DNA of 45,803 bases. It comes from Ferruginibacter sp. (lineage in GTDB: Bacteria; Bacteroidota; Bacteroidia; Chitinophagales; Chitinophagaceae). Below, one piece after another: positions 1 through 45,803 of the stretch; positions within the stretch are counted from its first letter, which is position 1; every line of letters begins with the position of its first letter. A program made the translations under genes and the position numbers. The stretch is taken from positions 1 through 45,803 of the forward strand of contig JAHBTN010000026.1 in assembly GCA_019638575.1 (NCBI GenBank), given 5' to 3'. The notes under the pieces are model-generated. The model had not been told where the DNA came from and made no database searches. It saw only the letters and a program-made list of their open reading frames with translations.

Positions 1-276
1 TTAGAAACCAAAGATCCTGATATCACAAAAATATCAGAAAAGGAATATGTAATGGTTGATGAAGATTATGCCAAATCTTTTAAAGTGATTTTACCTTCAA
101 CTACTACTAAATCTAAAATTGAAAAAGATGCATTTGGCAATGCATTGCTTACCTATTATGCACCGGTAAAAAGTGGTGGCGATAAGTTTTTAATTTATAC
201 AGGCTACCTGTTAGCTGCTTTGGGTGTATTACTTTTCATTAAAAACAGGTTTTTGCATAAAAAAGTAACGACATAA
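1..276 (+). CDS. C-terminal fragment of an unidentified membrane protein
   Basis: The reading frame is open from the first base and stops at 274-276, so the gene starts outside the window; the methionine at 52 is probably internal. The visible 91 residues are polar and lysine-rich. They end in one hydrophobic segment (FLIYTGYLLAALGVLLFI) followed by a short basic tail (KNRFLHKKVTT), as expected for a C-terminal membrane anchor with the tail in the cytoplasm. I do not recognise the family. It lies 79 bp upstream of the patatin-like lipase on the same strand, so co-transcription is possible. Confidence 0.6.
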   Translation, partial: LETKDPDITKISEKEYVMVDEDYAKSFKVILPSTTTKSKIEKDAFGNALLTYYAPVKSGGDKFLIYTGYLLAALGVLLFIKNRFLHKKVTT

Positions 277-284
277 ATATCTTA

Positions 285-309
285 TTTCAACAAACCTTTT
301 TCAACAAAC
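285..309. repeat. 11-bp direct repeat, two copies
   Basis: TTTCAACAAAC occurs at 285-295 and again at 299-309, giving a 14-nt period. It sits in the 79-bp gap before the patatin-like gene. It could be a tandem regulator site or simple slippage; nothing else supports a function. Confidence 0.4.
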
Positions 310-355
310 ATTTTAATACAAAATAATTTTTGGGTTATATTAAATTCAAAAAAAC

Positions 356-2665
356 ATGGCAACCACTAAAGACAACAAAAAAGTAATCAGTTACAGTGAT
401 TTGTTCGTTGGCGATTTTTGGAGATATTTTGTTAAAGCCGTTTGGTTATTCTTTCCTGCCATAGTTTTTATTTTATTCACTTTCTTATGTTTTTGGGAAC
501 TTACACAAGGTAAAGATGTAATGATAATAACCCTCGAAAACCGAAAAGTATTTGGCTTGTTTTTACTGGCATTAATTTTTTGGATGGTTACTACCTGGTA
601 TTCGTCAAGGCTGGTAGCCAAAGCAAAAGAATTACAGCATGGTAATAACCATAAGATGTGGCAAATATTACGCATTCATGGCCCACGTATTTTAGGGTTT
701 ACCTGTATTACTATCATCATACTGGCATTTTTTCAATTACCTGTTCCTTATACGCCAAAGCTTTCAAAGCGTATGTGCTATATTTTATTGTTTTTCAGTT
801 TTAGCTGGTATTTTATCATATATCAAACTGGAAACAGGCTATTAGCACAAAAAAAATTATCAAAGGAACTACAACTGCGTTTTTGGAACCGGGTGCGATT
901 TACAAACTATACCATCCTGGTAATAGCAAGCCTTGTGGTATTGTTATCAAAATGGATATGGGGCTTAATAGCGTTGCTGTTATATTACCAGGTGTCTTTC
1001 CTGATTTTTATTTTAACACGCCGAAATATCATCGATGCAAAAGGGCAATATTCTTCATTAAACAAAGAGCAGTATGATTTTGATAATACCAAATTAAGCA
1101 TTTGGAAAAAAATACGGCGGCTGGTTACTGATAATGAAGACAGGCGGTATTTCCAGGCATTTACCATTATTGGACTTGTAGCTACAACTGTTTACCTCGC
1201 TACCATCTTATCGGTTCATTTTTCTACCTGGCTGGGCACCTTCCCTTTCTTATTACTGGCATTTGGTATTTTGGTTATTCTTGGTAATGTGGTTGCAGTA
1301 TTTTCTATTTTAGCCCGTTTTAATTTTCACTTATTGTTACTCACCCTGGCTTTTATCATTGGTTATTTTGTAGAGCCGCATTACACCAGGCTTATAAAAA
1401 ACGAAAGCACTAATAAATTTTCGCAAAGACAAAACTTAAAAGAGTATTTTACGCAATGGATAAACGACCCTGTAAGGCAACAGATGCTGCAGGATGACAG
1501 CATTAAGAAGTTTCCCATGTTTTTTGTGATGGCAAATGGTGGTGCATCCAGGTCTGGTTACTGGACGGCATCTGTATTATCTAAACTGGAAGATGAGACT
1601 AAAGGTGATTTTTCAAAAAATTTATTTTGCTTAAGTGGTGCATCGGGAGGCAGTATCGGAAACGGAACATTTTTTTCGTTGCTGCGAAGCAGGGATAACC
1701 TGCATAAGTATGATCCATCAAACAGTGCTTTTGTAAATGCAAGTGTTAATTATTTAAAATCAGATTTTTTAACATACACACTTGCCCGTACACTGGGTCC
1801 CGATGTTTTCCGAAACCTGGTAACTCTTTATAATGTTAATGACCGGGCTTCTGCCCTATCACATGCCATTGAAAAGGCTTCCGGAAGCAAGAATTTTTTA
1901 TACGATAGCCTGGGAGTGCCATTCACACAAATCATCACACAAAAAAATAAACCGTACAATTTACCAGTATTATGTATTAATACTACCCGCATGCAGGATG
2001 GAAGTCCGGGTGTAATCAGTAATATAAAGATTTCTGATTCAGTTTTTAATGGCCGTATAGATGTGCTAAACCTGCTGAACGAAAAACAGGATATGCGGCT
2101 TAGTACAGGAATTGTACTGGGCGCCAGTTTCCCATACCTAAGCCCGGCAGGCCGTATTGATAATAAAAAATGTGATACCTGTAAACCTGAAGCAAATTAT
2201 TTTGTTGATGGTGGTTATTTTGATAACTCGGGGTCGGGGGTGGTTTTTGAAATGATTTTTGACCTGCAAAGAATCATTGATGCAGATACTGCTTTAAAAA
2301 ACAAGGATAAGATAGAATTCAATATCATACACATCACCAACGACCTCACTGATGAAATTGATTTAAAATCAGTAAACCCATTGGTAAACGACCTGGCAGC
2401 TCCTTTTAAAACCTTACTGGGCGCTTATGGTACGCAAACATCTGTAAACGATTTGCGCCTTAAAACATATATCAACAACCTGTATAATGATAAATTGCAC
2501 TATACAGTTTTATCATTGTATAAAAAGAACGATACTATGGATTATACCATGAGTTGGGTTATTTCTAAATACGTGTTAAATGCAATTGATAACAGGTTAA
2601 AAACTGATGAAGAAATTGATGACCTGGTAAAGCGTATAAAAGCAATGAATAACAGGAACTATTGA
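356..2665 (+). CDS. Patatin-like phospholipase with a polytopic membrane N-terminus
   Basis: The 769-residue protein has two parts. About the first 350 residues contain roughly nine hydrophobic segments. The C-terminal half carries patatin-family hallmarks: a glycine-rich oxyanion loop (NGGASRSG, near residue 396), the nucleophile elbow GASGG with Ser430, and the catalytic Asp in DGG at Asp618. Patatin enzymes use this Ser-Asp dyad to hydrolyse acyl esters of lipids. The inference is a membrane-embedded lipid acyl hydrolase; substrate and the side of the membrane on which the catalytic domain lies cannot be read from the sequence. The 3' end overlaps the convergent lipoprotein gene by 7 bp. 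Family assignment is confident, substrate is not. Confidence 0.85.
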   Translation: MATTKDNKKVISYSDLFVGDFWRYFVKAVWLFFPAIVFILFTFLCFWELTQGKDVMIITLENRKVFGLFLLALIFWMVTTWYSSRLVAKAKELQHGNNHKMWQILRIHGPRILGFTCITIIILAFFQLPVPYTPKLSKRMCYILLFFSFSWYFIIYQTGNRLLAQKKLSKELQLRFWNRVRFTNYTILVIASLVVLLSKWIWGLIALLLYYQVSFLIFILTRRNIIDAKGQYSSLNKEQYDFDNTKLSIWKKIRRLVTDNEDRRYFQAFTIIGLVATTVYLATILSVHFSTWLGTFPFLLLAFGILVILGNVVAVFSILARFNFHLLLLTLAFIIGYFVEPHYTRLIKNESTNKFSQRQNLKEYFTQWINDPVRQQMLQDDSIKKFPMFFVMANGGASRSGYWTASVLSKLEDETKGDFSKNLFCLSGASGGSIGNGTFFSLLRSRDNLHKYDPSNSAFVNASVNYLKSDFLTYTLARTLGPDVFRNLVTLYNVNDRASALSHAIEKASGSKNFLYDSLGVPFTQIITQKNKPYNLPVLCINTTRMQDGSPGVISNIKISDSVFNGRIDVLNLLNEKQDMRLSTGIVLGASFPYLSPAGRIDNKKCDTCKPEANYFVDGGYFDNSGSGVVFEMIFDLQRIIDADTALKNKDKIEFNIIHITNDLTDEIDLKSVNPLVNDLAAPFKTLLGAYGTQTSVNDLRLKTYINNLYNDKLHYTVLSLYKKNDTMDYTMSWVISKYVLNAIDNRLKTDEEIDDLVKRIKAMNNRNY

Positions 2666-3300
2666 TTTACTGTAGTTTTAACCTGGGTAGGTGTTGATGT
2701 TTTTGGAGTTAAAGGTTTTAACCAGCCACGGGTAAGGCCATAGGCAAGTAAATCAATGAGGCGTGATATAGTTTGAGTTGCTTTTTTAAGGTTATCGGTT
2801 ACGTGTTGCAGGTGTGTTACATTATTTTCTAACTCTGTTGTAATGCCGGCCAGTTCTTTAGTACGTACCTGCAGGTTGGCAAGTATGGATGCGTCTAATG
2901 CACGGGTGAGCTCATTTTGAATAATGTTGATATTGAAAATGGCTTTCGATTTTTTATTGCGCTCAGCCATTGTAAGTTTGGTTTCCGTTTCTGCATTAAT
3001 CTGTTCTTTTAAATCATCCAGTATATTAATGGCAGCATAAGTTGAATCTATCTGCATATTGATGATTCGTTGCTTTTCTTCTTTATCATCTTCTTTTGCC
3101 CCGGGATATTTATTAATAGCCCCGCCATCAAATGGCGTTACGGCTGTATTACCGGTGTCAATTTGCAGGATACTGTCGCCGTTTTTATTACTGTTATCTT
3201 CATAACTAACAGTACTATTATTATTGCAGGCCTGTAATAACATAATACTTAGTGCAATCGTAGTAAGTTTCTTTAAAAAAGGGTTATTTATATGCTGCAT
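2659..3300 (-). CDS. Unrecognised lipoprotein, helical
   Basis: The 213-residue product begins with a lipoprotein signal peptide: basic start, hydrophobic stretch and lipobox LLQAC. The mature part starts with an Asn/Ser/Asp-rich linker. A long region rich in Lys, Glu, Gln and Leu follows (about 65-190) and is likely alpha-helical or coiled coil. No known domain is recognised. The gene lies 9 bp after another lipoprotein gene on the same strand, so the two are almost certainly co-transcribed and may work together at the envelope. Its last codons overlap the convergent patatin-like gene. Confidence 0.75.
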   Translation of the reverse strand: MQHINNPFLKKLTTIALSIMLLQACNNNSTVSYEDNSNKNGDSILQIDTGNTAVTPFDGGAINKYPGAKEDDKEEKQRIINMQIDSTYAAINILDDLKEQINAETETKLTMAERNKKSKAIFNINIIQNELTRALDASILANLQVRTKELAGITTELENNVTHLQHVTDNLKKATQTISRLIDLLAYGLTRGWLKPLTPKTSTPTQVKTTVNQ

Positions 3301-3309
3301 AATAATTTT

Positions 3310-4311
3310 TTAATAAGATATCTTAAATAACCTGTCTCTTGCTGCGGTAAAGCGTGCAATAGTTTCTGTTAGGTTAATATAATCGGCATCAAGTTTTTGC
3401 AGTTCGGCCGGTATTTCGGAACCCGGGTTTTCAGTATTGATGAAATTTTCTAAATACCCGTAGCCGTTTCGTAAATCCAGTATACAAACCGTTAGTTTAT
3501 CAACCAATAAATTAAGTTCTTTTAATTGCAATTGCCAGTTTGCATATACCGGTAAATAATACTTGTAATAATTGTAAGGGTTATTGCCTTGCTGGGTTTC
3601 ATAATATTTCATGTGGTTTAAAAAGTCCTTGTAATTTTCATTGATGAATGATGGCAGGTTTTGCAATTCCCTTTTTATTTTAGGCACATCTGTATTTAAA
3701 AAATCATCGCAAATACCTTCAAAAGGTTCACGTGCTTCATGGATGGCATTTTTAAGGTATTTTTTCTGCAGGGTTTTTATCCTCATCGATCCCATTTCGT
3801 TGATGATGGTGGATGCAATAATACCAACAGATGTAGGAATAGGTTTGGAAGGTGGCACTCGCAGCAAACAGGCTTTATTATAATTGGTTACCAGTCCGTC
3901 GAACGAAGTTTGCCATTGTTTCCTGTCTTTAGAAAATTCGCTATAGTACGATGTACTGATGAGCGCATGTACCATACTTGCATAATTGCCTACAATTTTA
4001 TAAGCATATGAAAAGGAATCTACCAGGTCTAAAAATTTAAACTTATCGCTAAAATCAAGTTGCAGGGCATCAATGCTTTCTTTTTCCGACTGGTTTGTAG
4101 ATATAATACCGCTTAACTGAATGGACTGCGCCTGCGACCTTAACTGGTAAACCCTAAAATACAAATCGGATGGAATATCCGAAATAACTTTTGTGGCAAT
4201 GGCATATTTTTCCACTGCAGTTAGCTGAACAGGTTTTAAAGTACTGCACGATATTAACAGGTTAACTGTAATAATACATGCCAGCAAATTTATTGTAGGG
4301 CGATAAGGCAT
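3310..4311 (-). CDS. Unrecognised lipoprotein, all-helical
   Basis: The ATG at 4311 is chosen over a TTG two codons upstream; it gives a 333-residue precursor with a clean lipoprotein signal (MPYRPTINLLAC, then lipobox LLISC). The mature protein has no recognisable domain and appears largely helical, with many Tyr, Leu and Lys residues. It is the first gene of a two-lipoprotein unit with the gene at 2659-3300. A membrane-attached envelope role is all that can be inferred. Confidence 0.75.
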   Translation of the reverse strand: MPYRPTINLLACIITVNLLISCSTLKPVQLTAVEKYAIATKVISDIPSDLYFRVYQLRSQAQSIQLSGIISTNQSEKESIDALQLDFSDKFKFLDLVDSFSYAYKIVGNYASMVHALISTSYYSEFSKDRKQWQTSFDGLVTNYNKACLLRVPPSKPIPTSVGIIASTIINEMGSMRIKTLQKKYLKNAIHEAREPFEGICDDFLNTDVPKIKRELQNLPSFINENYKDFLNHMKYYETQQGNNPYNYYKYYLPVYANWQLQLKELNLLVDKLTVCILDLRNGYGYLENFINTENPGSEIPAELQKLDADYINLTETIARFTAARDRLFKISY

Positions 4312-4416
4312 TACCAAATGTATTGTTTTTTTATAAATAAAGAAATAAGAACTCTTTTTATAAAACTTACATATTTTATATTTAACATTTTGATAATTCT
4401 GATGTGGGGAGTTAAT

Positions 4417-4449
4417 AAAAAAGCCACATTGTTTTTACAATGCAGCTTT
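4417..4449 (-). terminator. Rho-independent terminator of pdhB
   Basis: On the minus strand an 11-bp stem (AAGCTGCATTG pairing with CAATGTGGCTT, two G-T wobbles) closes a TAAAAA loop and is followed directly by a run of T. It lies 21 bp past the pdhB stop codon. Confidence 0.8.
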
Positions 4450-4469
4450 AATTATTTAACACATCTAAT

Positions 4470-5453
4470 TTATTTTTTCATGTACATCACTTCTTTTACC
4501 AGTTTCACCGTTCTTGGCACATCGGGTAAATAAGCTGCTACCAGGTTGGGGGCATAATGCATAGGTGCATCGGCCGATGTTATGCGGCGGATGGGTGCAT
4601 CCAGATAATCGAAACCTTCTTTTTGTATCCGGTATGTTATTTCGGATGATACAGACGCAAATGGCCATTGCTCTTCTACAATTACCAGTCGGTTTGTTTT
4701 TTTAACACTTTCTAAAATAGTAAACCAATCTAATGGTCGAATAGTTGCAACATCTATTACTTCTGCATCAATACCTTCTTTTGCTAATTCTTCGGCAGCA
4801 GCAAGGGCAATCTTCATCATCTTATTGAATGAAACTATGGTAACATCTTTGCCCGGCCTTTTAATAAAGGCTTTACCAATGGGTAACAGGTATTCTTCTT
4901 CCGGTACTTCGCCTTTATCGCCATACATTACTTCACTCTCCATAAATACAACCGGGTCATCATCACGAATGGCACTTTTTAATAAACCTTTGGCATCATA
5001 AGGGTTTGATACGGAAATAACTTTTAAACCCGGTATATTGGCATACATTGACTCAAATGCGGTAGAATGTTGTGCGCCTAACTGTCCGGCGCTGCCATTA
5101 GCACCCCTGAAAACAATTGGACAGCCAACCTGTCCGCCGCTCATTGCCAACATTTTAGATGCAGTATTTAATATTTGATCTAAAGATAAAACTGCAAAGT
5201 TCCAGGTCATATATTCCACTATCGGGCGCAGGCCGTTTTGTGCGGCACCCACAGCTATTGCCGTAAAACCAAGTTCGGCAATAGGGGTATCAATCACTCT
5301 TTTTTCACCAAACTCGTCAAGCATGCCCTGGCTCACCTTATAAGCGCCGTTATATTCCGCTACTTCCTCTCCCAATAAAAATACTCTTTCATCCCTACGC
5401 ATTTCTTCCTGCATAGCTTCTCTAAGGGCCTCTCTAAAAGCAATTTGACGCAT
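4470..5453 (-). CDS. pdhB: Pyruvate dehydrogenase E1 component, beta subunit
   Basis: The 327-residue protein matches the E1-beta (transketolase-like) family over its full length. It opens with the typical MRQIAFREALREAM and continues with LLGEEVAEYNGAYKVSQG and the TPIAELGFTAIAVGAA region that contributes the conserved Glu for thiamine diphosphate activation. It ends with the transketolase C-terminal domain (VIDVATIRPLD). E1-beta pairs with E1-alpha to decarboxylate pyruvate and acetylate the lipoyl groups of E2. The alpha-subunit gene is not in the window, so pdhB is transcribed alone here, from its own promoter (5476-5506) to its own terminator (4417-4449). A branched-chain 2-oxoacid dehydrogenase beta subunit is the main alternative, less likely given the close match to pyruvate-type sequences. 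Confidence 0.92.
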   Translation of the reverse strand: MRQIAFREALREAMQEEMRRDERVFLLGEEVAEYNGAYKVSQGMLDEFGEKRVIDTPIAELGFTAIAVGAAQNGLRPIVEYMTWNFAVLSLDQILNTASKMLAMSGGQVGCPIVFRGANGSAGQLGAQHSTAFESMYANIPGLKVISVSNPYDAKGLLKSAIRDDDPVVFMESEVMYGDKGEVPEEEYLLPIGKAFIKRPGKDVTIVSFNKMMKIALAAAEELAKEGIDAEVIDVATIRPLDWFTILESVKKTNRLVIVEEQWPFASVSSEITYRIQKEGFDYLDAPIRRITSADAPMHYAPNLVAAYLPDVPRTVKLVKEVMYMKK

Positions 5454-5475
5454 AACAATTTAATTTTTGTGGTTG

Positions 5476-5506
5476 CAAATTTATCTTATAAGGGGCAGAT
5501 AAGCAA
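5476..5506 (-). promoter_or_regulatory. Sigma-ABfr-type promoter of pdhB
   Basis: On the minus strand TTG (5506-5504) is followed after 20 nt by TAAATTTG (5483-5476), matching the Bacteroidetes consensus TTG-N19/20-TAnnTTTG. It lies 22 bp upstream of the pdhB start. The remaining 238 bp up to the next gene (5507-5744) hold only a weak palindrome at 5642-5655. Confidence 0.7.
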
Positions 5507-5744
5507 ATTAGTATTTAGAGGTTAAGAGGGACTTGATTTTACAAAAAATAATATCCGCTTTCATTATAAACAGACTTAGTTAATCTAACAGTATGTATTG
5601 TTTTTTTTAGGCGGCAAACCCTCTTCATTCAAACTATCTACAGCTAATTTTAGCTATAAAGTTTTTTACAGAGAAAATGAGAGATAGGTATCCGGCTAAA
5701 TGGTAAAATCAGCACCGCTTTACATCACTAAATTTTGAAACAGT

Positions 5745-6851
5745 TTAATTCAATAACTCTGATAACTTATCGGTTAATTTTTTACCAAACAGGTTTTTTG
5801 CAATAATCCTTCCTTCCTTATCCAGCAACAGGTTTGATGGAATAGCTTTGATATAATATTGGTCGGATGTGGAATTTTTCCATCCCTGCAAATCACTTAC
5901 TTGTTTCCAAATAAGGCCATCATCAACAATGGCTTTTTTCCATTTAGCGGCGCCTTTTTCATTATCGTACGATACGCCAAATATTTCGAAACCTTTATTG
6001 TTAAATTCTTTGTAGGCTTTAACTATATTGGGATTTTCTTTACGGCATGGGCCACACCAACTTGCCCAAAAATCTACCAATACATATTTACCTTTTAATG
6101 ATGAAAGGCTGAGCGGTTTACCGGTAGTATCCAATTGCGTTATATCGGGAGCATATTGCCCAATAGCAATAGTTTTATAAACGTCAAGCATCTTTTTTAC
6201 ATTTTGGCCCGGTACCGAGTTTTTAACTGATGTTGATAAAGCATTATACAATGGTTCCACTTCATCAGCTTCGGCATAGTAGCCATAGTTTTCAGAAATA
6301 GCCATGGCACTGCGTACCGATTCAGAGTTAGCCAAAACAAATTGTTTTACAACAGCCCTTTTACGCATGGTCATCACCTCTTCAAGCGCATCTAAACTAT
6401 CCATCACCTTTTGGTCTTTATTTTTCGCTGCTTCAGAATAGGCATCGTAAAATTTCTCTTCTTCATCATTCACGGGTTTTAAAAATTCGCTTAATTTTTT
6501 ATCATCTGTATTTAATGCTGATCCGGAAATAACTAAATCTTTCAGTTTATCTCCTTTTCCCTTGATGTTCATTTTTCCGGGTTCAACAAAAAAACGAAGG
6601 TTATCCTGCTTGCGGCCTTTTAATGTTAAGAATGCAGTAGAAGGTTTTTGAACAAATCCTTTAAAACTAAAATTACCATTTACAATTTGTGCAGAGTCTT
6701 TCGTGGCACTGCTTTCGCCATAAACGGTTAGGTACATCATACCTGTTTTTACATCTTTTAATTTTCCTGATATTTGAAAGGCAGTATCAACGGATTGTGC
6801 ATAAGCATTCATAGATGCGGCTACGGTTAATAGCAATAAGTATTTCTTCAT
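5745..6851 (-). CDS. TlpA-like thiol:disulfide protein with DUF4369 domain
   Basis: The 368-residue protein has a Sec signal peptide (cleavage after MNAYAQ). A DUF4369-like beta domain follows (about 25-115), then a helical linker, and a C-terminal thioredoxin-fold domain (about 228-368). The redox motif WCGPC places cysteines at 266 and 269, within the TlpA/AhpC context FWASWCGPCRKENP. In Bacteroidetes this architecture is common in secreted proteins that reduce or exchange disulfides, often linked to cytochrome c maturation or oxidative stress. Partner and substrate cannot be inferred. The gene is monocistronic; the upstream thiolase gene has its own terminator at 6911-6937. Confidence 0.88.
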   Translation of the reverse strand: MKKYLLLLTVAASMNAYAQSVDTAFQISGKLKDVKTGMMYLTVYGESSATKDSAQIVNGNFSFKGFVQKPSTAFLTLKGRKQDNLRFFVEPGKMNIKGKGDKLKDLVISGSALNTDDKKLSEFLKPVNDEEEKFYDAYSEAAKNKDQKVMDSLDALEEVMTMRKRAVVKQFVLANSESVRSAMAISENYGYYAEADEVEPLYNALSTSVKNSVPGQNVKKMLDVYKTIAIGQYAPDITQLDTTGKPLSLSSLKGKYVLVDFWASWCGPCRKENPNIVKAYKEFNNKGFEIFGVSYDNEKGAAKWKKAIVDDGLIWKQVSDLQGWKNSTSDQYYIKAIPSNLLLDKEGRIIAKNLFGKKLTDKLSELLN

Positions 6852-6910
6852 GATTTTAAAATTGAGCGCACAAGTTAATTGAATTGCACAAATACAGGCT
6901 TACCATTTAT

Positions 6911-6937
6911 AAAAAAAATGCCCCAGTTAAGAGGCAT
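6911..6937 (-). terminator. Rho-independent terminator of the thiolase gene
   Basis: On the minus strand ATGCCTC, loop TTAACT, GGGGCAT (one T-G wobble) is followed by seven or more T. It lies 23 bp past the thiolase stop and separates it from the TlpA-like gene. Confidence 0.85.
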
Positions 6938-6960
6938 CTTCATTATTATAGAAAAATAGT

Positions 6961-8139
6961 TTACACATTTTCAATCACCATGGCGCTTGCGCCGCCGCCG
7001 CCATTACAAATTCCCGCTGCACCGTACTTGGCGTTATTTTGTTTTAATACATTTATAAGTGTAACAATTATCCTTGCTCCGCTGCAACCAAGCGGATGCC
7101 CGATGGAAACAGCGCCGCCATTTACATTAACTTTTGCAGGATCTAATTTCATACGACGACTGTTTTCGATACCCACTACCGAAAAAGCTTCATTCAATTC
7201 CCAATAAGCAATGTCTTCCATTTTTAAACCTGCTTTGGCTACAGCTTTTGGTACGGCCAATGCAGGCGTGGTTGTAAACCATTCAGGCGCCTGTTCTGCA
7301 TCGGCATAACTTATTACTTTGGCAATGGGTTTTAACCCTAATTCATCAGCTTTTCCCTTGCTCATCAAAACCAATGCTGCAGCGCCATCATTCATGGTAG
7401 AAGCATTGGCAGCAGTTACAGTTCCATCTTTTTGAAATGCGCCTTTTAAAGAAGCTATCTTGTCAAACTTTACATTGTAAGGTTCTTCATCTTTTGAAAA
7501 AATAACAGCATCGCCTTTGCGTTGCGGAATTTCAACCGGAACAATTTCGTTATCAAATTTACCGGCTTCAATGGCAGCCTGGCTGCGTTTGTAACTTTCA
7601 ATAGCAAATGCATCCTGGTCTTCCCTGCTTACGCCGCATGTAGATGCACATAACTCTGCCGCATTGCCCATGGCTTTTCCATCATACACATCGGTTAATC
7701 CATCTTTAGCCAAACCATCTATTAAAGTGCTGTTGCCATATTTATTTCCCCAACGTACACTATCAGCATAAAAAGGAACATTGCTCATACTTTCCATTCC
7801 GCCTGCCACTACAATATCTGCATCGCCCAATAAAATACTTTGTGCAGCCTGTGCAATGGCTTTCATGCCGCTGGCACATACCTTATTTACTGTTGTACAA
7901 TTTACTTCGTTGGGTAGCCCTGCAAATTTTGCTGCCTGCCGGGCAGGTGCCTGTCCAAGATTGGCCTGCATTACAGATCCCATCAGCACATCATTTACAA
8001 GTTGTGGCTTAAGGCCGGCTTTTTCCAAAGCGCCTTTAATGGCAATGGCGCCAAGTTGAGTGGCTGTAAATCCTTTTAATGATCCACCAAAACTTCCAAT
8101 AGGCGTACGTACCGCCGATATGATATACACTTCTTTCAT
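6961..8139 (-). CDS. Acetyl-CoA C-acetyltransferase (thiolase)
   Basis: The 392-residue length and all catalytic motifs fit a biosynthetic-type thiolase, which joins two acetyl-CoA to acetoacetyl-CoA or runs the cleavage reaction. The nucleophile is Cys88 (NKVCASG), the active-site His is His348 (SIGHPLGCSGAR), and the acid/base Cys378 lies in ICNGGGG. These agree in position with the well-studied Zoogloea enzyme. The N-terminal VYIISAVRTPIGSFGG is also typical. No beta-oxidation or polyhydroxyalkanoate partner genes are adjacent, so the direction in the cell is open. The gene stands alone with its own candidate promoter and terminator. Confidence 0.93.
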   Translation of the reverse strand: MKEVYIISAVRTPIGSFGGSLKGFTATQLGAIAIKGALEKAGLKPQLVNDVLMGSVMQANLGQAPARQAAKFAGLPNEVNCTTVNKVCASGMKAIAQAAQSILLGDADIVVAGGMESMSNVPFYADSVRWGNKYGNSTLIDGLAKDGLTDVYDGKAMGNAAELCASTCGVSREDQDAFAIESYKRSQAAIEAGKFDNEIVPVEIPQRKGDAVIFSKDEEPYNVKFDKIASLKGAFQKDGTVTAANASTMNDGAAALVLMSKGKADELGLKPIAKVISYADAEQAPEWFTTTPALAVPKAVAKAGLKMEDIAYWELNEAFSVVGIENSRRMKLDPAKVNVNGGAVSIGHPLGCSGARIIVTLINVLKQNNAKYGAAGICNGGGGASAMVIENV

Positions 8140-8159
8140 ATAACTTAAAATTTAGGATG

Positions 8160-8167
8160 CAAAGTTA
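8160..8167 (-). promoter_or_regulatory. Candidate -7 element of the thiolase gene
   Basis: TAACTTTG on the minus strand matches TAnnTTTG and lies 20 bp upstream of the start codon. The nearest TTG is 24 nt further upstream, longer than the usual 19-20, so the -33 element is doubtful. Confidence 0.5.
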
Positions 8168-8222
8168 AGCATTGTAAGTAAAGTGTATTTACAAAAACAG
8201 GAACATTTGATTTAATAAAATG

Positions 8223-8283
8223 AAAAATACCATCTGAAATTTATTAAGGGTTTAAAGCTGTTTAAAAAATTAAAGATGGTATT
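8223..8283 (-). terminator. Possible terminator with a long loop
   Basis: On the minus strand AATACCATCT (8283-8274) pairs perfectly with AGATGGTATT (8235-8226), followed by a run of T. The 38-nt loop is long and could fold further. It lies just downstream of the small secreted protein gene at 8307-8681. Confidence 0.5.
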
Positions 8284-8306
8284 ATTGTTATTGCCGGTTT
8301 TAAATA

Positions 8307-8681
8307 TTACCAACGATTGATGAATCTGCGGTCATGGATAAACCTATTCCTGCGGTCGTTAAATTTTGCATAAATAGCATTTATTTCGCTGTTGCGTTTA
8401 TTTTCCAGGTAATTGATCTGGCGCTTTTTTTGATACCATCCCATAAAGAAATGGTTTTTCACCGATCTGATCCTGTAATTGTATTCCCGGTTTATTTGTG
8501 CAATCTGCATATCCCTTTCCCTGGCAGTAAAATAATAGCTGCCATAACCGCCCTGCCCACGGTGATGGTTATCGGCATAAACATCCCTGTTGTTCCTTCC
8601 CTGGTCGTCTTTTGGGCCGTATTGGGCAAATGCCGTACTTAATAAGGCCATTGAAAATAATAGAGTAAAAATCTTTTTCAT
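8307..8681 (-). CDS. Small secreted basic protein, function unknown
   Basis: The 124-residue product has a clear signal peptide (MKKIFTLLFSMALLSTAFAQ). The mature protein is short, rich in Arg, Asn, Tyr and His, and strongly basic. A Gly/His-rich segment after the signal (HHRGQGGYGSYY) precedes a helical region with repeated Arg-Asn pairs. Comparable small exported proteins are common in Chitinophagaceae, but I do not recognise a defined family. It is transcribed alone, divergently from the cytochrome gene. Confidence 0.65.
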   Translation of the reverse strand: MKKIFTLLFSMALLSTAFAQYGPKDDQGRNNRDVYADNHHRGQGGYGSYYFTARERDMQIAQINREYNYRIRSVKNHFFMGWYQKKRQINYLENKRNSEINAIYAKFNDRRNRFIHDRRFINRW

Positions 8682-8845
8682 AATAGTACATTTTAAAAAG
8701 TTAATAATGCCTTTAAGACCTGCTACTATAAATACTGTTTACAAAGGGAATGTTAATTAAAAACTTACAGTTGCTAAAAAAAATATTTCTGCATGAAAAA
8801 TTATTTTTAACTTGTTTCTTATTAAATAAACTTTAAAAATTAAAT

Positions 8846-9208
8846 ATGAAAAAAGTATTTGCCTTTCTTTTTTTATCAGCAGTTATTTTATTTGCAGCTT
8901 GTGCAAAAAAACAAACAGCAACTGCATCAACAGCATCAACAAATGCTACCAGTGCTGCCACTTACACTGCCGAAGTGCTTCCTCTTATTCAAGCTAAATG
9001 TACTCCCTGTCATTTACCATCAAAAGGCGGCAACAAAACAAATTTTGAGGATTATGAAATAACAAAAAAACATGCTGCTGATATTGTAAGAAGGATTCAA
9101 ATGGAACCCGGGCAAAGAGGCTTTATGCCTGCCAAACATGATAAACTATCTGCTAATGAAATTACCGTGTTTAAGAAATGGCTTGATGGTAACGCTGCTG
9201 AAAAATAA
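8846..9208 (+). CDS. Single-haem c-type cytochrome lipoprotein
   Basis: The 120-residue precursor has a lipoprotein signal with lipobox LFAAC (Cys19). A low-complexity Thr/Ala/Ser linker of about 20 residues follows, then a compact cytochrome c domain. The haem site CTPCH uses Cys52, Cys55 and His56, and Met94 in RGFMPAKHDKLS is a plausible distal ligand. The inference is a membrane-tethered periplasmic electron carrier. No oxidase or reductase gene lies next to it. Its stop is separated by one base from the convergent permease gene. Confidence 0.85.
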   Translation: MKKVFAFLFLSAVILFAACAKKQTATASTASTNATSAATYTAEVLPLIQAKCTPCHLPSKGGNKTNFEDYEITKKHAADIVRRIQMEPGQRGFMPAKHDKLSANEITVFKKWLDGNAAEK

Positions 9209-9209
9209 T

Positions 9210-10256
9210 TCAAAGGGCTTTTATTCGTGGGTCTACCAGCCTGTATAATGCATCGGCAAAAAAGTTGATGAAGATGAATATGCATGCACTTAACAAAACA
9301 GAACCCATTACAACCGGGTAATCTAATTTTTCGAGTGCATCAACTGTTATCTTGCCAATACCTTTCCAGCCAAAAATATATTCAACAAAAAATGCGCCTG
9401 CAAGCAGTTCGGCAAACCAGCCTGTGATAGCGGTTATAACCGGGTTAAGCGCATTGCGTAAGGCGTGTTTGTAAACAATAGTGTTTTTGCTGAGTCCCTT
9501 TGCATAGGCAGTTCTTATATAATCCTGGTTAAGTACATCAAGCATACTGCTTCTTGTTAATTGAGTTATAATGGCAAGCGGCCGTATGCCTAATGTAAAT
9601 GCAGGCAGTATAAGGTTTTTAATTACAAGGTATTTTTCTCCGGTTACTTCATCAATGGCAAACCAACTGCCTGTTAGGTTTAGGCCTGTATAGTTGTGCA
9701 ATACCACGCCAAACAGGAAAGCTATTATAATTGCCATAAAAAATGACGGGGCCGATATGCCCGCAATACTTGAAAAAACTGCCGTTCCATCCAACCAGGT
9801 ATCTTTTTTTATGGCAGCGGTAACGCCTAAAAAAATACCAACGATGGTTGCAAATAACATGGCCGTAAGCGCCAGTATTAAAGTGCCGGGCAGGGCTTCC
9901 ATCAACACTTCTCCTACTTCTTTTTTGGTTTGGTAACTTTTACGCAGGTAAGGTATTTTTAAACCCAATTTTGTATTGCCACCAATAAAAATACCTTTCA
10001 ATTGTTTTTTTTCTATATCAGCTTTGCTGTGAATACAAATTGGCGACACATCATTTACGTATAATACAAACTGTTTCCATTTGGGTTGATCTAAATATAA
10101 TTCGCTGCGAATGTTATCCAGTGTTTTTTTATCGCCGGTTTGCCCTACTATCATCCTTGCCGGGTCGCCAAAACCCTGGAACATGATAAACACCAAAACC
10201 ACTACACCAAGCAGCACCAAAAAAGCATAACATATTTTTTTTAGGATGTATGGCAA
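9210..10256 (-). CDS. ABC transporter permease, DppB/OppB family
   Basis: The 348-residue protein is an inner-membrane permease of the peptide/nickel importer type. It has an N-terminal transmembrane helix followed by the family GDPARMIVG segment, then five further hydrophobic segments. The coupling-loop region includes LTRSSMLDVLNQDYIRTAYAKGLS and KHALRNALNPVIT, which contact the ATPase. Between helices 1 and 2 the periplasmic loop is longer than in classical DppB. The start codon is TTG: the next in-frame ATG would cut into the first helix. The second permease, ATPases and binding protein are absent from the window. It is the last gene of a minus-strand unit, 24 bp after the BT_3928-type gene. 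Confidence 0.88.
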   Translation of the reverse strand: MPYILKKICYAFLVLLGVVVLVFIMFQGFGDPARMIVGQTGDKKTLDNIRSELYLDQPKWKQFVLYVNDVSPICIHSKADIEKKQLKGIFIGGNTKLGLKIPYLRKSYQTKKEVGEVLMEALPGTLILALTAMLFATIVGIFLGVTAAIKKDTWLDGTAVFSSIAGISAPSFFMAIIIAFLFGVVLHNYTGLNLTGSWFAIDEVTGEKYLVIKNLILPAFTLGIRPLAIITQLTRSSMLDVLNQDYIRTAYAKGLSKNTIVYKHALRNALNPVITAITGWFAELLAGAFFVEYIFGWKGIGKITVDALEKLDYPVVMGSVLLSACIFIFINFFADALYRLVDPRIKAL

Positions 10257-10280
10257 TGGTTTGTTTTTTTTTAAAAACGA

Positions 10281-11372
10281 TTAAAATTTATCTTTTGCCG
10301 CCCATTTGTTTTTTACAACGGGGCCTTTCATTAAAAATAGTGTGGGGTTTACCCTTGCAGCAGTTTTTATAGCGGTGGCATCGCAGGTAAAAACCGGTAC
10401 AGAGTTATTGCCCAACAATTCAATGACCTTTTTTGCATCGGCGGTAACCATGTACACCGGAATGGGGCTTTTTGCAGAGAAAAGTTCAAACGATTTTATC
10501 CAGCCGGTATCGCTGCCTTCAAAATCTTTTGCAAACAAAAGATAGTATTCACCCGGTTGACTTAGTATTGCTTCGGTGGTATCATTACCACTTTGTGTAT
10601 TAAAGATAAAATCATTGATAAGCGGTTCATTATTTTTTCCTTTTTGTATCAGCACTTGTTTTCTTTCTACAAATTGCCAGGTGCTGTCGGGCAATGCATC
10701 AACTGCAAAATCTTTTTTCTGCCCGTTTTTTTCATAAATGAAACTGTAATCAAACTTATCGGGTATAGCATCTTTGGGCATTTTACGTAATTCAAGGATA
10801 TTATTTCCTACTTTAAAAGGTAGGCAATCTTTTATTGGTAAATGATGCAAAACATACCATTGCAATCCTAACACAGCAGCTAATGATACAGTTAACAGCA
10901 AGGCGTTTATCTTGTTTGAAATAAAAGGCTTAATAAATCTAACTCCAAAAACTATCAGCAAAACCAAAAACAACAGAATAATATCTTTTGTAAAAGTTTG
11001 TATCGGTGTTAAAGGGATACAATCGCCAAAACAGCCACAGGCCCTTATTTTGCCACTAAATAAAACATAACTGGTGAGGAAGGTGAAGAATACCATCAGT
11101 AACAATAAAAGCCAGGCCACTAATTTTTTTTGCCAACCTAAAAGTAGTGCAACACCCAACATCACTTCAAGTGTTATCATAACAATTGAAAACAATAATG
11201 CCTGTCCGTTTAACATACCCATTAAACCGGGCATAAAACCACCGGCAGACCATGCTTCAAAAAACTCCTGCATTTTATAAGCAAGCCCAAGTGGGTCGAT
11301 GGCTTTTACAAGGCCTGAAAAGATAAAAAGTAATCCTACTAAAATCCTTGAGATATTTACAACCAGTTTCAT
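10281..11372 (-). CDS. BT_3928-type MauE/DoxX-like membrane protein
   Basis: The 363-residue protein starts with a DoxX/MauE-like four-helix membrane domain (about 1-150) with the Cys-rich motif ACGCFGDCIPL near residue 112. A further helix at about 155-175 leads into a soluble extracytoplasmic region (about 180-363). The family is found widely in Bacteroidetes, usually next to a DUF1599 gene as here. MauE-type domains are linked to disulfide chemistry in the periplasm; the conserved cysteines suggest a redox role, but the reaction is not established. It lies 43 bp after the DUF1599 gene and 24 bp before the permease. Confidence 0.8.
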   Translation of the reverse strand: MKLVVNISRILVGLLFIFSGLVKAIDPLGLAYKMQEFFEAWSAGGFMPGLMGMLNGQALLFSIVMITLEVMLGVALLLGWQKKLVAWLLLLLMVFFTFLTSYVLFSGKIRACGCFGDCIPLTPIQTFTKDIILLFLVLLIVFGVRFIKPFISNKINALLLTVSLAAVLGLQWYVLHHLPIKDCLPFKVGNNILELRKMPKDAIPDKFDYSFIYEKNGQKKDFAVDALPDSTWQFVERKQVLIQKGKNNEPLINDFIFNTQSGNDTTEAILSQPGEYYLLFAKDFEGSDTGWIKSFELFSAKSPIPVYMVTADAKKVIELLGNNSVPVFTCDATAIKTAARVNPTLFLMKGPVVKNKWAAKDKF

Positions 11373-11415
11373 TAAATTGTGTTTAAGATGTTATCCCAGG
11401 GAAAAAATCCAGGGA

Positions 11416-11964
11416 TTAATTACTGTGTATTTCTTCATCAATCAATATCAGCCCAAAAATTGCATAGTTGATGATATCGTAAAAGTTTGCATCAATACCT
11501 TCGCTGATGATGGTTTTACCTTTATTGGCCAGTATCTGTTTTATACGTAAGATTTTTGCCAGTATAAGGTCAACAAAACTTTCCTGGCTCATTTGCCGCC
11601 AGGCTTCGCCATAATCATGGTTTTTATCGTACATCAGTTTTTTGGCATTGTTAATTTTTTCATTGTAAAACTGTTCAACAGTTTCATAAGGCAGGTCTTC
11701 CAGTTCATCATCATGAATATCTAATTGTATCAAACCAATAATACCATAATTAAGTATGCCTTTAAATTCGCTTATGATATCGTCATCAATTTTTTGAATG
11801 CCGGTTTCCTGAATGTTGCGAATGCGTTTTGCTTTTATATAAATTTGGTCGGCTACCGAAATGATGCGGTACACCCTCCAGGACGTACCATAATCTTTTG
11901 TTTTGTGTAAGAATATTTTTTTTGCAGAAAGCACTGCCTCATCGTATTGCTGATCTGTATTCAT
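11416..11964 (-). CDS. DUF1599 domain protein
   Basis: The 182-residue cytoplasmic protein contains two copies of one domain: K-x-K-DYGTSWRVYR near residues 22-31 and KNHDYGEAWRQM near residues 114-125, each followed by a DxI-x-K-x-x-RI helix. This duplication is the hallmark of DUF1599; its biochemical function is not known to me. It heads the operon that continues with the BT_3928-type protein and the permease, and is divergent from folP with 54 bp between start codons. Confidence 0.85.
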   Translation of the reverse strand: MNTDQQYDEAVLSAKKIFLHKTKDYGTSWRVYRIISVADQIYIKAKRIRNIQETGIQKIDDDIISEFKGILNYGIIGLIQLDIHDDELEDLPYETVEQFYNEKINNAKKLMYDKNHDYGEAWRQMSQESFVDLILAKILRIKQILANKGKTIISEGIDANFYDIINYAIFGLILIDEEIHSN

Positions 11965-11995
11965 GTATCAATTGTAACTTAGTGATATATTAGTT

Positions 11996-12003
11996 CAAAA
12001 ATA
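11996..12003 (-). promoter_or_regulatory. Candidate -7 element of the DUF1599 operon
   Basis: TATTTTTG on the minus strand fits TAnnTTTG and lies 31 bp upstream of the DUF1599 start. A correctly spaced TTG is not seen, so this is tentative. Confidence 0.4.
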
Positions 12004-12018
12004 ATTGAAAAAGATTTG

Positions 12019-12852
12019 ATGAAAGCTATAAACTGTAAAGGTAAATTATTATGCCTTGATGTACCGGTGGTGATGGGCATTATTAATGTAACGCCTGATT
12101 CGTTTTACGAAGGGCATATTGCTTTGCAGGCCGATGGGATATTATCGCTTGCTGAAGGGATGATAAAAGATGGAGCAGCGATTTTGGATATTGGCGGCAT
12201 GAGTACCAAACCCGGCAGCCGGCCTGTTTCAATGCAGGAAGAGATAGACCGGTTGTTACCGGTGATAATTTCCATCAATAAAACATTTCCTGATGCAATT
12301 ATTTCTGTTGATACCTATCGCAGCCAGGTAGCCAAAGCTGCTGTAGAAGCAGGTGCAGCAATCGTTAACGATATCAGTGGCGGAAAGATGGATAAGGAAA
12401 TGATACATACGGTTGCCGTATTAAAAGTTCCATATATATGTATGCACATGAAAGGTACACCTGAAAATATGCAGCAGAACCCTGTGTATGAAAATGTGGT
12501 TACAGAAGTGCTTGATTTTTTAATTGAGAGAACCGAAACATGCAAGGCTGCCGGTATCACTGATGTAATTTTAGATCCCGGTTTTGGATTTGGTAAAACC
12601 ATCGAACATAATTTTCAATTGCTTAAAAACCTACTTGTATTTTCAATCACCGGTATGCCTGTTTTGGCCGGTTTATCAAGAAAGAGCAGTATCTACAAAA
12701 CATTAGGTTGCGGGCCAGCAGAAGCATTGAACGGTACAACTGTTTTAAATACTATTGCTTTAATGAACGGCGCCAATATATTAAGAGTGCATGATGTAAA
12801 ACAGGCAAGGGAGGCTGTTTTATTGTTTGAAGCATATAAAAAGGCGCCTTAA
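12019..12852 (+). CDS. folP: Dihydropteroate synthase
   Basis: The enzyme condenses p-aminobenzoate with 6-hydroxymethyl-dihydropterin diphosphate to dihydropteroate in folate synthesis; it is the sulfonamide target. The 277-residue protein shows the family motifs in order: GIINVTPDSFYEG, DIGGMSTKPGS (usually DIGGESTRPG), SVDTYRS, NDISGG, HMKGTP, DPGFGFGKT and LAGLSRKSSI. The pterin-site loop reads MSTKPGS rather than ESTRPG, which varies within Bacteroidetes. The ATG at 12019 is preferred over the adjacent in-frame TTG at 12016. Confidence 0.93.
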   Translation: MKAINCKGKLLCLDVPVVMGIINVTPDSFYEGHIALQADGILSLAEGMIKDGAAILDIGGMSTKPGSRPVSMQEEIDRLLPVIISINKTFPDAIISVDTYRSQVAKAAVEAGAAIVNDISGGKMDKEMIHTVAVLKVPYICMHMKGTPENMQQNPVYENVVTEVLDFLIERTETCKAAGITDVILDPGFGFGKTIEHNFQLLKNLLVFSITGMPVLAGLSRKSSIYKTLGCGPAEALNGTTVLNTIALMNGANILRVHDVKQAREAVLLFEAYKKAP

Positions 12853-12986
12853 TTTCTATGCTATAATTTTTTCTTTATCCTATTTTAAAAGAATACAGGA
12901 TTGATGACAGATTTATTTACTGTTAAAAAACTAATTGTATAACTTTATTTTCCCGTTCAAAATTTCAATTTTAAAGCCAATTCATC

Positions 12987-14066
12987 ATGAAATTTTTTTT
13001 AACCCTTGCTGCTGCCATCTTTTGTTTTAACTGTTATGCACAAAAAGCTGAAAATATCATCATTATTACTACGGATGGTTATCGATGGCAGGAAATTTTT
13101 ACAGGTATGGACAGCGCTATTGCCAATAACAAAAAATATAACCAGGGCGATAGTTTGGAAATTTTTAATCAATACTGGTCGGGCGACCCATCCGTTAGAA
13201 GAAAAAAGTTAATGCCTTTTTTATGGAGTGTGATAGAAAAAAACGGGCAGATTTATGGTAACAGGAACCTGGGCAATAAAGTTGACAATGCAAACCCATA
13301 TTGGTTCTCGTACCCGGGCTATAGCGAAATATTTACAGGTTATGCAGATACATTGGTGAACAGTAATTCATTTCCGCCTAATCCAAATACAAACTTATTG
13401 GAGTTTTTAAATAAGCTGCCAAAATACAAAAACAAAGTGGCTGCTTTTGGAGCATGGAATGCATATGACAGGATTTTAAATGAAGGCCGTGCAAAAATTC
13501 CGGTGTACTCAGCTTATGATAAAATTGGCGGAATTATCCCTACTGCAAAAGAGCTTTTGCTAAATAACATGATGCAGGATTCGTACAGGGCATTTGGCGA
13601 TGAAGAAGTGCTGGATGTTTTTACTCATTATAATGCCATGGATTACCTGCATACAAAAAAGCCCAGGGTATTATATATTGCCTATGGCGAAACAGATGAA
13701 TGGGCGCATAGCGGTCATTACAAAGATTATTTACATGCTGCAACCATGGTAGATAAATGGATAAAGGATATATGGAATTATTTGCAATCGGATCCATTTT
13801 ATAAAAACAAAACTGCTTTGTTCATCACCACCGATCATGGCCGTGGCGATGCCGTTAAAAAAGAATGGACAAGCCATGGTAATAAAATTGCAGATTGTTA
13901 TCAAATTTGGATGGCTGCTATGGGGCCGGGTATAAAAGCTAAAGGTGAAGTAAAAGATAACCAGCAATTATATCAAAAACAGTTTGCACAAACAATGGCT
14001 TCATTGCTGGGAGTAAGTTTTAAAGCTGAACACCCCGTGGCAGAAAAGATTGACCTGGGTAAATAA
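12987..14066 (+). CDS. Secreted alkaline-phosphatase-superfamily enzyme
   Basis: The 359-residue precursor has a signal peptide (MKFFLTLAAAIFCFNCYAQ). The mature protein has the metal-site layout of the type I phosphodiesterase/alkaline phosphatase superfamily: Asp30 in ITTDGYRW, a candidate nucleophile in WFSYPGYSEIFTG, Asp237 and His241 in ETDEWAHSGH, and Asp283-His284 in TTDHGRGD. Such enzymes hydrolyse phosphate or sulfate esters in the periplasm using two metal ions. The sequence does not show whether the substrate is a phosphodiester, nucleotide or phosphonate. It follows folP by 134 bp. Confidence 0.8.
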   Translation: MKFFLTLAAAIFCFNCYAQKAENIIIITTDGYRWQEIFTGMDSAIANNKKYNQGDSLEIFNQYWSGDPSVRRKKLMPFLWSVIEKNGQIYGNRNLGNKVDNANPYWFSYPGYSEIFTGYADTLVNSNSFPPNPNTNLLEFLNKLPKYKNKVAAFGAWNAYDRILNEGRAKIPVYSAYDKIGGIIPTAKELLLNNMMQDSYRAFGDEEVLDVFTHYNAMDYLHTKKPRVLYIAYGETDEWAHSGHYKDYLHAATMVDKWIKDIWNYLQSDPFYKNKTALFITTDHGRGDAVKKEWTSHGNKIADCYQIWMAAMGPGIKAKGEVKDNQQLYQKQFAQTMASLLGVSFKAEHPVAEKIDLGK

Positions 14067-14124
14067 AATATATACTATTATCAATTACTTGAAAAGTATT
14101 TAAATTTATAAAAAAAATAACCTT

Positions 14125-14817
14125 ATGAAATTTAAACTAAGATGTGTTAGAAAAGCTTATTGTATTTTATTTTTTTGTTTTGTTTCTTTAACAGTATCTG
14201 CACAGCAAGATTCTGTAACAAATCTTCCTAATTTTTTATTTCCTTCTTTTACCAATTGCCTAATAAAATTTAAGACAGGTGAGTTAAAGAAAGCCGTAGT
14301 TAACTACAACGTGGTGGATGAAGAGTTGGTGTTTCAGCAGGATAATACATACATGACTTTAGAAAGTCCTGCAGTAGATGTGATTGATACTTTATATGTA
14401 GGTGGCAGGGTGTTTGTGCCATTTAACGGCACAGCTTTTTATGAACTAATATCGCATGGTAATGTAAATTTTTATATGCAGTATAAAAAAGATGCTGAGT
14501 TGATTGGCGCATCAACAGCTTATGGTGTAAAATCACGTGCTGCCAATGCCACTTATAGAAAACAGATTTATGGCGGAGGCGCCGGGGCTGTTGATTTAAG
14601 GGTTCCCAGCGAATTTCAATTAAACGTAAACAACGCTTACTACCTTGAAAAGGACGGCAGTATGCATAAGTTTTCAACTAAACGCCAGTTTTTAAAAATT
14701 TGCAGCGACAAGGAAAAGGAAATAACTCAATATATAAAGGAGCATGATACCAAGTTTAACAATTTAGCTAATTTAAAAAGCCTGGTAGATTATTGCAATG
14801 AAGAGTTGTATAAGTAA
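14125..14817 (+). CDS. Secreted protein of unknown function
   Basis: The 230-residue product starts with a long basic n-region and a hydrophobic core ending in VSLTVSAQQ, a probable signal peptide. The mature part appears to be mixed beta strands (about 45-110), then a Gly/Ala-rich turn (YGGGAGAVDLRVPSE) and a charged helical C-terminus. I do not recognise a family. It lies 58 bp after the phosphatase-superfamily gene on the same strand, so the two may be co-expressed. Only 6 bp separate its stop from the convergent serA. Confidence 0.65.
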   Translation: MKFKLRCVRKAYCILFFCFVSLTVSAQQDSVTNLPNFLFPSFTNCLIKFKTGELKKAVVNYNVVDEELVFQQDNTYMTLESPAVDVIDTLYVGGRVFVPFNGTAFYELISHGNVNFYMQYKKDAELIGASTAYGVKSRAANATYRKQIYGGGAGAVDLRVPSEFQLNVNNAYYLEKDGSMHKFSTKRQFLKICSDKEKEITQYIKEHDTKFNNLANLKSLVDYCNEELYK

Positions 14818-14823
14818 AACGAG

Positions 14824-16062
14824 TTAATACAACATCCTTACCTTAATAGTTGCTTTTACCAGTTTCAGTAATTCCATAGCATTTTTACTAAGATGTTTAT
14901 TTACATCTAACACTACATAGCCAATTTCGTCGTTTGTTTTTAGATACTGGCCTAAGATATTGATCTTATGTTTACTCAGTTGTGTATTAATTTCAGACAG
15001 TACACCCGGTACGTTTTCATGAATATGCAATATCCTGTGAGTACCTTCCTGCGGCGGTAAGGCAAGCGCCGGTATGCTGTGCGATCCTGTGCTTATACCT
15101 CTCTCCAGGTAATTGAAAAGTTTTATGCTTACATCTTCTCCAATATTTTGCTGTGCTTCCTGTGTGCTGCCCCCAATATGCGGAGTAAGCAATACATTGT
15201 TTAAATTTTGTAATGGAGTTGAAAAACTATCGCCGTTTTTTTCCGGCTCTGCCGGAAAAACATCAACTGCAGCGCCGCTTAGGTGCCCATCAAGCAATGC
15301 AGTACGCAATGCATTTAAATCAACCACTTCTCCCCTTGCATAGTTAATTAAAATGCTGCCTTGTTTAAAATGTTTTAGCAGGTTTTTATTAATTAAGTTT
15401 TTTGTTGAAGGTAGTTCAGGTACATGCAGTGTTATAATATCGGCCTGGCTTACCACATCTTTTAAACTTTTCCTGTCTTCGGCATTGCCCAATGGTAAGC
15501 TTGTTTCGGTATCATAAAAAATTACTTTCATGCCCAGGCTTTCGGCAAGTACACTTACCTGTTTGCCTATATTGCCATAGCCTATTATTCCAATTGTTTT
15601 TCCACGCAGTTCATAACTGCCGCTTGCATTTTTTAACCAGGTGCCTGCATGTGCTGCTTTATTTTTATCAACTATTTTTCTTATCAGCATTATAGATGCC
15701 CCAATCACCAGTTCGGCCACACTCCTGGTATTGCTGTAAGGAGCATTAAACACCACCACACCGTTTTTTGTGGCGGCACTTAAATCAACCTGGTTTACCC
15801 CAATACAAAAACATCCAATAGCCTGTAACCTTGGCGCAGCATCTAATATTTTTTTTGTTATTTGTGTTTTGCTGCGTATACCAAGCAGGTGTACATCTTT
15901 TATGGCATGTATCAGTTCGGCTTCACTTAAAGCGCCGTTTAAAATTTTTACATTATTATATCCTTCCGCTTTAAAGCGTTTAACAGCCACCTCACTTATA
16001 TTTTCAAGAAAAAGTATTTTAATTTTTTCTTTGGGATAACTGGTTTTTTTATTTTCTGCCAT
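14824..16062 (-). CDS. serA: D-3-phosphoglycerate dehydrogenase
   Basis: This is the first enzyme of serine synthesis, oxidising 3-phosphoglycerate with NAD. The 412-residue length is that of the E. coli-type enzyme. The catalytic domain has the NAD-binding motif GIIGYGNIGKQV (about 158-169) and the Arg-Glu-His set in YARGEVVD, VFPAEPEKN and LLTPHIGGST. Residues about 340-412 form an ACT domain (HENVPGVLSEINTQLSKH), which in this subtype binds serine for feedback inhibition. The gene is single, convergent with the secreted unknown and divergent from the serine hydrolase (54 bp apart). Confidence 0.94.
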   Translation of the reverse strand: MAENKKTSYPKEKIKILFLENISEVAVKRFKAEGYNNVKILNGALSEAELIHAIKDVHLLGIRSKTQITKKILDAAPRLQAIGCFCIGVNQVDLSAATKNGVVVFNAPYSNTRSVAELVIGASIMLIRKIVDKNKAAHAGTWLKNASGSYELRGKTIGIIGYGNIGKQVSVLAESLGMKVIFYDTETSLPLGNAEDRKSLKDVVSQADIITLHVPELPSTKNLINKNLLKHFKQGSILINYARGEVVDLNALRTALLDGHLSGAAVDVFPAEPEKNGDSFSTPLQNLNNVLLTPHIGGSTQEAQQNIGEDVSIKLFNYLERGISTGSHSIPALALPPQEGTHRILHIHENVPGVLSEINTQLSKHKINILGQYLKTNDEIGYVVLDVNKHLSKNAMELLKLVKATIKVRMLY

Positions 16063-16082
16063 GGCAATTACTGTGTATTTTG

Positions 16083-16090
16083 CAAATATA
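16083..16090 (-). promoter_or_regulatory. Candidate -7 element of serA
   Basis: TATATTTG on the minus strand matches TAnnTTTG, 20 bp upstream of the serA start in a 54-bp divergent spacer. No TTG is found at the usual spacing. Confidence 0.45.
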
Positions 16091-16116
16091 TCTCTTAAAG
16101 AGTTTAATATTTTAAA

Positions 16117-17427
16117 ATGTCTTTTATCCGAAAAACAATTTTGTATCTGTGTCTTTTACTGGTTTTTATCTTGCTGTTTTATTTTATTTATAACCAACAT
16201 AAAAAAGCCGATGGCCAGTTAAAAAATGATCTAAATGAAACAGAAAATATATTAAAATTACCGCAACCGGGTTTTGTATCGGCCTACGACTCAACAAAAA
16301 TTCATAATGCCTGCCTGAAATGGTTTGATACCGTACTTAAACCTGCCGGTTTTAACGGAGGCATGCTGGTGGCAAAAAACAATAAGATAATTTTTGAAGC
16401 CTATACTGGCACCGGGCATATACCGGGTAATGATGCCATTACTTCTAAAACTCCCATGCATATTGCATCTGTATCAAAAACATTTACAGCCATGGCTGTT
16501 TTAAAACTGGTGCAGGATGGCAAGCTGCAACTGGATGATGAGTTTAGTAAATATTTTCCGGCATTCAATTTCCCGGGTGTAACCATCCGTTGTTTATTAA
16601 ACCACCGAAGCGGCCTGCCAAATTATAATTATTATATGGAAAATTTTGGTTGGGATAAAAGCCGTTATGTAAGCAATAAAGATGTGTTTGATTACTTAGT
16701 TAATCATAAAGCCGAAATGGCTGATATCACCCAGCCCAATACTCATTTCAGTTATTGCAATACCAACTTTGCTTTGTTGGCATTACTGATAGAAAAAATA
16801 ACCGGCGAATCTTATGCCGAATATCTGCGTAATACATTTTTTATTCCTTTACAGATGAAGGATACCTATGTATTTACGTTGGCCGATACACTTACTGCCA
16901 CGCCCAGCTATAACTGGCGAGGCAAAATTGAGCCATTTAATTTTTTAGACCAGGTGTATGGTGATAAAAATATATACACCACTCCACGTGATCTTTTAAT
17001 TTGGGACCGGGCCCTGAAAAGCAAACTTGTGTTTACTGATACTACTTTGCTGGAAGCCTATAGCCCTTACAGCAACGAAAAACCCGGCATACGTAATTAT
17101 GGATTAGGCTGGCGTATGTATTGTTTTCCTGATGGTAATAAAATTGTTTATCACAACGGTTGGTGGCATGGCAGCAATGCCGCATTTATAAGGTTGCTAA
17201 AAGAAAATGCAACTATTATTGTAATTGGAAATAAATTCACCCGTACTGTATATCATGCAAGGGCACTTACATCGCTCTTTGGCAATTATTACAGGCTGGA
17301 AGATGAAGAACCGTTGGAAGAACCCAAAATATCCAACATCAATCCCGATTCAGTTATAACCAAACCTAAGCTCAATTTTAAAAAGCCCACTACCAAGAAA
17401 GGAATTAATGTAACTAAATATAAGTGA
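16117..17427 (+). CDS. Membrane-anchored serine hydrolase, class C beta-lactamase/PBP4* fold
   Basis: The 436-residue protein has an uncleaved-looking N-terminal anchor (about 5-27). The periplasmic domain belongs to the class C beta-lactamase-like serine hydrolases. The nucleophile motif is SVSK (Ser118-Lys121), the second motif YCN is at 213-215, and the third-box equivalent HNG is at 346-348. Flanking segments LLNHRSGLPNY and LALLIEKITGESYAEY are characteristic. Members act as D-amino-acid peptidases, esterases or transferases; true beta-lactamase activity is not implied. The Lys/Pro-rich C-terminal tail (about 405-436) is probably disordered. Confidence 0.85.
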   Translation: MSFIRKTILYLCLLLVFILLFYFIYNQHKKADGQLKNDLNETENILKLPQPGFVSAYDSTKIHNACLKWFDTVLKPAGFNGGMLVAKNNKIIFEAYTGTGHIPGNDAITSKTPMHIASVSKTFTAMAVLKLVQDGKLQLDDEFSKYFPAFNFPGVTIRCLLNHRSGLPNYNYYMENFGWDKSRYVSNKDVFDYLVNHKAEMADITQPNTHFSYCNTNFALLALLIEKITGESYAEYLRNTFFIPLQMKDTYVFTLADTLTATPSYNWRGKIEPFNFLDQVYGDKNIYTTPRDLLIWDRALKSKLVFTDTTLLEAYSPYSNEKPGIRNYGLGWRMYCFPDGNKIVYHNGWWHGSNAAFIRLLKENATIIVIGNKFTRTVYHARALTSLFGNYYRLEDEEPLEEPKISNINPDSVITKPKLNFKKPTTKKGINVTKYK

Positions 17428-17520
17428 GCAAAAAGTCTGTAACACTTAGTTTTAAATCCAACACTATAAGATTATTTCACTAAAATATAAAACGCAATAT
17501 TCCCCAAAAACCGACTTTTA

Positions 17521-17538
17521 TTTTGCAGGTTTTGCAGG
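17521..17538. repeat. Tandem TTTTGCAGG repeat upstream of the deoR-type gene
   Basis: TTTTGCAGG occurs twice head to tail (17521-17529 and 17530-17538), followed by the similar TTTTTGCAC that begins the palindrome at 17542. The three TTTGCA cores fall at roughly 9-10 bp spacing, about one helical turn. Confidence 0.6.
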
Positions 17539-17541
17539 TTT

Positions 17542-17558
17542 TTGCACATAATGTGCAA
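17542..17558. promoter_or_regulatory. 17-bp perfect palindrome, probable operator
   Basis: TTGCACAT-A-ATGTGCAA is a perfect 8-bp inverted repeat around a single base. It lies 67 bp upstream of the DeoR-family gene, in the gap that must contain its promoter. Autoregulation by the DeoR-type protein, or control by another dimeric repressor, is the simplest reading. Confidence 0.6.
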
Positions 17559-17625
17559 TAATTTTAAAGGATAGATGCGCTTTTTTGCAATTTTTATCCC
17601 TATATTGAGATGGTAAAACAAACTA

Positions 17626-18375
17626 ATGCTAAAAAGAGAAAGACAGGCGTACATAGTACAGCAGGTAAACCTGCACAACAAAGTTCTCTCTACTGCCTTA
17701 AGTTCTGAGATTGATGTATCTGAAGACACCATCAGGCGTGATTTACAGGAGTTATCAGAAAAAGGTAAGTTGATTAAAGTACATGGCGGCGCCCTTTCCC
17801 ACTCTTTTCACGACATTACTTACCCTTCTAAAAAGGTTTATGCCCAGGACAGCAAAAAAATTATTGCTGAAAAAGCTGTTAAGTTTATAAAAGAAGGCAT
17901 GTTTGTATTAACCAGTGGCGGTACCACAATAATTGAACTTGCCAGGGCTTTACCGGTTACCTTATCGGCAACATTTATATCTGGCAGTATACCGGCTGTG
18001 GTGGAATATATGCATCATCCCAACCTGGAAGTGATAGTTATTGGAGATAAATTATCGAAGAACTCAAAAATAACCGTTGGTGCCGATGCTTTAGCAAGGA
18101 TTAATACTTTAAAACCCGATTTATGTTTTTTAGGTATTAATGCAATTCATCCGCAACATGGCGTAACCGACAGCGATTGGGATGTGGTACAACTTAAACA
18201 GGCAATGGTTGAAACTTCTCAAAAAGTGGTATGCCTTACCATTTCGGAGAAAATAAACAGTATACAGCCTTTGCATATATGCGGATTGGATAAGATAGAT
18301 ATATTGATAACGGAATTACCAAACAACCACCCTGCTTTACAGCCTTATGTAGCAGCTGGCATTACAGTAATGTAA
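17626..18375 (+). CDS. DeoR/GlpR-family transcriptional regulator
   Basis: The 249-residue protein has an N-terminal winged helix-turn-helix (about 1-57) with the family signature DVSEDTIRRDLQELSEKGKL followed by KVHGGA. The C-terminal sensor domain (about 75-235) resembles phosphosugar-binding isomerase folds, with TSGGTTIIELARAL as the phosphate-contacting loop and the conserved LGINAIHPQHGVTDSD segment. DeoR proteins usually repress sugar-use genes and respond to a phosphorylated sugar. The SusC gene starts 46 bp downstream on the same strand without a visible terminator, so this is probably the local regulator and first gene of the unit. Confidence 0.9.
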   Translation: MLKRERQAYIVQQVNLHNKVLSTALSSEIDVSEDTIRRDLQELSEKGKLIKVHGGALSHSFHDITYPSKKVYAQDSKKIIAEKAVKFIKEGMFVLTSGGTTIIELARALPVTLSATFISGSIPAVVEYMHHPNLEVIVIGDKLSKNSKITVGADALARINTLKPDLCFLGINAIHPQHGVTDSDWDVVQLKQAMVETSQKVVCLTISEKINSIQPLHICGLDKIDILITELPNNHPALQPYVAAGITVM

Positions 18376-18421
18376 AACAACTATAAGTATAATTTTTTTT
18401 TAACCAACAAAACAAGTCTAT

Positions 18422-21400
18422 ATGAGAAAAATTACAAACAGATTGATTGCTTTTCTGTTTTTTTTAATTCCCGTAATGTGCCAGGCTCAAAATAGTGTTA
18501 CCGGCCGGGTACTTACCGAGGATGGTGTAGCAGTAGAAGGCGCCACCATTCTAATTAAAGGTAAAACCGGCGGTGTAAAATCCGATGCACAGGGAAATTT
18601 TACTATAACTGCCAATAAAGGCGATGTGCTGGTAATAACCTATGTAGGTTTTATTGGCCAGCAAATAACAGTAAAAGATGCAGGAACAATCATTGTAAAA
18701 CTTAAACAAGTTGATAAAACAATGGAAGAAGTTGTTGTTGCAATGGATATTAAAAGAAACCCGAGGGAATTGGGTTACTCGGTACAAACAGTTAAAGGCG
18801 ATGACATACAAAAAACCCAGCGGGAGAACTTTGTAAATAGTTTACAAGGCAGGGTTGCAGGCCTTACTGTAACGCCAACTTCGGGTACTGCCGGTGCATC
18901 TTCGGGTATTATTCTAAGGGGTTTTAATACTATATCTGGTACCAACCAGCCATTGTTTGTTGTAGATGGTATAATTATAGACAACCAAACTTTAAATTCA
19001 AACTCTCAAAGTGGTAGTGGTATTGGTCTTGCTTCTGACGGTAATAACAGGAACAATGATAACACAAACCGTATTGCTGATATAAACCCAAGTGATATTG
19101 AAAATGTTACTGTGTTAAAAGGCCCCGAAGCTACAGCGTTATATGGTAGCCAGGCCAGTTCAGGTGCTATTGTAATAACTACCAAAAAAGCAAAAGGAAC
19201 CAATGGAAAAATTTTAGTGAGTTATGATAATAATTTCAGGTTTCAAAAAATTACACGTTATGGAAAAGTAAATAACGACTTTGGCCCCGGATCTGCTAAT
19301 AACGTACCTGCTGGCGGCCCTATTTACGGATTTACTTCTTTTGGCCCTGCATGGGCGCCCGGTACTACTTTATATGATAACATACATCATTTTTTTGAAA
19401 CCGGTTTTTCACAAACACATAATTTAGGGTTAGATTTTGGAACAAAGAATGTAAGCTTTAGGGTTACCGGTCAATTTTTTGATAATAAAGGTGTAGTTCC
19501 ACATAATACTTATAGAAAATACAACTTTAAGATATCAAACACTACAAAAATTGGTAAATATATTACCATCACTCCTGCAATAGCATATACTAATGCCAAC
19601 AACCTAAGGCCACTTAAAAGTTCAACATCAACTGCAGGATCTGGTGGTTATTTAGTAGAGCTTTACGAATGGCCCGCTAATAAAGATGTTCGGAATTTTG
19701 AAGATGCAAACGGAAATAAAGTTTTATTATTCAATCCTAATGTAAATTCAGATTTTGACAACCCTTTGTGGAGTGCTAAAAATAACCATAGCGGCGATAA
19801 GATGAATCGAATAATTGCCACTATGGGCATTGATATTACCACTCCATTACCCTGGTTAACTTTAGCAGGCAGGTTTGGTTATGATACTTATAAAAACGAT
19901 GGATATGTATTTATTCATCCGCAATCTTATATGTTATCAACAGCCACCGGAGGAAGCCTTGATAATTATTACAGAACATACTCTGGTTATAACCATACTA
20001 TAACTGCAACTGCAAAGAAAAAATTTGGTAAATTCAGTACCAGGTTAATGATTGGTACCATGTGGCAGGATTTTGAAACCAGGCAATTTGCAGTATATGG
20101 TACAAACTTAATTGACTCATCAAGTACCGATAGTAGCAATACTACTGTTAATACAAGAAGGCGCCTGTTGAGAAATAATATGGGGCTACCCAATTTAAAT
20201 ATATTTAGAGAACTTGCTTATTTTGGTGAAGCTTCTGTTGGTTATAATAACTATGCATTTGTAACCTATTCTCACAGGTTTGAATCTGCATCGCCAATAC
20301 CAAAAGCAAACAGGCATTATAATTACCCGGGTGTAAGTTTAAGCCTGATAGTTTCGGATATGTTACCTGTTATTAAACGAGGTGGTATATTAAACTATTT
20401 TAAATTAAGAGCTTCATTGGCTAATACTGCCCGTTTAAATGACCCATACAGTAACCAGTCATTTTTTGTAAACAATTTCAGCAGTACCACTTTACCGGTT
20501 ACATATACTTATGGGTTCACCAATTCTAACCCCAATTTAACACCAGAAAAACAGAGTACTTATGAAATTGGTGCCGAGTTTAGATTATTAAATAATGCCA
20601 TCACTCTTGAAGCAGCTTATTACAATACTTTGTGTACTAATCAAATTGCACAGGGCTTTAGGGCCAGTTACGCTACAGGTTATATTTTAAACACACAAAA
20701 CGCAGCATCTTTACGTAACGAGGGTGTTGAATTAACACTGGGATTAACACCCATCAATAAACAAGACCTTTACTGGAATATCAATTTCAATTTTAACCAC
20801 ATGTGGAGCAAGGTGCTAACCCTGCCTGCTTCAATTGGTATTTATAACGATTTCTATAATTCAGATACCTATATCTCCAATGTACGTGGTGGTTTGGTTA
20901 GAAACAATTCTACTCAAACTTTAACCGGCTCTAAATACAGAAGAAATGATGCCGGGCAGATTATCATTGACCGCAATACAGGTATCCCATTAATTGTAAC
21001 TGGTAATTCAATAATTGCCGACAGGACTCCTGATTTTACTCTTGGTACATTAAATACCCTACAATACAAAAACTGGAGTCTTAGCTTTTTATGGGATTTA
21101 AGAGTAGGTGGTGATATTTATAATGGTACCGATCAATTGCTTACAAGATTAGGTAAAAGTGAGCGTACAGCCGATCGTGGTACAGCAAGAGTAGTACAAG
21201 GTGTTTTAAATGACGGAAACGAAAATACAGCTAACCCCACCGTTAATACCCTTGCTATTGTGCCTCAGTATTTGAGCAGTTATTATACCAGTATGCCTGA
21301 TGAAGAGTTTGTACAAAAGGATGTTAACTGGTTTAGGTTAAGAGATGTAACATTAAATTATAAATTTTCAGCTAATACTTTAAAACGGCTTAAAGCTATT

Positions 21401-21580
21401 AAAGGCTTAAGTGTATTTATAACAGGTAGCGATTTATTGTTGTTTACAAATTATTACGGAGCCGATCCTGCAGTAAATGCCAATAATCCGGGTACAGGTG
21501 GTGTTGGAGGTTATGGAATGGACCTTGGAAGCACTGCAACACCTTTAGGTATTAGTTTCGGTTTAAGAGCTAACTTTTAA
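18422..21580 (+). CDS. SusC/RagA-family TonB-linked outer-membrane protein
   Basis: The 1052-residue precursor has a signal peptide ending at CQAQ. A carboxypeptidase-regulatory-like beta domain follows (about 25-105, SVTGRVLTEDGVAVEGATIL). The plug domain (about 115-235) includes NSLQGRVAGLTV, ILRGFNTISG and PLFVVDGIIID. The rest is a beta barrel ending in a terminal Phe. SusC proteins import glycans or peptides across the outer membrane, powered by TonB, with SusD as a lid. Lack of glycoside hydrolases nearby means the substrate cannot be read from context. The SusD gene follows after 39 bp. Confidence 0.95.
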   Translation: MRKITNRLIAFLFFLIPVMCQAQNSVTGRVLTEDGVAVEGATILIKGKTGGVKSDAQGNFTITANKGDVLVITYVGFIGQQITVKDAGTIIVKLKQVDKTMEEVVVAMDIKRNPRELGYSVQTVKGDDIQKTQRENFVNSLQGRVAGLTVTPTSGTAGASSGIILRGFNTISGTNQPLFVVDGIIIDNQTLNSNSQSGSGIGLASDGNNRNNDNTNRIADINPSDIENVTVLKGPEATALYGSQASSGAIVITTKKAKGTNGKILVSYDNNFRFQKITRYGKVNNDFGPGSANNVPAGGPIYGFTSFGPAWAPGTTLYDNIHHFFETGFSQTHNLGLDFGTKNVSFRVTGQFFDNKGVVPHNTYRKYNFKISNTTKIGKYITITPAIAYTNANNLRPLKSSTSTAGSGGYLVELYEWPANKDVRNFEDANGNKVLLFNPNVNSDFDNPLWSAKNNHSGDKMNRIIATMGIDITTPLPWLTLAGRFGYDTYKNDGYVFIHPQSYMLSTATGGSLDNYYRTYSGYNHTITATAKKKFGKFSTRLMIGTMWQDFETRQFAVYGTNLIDSSSTDSSNTTVNTRRRLLRNNMGLPNLNIFRELAYFGEASVGYNNYAFVTYSHRFESASPIPKANRHYNYPGVSLSLIVSDMLPVIKRGGILNYFKLRASLANTARLNDPYSNQSFFVNNFSSTTLPVTYTYGFTNSNPNLTPEKQSTYEIGAEFRLLNNAITLEAAYYNTLCTNQIAQGFRASYATGYILNTQNAASLRNEGVELTLGLTPINKQDLYWNINFNFNHMWSKVLTLPASIGIYNDFYNSDTYISNVRGGLVRNNSTQTLTGSKYRRNDAGQIIIDRNTGIPLIVTGNSIIADRTPDFTLGTLNTLQYKNWSLSFLWDLRVGGDIYNGTDQLLTRLGKSERTADRGTARVVQGVLNDGNENTANPTVNTLAIVPQYLSSYYTSMPDEEFVQKDVNWFRLRDVTLNYKFSANTLKRLKAIKGLSVFITGSDLLLFTNYYGADPAVNANNPGTGGVGGYGMDLGSTATPLGISFGLRANF

Positions 21581-21619
21581 TAAACATCAATATCAATTAT
21601 AGACTTAAAAAAAAATAAT

Positions 21620-23296
21620 ATGCAAAACAATATTTTAAAATCTTTTCTCTTTTTTGGATGTATTTGTCTTTTAGGCATCACATCCTGCGATAAGAGAATT
21701 GAAGATGCTTATTTAAATCCCAATGCCACTGTTCAGGTACCTATAGAAACACTATTACCGGGTGTTATAGGAGGATTTACTGCTTTTAACTCGGCTGCAG
21801 GTACTAACTATGGCGTACAACAAGATGATATTTTGCTTGGCCGCTATATACAATACTGGGGTTCTACAGCAAATGGAGAAAATTATGGTTCTATGGGTGG
21901 CACTATTAATAGTGATAATACAGGAGCTATATGGGCAGCCGTTTATTATGGACATGGCCAAAATGTTAACCGCATTATTGAATGGGGAACCCAACAGGAA
22001 AAATGGGATTTTGTTGGTGTGGCACAAGCTGTACGTGCCTGGGACTGGCTGGAACTTACCAATCAGTACGGTGAGGCTATTTTAAAAGAAGCATTTAATA
22101 CCAGCCAGCAACAATTTAACTACGATACCCAACCTGAATTTTATGACAGTTGCAGGGCTTATTGTTACAGGGCATTGGCAAATTTGAGCAGAACTGATGG
22201 TAATGTAAACCCAACCAACCTTGCACAAAGTGACGCCTATTTTAATGGAGGAAGTATTGATAAATGGAAAAAATTTGTGTATGGTATTTTAGCAAGGTCG
22301 TACAACAATCTTAGCAGCAAGGGAATTTATCTCACTAATGGTTATGCCGATTCTGCAATTAAATATGCAGCACTTTCCTGCAGCTCCAATGCAGATAATA
22401 TTATGGCAACATTTTCGGTAGCCAATACAAGCAACGGTTTTAACAGCTATTTTGGCCCAACCCGTAGTAACATTGGTACCATCAGGCAGGGAGCTTATAT
22501 TGCCGATTTGATGAGTGGCGCCAATGATACCATTTTTACAGGTGTAAGCGATCCTCGTTGCTGGTATATGCTTAGCGAAAACAAGAATAATACTTTTAAA
22601 GGTGTTTATCCCTGGTTAGGAATGACGCAATACCTGAGTGGCTCTACTCCTACTAATGATTATCCTAAAAATTTCTGGAGAAACCCTACAGTAAATGCTA
22701 CTACCGGAGGTTCAGTTGATAGTACCCGTTATGTGTACCGTAATGCCGGCCCTTGGCCAATGATGACCGCATCGGAAATGCAATTTACTATAGCAGAAGC
22801 AGCCTTTAAAAAAGGTGATAAGGCTACAGCTTATGCAGCATACATAAACGGCATCAGTTTGAATTTTGATATGCTCACAACAACTTATCAAACCAATGTA
22901 CCTGCATCAAAACTCATAACACCTCTAATGAAGACCACGTACATGACAGATCCTGCCATTGTACCTCTTACATCAGCCGGTTTAACATTATCTCATATCA
23001 TGTGCCAAAAATATATTGCACTGTTTGGTTGGGGTACTCATCAAACCTGGACAGACATGCGTAAGTATCATTACATAGATAAGGATAACACTACCGGCCA
23101 CCAGGTTTATGCAGGATTTTTACCGCCACCCACTTCACCTATTAATTATCTTATTTCTACAAATAATGGAAAATATGTGTACAGGTGCAGGCCAAGGTAT
23201 AATTCTGAATACCTGTATAATATACCTGAACTAACCAGGATTGGGGCGCTTAATAACGACTACAATACATATGAATGTTGGTTTTCACAACCATAA
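21620..23296 (+). CDS. SusD/RagB-family nutrient-binding lipoprotein
   Basis: The 558-residue precursor has lipobox GITSC (Cys at about 24), so the mature protein is a lipoprotein expected on the outer face of the outer membrane. Its body fits the SusD-like family, helical with tetratricopeptide-like units: KWKKFVYGILARSYNNLS and the late TASEMQFTIAEAAFKKGD segment are characteristic. It would close over the adjacent SusC barrel and deliver substrate. The aromatic-rich central region (around the YPWLGMTQYLSGS segment) may line the ligand site, but the ligand is unknown. Confidence 0.93.
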   Translation: MQNNILKSFLFFGCICLLGITSCDKRIEDAYLNPNATVQVPIETLLPGVIGGFTAFNSAAGTNYGVQQDDILLGRYIQYWGSTANGENYGSMGGTINSDNTGAIWAAVYYGHGQNVNRIIEWGTQQEKWDFVGVAQAVRAWDWLELTNQYGEAILKEAFNTSQQQFNYDTQPEFYDSCRAYCYRALANLSRTDGNVNPTNLAQSDAYFNGGSIDKWKKFVYGILARSYNNLSSKGIYLTNGYADSAIKYAALSCSSNADNIMATFSVANTSNGFNSYFGPTRSNIGTIRQGAYIADLMSGANDTIFTGVSDPRCWYMLSENKNNTFKGVYPWLGMTQYLSGSTPTNDYPKNFWRNPTVNATTGGSVDSTRYVYRNAGPWPMMTASEMQFTIAEAAFKKGDKATAYAAYINGISLNFDMLTTTYQTNVPASKLITPLMKTTYMTDPAIVPLTSAGLTLSHIMCQKYIALFGWGTHQTWTDMRKYHYIDKDNTTGHQVYAGFLPPPTSPINYLISTNNGKYVYRCRPRYNSEYLYNIPELTRIGALNNDYNTYECWFSQP

Positions 23297-23321
23297 ATTA
23301 TTAACCAGAAAATAAAGAAAT

Positions 23322-24053
23322 ATGAAACATAATAAAATAATAAGCTTGCTGATTATGGTTGTAGCTTCATCGTTGGTTTTTATTTCCTGTAAACGGGAAG
23401 CACCTTTAACAGCATCTATAGATACAGGGATTGAAACCAAAGCTACCGTACAGGTTTATAATGCTACTGTAAAAAGTGCCCGTAATTTCCTGTATGTTGA
23501 TGGTACAAAAATTTCGGGAGCTACATTTGCATTTGGTAATGTTTTTCCTGCAACTGCTTATGCTTTTAAAGTAGATCCCGGTTCAAGGACTTTTTTAATT
23601 AAGGATACGCTTGTAAGTACCACTCAGCCTCCATTAACTTTTACCCAAACAATGGATGCAGGTAAAAGCTATACAATTTTTACATACGATACGCTAAATA
23701 GTATAAAACAAGCAACTGTTGAAAATACTATTGAAATACCTAATGATACAACAAGTAGGTTGCGTTTTGCAAATTTTGTGTATAATGTAACTCCTGTGGC
23801 TGCAGTTGATGTTTATTCATCTGCCATGGGGCATTCAAAAATTTTCTCTAACGTGGCCACAGCATCTGTAACCGGGTTTATCCCCTATCCATCAGGTGTA
23901 AGGGATACATTGTCTGTTTATGCTACAGGTACCACTTCACCGTTGATTATTCGTTTAATCTCTACCAGTGTAACACCCACAAGAAGTTATACAACTGTAT
24001 ATAGCGGAAGTTATAGCGGAACCAAATCATTTGCATTATTTAGTACATATTGA
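23322..24053 (+). CDS. DUF4397-like lipoprotein
   Basis: The 243-residue precursor has a lipoprotein signal with lipobox VFISC. The mature part consists of two beta-rich repeats: ATVQVYNATVKSARNFLYVD and SRLRFANFVYNVTPVAAVDV each open a domain of about 100 residues. This resembles DUF4397 proteins, immunoglobulin-like envelope proteins common in Bacteroidetes. It follows SusD by 25 bp and precedes the operon terminator, so it probably belongs to the uptake complex, perhaps as an extra surface lipoprotein. Confidence 0.7.
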   Translation: MKHNKIISLLIMVVASSLVFISCKREAPLTASIDTGIETKATVQVYNATVKSARNFLYVDGTKISGATFAFGNVFPATAYAFKVDPGSRTFLIKDTLVSTTQPPLTFTQTMDAGKSYTIFTYDTLNSIKQATVENTIEIPNDTTSRLRFANFVYNVTPVAAVDVYSSAMGHSKIFSNVATASVTGFIPYPSGVRDTLSVYATGTTSPLIIRLISTSVTPTRSYTTVYSGSYSGTKSFALFSTY

Positions 24054-24070
24054 TAGATACTTTTTAATAG

Positions 24071-24104
24071 AAGAGCAGCTTCATTTATGAAGCTGCTCTT
24101 TTGT
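24071..24104 (+). terminator. Strong terminator of the deoR-susCD operon
   Basis: A perfect 14-bp stem (AAGAGCAGCTTCAT with ATGAAGCTGCTCTT) has a TT loop and is followed by TTGTTTT. It ends the plus-strand unit; the opposite strand lacks a clean T run, so stopping the convergent gene is less certain. Confidence 0.9.
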
Positions 24105-24122
24105 TTTATAAGTATTTTTGTT

Positions 24123-25394
24123 TTACCCAAAAAACAAATATGCTAATGTAATAGCAGTAATAATACAAACAAGGTCGGCAAGCAGCATGGCGCCAATTGC
24201 ATAGCGTGTATTTTTTATAGACACTGAACCGAAGTAAACTGCCACCACATAAAATGTGGTATCTGATGCCCCCTGGAAAATTCCTGAAAGCCTGCTTGCA
24301 AAAGAATCGGGGCCATAAGCAGCCATAGTGCTCACCATCATGCCACGGGCAGCGCCGCCACTGAGTGGTCTAATCAAGGCAGTAGGCAGGCCGTCAACAA
24401 AACGGGTATCGGGACTAAACATGGCAAAAAAATGTTTCATCCCGTTTATTACGGCGTCAAAAGCGCCGCTTGTGCGTAACATGCTTACGGCAACCAATAT
24501 CCCCAAAATGTATGGAATAATCCTGATGGCTGTATCAAAACCGTTTTTTGCACCATCAACAAAATCAGAAAAGATATCGGTCTTTTTGTAGATACCACCC
24601 AATACAATTAGTATAAAAACCAAAAGAATAAGTCCATTGCTCAGCATCCCCGAAAATAATTGGATACCTGCCGCATTTAAACTCACCACGTACATTACCA
24701 GTAATCCAATTACAATTGAAATACCTAATACCCATAATAATATTACCGGTTGCAATAAATTTATTTTTTGTTTTATCGATACGATGATCATGGCGGCTAT
24801 GGTACCCACAAAAGTTACAATCATGCAAGGGATAAAAATATCAGTTGGGTTGGATGCGTTTTGAGCAGCCCTTACAGCAATTACACTTACGGGAATCAGG
24901 TTAAGCCCGGCAGCATGCAGGCATAAAAACATGATCTGCGAATTTGAAGCAACATCCTTGTTGGGGTTAAGTTCCTGCAAACTTTGCATGGCTTTTAAAC
25001 CAAAAGGTGTGGCAGCATTATCTAAACCCAGCAAGTTGGCCGAAAAATTCATAATCATGTGCCCCATTGATGGATGGCCTTTGGGTATTTCGGGAAAAAG
25101 TTTTGAAAAGAATGGACCTACGATACGGGATAAAAGCCTTATGCCGCCTGCTTTTTCGGCAATATTCATAAAGCCGATGAACAGCGATAAGATACCGATC
25201 AGCTTTAAACAGATTTCAACCGCCACCCAGCAGGTTTCAATGATGCCGTCTATCTTTAAAGGGTTAGTAGGGTCAGATGCTTTGCCACTTACCATCCATG
25301 TAAAAATCTGTGTTTCGCCAAAGAAAAAACATTTAATGCCGGCAACAACAATTGCAATGATGATAAAAGCCGACCATATTCTGCTTAATGCCAT
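24123..25394 (-). CDS. Fused SpmA/SpmB-type membrane protein (Gate domains)
   Basis: The 423-residue polytopic protein joins two regions that are separate spore maturation proteins SpmA and SpmB in Firmicutes. Both halves are nucleoside-recognition/Gate-type membrane domains. The first half contains GHPSMGHMIMNFSANLLGLDNAATPFG, typical of SpmA; the second contains IRPLSGGAARGMM and YGPDSFASRLSG, typical of SpmB. About nine or ten hydrophobic segments are visible. The organism class does not sporulate, so the role is probably transport of an unknown small molecule. The start codon lies 8 bp from a heptamer repeat array that forms its 5' leader. Confidence 0.85.
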   Translation of the reverse strand: MALSRIWSAFIIIAIVVAGIKCFFFGETQIFTWMVSGKASDPTNPLKIDGIIETCWVAVEICLKLIGILSLFIGFMNIAEKAGGIRLLSRIVGPFFSKLFPEIPKGHPSMGHMIMNFSANLLGLDNAATPFGLKAMQSLQELNPNKDVASNSQIMFLCLHAAGLNLIPVSVIAVRAAQNASNPTDIFIPCMIVTFVGTIAAMIIVSIKQKINLLQPVILLWVLGISIVIGLLVMYVVSLNAAGIQLFSGMLSNGLILLVFILIVLGGIYKKTDIFSDFVDGAKNGFDTAIRIIPYILGILVAVSMLRTSGAFDAVINGMKHFFAMFSPDTRFVDGLPTALIRPLSGGAARGMMVSTMAAYGPDSFASRLSGIFQGASDTTFYVVAVYFGSVSIKNTRYAIGAMLLADLVCIITAITLAYLFFG

Positions 25395-25402
25395 TTTTTA
25401 TA

Positions 25403-25493
25403 ATTATGAATTTTGAATGATGAATAGTAAATTTTGCTTTTTGTCTATTATCTATTATCTATTATCTATTATCTCTTGTCTCTTGTCTTTTCT
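25403..25493. repeat. Heptamer-period repeat array, 13 units
   Basis: The stretch stays in strict 7-nt register for 91 bp. From left to right the units read ATTATGA, ATTTTGA, ATGATGA, ATAGTAA, ATTTTGC, TTTTTGT, then CTATTAT four times exactly, CTCTTGT twice exactly and CTTTTCT. The exact blocks indicate recent slippage. It occupies the leader of the minus-strand SpmA/SpmB gene and part of the 250-bp divergent spacer before ychF. Confidence 0.85.
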
Positions 25494-25610
25494 CCCCGAA
25501 AGTTAGTTAATTCATGTCAAACAATTATGATCACTTAATAGTGAAAAAATAATACAACGTTTAAAATTCAAACATTCAACATAACCTACAGTACCTTACC
25601 TTTGCGCCGG

Positions 25611-25638
25611 TTTTTATTTTTGAATTTTTTAATTTTTA
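25611..25638. repeat. AT-rich degenerate 7-nt-period stretch before ychF
   Basis: Four T-rich heptamers (TTTTTAT, TTTTGAA, TTTTTTA, ATTTTTA) run up to 6 bp before the ychF start. It also contains TATTTTTG (25615-25622), which fits TAnnTTTG and may be the ychF -7 element, although no spaced TTG is present. Confidence 0.35.
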
Positions 25639-25644
25639 TTTCAG

Positions 25645-26742
25645 ATGGCTTTAAAAGCAGGAATTGTAGGATTACCCAATGTAGGAAAATCAACCCTTTT
25701 TAATGCGGTTAGCAACAGCGCCAAGGCGCAGGCAAGTAATTACAGGTTTTGTACCATTGAACCCAATACCGGGCTGGTAAACGTACCCGACCCACGCCTG
25801 AATAAACTTGCCGAGTTGGTAGTACCAGAAAGAATAGTACCTACACAAATTGAGATTGTTGATATTGCCGGGCTAGTACGTGGCGCCAGCAAGGGCGAAG
25901 GATTGGGTAATAAATTTTTAGCCAATATACGTGAAGTAGATGCCATTATTCATGTGGTGCGTTGCTTTGAAGATGAAAATATCTTAAGAGAAGAAGGCCC
26001 CATCAATCCTGTGAGTGATAAAGAAGTGATTGAAACTGAACTGCAGCTTAAAGACCTTGAAAGCGTGGAAAAGAAAATGCAGCGTACCGAAAAAATGGCA
26101 AAGACAGACCCAAAGATGAAGGCCGAACTGGAGATACTTGCAAAATGTAAAGCCCATCTCGATTCAGGAAAAAATATTATCACCCTGGGATTAAGTAAAG
26201 AAGATAAATCGGCCATTGCAGATTTATTTTTACTTACTGATAAACATATCTTATATGTAGCCAATGTTGATGAAGCAAGCATGCATACCGGCAATAAATA
26301 TTCGGATGCGTTGATTGAAGCCGTAAAAAACGAAGGCAACGAAGTGATTGTTATGACCAACGCCATTGAAGCACAGATTGCCGAGTTTGAAGACCCGGAT
26401 GATAAGGCTATGTTTATGGAAGAATATAAAATGACCGAACCGGCATTGGACAGGCTGATACATTCAACCTATAAGCTTTTAAACCTTTCTACTTATTTTA
26501 CTGCAGGTGTGCAGGAAGTAAGGGCCTGGACCATTGAAAAAGGCTGGAAAGCGCCACAGGCTGCCGCTGTAATACATACCGATTTTGAAAAAGGATTTAT
26601 TAAAGCCGAAGTTATTGCCTACGATGATTTTTTAAAATACAAATCGGAGGCAGCTTGCCGTGAAAACGGGAGATTAAGAATAGAAGGGAAAGAATATATT
26701 GTACAGGATGGAGATGTGATGCACTTCAGGTTTAATGTTTAA
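25645..26742 (+). CDS. ychF: Redox-regulated ATPase YchF (Obg-related)
   Basis: The 365-residue protein is a full-length YchF. The P-loop GLPNVGKST is at residues 8-16, the switch region DIAGLVRGASKGEGLGNKFL follows near residue 70, and the guanine-specificity motif is replaced by the YchF-type NVDE, explaining its ATP preference. A coiled-coil helical insert spans about 130-200. The C-terminal TGS domain (about 280-365) ends in QDGDVMHFRFNV. YchF associates with ribosomes and is linked to oxidative stress and translation. It is a single gene ending at a shared terminator. Confidence 0.95.
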   Translation: MALKAGIVGLPNVGKSTLFNAVSNSAKAQASNYRFCTIEPNTGLVNVPDPRLNKLAELVVPERIVPTQIEIVDIAGLVRGASKGEGLGNKFLANIREVDAIIHVVRCFEDENILREEGPINPVSDKEVIETELQLKDLESVEKKMQRTEKMAKTDPKMKAELEILAKCKAHLDSGKNIITLGLSKEDKSAIADLFLLTDKHILYVANVDEASMHTGNKYSDALIEAVKNEGNEVIVMTNAIEAQIAEFEDPDDKAMFMEEYKMTEPALDRLIHSTYKLLNLSTYFTAGVQEVRAWTIEKGWKAPQAAAVIHTDFEKGFIKAEVIAYDDFLKYKSEAACRENGRLRIEGKEYIVQDGDVMHFRFNV

Positions 26743-26832
26743 ACCGTCAGCAACAATTTTATTTCAATTTAAAAGTGTAAGATTTTAAATCATAGAGATA
26801 AACTTATCATGCAAACATACTGGTGCAGAAAG

Positions 26833-26864
26833 AAAACGGGCTCTTATTTTAAGAGCCCGTTTTT
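26833..26864. terminator. Bidirectional terminator between ychF and the fasciclin gene
   Basis: A perfect 14-bp stem (AAAACGGGCTCTTA with TAAGAGCCCGTTTT) has a 3-nt loop. It carries T-rich tracts on both strands and sits between the convergent ends of ychF and the fasciclin lipoprotein gene. Confidence 0.9.
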
Positions 26865-26882
26865 AATTCAATATTAAAAAAT

Positions 26883-28163
26883 TTATTGTGGCAGCAATAC
26901 TTTATCAATGATATGATAAACGCCATTTACAGCATGCTGATCCATTTTTACAGCATTTGCCGCAGCGCCACTATAAGGTAAACCGCCTGGAGGAAAAGTG
27001 CCGAGGCCTGTAAACTTTAAACTTGTAACTGCAGGCCCAAAATAAGTTGATTGTGCCATAACTCCCGGGTGTGTACTGAAACTATTATTAACCAATGTTT
27101 TTATAAAATAACCCGGTGTAGAAGGTACATTGTTTGAAAACACCCTGATATTTGGTTGATAAGGTGTAGTTGTACTGGTGGTTAGTGATGCAAGTAAGTG
27201 ATATGCAACAATACCTTTTACCATTGCGGTACTTACATTGTTAGTACTTAAGAAAGCCGGTCCTGCTGCTACAGCGCCATTTGCGGTAGCGGTAGCAATC
27301 AAGGTATCAGTGGCTGTATAAGGCTGTGGCCTTGTAGCCAGGTATGCCTGGAAAGCCAGCCCAAAAACCAAAGTTTGAAAAGCTGCATCATTAGGCGCTA
27401 ATACTGTCATATTGGTAACACCATAGCCCAATAAATAATTGAACTGGCTTGTACCTACAGCAGTACCGCTATCTGCACGTGCAATGGCTGCACGAAAATA
27501 TGAAAGTGTAGGTTCTGTAGCTATCACATCTTTTAATGTAGCAGTTGGTGGTGCAGCCACACTATAAGCAGTATAAATAACACCATTGGCAGCATCAATA
27601 GTTGGCGCTGTAATGGGTAAATTATTTACATAAGAATAAGTGGTGCCTCTTGCAGGAAAAATCGGCATTCTTACAAAAGGCTGTGTAGGGTCAAGAATAA
27701 TCTGTGTTGTTAAGGGATAATTCGGAAAAGATGTTCCGATTGATGACAATGGAAATTTTTGTCCAACCAAATTATATTGTACAATACCTGCAGCACTTGA
27801 TGCTGGCAAATTAGAATTGATGAACCCAAGGAAAGCAGCATCAGGAGCGTTTAATGGAACCAGGCCTCCCGAAGCGGCATTTACAAAAATCTTCATGCCA
27901 TTGTTATCTGTTGCAAACAGGGTGAAGGTTTTGGTTAAGTCGTTAAGTGTTGTTTTCATTCCTGCCCTGTTGATGAGTGCATCATAAAAACTATAGTTGG
28001 CATTAGTAGCTAATGTTGCTTCAATACCCGACCCGGTTGGATACACAGGTGTTGGTATAGGTGCAAGTTGCTCCATGTCTTTATTACAGGATGTAAATAC
28101 TATCATCATACCGGCAATTAACAACAGGTGCAGAACACTAAGTTTATTAATTAATTTTTTCAT
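26883..28163 (-). CDS. Fasciclin (FAS1) domain lipoprotein
   Basis: The 426-residue precursor has a lipoprotein signal with lipobox VFTSC. Two FAS1-like domains follow. The first contains TFTLFATDNNGMK (about 85-97) and AGIVQYNLVGQ. The second contains MTVLAPNDAAFQ, AMVKGIVAYHLLAS and the closing NGVYHIIDKVLLPQ. FAS1 domains mediate adhesion or ligand binding at the cell surface. It is the second gene of a unit with the TonB-dependent receptor upstream (36 bp gap), which suggests it acts as the receptor's surface partner, in the position a SusD-type protein often takes. Confidence 0.87.
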   Translation of the reverse strand: MKKLINKLSVLHLLLIAGMMIVFTSCNKDMEQLAPIPTPVYPTGSGIEATLATNANYSFYDALINRAGMKTTLNDLTKTFTLFATDNNGMKIFVNAASGGLVPLNAPDAAFLGFINSNLPASSAAGIVQYNLVGQKFPLSSIGTSFPNYPLTTQIILDPTQPFVRMPIFPARGTTYSYVNNLPITAPTIDAANGVIYTAYSVAAPPTATLKDVIATEPTLSYFRAAIARADSGTAVGTSQFNYLLGYGVTNMTVLAPNDAAFQTLVFGLAFQAYLATRPQPYTATDTLIATATANGAVAAGPAFLSTNNVSTAMVKGIVAYHLLASLTTSTTTPYQPNIRVFSNNVPSTPGYFIKTLVNNSFSTHPGVMAQSTYFGPAVTSLKFTGLGTFPPGGLPYSGAAANAVKMDQHAVNGVYHIIDKVLLPQ

Positions 28164-28199
28164 TATAGTAATTTTTAAATTTTATAATTAAGGCAGTTA

Positions 28200-30977
28200 T
28201 CAATAAACATTAAATCCATAACTTATATAGTATAAACCTCCAACCCTTGAGTTACCAACAGCGTTGTAATAATATTGGTTTAACAGGTTACTGGCTCCCA
28301 GTTTTATTATTGATTTAGATGAAGGTATTTTCAGGCTGATTTGAGCATCCAGTGTTTGTACTTCAGGTATATTGCCATTGGCAAAATCGGCCTGGTAAAA
28401 AAATGCATCCTGCCACCTGTAAGCTATATTAAACCCTAATCTTTTACCCGGGCCAAAACCCGAATTGCCGATACTTGCATTGGCTTTATATTTTGGTGTA
28501 TTGAAGTTGGCTACAAAATTTGCAGGCACATCTTTCAACTGGTCGGATGAAAAGTTAGCACTTAAAGTAAAATTCATCGGTAACCTGTAATCGAAGCCAA
28601 GGCCAAAGCCATAAGTTTTTACTTTTTCAGGTGAGTTAACCACTACCGAAATGTTTCTTCTCTTGCTTGCTGTAGCAGTATCGTTAGCATTGCCGGTAAG
28701 CGTTTGTATTGTATTGGTTCTTCCAAGAAAATCCTGGTATTGTCCAAAATATCCATAAAGGTCAATCAATAATTTGCTATCCAACAATAAACCTTTATAA
28801 CCAAGTTCAAAAGAACTTACAGATTCAGGTTTTACTGCCGGTGGATTAAATGCAGTAAAATTGTACAATGTACCAGAACTGTTTACATCATAAGTATATA
28901 AAGGGTTAGTATTGTACCCAATGTAACTTTCAAACCCTGGCGAAGAGCCTATCAGGCGAGTACTGCCCACCTGCAGGTTAATATATTGTTGTTGATTGCT
29001 TGGGAAACGATAAGCTGTTTGATAAGAAAGACGAAAATTATTATCTTTTGCAACTTTTACAAGTGCTGTTACCCTGGGTGTAAAGCGGCCTTTAAAATGC
29101 TGCATTTTATCGTACCTGCCCGATAAGGTTAGTGTTAGGCGGTCAAAAAATTGTTTACTTGCCTGTATATATCCACCAAACTGTGAAACATTGATAGTGC
29201 CTGTAGAATCAGCAAATAAAGTTCCTTGCGAATTCAACACATAATTTTTATAGTTAGCACCAACAAGTATATCAACATAACCTTTGGTAAACTGGCTAAG
29301 GTTGTAATTTCCTTCCACTGCGTATAAGTCAGATTTATCCAACAATAAACCTCCATTTTGTGAAATGGGTTTTTTGCGGATAGCATCAAATGATGAACGT
29401 AAAGCTGCACTGTTAGCAGCAGGGCGGCCTATATCTGCTAAAGCCCTTGCGTTTTGGTGTGCATCATAATCGGTAAGTCCGCTCATCCTGTCGCTTAAAT
29501 ATTTGTAAGTGTATTGAATGTACCAGTCTGTTGGCAATGGTGTTGGATTACCATTTGCATCAGTAGTTACAGATTTTTTCCATGATTCATTAAACAACCT
29601 GGTAGTTGCAGTGGCATTAAAAGATTCACCTGCATTTTCCTGTGTGGTATAAGCTCTTACTGACCAGTTTTTACTGTTTACTTCCAACTTATACTGGCCC
29701 ATTTTAAAATCTTTTAACGAATACCTGTCGCTTCCGGTATAAATGGTATTACCGGTTCCCCAATAAGCTGCTAAAACCGCTTCGGTGTTGGGTGTAATCT
29801 TATAATTTAATGAACCACCTAATTTAAAATTAACTGTATTTGGGTTTAATAATTCCGATTCGGTATACCCTGTACGGGATACATTTTGCGGAGATGATAA
29901 TAAACCGTTTGCTAAAATGAAATTAGCGGCGCCGGGCAGGTTGGCGGCAATTTGTGAAAAAAATGCACGCATGTCAACAGTTGTTTCATCGCCGTAAACA
30001 TTTATACCATCGTAGTTAGGGTCTGTTTGCCTGTTACCGGCTTTAACCGTTCCGCTTGACCCTGTACGGGTATAGTTTCGGTAATCGGTACCCAGCCAAT
30101 CTTTGGCTTGTATCAACTCGGCATTAATTTTAAAAGCAAATTTTTCAGAAATCTTTTTTGCCCAGCGTAAGTTCCAGTTATGGTATGCCGATGGGTCTTG
30201 CATGCTATTGTTGCCAACATGCATCAATCCTTCTTTTACTAAAAAAGACAAGCCCTGGTATTTGAACGGGTTCTTGCTTGTCATCAATAAAGTACCGTTC
30301 ATGCCACCCGGTCCGTATAAGGCAGATGATGCACCTGATAGTAATTCTATATTGTCAACGTCCAGTTCGCTTAAACCAATAATGGCGCCAACCGAAAAGT
30401 TAAGGCCGGGGGCCTGGTTATCCATTCCATCTACCAACTGGTTAAAACGTGTATTACCGCTTGAGTTAAAACCACGGGTAGTGGGTGTTCTAAATGTTAA
30501 AGATGATGTGGTTACATCCACGCCTTTTAAACTGGTAACTACATCGTAATAATTTGATACCGGCGAGTTGCGAATGTTGGCGGCACTCACCCTTTCGATA
30601 GATACCGGCGATTCCATAATTTTTTGCGGTACCCTGTTAGCCGATACCACCACTTCCTGGCCCAGTATATTGGTGGGTTTAAATTCAACCTGAATTGGTT
30701 TTGCAGCCGAAGTAACAGTTACTTCCTGCATTTCATAACCAACCGAAGTAATCAAAAGTGTTACAGGCAGGCTTTTAACGGTAATCTTAAAATTACCTTT
30801 ATCATCGGTAAAGGTACCTTCATCCTGTCCTTTTACAATTACGGAAACAGCACCGGATGCTTCCTTGGTACTGCTATTTCTCACATTGCCGTTTATTGTT
30901 ACACTTTGTGCAATGGCAGCAACCGTTAAAATGTTTGCCAATAAAAATGTAACCAAATAGCTTGTAATTTTTCTCAT
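28200..30977 (-). CDS. TonB-dependent receptor
   Basis: The 925-residue precursor has a signal peptide (cleavage after AAIAQ). A carboxypeptidase-regulatory-like domain (about 25-110) and a plug (about 115-235) follow, the plug with VDGMDNQAPG and LLSGASSALYGPGGMNGTLL. The barrel ends with aromatic YISYGFNVY. It lacks the long SusC form and pairs with a fasciclin lipoprotein rather than SusD. The substrate is unknown; siderophore, cofactor or oligomer uptake are all possible. The TTAATTTG at 31013-31006 on the minus strand is one base off a -7 element. Confidence 0.93.
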   Translation of the reverse strand: MRKITSYLVTFLLANILTVAAIAQSVTINGNVRNSSTKEASGAVSVIVKGQDEGTFTDDKGNFKITVKSLPVTLLITSVGYEMQEVTVTSAAKPIQVEFKPTNILGQEVVVSANRVPQKIMESPVSIERVSAANIRNSPVSNYYDVVTSLKGVDVTTSSLTFRTPTTRGFNSSGNTRFNQLVDGMDNQAPGLNFSVGAIIGLSELDVDNIELLSGASSALYGPGGMNGTLLMTSKNPFKYQGLSFLVKEGLMHVGNNSMQDPSAYHNWNLRWAKKISEKFAFKINAELIQAKDWLGTDYRNYTRTGSSGTVKAGNRQTDPNYDGINVYGDETTVDMRAFFSQIAANLPGAANFILANGLLSSPQNVSRTGYTESELLNPNTVNFKLGGSLNYKITPNTEAVLAAYWGTGNTIYTGSDRYSLKDFKMGQYKLEVNSKNWSVRAYTTQENAGESFNATATTRLFNESWKKSVTTDANGNPTPLPTDWYIQYTYKYLSDRMSGLTDYDAHQNARALADIGRPAANSAALRSSFDAIRKKPISQNGGLLLDKSDLYAVEGNYNLSQFTKGYVDILVGANYKNYVLNSQGTLFADSTGTINVSQFGGYIQASKQFFDRLTLTLSGRYDKMQHFKGRFTPRVTALVKVAKDNNFRLSYQTAYRFPSNQQQYINLQVGSTRLIGSSPGFESYIGYNTNPLYTYDVNSSGTLYNFTAFNPPAVKPESVSSFELGYKGLLLDSKLLIDLYGYFGQYQDFLGRTNTIQTLTGNANDTATASKRRNISVVVNSPEKVKTYGFGLGFDYRLPMNFTLSANFSSDQLKDVPANFVANFNTPKYKANASIGNSGFGPGKRLGFNIAYRWQDAFFYQADFANGNIPEVQTLDAQISLKIPSSKSIIKLGASNLLNQYYYNAVGNSRVGGLYYISYGFNVY

Positions 30978-31112
30978 ATTGCTTTTTTTGGTTTTAAATA
31001 TATAGCAAATTAAGAACGTTATTGCTACCTGAAAAATTTATTTTCCTACACTGTTAACAAATAGTTCAACCGTAATTTATTCTTTTTAAGTGGTTGATAT
31101 TAATTTAGCCCG

Positions 31113-32051
31113 ATGAATACATTTAATTTAAGGCAGCAAACTGGTTTTTACAGCGGTAAGGTAAGGGATGTTTACTCCATTGCTGACAAATACCTGGTAA
31201 TGGTTGCCAGTAATCGTATTTCGGCATTTGATGTAATACTGCCGAGGCCTATTCCCTATAAAGGGCAGGTGCTGAACCAGATTGCATCTTATATGCTTAA
31301 TGCAACCAAAGACATTTGTACCAACTGGCTCATAAGTGTTCCGGCGCCCAATGTAAGTATAGGTTATAAATGTGAGCCATTTAAAATTGAAATGGTGGTA
31401 AGGGGAAATTTAACCGGTCATGCATGGCGTACATATTCTTCGGGCAAAAGAATTTTATGTGGAGTACACATGCCCGATGGGATGAAGGAAAACGATTTTT
31501 TCCCTTCCCCCATCATTACACCAAGCACTAAGGCTGCACAAGGGCATGATGAAGATATTTCTGCAGCCGAAATCATTAAAAATAAACTGGCTACCGCTGA
31601 AGAATGGGAAACACTAAGCAGCTATGCCTTGCAATTGTTTGAAAGAGGGAAATCCATTGCAGCCAAACAAGGGTTGATTTTAGTAGATACCAAATATGAA
31701 TTTGGTAAACTGGATGGTAAGATTGTTCTGATGGATGAAATACACACTCCCGATTCGAGCCGTTATTTTTATGCAGATGGTTTTGAAGAAAGGCAGGCGA
31801 ATGCCCTACGGCAAAAACAACTAAGCAAGGAATTTGTTAGAGAGTGGCTGATTGAAAATAATTTTATGGGAAAGGAAGGACAGGTGGTACCAGCAATGAG
31901 CGATGAATGGGTTGAAACGATTTCGAAACGATATATTGAACTGTACGAGAAAGTGATTGGCCAACAATTTGTACCATCTGATGAAAGCTACGAAGCCACC
32001 GAAAAAAAACTGGATGAAGCCCTGGAAAAATTATTGATGGCAAAAACTTAA
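31113..32051 (+). CDS. purC: Phosphoribosylaminoimidazole-succinocarboxamide synthase
   Basis: This purine enzyme ligates aspartate to CAIR using ATP. The 312-residue protein is of the longer yeast-like SAICAR synthetase type. The start [20 protein letters not shown] is the conserved ATP-site loop, followed by [33 protein letters not shown] and the late LVDTKYEFG. The last is the conserved magnesium/CAIR-site motif. It is a single gene; its stop codon overlaps that of the convergent trhO by 3 of 4 bases. Confidence 0.95.
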
Positions 32052-33103
32052 GAACTTCTGTATTTCCTGTTTTCTTCAATAGTTGGGCGCAACCGCTGTT
32101 TGCTTTTATTGAAAATCATCTTGCCTTTATCTATTCCTTTACGCAGTGCGGCCTGTTCTTCTTTTGGTAAATTATAAATTGTCTTACATTCTTCGGTACA
32201 ACATCCGTCGAATACTTTTGCACAATCGCTGCATTGGATAAACAATAAATGGCAGCCATCATTCTTGCAGTTGGTATGTGTATCGGCCGGTTTGCCACAT
32301 TGGTGGCATGTGGCAATAATATCTTCAGTTATCCGCTCTCCCAGCCTGTCATCAAAAACAAAATTCTTTCCTATGAATTTTGTTTCAAGCTCATTTTCTT
32401 TTGTTTGCTTTGCGTAATTTATGATGCCGCCTTCTAGGTGATACACATGTTCAAAGCCATGGTGTTTCATATAAGCGCTTGCTTTTTCGCAGCGTATGCC
32501 ACCTGTACAGTACATGATGATGTTTTTATCTTTTTTATCCTTCATCATATCAACAGCCATGGGCAATTGTTCACGAAAAGTATCACTGGGTATTTCAATG
32601 GCATTTTCAAAATGCCCCACTTCGTACTCATAATGGTTACGCATATCAATAACAACAGTATCTTTTTGCTGCATCAGTTCATTCATCTGTGCGGCATTTA
32701 CATAGTTGCCTTTGTTTTGCATGCTAAAACCGGGGTCGGTAATACCATCGGCAACAATTTTATCTCTCACTTTTATTTTTAAAACCCAAAAAGATTTGCC
32801 GTCGTCGTCAACGGCAATATTCAACCTCAGGTTCTTTAGTGCAGCAATACTGTCTAAATAATTTTTAAAGCCTTCTACGTTTTTGGCAGGTATGCTAACC
32901 TGTGCATTGATGCCTTCGTGGGCAATATATATGCGGCCAAATACTTCCAGGTTAAATAAGGCTTTATACATTTCATCCCTAAAAAGTTTCGGATCATCAA
33001 TATTAAAATATTGATAAAAAGAAATTGTGATACGCTTTTCAGTTTCTGCATACAATAATTTTTTAAGTTCCGCCTTTGAGATGCGGTTGTGCAATACTGC
33101 CAT
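32048..33103 (-). CDS. trhO: tRNA uridine(34) 5-hydroxylase, rhodanese-type (TrhO)
   Basis: The 351-residue protein has the three-part TrhO/UPF0176 layout: an N-terminal acylphosphatase-like domain (about 20-115), a central rhodanese domain (about 140-235) and a Cys-rich zinc-binding C-terminus (about 265-310). The catalytic loop [10 protein letters not shown] uses Cys199, and the zinc region has several CxxC pairs. TrhO introduces oxygen at position 5 of the wobble uridine in some tRNAs. The overlap of its stop with that of purC is noted in the findings. Confidence 0.92.
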
Positions 33104-33121
33104 AAATGTTTTTTTAATGGT

Positions 33122-33135
33122 TACACTAAAGTGTA
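33122..33135. promoter_or_regulatory. Small perfect palindrome in the trhO leader
   Basis: TACACT-AA-AGTGTA is a perfect 6-2-6 inverted repeat 18 bp upstream of the trhO start, inside the probable leader. It could be an RNA hairpin or a regulator site. No further evidence. Confidence 0.25.
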
Positions 33136-33222
33136 GCGCCAGTTTTTAAATTTGATTCCGTTGTGAGCGGAAAATCTGCCCAATGGCAAATTGGATGCTT
33201 GCAGGCAAACCAAATTGAGCAG

Positions 33223-33230
33223 CAAAGATA
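33223..33230 (-). promoter_or_regulatory. Candidate -7 element of trhO
   Basis: TATCTTTG on the minus strand fits TAnnTTTG. It lies directly after the groEL terminator hairpin and 119 bp before trhO, implying a leader of about 110 nt. No TTG at proper spacing. Confidence 0.35.
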
Positions 33231-33243
33231 TGTTCAATAAACT

Positions 33244-33278
33244 AAAAAAAATCCCTCCGGCAATATGCAGGAGGGATT
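33244..33278 (-). terminator. Terminator of the groES-groEL operon
   Basis: On the minus strand a 9-bp stem (AATCCCTCC with GGAGGGATT) is followed by a run of eight T. It lies 35 bp past the groEL stop. Confidence 0.9.
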
Positions 33279-33313
33279 GTATTGTAAACCAGTTTGCTCC
33301 GGTTATATTTTTA

Positions 33314-34948
33314 TTAATAGCCGCCCATGCCGCCCATATCGGGTGCGCCATGTGAGTGTGGAGCTTCTTCTTTTGGTTTATCAGCTATCACACATTCGGT
33401 GGTTAACATCATACCAGCAATAGAAGCCGCATTCTCTAATGCCACACGGCTAACTTTAGTTGGGTCAATAACTCCTGCCTTTAAAAGGTTTTCGTATTTT
33501 TCGCTGTATGCGTTAAAGCCAAAATCTGCTTTACCTTCTTTAATCTTGTTTACAACAACGCTGCCTTCAAAACCTGCGTTTTCAACAATTGTACGTAAAG
33601 GTTCTTCTACTGCACGGCGAACAATGGCAATACCGGTTGTTTCATCTTCGTTGCTGCCTTTTAATTTTTCAAGCACATCGCTTGCACGTACATAAGCAAC
33701 ACCGCCGCCTGGTACAATACCTTCTTCTACTGCAGCCCTTGTAGCATGTAATGCATCATCTACACGGTCTTTCTTTTCTTTCATCTCTACTTCGGTAGCA
33801 GCACCAATGTATAATACGGCAACACCACCGGCCAATTTTGCCAAACGCTCCTGTAATTTTTCCCTGTCGTAGTCAGATGTGGTTGTTTCAATTTGTGCTT
33901 TAATCTGGTTTACCCTTGCTGTGATATCAGCTTTTTTGCCTTTACCGCCTACAATAGTAGTGTTGTCTTTATCAATAGTAACACTCTCAGCCGAGCCTAA
34001 ATAATCTAGGTCAACGTTTTCTAATTTGTAACCTTGCTCTTCGCTAACAACAATACCCGAAGTAAGTACAGCAATATCCTGCAGCATTTCTTTCCTCCTG
34101 TCGCCAAAGCCCGGAGCTTTTACAGCAGCCACTTTAATGGTGCCACGTAATTTATTTACAACAAGTGTTGCTAATGCTTCTCCATCCAAATCTTCAGCAA
34201 TAATTACTAAAGGGCGGCCGCTTTGTGCAACTTTCTCCAGAATATGAAGGATATCTTTCATGGTAGATATCTTCTTATCATAAATTAAAATGTAAGGGTT
34301 GCTAAGTTCAGCGTGCATTTTTTCGCTGTTGGTAACAAAGTAAGGAGAGATATATCCACGGTCGAACTGCATACCTTCCACCACATCCACTGTAGTATCG
34401 GTACCTTTTGCTTCTTCAACAGTAATAACACCTTCTTTTCCAACTTTAGTCATAGCCTGTGCTATTAAAGCGCCAATAGCTTTATCGTTGTTGGCCGATA
34501 TAGATGCTACCTGTTCAATTTTCTTATTATCGTTACCAACTGTTTGAGATTGCTTTTTCAGGTTTTCAACTACAGCAGTTACTGCTTTGTCGATACCACG
34601 TTTTAAATCCATCGGGTTAGCTCCGGCAGCTACGTTTTTTAAACCTTCGCCAATGATGGCCTGTGCAAGCACAGTTGCAGTAGTGGTGCCATCACCGGCA
34701 ATATCAGCTGTTTTGCTCGCCACTTCTTTCACCATTTGTGCACCCATGTTATCAATGGGGTCTTCCAGCTCAATTTCTTTTGCAACAGTAACACCATCTT
34801 TTGTTACGGTGGGTGCGCCAAATTTGCGTTCAATAACCACATTGCGGCCTTTGGGGCCAAGGGTTACTTTTACAGCGTCTGATAAAGTATCAACGCCTTT
34901 CTTCATTTTGTTTCTTGCTTCAATATCGAAGAATATCATTTTGCTCAT
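33314..34948 (-). CDS. groL: Chaperonin GroEL (Hsp60)
   Basis: The 544-residue protein is a full-length GroEL, the 14-mer folding chamber of the cytoplasm. It starts with [18 protein letters not shown] and carries the nucleotide-site motifs [11 protein letters not shown] and [12 protein letters not shown], and the signature [15 protein letters not shown]. The C-terminus is the flexible Gly/Met tail PDMGGMGGY, which lines the cavity floor. It follows groES by 89 bp in the usual order and ends in a strong terminator. Heat-shock control is expected, but no CIRCE-type inverted repeat is visible. Confidence 0.97.
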
Positions 34949-35037
34949 AAAACTTATTTAATTTGATGTTTTTGAAAATTAGTTGATAAGAAGATCTGGA
35001 AATTTACATTGCATTGTTAAATATCCAAATCATCACA

Positions 35038-35334
35038 TTATACAATTGCAAGAATATCACTCTCCCTCATTATCAGGTAGTCATTCCCTTCAATTGAAAT
35101 TTCAGTTCCGGCATATTTGCCATATAAAACGGTATCTCCGGCTTTTACCATTACAGGTTCATCTTTTTTACCGGGCCCGGCAGCCAGTACAATACCACGC
35201 TGTGGTTTTTCTTTTGCAGTATCCGGAATGATAATGCCCCCGGCAGATTTTTCTTCAGCAGCCGCAGGTTGTACAATAACCCTGTCGTGCAAAGGTGTAA
35301 TGCTCAATTTTGCAGCATTTTTTACTTTAGCCAT
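35038..35334 (-). CDS. groS: Co-chaperonin GroES (Hsp10)
   Basis: The 98-residue protein caps GroEL. It has [22 protein letters not shown], the mobile loop [16 protein letters not shown], and [20 protein letters not shown]. An in-frame ATG 37 codons upstream would extend the protein. That start is rejected because the promoter at 35392-35421 lies inside the extension and the added residues match nothing in GroES. Confidence 0.96.
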
Positions 35335-35391
35335 AATTGTATTAGTTTTTGTTTTATTTGAAAAAATAAAGTGTCCGTTTTTTACGGGTGG

Positions 35392-35421
35392 CAAAGGTAC
35401 TGCCATTTTTGTACCAATCAA
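35392..35421 (-). promoter_or_regulatory. Sigma-ABfr-type promoter of groES-groEL
   Basis: On the minus strand TTG (35421-35419), exactly 19 nt, then TACCTTTG (35399-35392): a full match to the Bacteroidetes consensus. It implies a 5' leader of about 50 nt, which contains a small hairpin (CCGT and ACGG arms, 35376-35388). Confidence 0.8.
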
Positions 35422-35590
35422 CATTAATACAAAAGATGTCAGCATTTTAATGAAAAAAATTCAGCAGCCATAAAAATTGGGCGAATTCGGCAGGATTTTT
35501 TGTCAGGGATTGAGCTTTGCAGGCATACCGCAGCATGGGTGGCCAAGCTAAAACTTTTGAACCCAACTCTGCTTACTGCAAACTTATGCT

Positions 35591-35598
35591 TACCTTTG
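35591..35598 (+). promoter_or_regulatory. Candidate -7 element of nusB
   Basis: TACCTTTG fits TAnnTTTG and lies 28 bp upstream of the nusB ATG. No TTG occurs at 19-20 nt; the sequence there is CTCTGC. Confidence 0.5.
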
Positions 35599-35626
35599 CT
35601 GCCTTAAAATAAAAGTTCTTTAACGC

Positions 35627-36559
35627 ATGATCAGCAGAAGAAATATCCGGGTGAAAGTGATGCAGACCTTATACAGTATGGAAAGCATTGCTGATGGCAT
35701 TAAACCCGGCGAGGCAACAGGTGTACTTACAAAAAAGATTGAGCAAAGCCGCCAGATATTTACCTATCTTATTTATTTTATTACCGAAGTGGCCAGGTAT
35801 TCCGAAACCGATGCCCGGCATAAGGCATCTAAACATTTACCCACCACCGCCGACCTTAATGTAAATACCAAGATTGCAGGCAACGAACTGCTTTGGAAAA
35901 TTTTGGAAAACGAAAGTTTTAAAAAGGCTATTGCCGATAGCAAACCACAGCACCTGTTGGATGAGGAACTGCTGAAGAAAATTTACCAGCAGTTGGTGCT
36001 ATCACCCGAATACACTGAGTATATCGAAGAAAAAAGCAGGAACTCCAAAACAGAAAAGGATATGCTGGAATTTATTTTCAGTAACCTGATGCTGCCCAAC
36101 GAAGATTTTATTAACCACGTGGAAGAATGTTTTATACAATGGGATGATGATGCCGAGATGATGAACCAGCTTGTGCTTAATTACCTCAACAAGCCTGCAC
36201 ACACCAATTTTACCGATATACTCAGTAAGGAGAAAAGGGATTTTGCACAAGACCTACTTACTACTGTAATTGATAAAAAAGAATTGAGCATGGAACTGAT
36301 AAAACCCAAACTGAAAAACTGGGATGCCGATAGGATTGCCTCGCTTGACCTGATTATACTACAGATGGGTGTTTGCGAATTTTTGTTTTTTGAAACCATC
36401 CCTACAAAAGTTACCATCAATGAATATATCGACCTGGCAAAAGCATACAGCACCATACAAAGCGGGCAGTTTGTAAACGGGATGCTTGATAATATCCATA
36501 AAGAGTTATCGGCACAAAATAAAATAACCAAGAAGACTTATAAGAACAGCACCATTTGA
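35627..36559 (+). CDS. nusB: Transcription antitermination factor NusB (long form)
   Basis: The 310-residue protein is twice the length of E. coli NusB, as is usual in Bacteroidetes. It begins with MISRRNIRVKVMQTLYSME, the family N-terminus. The C-terminal NusB core holds DRIASLDLIILQMGVCEFLF and PTKVTINEYIDLAKAYSTIQSGQFVNGMLD. A charged helical insert of about 130 residues lies between. NusB with NusE binds boxA RNA and supports rRNA antitermination. It begins a plus-strand run with the DUF1573 lipoprotein, yajC and coaE. Confidence 0.92.
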   Translation: MISRRNIRVKVMQTLYSMESIADGIKPGEATGVLTKKIEQSRQIFTYLIYFITEVARYSETDARHKASKHLPTTADLNVNTKIAGNELLWKILENESFKKAIADSKPQHLLDEELLKKIYQQLVLSPEYTEYIEEKSRNSKTEKDMLEFIFSNLMLPNEDFINHVEECFIQWDDDAEMMNQLVLNYLNKPAHTNFTDILSKEKRDFAQDLLTTVIDKKELSMELIKPKLKNWDADRIASLDLIILQMGVCEFLFFETIPTKVTINEYIDLAKAYSTIQSGQFVNGMLDNIHKELSAQNKITKKTYKNSTI

Positions 36560-36598
36560 TGTACCACGGCTTGCTTACATTAGTAAAGTAAATGAACT

Positions 36599-36606
36599 TA
36601 AATTTG
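36599..36606 (+). promoter_or_regulatory. Possible -7 element before the DUF1573 gene
   Basis: TAAATTTG fits TAnnTTTG with TTG at 36571-36573, but the 25-nt spacing is too long, and a start site here would leave a leader of only about 6 nt before the ATG at 36619. Read-through from nusB may be the main source of transcript. Confidence 0.35.
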
Positions 36607-36618
36607 CAAAAAATGCAC

Positions 36619-37053
36619 ATGAAAAAATACTTCCTGATTTCATTATTATCCCTTGCATTCATTTCCTGCGACAGCAGGCACAGGGATAAGATTGCAGATG
36701 ATACAACTGCACAAAGGGAAAAGGCATTAAAAGAACCTACAACAGTGCAAATATTAGACTCGGCATATAATTTTGGAAAAGTAACCGATGGAGAAAAAGT
36801 GGAGTACAGTTACCGTTTTAAAAATACCGGATCAAAACCATTGGTGATAACAGATGTCCATGCAAGTTGCGGATGCACTGTGCCGCAAAAGCCCGAGAAA
36901 CCAATATTGCCCGGCGAAATAGGATTTATAAAAGTGGTGTTCGATAGCAAAGGAAGGGTTGGCAATGCATACAAAACAATTACCGTGGCATCAAATGCTA
37001 AACCCGAATTTCCACAATTAATATTAACAGGCGATGTAGTAAGTAAGGAATAA
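36619..37053 (+). CDS. DUF1573 domain lipoprotein
   Basis: The start at 36619 is chosen because MKKYFLISLLSLAFISC gives a clean lipoprotein signal with lipobox AFISC; two upstream ATGs would add a polar extension. The 144-residue precursor then has one DUF1573 domain (about 45-140), an immunoglobulin-like fold with VEYSYRFKNTGSKPLVITDV and the motif SCGCTVP. These proteins are abundant in Bacteroidetes envelopes; function is not established. It lies 59 bp after nusB and 33 bp before yajC. Confidence 0.85.
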   Translation: MKKYFLISLLSLAFISCDSRHRDKIADDTTAQREKALKEPTTVQILDSAYNFGKVTDGEKVEYSYRFKNTGSKPLVITDVHASCGCTVPQKPEKPILPGEIGFIKVVFDSKGRVGNAYKTITVASNAKPEFPQLILTGDVVSKE

Positions 37054-37086
37054 CAACTTTAACTTTTAAACAAATAAACAAACAAC

Positions 37087-37428
37087 ATGCAATTATTAAG
37101 TATTTTTTTGATGATGGATCCGCAGGGAAAAGGCGGCAGCAGCGGTACACTAATTATGATGGGATTGATGATCCTGGTATTTTGGCTTTTTATGATTAGG
37201 CCGCAGGCTAAAAAAGCAAAAAAGCAAAAAGAGTTTATCAATAACTTACAAAAGGGAGATAAAATTGTAACCATTGCCGGCATTCATGGCAAAGTAAATA
37301 AAGTAGGCGATGATGGAACACTTGAACTGGAAGTAAGCCCTGGCAGTTACCTTAAAGTAGAACGCAGCGCTATCAGCATGGAGTGGACGGCCAATATAAA
37401 TAAGCCTGTTGCTGAGACGAAGAAGTAA
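37087..37428 (+). CDS. yajC: Preprotein translocase subunit YajC
   Basis: The 113-residue protein has one membrane helix (TLIMMGLMILVFWLFMI) followed by RPQAKKAKKQKEF and the conserved GDKIVTIAGIHGKVNKV segment. YajC associates with SecDF and the SecYEG channel. It is co-directional with the DUF1573 gene and ends at a strong terminator. Confidence 0.94.
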   Translation: MQLLSIFLMMDPQGKGGSSGTLIMMGLMILVFWLFMIRPQAKKAKKQKEFINNLQKGDKIVTIAGIHGKVNKVGDDGTLELEVSPGSYLKVERSAISMEWTANINKPVAETKK

Positions 37429-37430
37429 GA

Positions 37431-37458
37431 TTCAAAAGCAAAAAGTAAAAAATCAAAA
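37431..37458. repeat. Degenerate heptamer repeat, four units
   Basis: TTCAAAA, GCAAAAA, GTAAAAA and ATCAAAA follow in strict 7-nt register just after the yajC stop codon. The units resemble those read on the minus strand of the array at 25403-25493 (GCAAAAT, TCAAAAT). Confidence 0.6.
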
Positions 37459-37498
37459 AATCCGGAATTGAAGATTAACTTCGGTTCCGGATTTTTTA
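37459..37498 (+). terminator. Terminator downstream of yajC
   Basis: A 15-bp stem (AATCCGGAATTGAAG with CTTCGGTTCCGGATT, two G-T wobbles) has an ATTAA loop and ends in TTTTTAT. It separates yajC from coaE. Confidence 0.9.
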
Positions 37499-37551
37499 TA
37501 AGATACGGCTCGCTGTTTATACAAATATTTCGATTTTTTATTTTTGAATTT

Positions 37552-38145
37552 ATGTTAAAGATTGGCATCACCGGCGGCATTGGCAGCGGTAAAAGTACCG
37601 TGGCTAAAGTATTTGAGGTACTTGGTGTGCCGGTGTATTATGCCGATGCTGCTGCAAAAAGGCTGATGAATGAAGACCCAATCTTGCAAGAAAAAATAAA
37701 AGAAATATTTGGCGATGCCGTTTTTGCCGATGGAAAATTGGATAAGAAAAAACTGGCTGCCATTGTATTTAAAAATCCTGAGCAATTAGAACAGCTAAAC
37801 AAAATTGTTCATCCGCTAACCATAAATGATGCAGCAGCTTGGATGGAAAAACAAACATCGGCCTATGCCATAAAAGAAGCCGCCATTATATTTGAAACCG
37901 GCTCACAACAACATCTTGATTATGTAATTGGTGTTACTGCCCCTGCCCCTCTCCGCATTTTGCGAACCATGCAGCGGGATAATATTTCACGTGAAGAAGT
38001 GATAGCAAGAATGAGCAGGCAATTGGATGAAAGCATAAGGCTAAAACTTTGTGATTTTATCATTTATAACGATGAGCAGCAAATGCTGTTACCGCAGGTG
38101 ATAGCATTGCATGAAAAATTATTATCGCTTGCTAAAATTAAATAA
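37552..38145 (+). CDS. coaE: Dephospho-CoA kinase
   Basis: The enzyme performs the last step of coenzyme A synthesis, phosphorylating the ribose 3'-OH of dephospho-CoA. The ATG at 37552 gives 197 residues starting MLKIGITGGIGSGKST, with the P-loop at 8-16, as in other CoaE. An upstream in-frame start would add 28 residues encoded by the terminator region and is rejected. Further motifs are VPVYYADAAAKRLM, IVHPLTI and the lid region RMSRQLDE. No YbbR-like gene lies between yajC and coaE here. Confidence 0.94.
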   Translation: MLKIGITGGIGSGKSTVAKVFEVLGVPVYYADAAAKRLMNEDPILQEKIKEIFGDAVFADGKLDKKKLAAIVFKNPEQLEQLNKIVHPLTINDAAAWMEKQTSAYAIKEAAIIFETGSQQHLDYVIGVTAPAPLRILRTMQRDNISREEVIARMSRQLDESIRLKLCDFIIYNDEQQMLLPQVIALHEKLLSLAKIK

Positions 38146-38154
38146 AATGGAAAA

Positions 38155-38323
38155 ATGAACCTTGCCGTTCAATTTAAACAAGTGAACAATTATTTCTACC
38201 CACGTATTATTGGTGAACTAAATGGGCAATGAAGTGCATATTCTTTTATTTGAGCATGCAAGTACATTAAAAACCGGTGATGTAAAGAATGCACTTACAA
38301 AAACCGTACTCTACAGGATTTGA
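38155..38323 (+). pseudogene. Remnant of a small cupin gene with internal deletion
   Basis: Two pieces match the two ends of small Bacteroidetes cupin proteins as I know them. Frame 1 from ATG 38155 reads MNLAVQFKQVNNYFYPRIIG and a few more residues, then stops at 38230. Immediately after, the +1 frame (38231-38323) reads EVHILLFEHASTLKTGDVKN and onward to a TGA. In intact homologues about 60 residues lie between these parts, including the His-rich metal site of the cupin barrel. Loss of that core plus a frame change marks a dead gene. It starts 9 bp after coaE. Confidence 0.75.
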
Positions 38324-38510
38324 GAAGTTGCTTAGAAAATTTTTATATTATCCGGTTCAGCATTTTCATTTTGATTGGTATTTGATTACCATTCTTTACT
38401 CATTTTAAATATGATTTTTTATGCGGCCAAACCTGGCTTGTAAAATGATTTTTAGCTTTCTTAATAAAATTCAAAGGCTCATCAAATTAAATTCATACTT
38501 TACTAAACAA
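38324..38510. other. Intergenic stretch without recognised content
   Basis: This AT-rich segment between the cupin remnant and the palindrome upstream of the kinase holds no credible reading frame and no hairpin of note. Together with the pseudogene it makes up most of the 442-bp gap between coaE and the kinase. Confidence 0.5.
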
Positions 38511-38526
38511 TACCCCTTTTGGGGAA
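38511..38526. promoter_or_regulatory. CCCC-N4-GGGG palindrome, putative response-regulator site A
   Basis: TACCCCT-TT-TGGGGAA is an inverted pair of heptamers with a 2-bp spacer. Its centre is about 55 bp upstream of the start point predicted from the promoter at 38538-38567, a normal activator position. Read on the other strand it becomes TATTCCCCAAAAGGGGTATT, nearly identical to the site at 42768-42787. Confidence 0.6.
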
Positions 38527-38537
38527 TACCCGGTTGC

Positions 38538-38567
38538 TTGAATAAAAGAAGATTGTTTCTAAATTTA
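38538..38567 (+). promoter_or_regulatory. Promoter of the sensor kinase operon
   Basis: TTG (38538-38540), 19 nt, then TAAATTTA (38560-38567): one mismatch (final A for G) to the TTG-N19-TAnnTTTG consensus. It is 20 bp upstream of the kinase ATG. The weak -7 element fits a promoter that needs an activator. Confidence 0.6.
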
Positions 38568-38587
38568 TCCTCAAAGCCAACTGCCTG

Positions 38588-41500
38588 ATGTATAAATATT
38601 GTAAATACCTGTTGCTGCTTATGATGATACAGGCTTGCAGGCTACATGAAAAAGAGCAGGCGCAGGATTTACCGGCATTATACCCGGCGCCTTTTTCAGT
38701 ACAGCTTGATACGGTAAAAGGTTATGCTGTAAACCCCTTCAGCGGCGATAGCATAAAGCCGTTAATAAACCAGGCAGGCATCACCATACAAACCGGCGCC
38801 CATGTGCCATTTACCGGTGTTGTAAAAAATGGGGAGAATATTTTGCCCAAAAAAATAATCAACCCCGGTTTTAATACAAAGCAAATAATACCCGGCAATG
38901 TTTTGCCTTTAACCGGCAACCCATTGATAACAGTGATAGATTCGGCAAGCCTTAAAAAGGTAAAACCTGGCGCTGGCGATGCAGAGTATAAAATAAGCAG
39001 CACCATACAAAGCGCTGTGCCTGTGCCGGCCATATTTAAAAAAATGCCGTACAGTCAACCACAACCAGTTCGTGCTTCACCCATGCGATACAAGGATGAA
39101 GCCATTGCCAATATTCAATACCTGGATGTGCAGCAGGGATTGAGTTTTCCGTTTGTATATGCCTTGTTAGAAGATAAAAGGGGTGATCTGTGGTTTGGGA
39201 TGGATGGAACCGGCATCAGTAAATACAATGGCGTAGAGCTTATACATTATACCAGCAAGAACGGGCTGATTGGTAATACGGTGAACAGGATTATGGAAAG
39301 CAGTAAAGGCGAATTATGGATTGCCACCCGTGAAGGTGTATCCGTTTTTGATGGAAAGAACTTTAATAATATTGACCTGTTCCCCGGGTTAAATGAAAAA
39401 TCCATCAATTCTATAACAGAAGACAAGTGGGGAAATATGTGGATGGGTACCATGCATGGGCTGGTGAAATTTGATGGAAAAAATATCATTTACTATACTA
39501 CCAAAGAAGGGTTGCCCGGTAATTTAGTTTTGTCGTGCATTGATGATTACAAAGGAAGGATATGGATTGGCACCAATAACGGGCTTGCTTTATTCAACGG
39601 AAATGAATTCATCCATTTTACCCAAAAAGACGGCTTGCCCAATAATTATGTTTTTGCTTTGATGGAAGACAGCAAACATAATATCTGGATAAGCAATGGA
39701 TATGGCATTACAGAAAAATGGGGGCTTACCATGTATGATGGCAGATCCTTTACTTCGTATGATAAAGAAAATGGAATCTCCAGTAATCATATCTGGAGCA
39801 TGATGGAAGACAGGAGTGGAAATATTTGGTTGGGTACCTCCCTGGGAGGCCTTAATAAATTTGATGGGAAAAATTTTACACACTATACCCTGGCTGAGGG
39901 AATCACCAATAATAAAGTAAGGCAAATCATACAGGACAAAACAGGTAGCATTTGGTTTGCCACCGATGGTGGCGGTGTAAATAAATTAAATACCGAAAGT
40001 TTCAGCACATTGGCAGGCAACAAAGTCATCATCAATAACAGGGTGCGGCCCATCGTTAAAGATAAGAATGGCAATACCTGGTTTGGTACCGAAGGGGCTG
40101 GCATAGGAAAATATGATGCTTACGCCTCTTTGGGTTATAACACTGGTTTCGATTATTATACCTGGGATAATTTAAAAATTCTTGAAGGCCAGCGTGCTTT
40201 ATATGCCGACCGGCAGGGAAATATTTGGATTGGCACAACAGGAAACGGCTTGTATAAATATGATGGTAACAATGTATGGCAGTTTACAGAGAAAGATGGC
40301 TTATCAAGCATGTCAATCTATTCCATACTACAGGATAATGGCGGCGACCTTTGGCTGGGTACAAAAGAAAATGGTATTAGCCGGTATAATGGCAAAACAT
40401 TTACTCACTACAATGAAAAACAAGGCCTGCCTGCTAAAACGATCTTTGCAATACTGGAAGACAGGAAGAAAAACCTGTGGTTCTGTACAGATGACGCAGG
40501 AATATTCATGTATGATGGAACAAACATCACTGTTTATACAGAGAAAGAAGGGTTGTTCAGTAAAAGCATTACATCCATAATTGAAGATGAAGATGGCAGC
40601 CTTTGGTTGGGCACACAGGGCGCAGGTGTGTGCAGGTTTGATGGGAAACAATTCACCTACTATTCCGAAAAACAGGGATTGAGCAATAATAATATATGGT
40701 CGCTAATTAAAGATTCATCGGGGCATATATGGGCCGGTACCGATAAAGGGTTGAATTGTTTTACAAAAACAGGCGACCGTTTTGTTATTTATAATTATGG
40801 GCTGCAGGATGGATTAAAGGCGCTGGACTTTAACCTCAATGGCGCCTGTATCGATAATAACAATCACTTATGGTGGAGTACAGGAAAAAATATCCTCATT
40901 AAAAACCTGCATGATACCATGCCTGTTGAACATACAAGCCCGGTTAAGCTGGATTATATAGAAATTAATGAGCGCTATTATGATTTCCGTAACCTGCCCG
41001 ATAGCATGAAGAAAAAAATAAGGCTGGATGCTGTGCTGCCTTTCAGCAATTGCCCTCAAAACTTAACACTCACGTACGACCAGGATTTCCTGCGGTTTCA
41101 TTTTTATGTAACCGACTGGCAGACGCCCGATAAAATAAAATACAGTTACCGTATGCAGGGACTTAAAGAAACATGGAGCAGGCCTGCATCAACTCCTGTT
41201 GCCGATTACCGTAATTTAAGTTATGGCGATTATACATTTGAAGTAAGGGCCATTGGTCCATCGCAGGTTTGGAGCAAACCGTTTGCTTATAGTTTCACCA
41301 TACTTCCGGCATGGTGGCAAAGCTGGTGGTTTAAAACATTGATGGTAATTGCCGGTTTGGTAACCATATTTTTTATTGTTTTGTTCATTTACAACTACCA
41401 GTTGCGCAAACAAAAAACCGCATTGGAAAAACAACTGGCAGTACAATATGAACGGCAGCGTATTTCTTCCGAGATGCATGACGATATTGGCGCCGGGCTT

Positions 41501-42049
41501 TCGGGGATAAGGCTGCTGACCGAACTGACAAAGAAAAAAATAAAAGATGAGCAAACGGTGGAAGATGTAGAAAAGATTTACCAGTCCGTAGGCGATATAT
41601 CTGCTAAAATGAAAGAAGTGATATGGAGCCTGAATACCGACAATGATACATTGGTCAGCCTGCTCACTTATCTTCAAACACAGGCAAGGGCTTGGTTAGA
41701 GCATTTTCCCTGCCAGTTACAAATCATCGCCCCCCAATCAATACCAGAAATAAATATTAATGGAGAGGCCAGGAGAAATATTTTCTTATTGGTAAAAGAG
41801 GCGGTGCATAATATTATAAAACATTCGGGTGCCGATAAAGTGGTGATTGATATGCGGTGCAATAATGATCAATTGCTGTTGTCCGTGTCGGATAATGGCA
41901 AAGGTTTGCCTACGGAAGAAATAAATGGTACGGGCAACGGGATGAAGAATATGAAACAACGCATTGGCAAACTGCAGGGCAGGCTTGATATTAAAAACAG
42001 CAACGGGCTTACGCTGACATTTGAAATACCATTAAAACCAGTTACATGA
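38588..42049 (+). CDS. Two-component sensor histidine kinase with double seven-bladed propeller
   Basis: The 1153-residue protein starts with a lipobox-like signal (LLMMIQAC). A linker of about 150 residues follows, then 14 Reg_prop repeats (about 190-760) of the type WLGTxxxGxxxFDG with FTxYTxxxGLxxN between them, enough for two seven-bladed propellers. A Y_Y_Y domain (about 800-900) precedes one transmembrane helix (about 916-936). The cytoplasmic part is a NarX/DesK-type kinase: His964 in SSEMHDDIGAGLSG, Asn1075 in KEAVHNIIKHSG, and GNGMKNMKQRIG. Unlike hybrid systems in Bacteroidetes, the receiver is a separate protein; the kinase stop overlaps the response-regulator start by 4 bp. The ligand is unknown. 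A lipid anchor together with a transmembrane helix would be odd, so the signal may be an ordinary one. Confidence 0.93.
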   Translation: MYKYCKYLLLLMMIQACRLHEKEQAQDLPALYPAPFSVQLDTVKGYAVNPFSGDSIKPLINQAGITIQTGAHVPFTGVVKNGENILPKKIINPGFNTKQIIPGNVLPLTGNPLITVIDSASLKKVKPGAGDAEYKISSTIQSAVPVPAIFKKMPYSQPQPVRASPMRYKDEAIANIQYLDVQQGLSFPFVYALLEDKRGDLWFGMDGTGISKYNGVELIHYTSKNGLIGNTVNRIMESSKGELWIATREGVSVFDGKNFNNIDLFPGLNEKSINSITEDKWGNMWMGTMHGLVKFDGKNIIYYTTKEGLPGNLVLSCIDDYKGRIWIGTNNGLALFNGNEFIHFTQKDGLPNNYVFALMEDSKHNIWISNGYGITEKWGLTMYDGRSFTSYDKENGISSNHIWSMMEDRSGNIWLGTSLGGLNKFDGKNFTHYTLAEGITNNKVRQIIQDKTGSIWFATDGGGVNKLNTESFSTLAGNKVIINNRVRPIVKDKNGNTWFGTEGAGIGKYDAYASLGYNTGFDYYTWDNLKILEGQRALYADRQGNIWIGTTGNGLYKYDGNNVWQFTEKDGLSSMSIYSILQDNGGDLWLGTKENGISRYNGKTFTHYNEKQGLPAKTIFAILEDRKKNLWFCTDDAGIFMYDGTNITVYTEKEGLFSKSITSIIEDEDGSLWLGTQGAGVCRFDGKQFTYYSEKQGLSNNNIWSLIKDSSGHIWAGTDKGLNCFTKTGDRFVIYNYGLQDGLKALDFNLNGACIDNNNHLWWSTGKNILIKNLHDTMPVEHTSPVKLDYIEINERYYDFRNLPDSMKKKIRLDAVLPFSNCPQNLTLTYDQDFLRFHFYVTDWQTPDKIKYSYRMQGLKETWSRPASTPVADYRNLSYGDYTFEVRAIGPSQVWSKPFAYSFTILPAWWQSWWFKTLMVIAGLVTIFFIVLFIYNYQLRKQKTALEKQLAVQYERQRISSEMHDDIGAGLSGIRLLTELTKKKIKDEQTVEDVEKIYQSVGDISAKMKEVIWSLNTDNDTLVSLLTYLQTQARAWLEHFPCQLQIIAPQSIPEININGEARRNIFLLVKEAVHNIIKHSGADKVVIDMRCNNDQLLLSVSDNGKGLPTEEINGTGNGMKNMKQRIGKLQGRLDIKNSNGLTLTFEIPLKPVT

Positions 42050-42669
42050 TTACCATATCGATAGTTGAAGACAACGAACAGTTTCGCACAGGGCTTGAGG
42101 CCATTATCAAAAGCGAAAATGATTTTTTTCTTGCAGGCTCTTATTCAAGCGCCGAAAAAGCACAGGCCGATCTTCCGCTCAATCCGCCTGATATTGTTAT
42201 TGCCGATATAAGCCTGCCGGGCATGAGAGGAACCGAATTAATTGTACGGATGAAGAATAGTTTGCCACAAACGCAGTTTATGGTTTGCAGCATTCATGAT
42301 GATAATGACACCATTTTTGAAGCGCTCAAATGCGGTGCATCAGGTTATATCCTGAAAGATCCTGTTACAGCATCGGAGATTTGCAAAGCCATCAGGAATA
42401 TGTATAACGGCGGTTCGCCCATGAGCCCCTTCATTGCCCGTAAAGTGATAAGCAGTTTCCAGAAACCGGCTTTTAATGATGAAAACCTGTTGCTTAGCAC
42501 CCGTGAAAAAGAAGTGCTTGAACTATTGGCCAAAGGTTTGCTGTATAAAGAAATTGCAGAAAAACTGGGGGTAACACACGAAACAGTAAAAAAACACCTG
42601 AAGAATATTTATCAAAAATTGCATGTGCAGAACAAGATTGAAGCACTGAATAAATACAAATTGCTGTAA
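42046..42669 (+). CDS. NarL/LuxR-family response regulator
   Basis: The 207-residue protein has a receiver domain (about 1-120) with the acidic pair Glu8-Asp9, phospho-acceptor Asp54 in IADISLPGMRG, and Lys in GYILKDP. A LuxR-type helix-turn-helix follows (about 143-207): LSTREKEVLELLAKGLLYKE and VTHETVKKHLKNIYQKLHV. The ATGA overlap with the kinase gene indicates translational coupling. Regulators of this class bind inverted heptamers as dimers, which is the layout of the two palindromes flanking this pair, so autoregulation and control of the downstream secreted protein are plausible. Confidence 0.95.
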   Translation: MITISIVEDNEQFRTGLEAIIKSENDFFLAGSYSSAEKAQADLPLNPPDIVIADISLPGMRGTELIVRMKNSLPQTQFMVCSIHDDNDTIFEALKCGASGYILKDPVTASEICKAIRNMYNGGSPMSPFIARKVISSFQKPAFNDENLLLSTREKEVLELLAKGLLYKEIAEKLGVTHETVKKHLKNIYQKLHVQNKIEALNKYKLL

Positions 42670-42767
42670 CTATACTTACTTATTTTTTTTGATGTTGGAT
42701 AAATACTAAAATTTTCCTCGCCTAAAAACAGGCAATCTCCATTTAAAAAACCGGCTGTAAAAAAGTT

Positions 42768-42787
42768 TATTCCCCGAAAGGGGAATT
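42768..42787. promoter_or_regulatory. CCCC-N4-GGGG palindrome, putative response-regulator site B
   Basis: ATTCCCC-GAAA-GGGGAAT (42769-42786) is a perfect 7-bp inverted repeat, also readable as TTCCCCG-AA-AGGGGAA. It lies in the 296-bp gap between the response regulator and the secreted protein, 179 bp before the latter's ATG. A TTG at 42803-42805 is a possible -33 element, but the -7 (TATATGAA) is poor. The rest of the gap holds a small GCCT/AGGC hairpin (42720-42733) and no clear gene. Confidence 0.6.
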
Positions 42788-42965
42788 GATTTAATAACCT
42801 GTTTGGTTCACTTTTACTTAACATATATGAAATGGTGTTTTCTCCTTTTTTTTCCCGTGTATCCACCCTTTTAAACCTCAAACGTTTACCGTTTCTTGCA
42901 AGAGTTCCTTTCCCTTGTTAAACTGATTTTTTCAAACAGTCATATAAAACCTAAATCATCAAAAA

Positions 42966-45803
42966 ATGAAAAAGCTGATTAGTTTACTGTTATTAACAGG
43001 CACACTGGGCGTGGTTGCACAAAACCCACAAATGCTAAAAGATGTTTTTCCGGGAAATAATAGCGGAACCATCCAACAGATAATTAAAACAAGTAATTAC
43101 ACCTTCTTTAATGAAGATGATGATGATGCTGACGTATATCCCAGCCTGTTCAGGACAGATGGTACGACAGCGGGCACCATCAAGCTCGACCTTACCTACC
43201 CCGGTTTTAATAACAGCAAAGCAACCATGCTGGCCAAACTGGGCGACAAGGTTGTTTTTACCGGCGACAACTTTGCGCCCAATAATAGTGTGATATGGGT
43301 TAGCGATGGTACACAGGCAGGCACCATCCCGCTGGAACAATTCAATCCCACAGCAACAGCAGGTGGAGGCCCAGTTTATCAATTAGAACCAATGAATGGA
43401 TATGTTTATTATACTGTTGTTGCCAACAACAACAAACTGCAATTAAGAAGAACCGATGGAACGGCGGCAGGCACTTCGCTTGTATATGAATTTAATGAGT
43501 ATGCAGGTGTTGCGCCGGTTGGCGCATTAATGCGCAATGTTAACGGCATGCTGTATTTTTTACTGTACGACCAATGGGGTTCGGGATATGATGCCATCTG
43601 GCGCAGTGATGGTACTGCTGCAGGCACTTTCCTACTCCGGGATCTTGGCACCGAATATTTCGGTATGGGTTACTTTATGGGTGCCGGTAGCAAAGTTTGT
43701 TTCATGGTAGGCAAATCAGCCAACAACAACTCGGTTTTATTTGTTACCGATGGAACAGCAGCAGGAACCGTTCCGATGTACGAGTTCAACAGTGTTTTTA
43801 ACACTAACATCTACCCTGCTTTTACAAACATTGGTACTACTTTATACTTTGCAGCAAACGATGGTGTGAATGGTAAAGAATTATGGAAGACGGATGGCAC
43901 AGCGGCTGGTACCCTGTTGGCCGCTGATATTATACCCGGGTCCGGTAGCTCTAATCCGGTTTATTTGACCGCATTGAATAATACCCTTTATTTCAATGCC
44001 TTTACACCGGCCAACGGAAGTGAGCTTTGGAAGTTTGACGGATCAGTCGCATCCCTGGTAAAAGACATAAACCCGGGAAGCAATGGCAGTGGCCCCGCCG
44101 GTTTAACCGTTTCAGATAATACTATTATTTTTTCCTCGAATGACGGTACCAATGGCGGAGAACTTTGGATAACAGATGGAACCGCTGATAATACAGTGAT
44201 GGTGGCTGATATTAACCCGGGCGCAGGCAATTCTGTTCCTAATACATTTACACCCGGCAACCCGGTTTACTTTGCGGCTACCAATGGAGTTAATGGTTTT
44301 GAAGTTTACAAACTTGATAATAACCCGGATATGCTCCCCGGGCCTCATCGTTTTTATGTGAATGATAATAGCATTGCCGGCGATGTGTTCACGTTGGCAG
44401 TTGGTAACAACGGCAATAATGGCTCAAAAACTTATCCATTTGCAACAATAGAATATGCGCTGACACAAGTACAGGCTGACGATACCATCTTTGTGGATGC
44501 AGGAACTTATGCCACAACTGATCTTAATATTACAAAAGAAATTACCATCCTGGGAACAAACTATCTTATTTCACCTAATAATCCAACAAATAAGTTAGTT
44601 GCGAATACTGCTATAAATCCCGAATCAATAATTACCGGTTCTACATTTACAATAGGTAGTAATAACATAACCCTCTCGGGCCTTACTTTCAGCCCGGGCA
44701 ATAAAACATCCCTTTTGCTTTCGAATACTGGTTACGGAAATTTCAAATACAATAATAACAGGCTTATAATAAATTCATCCAATAACCTGGTACTAACAGG
44801 ACAGGCTGTAGTAAGCCCTGATGTTCCTATTGCTTCAGGCTTTAATTTTTCTAACAACCGTTTTGAAAAATTAAATACAAGCGGCGGTACCACACTTCTT
44901 CTTAACTATCTTAATAATGTTACAATAAGCAATAATGCATTTGTTGTTACTGGCACAACAGTAAGAACGCAGACCACAGCCGCTATTGGTCAATCAGGTA
45001 TTGTTCACAACCTTACCTTTTCAGATAATGTTGTAGATAAAGCCAATTACAATCTTTTTACTTATAAACTTCGAGATGCACAGATAATACAGAATAAATT
45101 TTATAGTGCTCTTAACGGATTCCTGTTACAAAGTTTAATTCCGGAATCGTCGAATATTACCATTTCAGAAAATCTTTTTGAAAGAACAATGCCTATTGAT
45201 ATTTTTAGATACTTGAGAGATGATGGAAATGCAGCTGGAAGTTCAAACACAGTTAAAATTGAAAACAATATTTTTAATGCAGATGCAACTGGAAATACGG
45301 GCTATTACACCAATATTTTAACTGTTCAAATAAGTAATACTGTAACAGACCCTTCTGTAATCATTCGTGGCAATCAAATAAATCAACATGGAAATTACAG
45401 TGGGCTGTCTGTAAATTCGTTCCCTGGAATGTCACTCTTTGGGAAACTATCTAATCTTACAATTGAAAAAAATGAACTGACTTTTAGTGGTATAAATTAT
45501 ACACTGCCCGGCCCAGGTCCAGTTCCGCAACTTGTTAACCCGGCTATATACATCAGTAGCGAAACGTCAGGAAATAATTCGTTTCCTTCAAATGCTGTTG
45601 TCAATATACTTAACAATAAAATAGTGGGTTACAAACAATCCGTTGCTTTCTATGATGCAAATTCTGTAAATCCTGCAAATCCTTATATCGGTTATGGAAA
45701 TCTGCCCATTGGAGCAACGGTAAACATTAATAACAACAGTTTCACCGGCGACTCCATTTCCATCAACAACGGAACAACAAGCCAAACGGTAAATGCAACC
45801 TGT
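42966..45803 (+). CDS. Large secreted propeller/beta-helix protein, 3' end beyond window
   Basis: The frame is open from ATG 42966 to the last base (946 codons), so the C-terminus is missing. A signal peptide (MKKLISLLLLTGTLGVVAQ) leads into about eight repeats of the ELWxTDGTxxGT type (about 60-455), e.g. RTDGTTAGT, VTDGTAAGT and ELWITDGT, which probably form a propeller. From about 479 the segment GSKTYPFATIEYALTQVQAD and VDAGTY starts a right-handed parallel beta-helix with Asn-rich turns, running to the edge. Such proteins in Bacteroidetes usually end in a type IX sorting domain. The last visible residues VNATC often precede a further module. It is the first gene after the two-component pair and may be its target. 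Confidence 0.88.
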   Translation, partial: MKKLISLLLLTGTLGVVAQNPQMLKDVFPGNNSGTIQQIIKTSNYTFFNEDDDDADVYPSLFRTDGTTAGTIKLDLTYPGFNNSKATMLAKLGDKVVFTGDNFAPNNSVIWVSDGTQAGTIPLEQFNPTATAGGGPVYQLEPMNGYVYYTVVANNNKLQLRRTDGTAAGTSLVYEFNEYAGVAPVGALMRNVNGMLYFLLYDQWGSGYDAIWRSDGTAAGTFLLRDLGTEYFGMGYFMGAGSKVCFMVGKSANNNSVLFVTDGTAAGTVPMYEFNSVFNTNIYPAFTNIGTTLYFAANDGVNGKELWKTDGTAAGTLLAADIIPGSGSSNPVYLTALNNTLYFNAFTPANGSELWKFDGSVASLVKDINPGSNGSGPAGLTVSDNTIIFSSNDGTNGGELWITDGTADNTVMVADINPGAGNSVPNTFTPGNPVYFAATNGVNGFEVYKLDNNPDMLPGPHRFYVNDNSIAGDVFTLAVGNNGNNGSKTYPFATIEYALTQVQADDTIFVDAGTYATTDLNITKEITILGTNYLISPNNPTNKLVANTAINPESIITGSTFTIGSNNITLSGLTFSPGNKTSLLLSNTGYGNFKYNNNRLIINSSNNLVLTGQAVVSPDVPIASGFNFSNNRFEKLNTSGGTTLLLNYLNNVTISNNAFVVTGTTVRTQTTAAIGQSGIVHNLTFSDNVVDKANYNLFTYKLRDAQIIQNKFYSALNGFLLQSLIPESSNITISENLFERTMPIDIFRYLRDDGNAAGSSNTVKIENNIFNADATGNTGYYTNILTVQISNTVTDPSVIIRGNQINQHGNYSGLSVNSFPGMSLFGKLSNLTIEKNELTFSGINYTLPGPGPVPQLVNPAIYISSETSGNNSFPSNAVVNILNNKIVGYKQSVAFYDANSVNPANPYIGYGNLPIGATVNINNNSFTGDSISINNGTTSQTVNATC

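Follow-up and report, generated by a model that had tools for sequence, protein, structure and literature searches.

A two-component locus of a Ferruginibacter species probably forms a self-contained, NarL-type activator circuit with feedback from a small HTH protein, here called the mini-HTH. Part of the locus lies in the window, the whole 45,803-nucleotide stretch that was analyzed, and part probably lies on contig C5 of the same genome. In the proposed circuit, a propeller-type sensor kinase (38588-42049) would phosphorylate a response regulator (42046-42669), and dimers of the phosphorylated regulator would bind the inverted repeat ATWCCCC-N4-GGGGWAT. The 3' end of this repeat would merge with a -33 TTG, and the regulator would activate a -7 box of the form YAnnTTTA lying 20 nt beyond the TTG, acting from about -43.5 at the usual sites and from about -53.5 at the kinase operon. 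In the window, the regulator is predicted to target the gene encoding a giant T9SS surface protein of the SprB type (site 42769) and the kinase-regulator operon itself (site 38510), and on C5 its targets would be the gene of the 65-aa receiver-less HTH and a lipoprotein gene. Having no receiver, the mini-HTH should bind irrespective of phosphate, and by occupying the same sites it would be a feedback element of either sign, a damper or a phosphate-independent lock. Binding of the regulator and the mini-HTH at these sites, and activation rather than repression, are what we infer from the comparisons below. The features of the window are as follows.

38510..38527, no strand assigned: palindrome 1, ATACCCCTTTTGGGGAAT, upstream of the kinase gene and unchanged in the related genome G716
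38538..38540, plus strand: candidate -33 TTG of the kinase-regulator promoter, conserved in G716
38560..38567, plus strand: candidate -7 box TAAATTTA, with 10 bp more between it and the palindrome than elsewhere
38588..42049, plus strand: sensor histidine kinase, 1153 aa, with Reg_prop propeller, Y_Y_Y, HisKA_3, and HATPase_c
42046..42669, plus strand: NarL-type response regulator, 207 aa, Response_reg plus GerE
42769..42786, no strand assigned: palindrome 2, ATTCCCCGAAAGGGGAAT, upstream of the secreted-protein gene
42786..42788, plus strand: candidate -33 TTG overlapping the end of palindrome 2, at fixed spacing to the box
42809..42816, plus strand: candidate -7 box CACTTTTA, 20 nt after the TTG
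42966..45803, plus strand: start of the giant secreted protein gene, open for 946 codons to the contig end

The product of 42046-42669 is a NarL/FixJ-type response regulator, with a receiver (PF00072, E 1.2e-20) followed by a GerE-type HTH (PF00196, E 8.2e-17). Its HisKA_3-type partner kinase (HisKA_3, E 3.2e-9; HATPase_c, E 1.1e-12) is encoded alongside, the two genes overlapping by 4 bp. The piece of the giant secreted protein encoded in the window (42966..45803) had no Pfam match.

The sequence-only reading had described two matched palindromes flanking the kinase-regulator pair, and both were found, exact, at 38509-38528 and 42768-42787. With its flanks, the first reads TATTCCCCAAAAGGGGTATT on the minus strand (38528-38509), a span slightly wider than the 38511-38526 originally given, and the second reads TATTCCCCGAAAGGGGAATT on the plus strand. 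The 18-mer ATWCCCC-N4-GGGGWAT occurs twice in the window versus not once in 400 dinucleotide shuffles, and at least two exact copies of CCCCNAAAGGGG were seen in 1 of 400 such shuffles. When one mismatch is allowed in the 12-mer core, at least two matches appear in 11 of 100 shuffles of the window, so the significance of the palindromes rests on their exactness and their flanks. Both are genuine, exact, and far above chance. No third CCCCNAAAGGGG was found in the window even with one mismatch allowed, as had been noticed by eye. The inverted-heptamer 7-2-7 geometry proposed for the motif can be read directly in both copies, as TTCCCCG-AA-AGGGGAA in one and TACCCCT-TT-TGGGGAA in the other. The NarL consensus heptamer is TACYYMT.

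We searched the whole genome of the organism (G000; 3,408,847 bases [3.41 Mb] in 38 contigs, of which the window is contig C19). CCCCNAAAGGGG has three copies, the two in the window and one at C5:2742, versus none for the reversed control, and a copy with one mismatch lies at C5:2474. Contig C19 ends within the secreted-protein gene and C5 starts within the terminal part of such a protein. The regulator of G716 is 92% identical to that of the window, and there the locus is contiguous and reads coaE, palindrome, kinase, regulator, palindrome, a 1,748-codon frame, palindrome, mini-HTH, decayed palindrome, and lipoprotein remnant, followed by the same epimerase-like gene as is found downstream on C5. 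This synteny and the two contig ends suggest that C5 comes after C19 and that the two are probably one locus. Both window sites are conserved islands in the comparison with G716. SprB repeats (E 2.3e-51) together with a Por_Secre_tail domain (E 3e-7) mark the giant protein of G716 as predicted type IX secretion (T9SS) cargo.

The two C5 palindromes flank one small gene (L001:2539-2736), the second copy standing directly after it. The gene encodes a stand-alone LuxR/GerE HTH of 65 aa with PF00196 at residues 8 to 60 (E 4.6e-18) and no other domain; the mini-HTH of G404 likewise has the PF00196 domain only. The protein closely resembles the DNA-binding domain of the window regulator, with which it has much recognition-helix sequence in common, and its best relatives among solved structures are NarL chains (1je8, E 1.5e-10), with GerE 1fse at E 1e-6. 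Eight such genes, flanked by palindromes, were found in seven genomes, and the length is 65 aa in all six for which the start was read (G000, G716, G404 twice, G221, and G569). The G000 and G716 versions are 85% identical, with dN 0.076 and dS 0.63 (NG86, 65 codons); the corresponding dN/dS values are 0.044/0.94 for the regulator and 0.126/0.68 for the kinase (NG86). The mini-HTH is a real gene under purifying selection. In a tree of 23 short HTH domains, the eight minis fall into two groups with weak deep support, which fits one or two origins, and a single origin was not retained. The two-copy picture drawn from the window was right about the palindromes but could not include the receiver-less twin that lies under the same sites outside it.

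Among 394 sampled genomes of the family, relatives of the regulator at E≤1e-65 gave 11 matches in 10 genomes, and a search of 93 genomes of the genus (E≤1e-60) gave three regulators, those of the window, G716 (92%), and G012 (54%). These family and genus matches, plus Ww31 from a DNA scan, make up the 14 regulator loci examined. A palindrome adjoins the regulator or its kinase in nine of them (G000, G716, G404, G221, G569, G472, G646:C449, G621, and Ww31), the sites of G646:C449 having 2 and 3 mismatches to the 20-mer and the downstream site of G621 having 2. No palindrome with up to 3 mismatches was found near the regulators of G598, G624, G646:C181, G629, and G012. The kinases of G598, G624, and G646:C181 are of another type, judged by their N termini; the recognition helices of the five site-less regulators are near-identical in several cases. 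The order regulator, palindrome, mini-HTH, palindrome, secreted protein is found in G404, G221, G569, G472, and G646:C449. G404 has a second unit, in which a regulator remnant, a palindrome, a mini-HTH, and a palindrome precede a second secreted protein. In G021 (locus L025/L066), where no regulator ortholog was found at E≤1e-60, an HTH remnant broken by a stop, and then a secreted-protein gene, lie downstream of a site that has the 20-nt spacing. The apparent loss of regulator and HTH together counts for the best explanation, the two-component circuit.

The spacing of promoter elements is the same at all 21 non-kinase sites, where the palindrome ends in TTG and YAnnTTTA follows exactly 20 nt after it; the box pattern matches twice elsewhere in the same downstream stretches. 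These sites come from nine regulator loci and one relict, 19 being intact, one having a decayed palindrome, and one standing beside a decayed HTH. The Ww31 site was found only through a pattern that contains the -7 box and so carries a discovery bias. Those of G569 and G472 were first found with a looser pattern, with TTTA one base off, and are also reached by the regulator search, and the remaining sites were found by palindrome or regulator alone. The -7 box is placed at -12 to -5, as given in PMC9723704. With the box at that position, the palindrome centers near -43.5 at the non-kinase sites, which resembles the position of a NarL-like activator. The inverted heptamers 2 bp apart abut the -33 element, a NarL-type operator layout that is read directly. 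Taken with the association to regulator loci, the sequence comparisons support the view that the palindromes act as promoter elements tied to this regulator family.

At the kinase promoter, TAAATTTA begins 19 nt after the TTG at 38538-38540, and the window and G716 have in common the form TTG - 19 nt - TAwATTTA, with the -7 box more distant from the palindrome than at the other sites by 10 bp, or one helical turn. If the box is assumed to lie at -12 to -5, palindrome 1 centers at about -53.5, in agreement with the roughly 55 bp upstream of the kinase transcript start first estimated, and a candidate -33/-7 pair lies downstream of it, as first described, with the TTG conserved in G716. Between the two genomes, the block from the palindrome to the kinase start is nearly unchanged, and the sequence further upstream has diverged. 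A palindrome precedes 3 of the 12 kinases tested (window, G716, and G621), which is 3 of the nine site-bearing loci; the G621 copy has one mismatch and, by eye, no exact YAnnTTTA at 20 nt. It is absent before the other nine: at the kinases of G404, G221, G472, G646 (HK1 and HK2), Ww31, G598, and G624, the best matches have 4 to 6 mismatches, a level reached by 12 to 99% of shuffles, and at that of G569 the best match has 5 mismatches, the shuffle comparison covering the other eight. The prediction that the motif would be conserved upstream of orthologous kinases therefore holds for G716, with a copy in G621, but fails for 9 of 12, and the kinase-upstream site looks lineage specific rather than general.

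The candidate response-regulator regulon proposed in the sequence-only reading does not look like a dispersed one. The search for scattered copies in the genome gave only a few, with fixed promoter spacing, and the four sites that fit best all fall within what is probably a single locus, divided over C19 and C5. The composite element (palindrome plus -7 box) occurs three times at 0 or 1 mismatch, always at this locus, and in six further places, always at 3 mismatches, versus none for the reversed control. Palindromes with one mismatch also lie at C17:7550 and C33:10428; that at C17:7550 sits inside a helicase-like reading frame and was taken as chance. Another, at C38:113636, with one mismatch to the 18-mer, precedes the genome's own copy of an RNA-like element and might be an additional target of the circuit. 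Judged from these matches, the target set of the regulator looks confined to one locus in this genome. A scan of 84,980 species genomes for the exact composite pattern, from which the own genome was possibly left out and which did not return G221, gave 12 stretches, half of them (L127, L129, L130, L133, L134, and L137) being this module. In L132, from a Calditrichia genome, the composite immediately precedes another NarL-type regulator, and in L128, from a Chlorobiota genome, it lies beside a gene whose visible end is LuxR HTH-like by eye; no LuxR gene is visible in stretches L126, L131, L135, and L136.

We surveyed similar layouts in 41 fetched loci, which held 75 palindrome-like occurrences (up to 2 mismatches, both strands). 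A -7-like box lies 20 nt on in 10 of them and 19 nt on in 15. Of the 10 with the 20-nt spacing, seven belong to the module or a relict of it and three lie elsewhere, two in G253 and one in G629. The 19-nt class is mostly the promoter of the family-wide RNA-like element, for which no description was found in the open-licence literature. A looser pattern, which itself favors 19 nt, matched in 92 of 394 genomes. Thirty loci were taken from this class; about half have the box 19 nt on, and those followed up are again the promoter of the RNA-like element. With a pattern that excludes the REP-like repeat described below, 27 of 396 genomes had a match. In ten fetched loci (L057 to L065 and L067), the HMM scan found no HTH within 3 kb of the site, and L057 has a weak LuxR-type match about 3.8 kb away. 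Dismissing all ten as background was rejected, because two G253 sites (L057:5882 and a minus-strand site in L058) carry the box exactly 20 nt on, with no ortholog nearby. Across the family, then, palindromes merged with the -33 TTG mark a wider class of promoters. As a mark of this regulator, the layout fits the module sites, but the G253 and RNA-like promoters are similar without the regulator, so that layout alone does not prove that the regulator is the binder.

These promoters in genomes without the module bear on a different assignment, in which the palindromes are activator sites mainly bound by the mini-HTH or another LuxR-type protein, with the regulator acting elsewhere or through the mini-HTH only. 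The flanking of the mini-HTH by sites in seven genomes (eight genes) would suit this assignment, as would the relict site of G021, a genome in which the HTH next to the site is decayed and the search gave no regulator ortholog. We consider it unlikely, however, since the Ww31 and G621 sites adjoin the regulator with no mini-HTH in the stretches fetched, and the recognition-helix sequence is largely common to both proteins.

It is likewise quite improbable that the palindromes serve mainly as terminator or RNA hairpins, of the form CCCC-GAAA-GGGG and closed by a tetraloop, where the regulator and mini-HTH genes end. Their sequence can form a hairpin, several do lie within about 10 nt after a stop codon (G404 and G221), in most cases the coding strand carries the GAAA-type loop, and T stands at positions 1 to 4 after the TTG in 13 to 15 of the 21 sites. 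However, it is the -7 box at exactly 20 nt, and not the T-run, that all 21 sites have; by eye there is no T-run at the C5 mini, the second sites of G472 and G569, Ww31, G621, or G021. Window site 2 lies 100 bp past the regulator stop, and site 1 stands before a gene, its conservation extending into the promoter that follows. We give very little weight to the idea that a dispersed REP-like repeat, playing no part in regulation of the locus, accounts for the palindromes. Such a repeat, containing WCCCCTAAAGGGG, is common in relatives: a core-pattern search there gave 23 matches, versus 0 for the reversed controls, and 19 of the 23 have a second C-rich block just 5' and belong to the longer repeat, so the count was dropped as a measure of wide conservation. 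The window and C5 copies, in contrast, have no second C-rich block, copies are few in the own genome, and the promoter spacing is fixed.

The NarL-type activator circuit has partial precedents. In Escherichia coli, a NarL site centered at -44.5 abuts the -35 element of ogt, and at yeaR one NarL site just upstream of the -35 element suffices, as described in the cited part of PMC7419079. Both have, as here, a NarL-type regulator and an inverted 7-2-7 site near the -35/-33 element, whereas the Ferruginibacter locus has another site sequence, a Bacteroidota promoter, predicted targets at one locus, and, sharing its site, a receiver-less twin. LuxR proteins that consist of a single domain are known, for example, in Actinobacteria (PMC3466318). 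Like them and GerE, the mini-HTH is a stand-alone PF00196 HTH with no sensory domain; unlike them, it has its gene within a two-component locus, between the palindromes found at the regulator's other candidate targets. Truncation to the output domain, which leaves a receiver-less HTH acting at its parent's sites, gives for NarL constitutive repression of frdA without activation of narG, and for FixJ activation of nifA, in the account cited from PMC4549865. On that account the precedents give opposite feedback signs, and they are laboratory constructs, whereas the mini-HTH is a natural gene.

No description was found in the open-licence literature of a two-component locus whose own operator also stands before a receiver-less twin, next to the gene of a giant T9SS protein. 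The parts (NarL-type pair, stand-alone HTH, and T9SS protein) are of known kinds. We see an even chance that a two-component system with a second, receiver-less version of its regulator behind the same operator has built-in phosphate-independent feedback, which would make expression of the giant T9SS protein switch-like or self-limiting, and that the unit of site, mini-HTH, site, and surface gene has been copied as a cassette, as the tandem in G404 and the decayed relic in G021 may indicate. If the circuit is as proposed, it would supply, for a propeller-kinase/NarL-type pair of the Bacteroidota, a specific operator with its promoter spacing and a list of predicted targets that is nearly complete, and it is directly testable because the operator-to-box distance is fixed across several genera. 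A natural receiver-less twin acting on the same sites would show that duplicating the DNA-binding domain alone can give a two-component system a memory or a damper, which here would control a very large secreted surface protein.

A candidate small RNA, about 75 nt long, is flanked by a gldN-like gene and a uvrC-like gene. It combines a near-invariant stretch, TTTTTCATAGGATATTGGATTTTAAAAACGGGGCTG, with a terminator-like hairpin and T-run that follow it, and the copies lie as listed here.

C38 near 113636 (L002:5637), minus strand: small RNA candidate, copy in the genome of the window
L143-L172, L070, L072, L081, L088-L091, L094, and L097: small RNA candidate, other loci

The 36-mer of the near-invariant core was found, with up to 3 mismatches, in 39 of 298 genomes of the order, every one of them within the family of the window, and an Rfam search gave no match at the gathering threshold. 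About 53 nt 5' of the core, an ATACCC-N6-GGGTATTG palindrome (up to 2 mismatches) was present in 23 of the 40 copies viewed; among copies found by the core alone, the count was 13 of 30.

Palindromes were also seen in the relative G253, in which a genome search (E<=1e-65) returned no close relative of the window's NarL-type response regulator.

L057:5882: palindrome ATACCCC-N4-GGGGTATTG
L058 near 1010, minus strand: palindrome ATACCCC-N4-GGGGTATTG

Both have a -7-like box at exactly 20 nt, and a small secreted-looking frame lies downstream of the L058 copy. Among genus relatives, a REP-like repeat, CCCCTAWCCCCTAAAGGGGRATT, accounts for 19 of the 23 matches to the palindrome core, often with an opposite-strand start codon immediately adjoining.

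L005-L027 except L007, L016, L021, and L025: REP-like repeat, genus relatives

Upstream of the window kinase lies a gene remnant.

Window about 38158-38304: gene remnant, cupin-like by eye

Its counterpart in the close relative G716, between coaE and the kinase, is longer, and the middle part of that gene is missing in the window.

Another relative, G646, seems to carry two related kinase-regulator pairs in tandem (L113 and L114), an order only inferred because the join falls at contig ends; palindromes and the mini-HTH, a stand-alone LuxR/GerE HTH gene, occur at the second pair only.

The exact composite element, a palindrome merged with a -33 TTG and followed 20 nt on by a -7 box, also occurs in other phyla. 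In a Chlorobiota genome (L128), it adjoins a gene whose visible end looks LuxR HTH-like by eye, and in a Calditrichia genome (L132), it lies immediately 5' of a NarL-type regulator gene, which a propeller protein gene adjoins.
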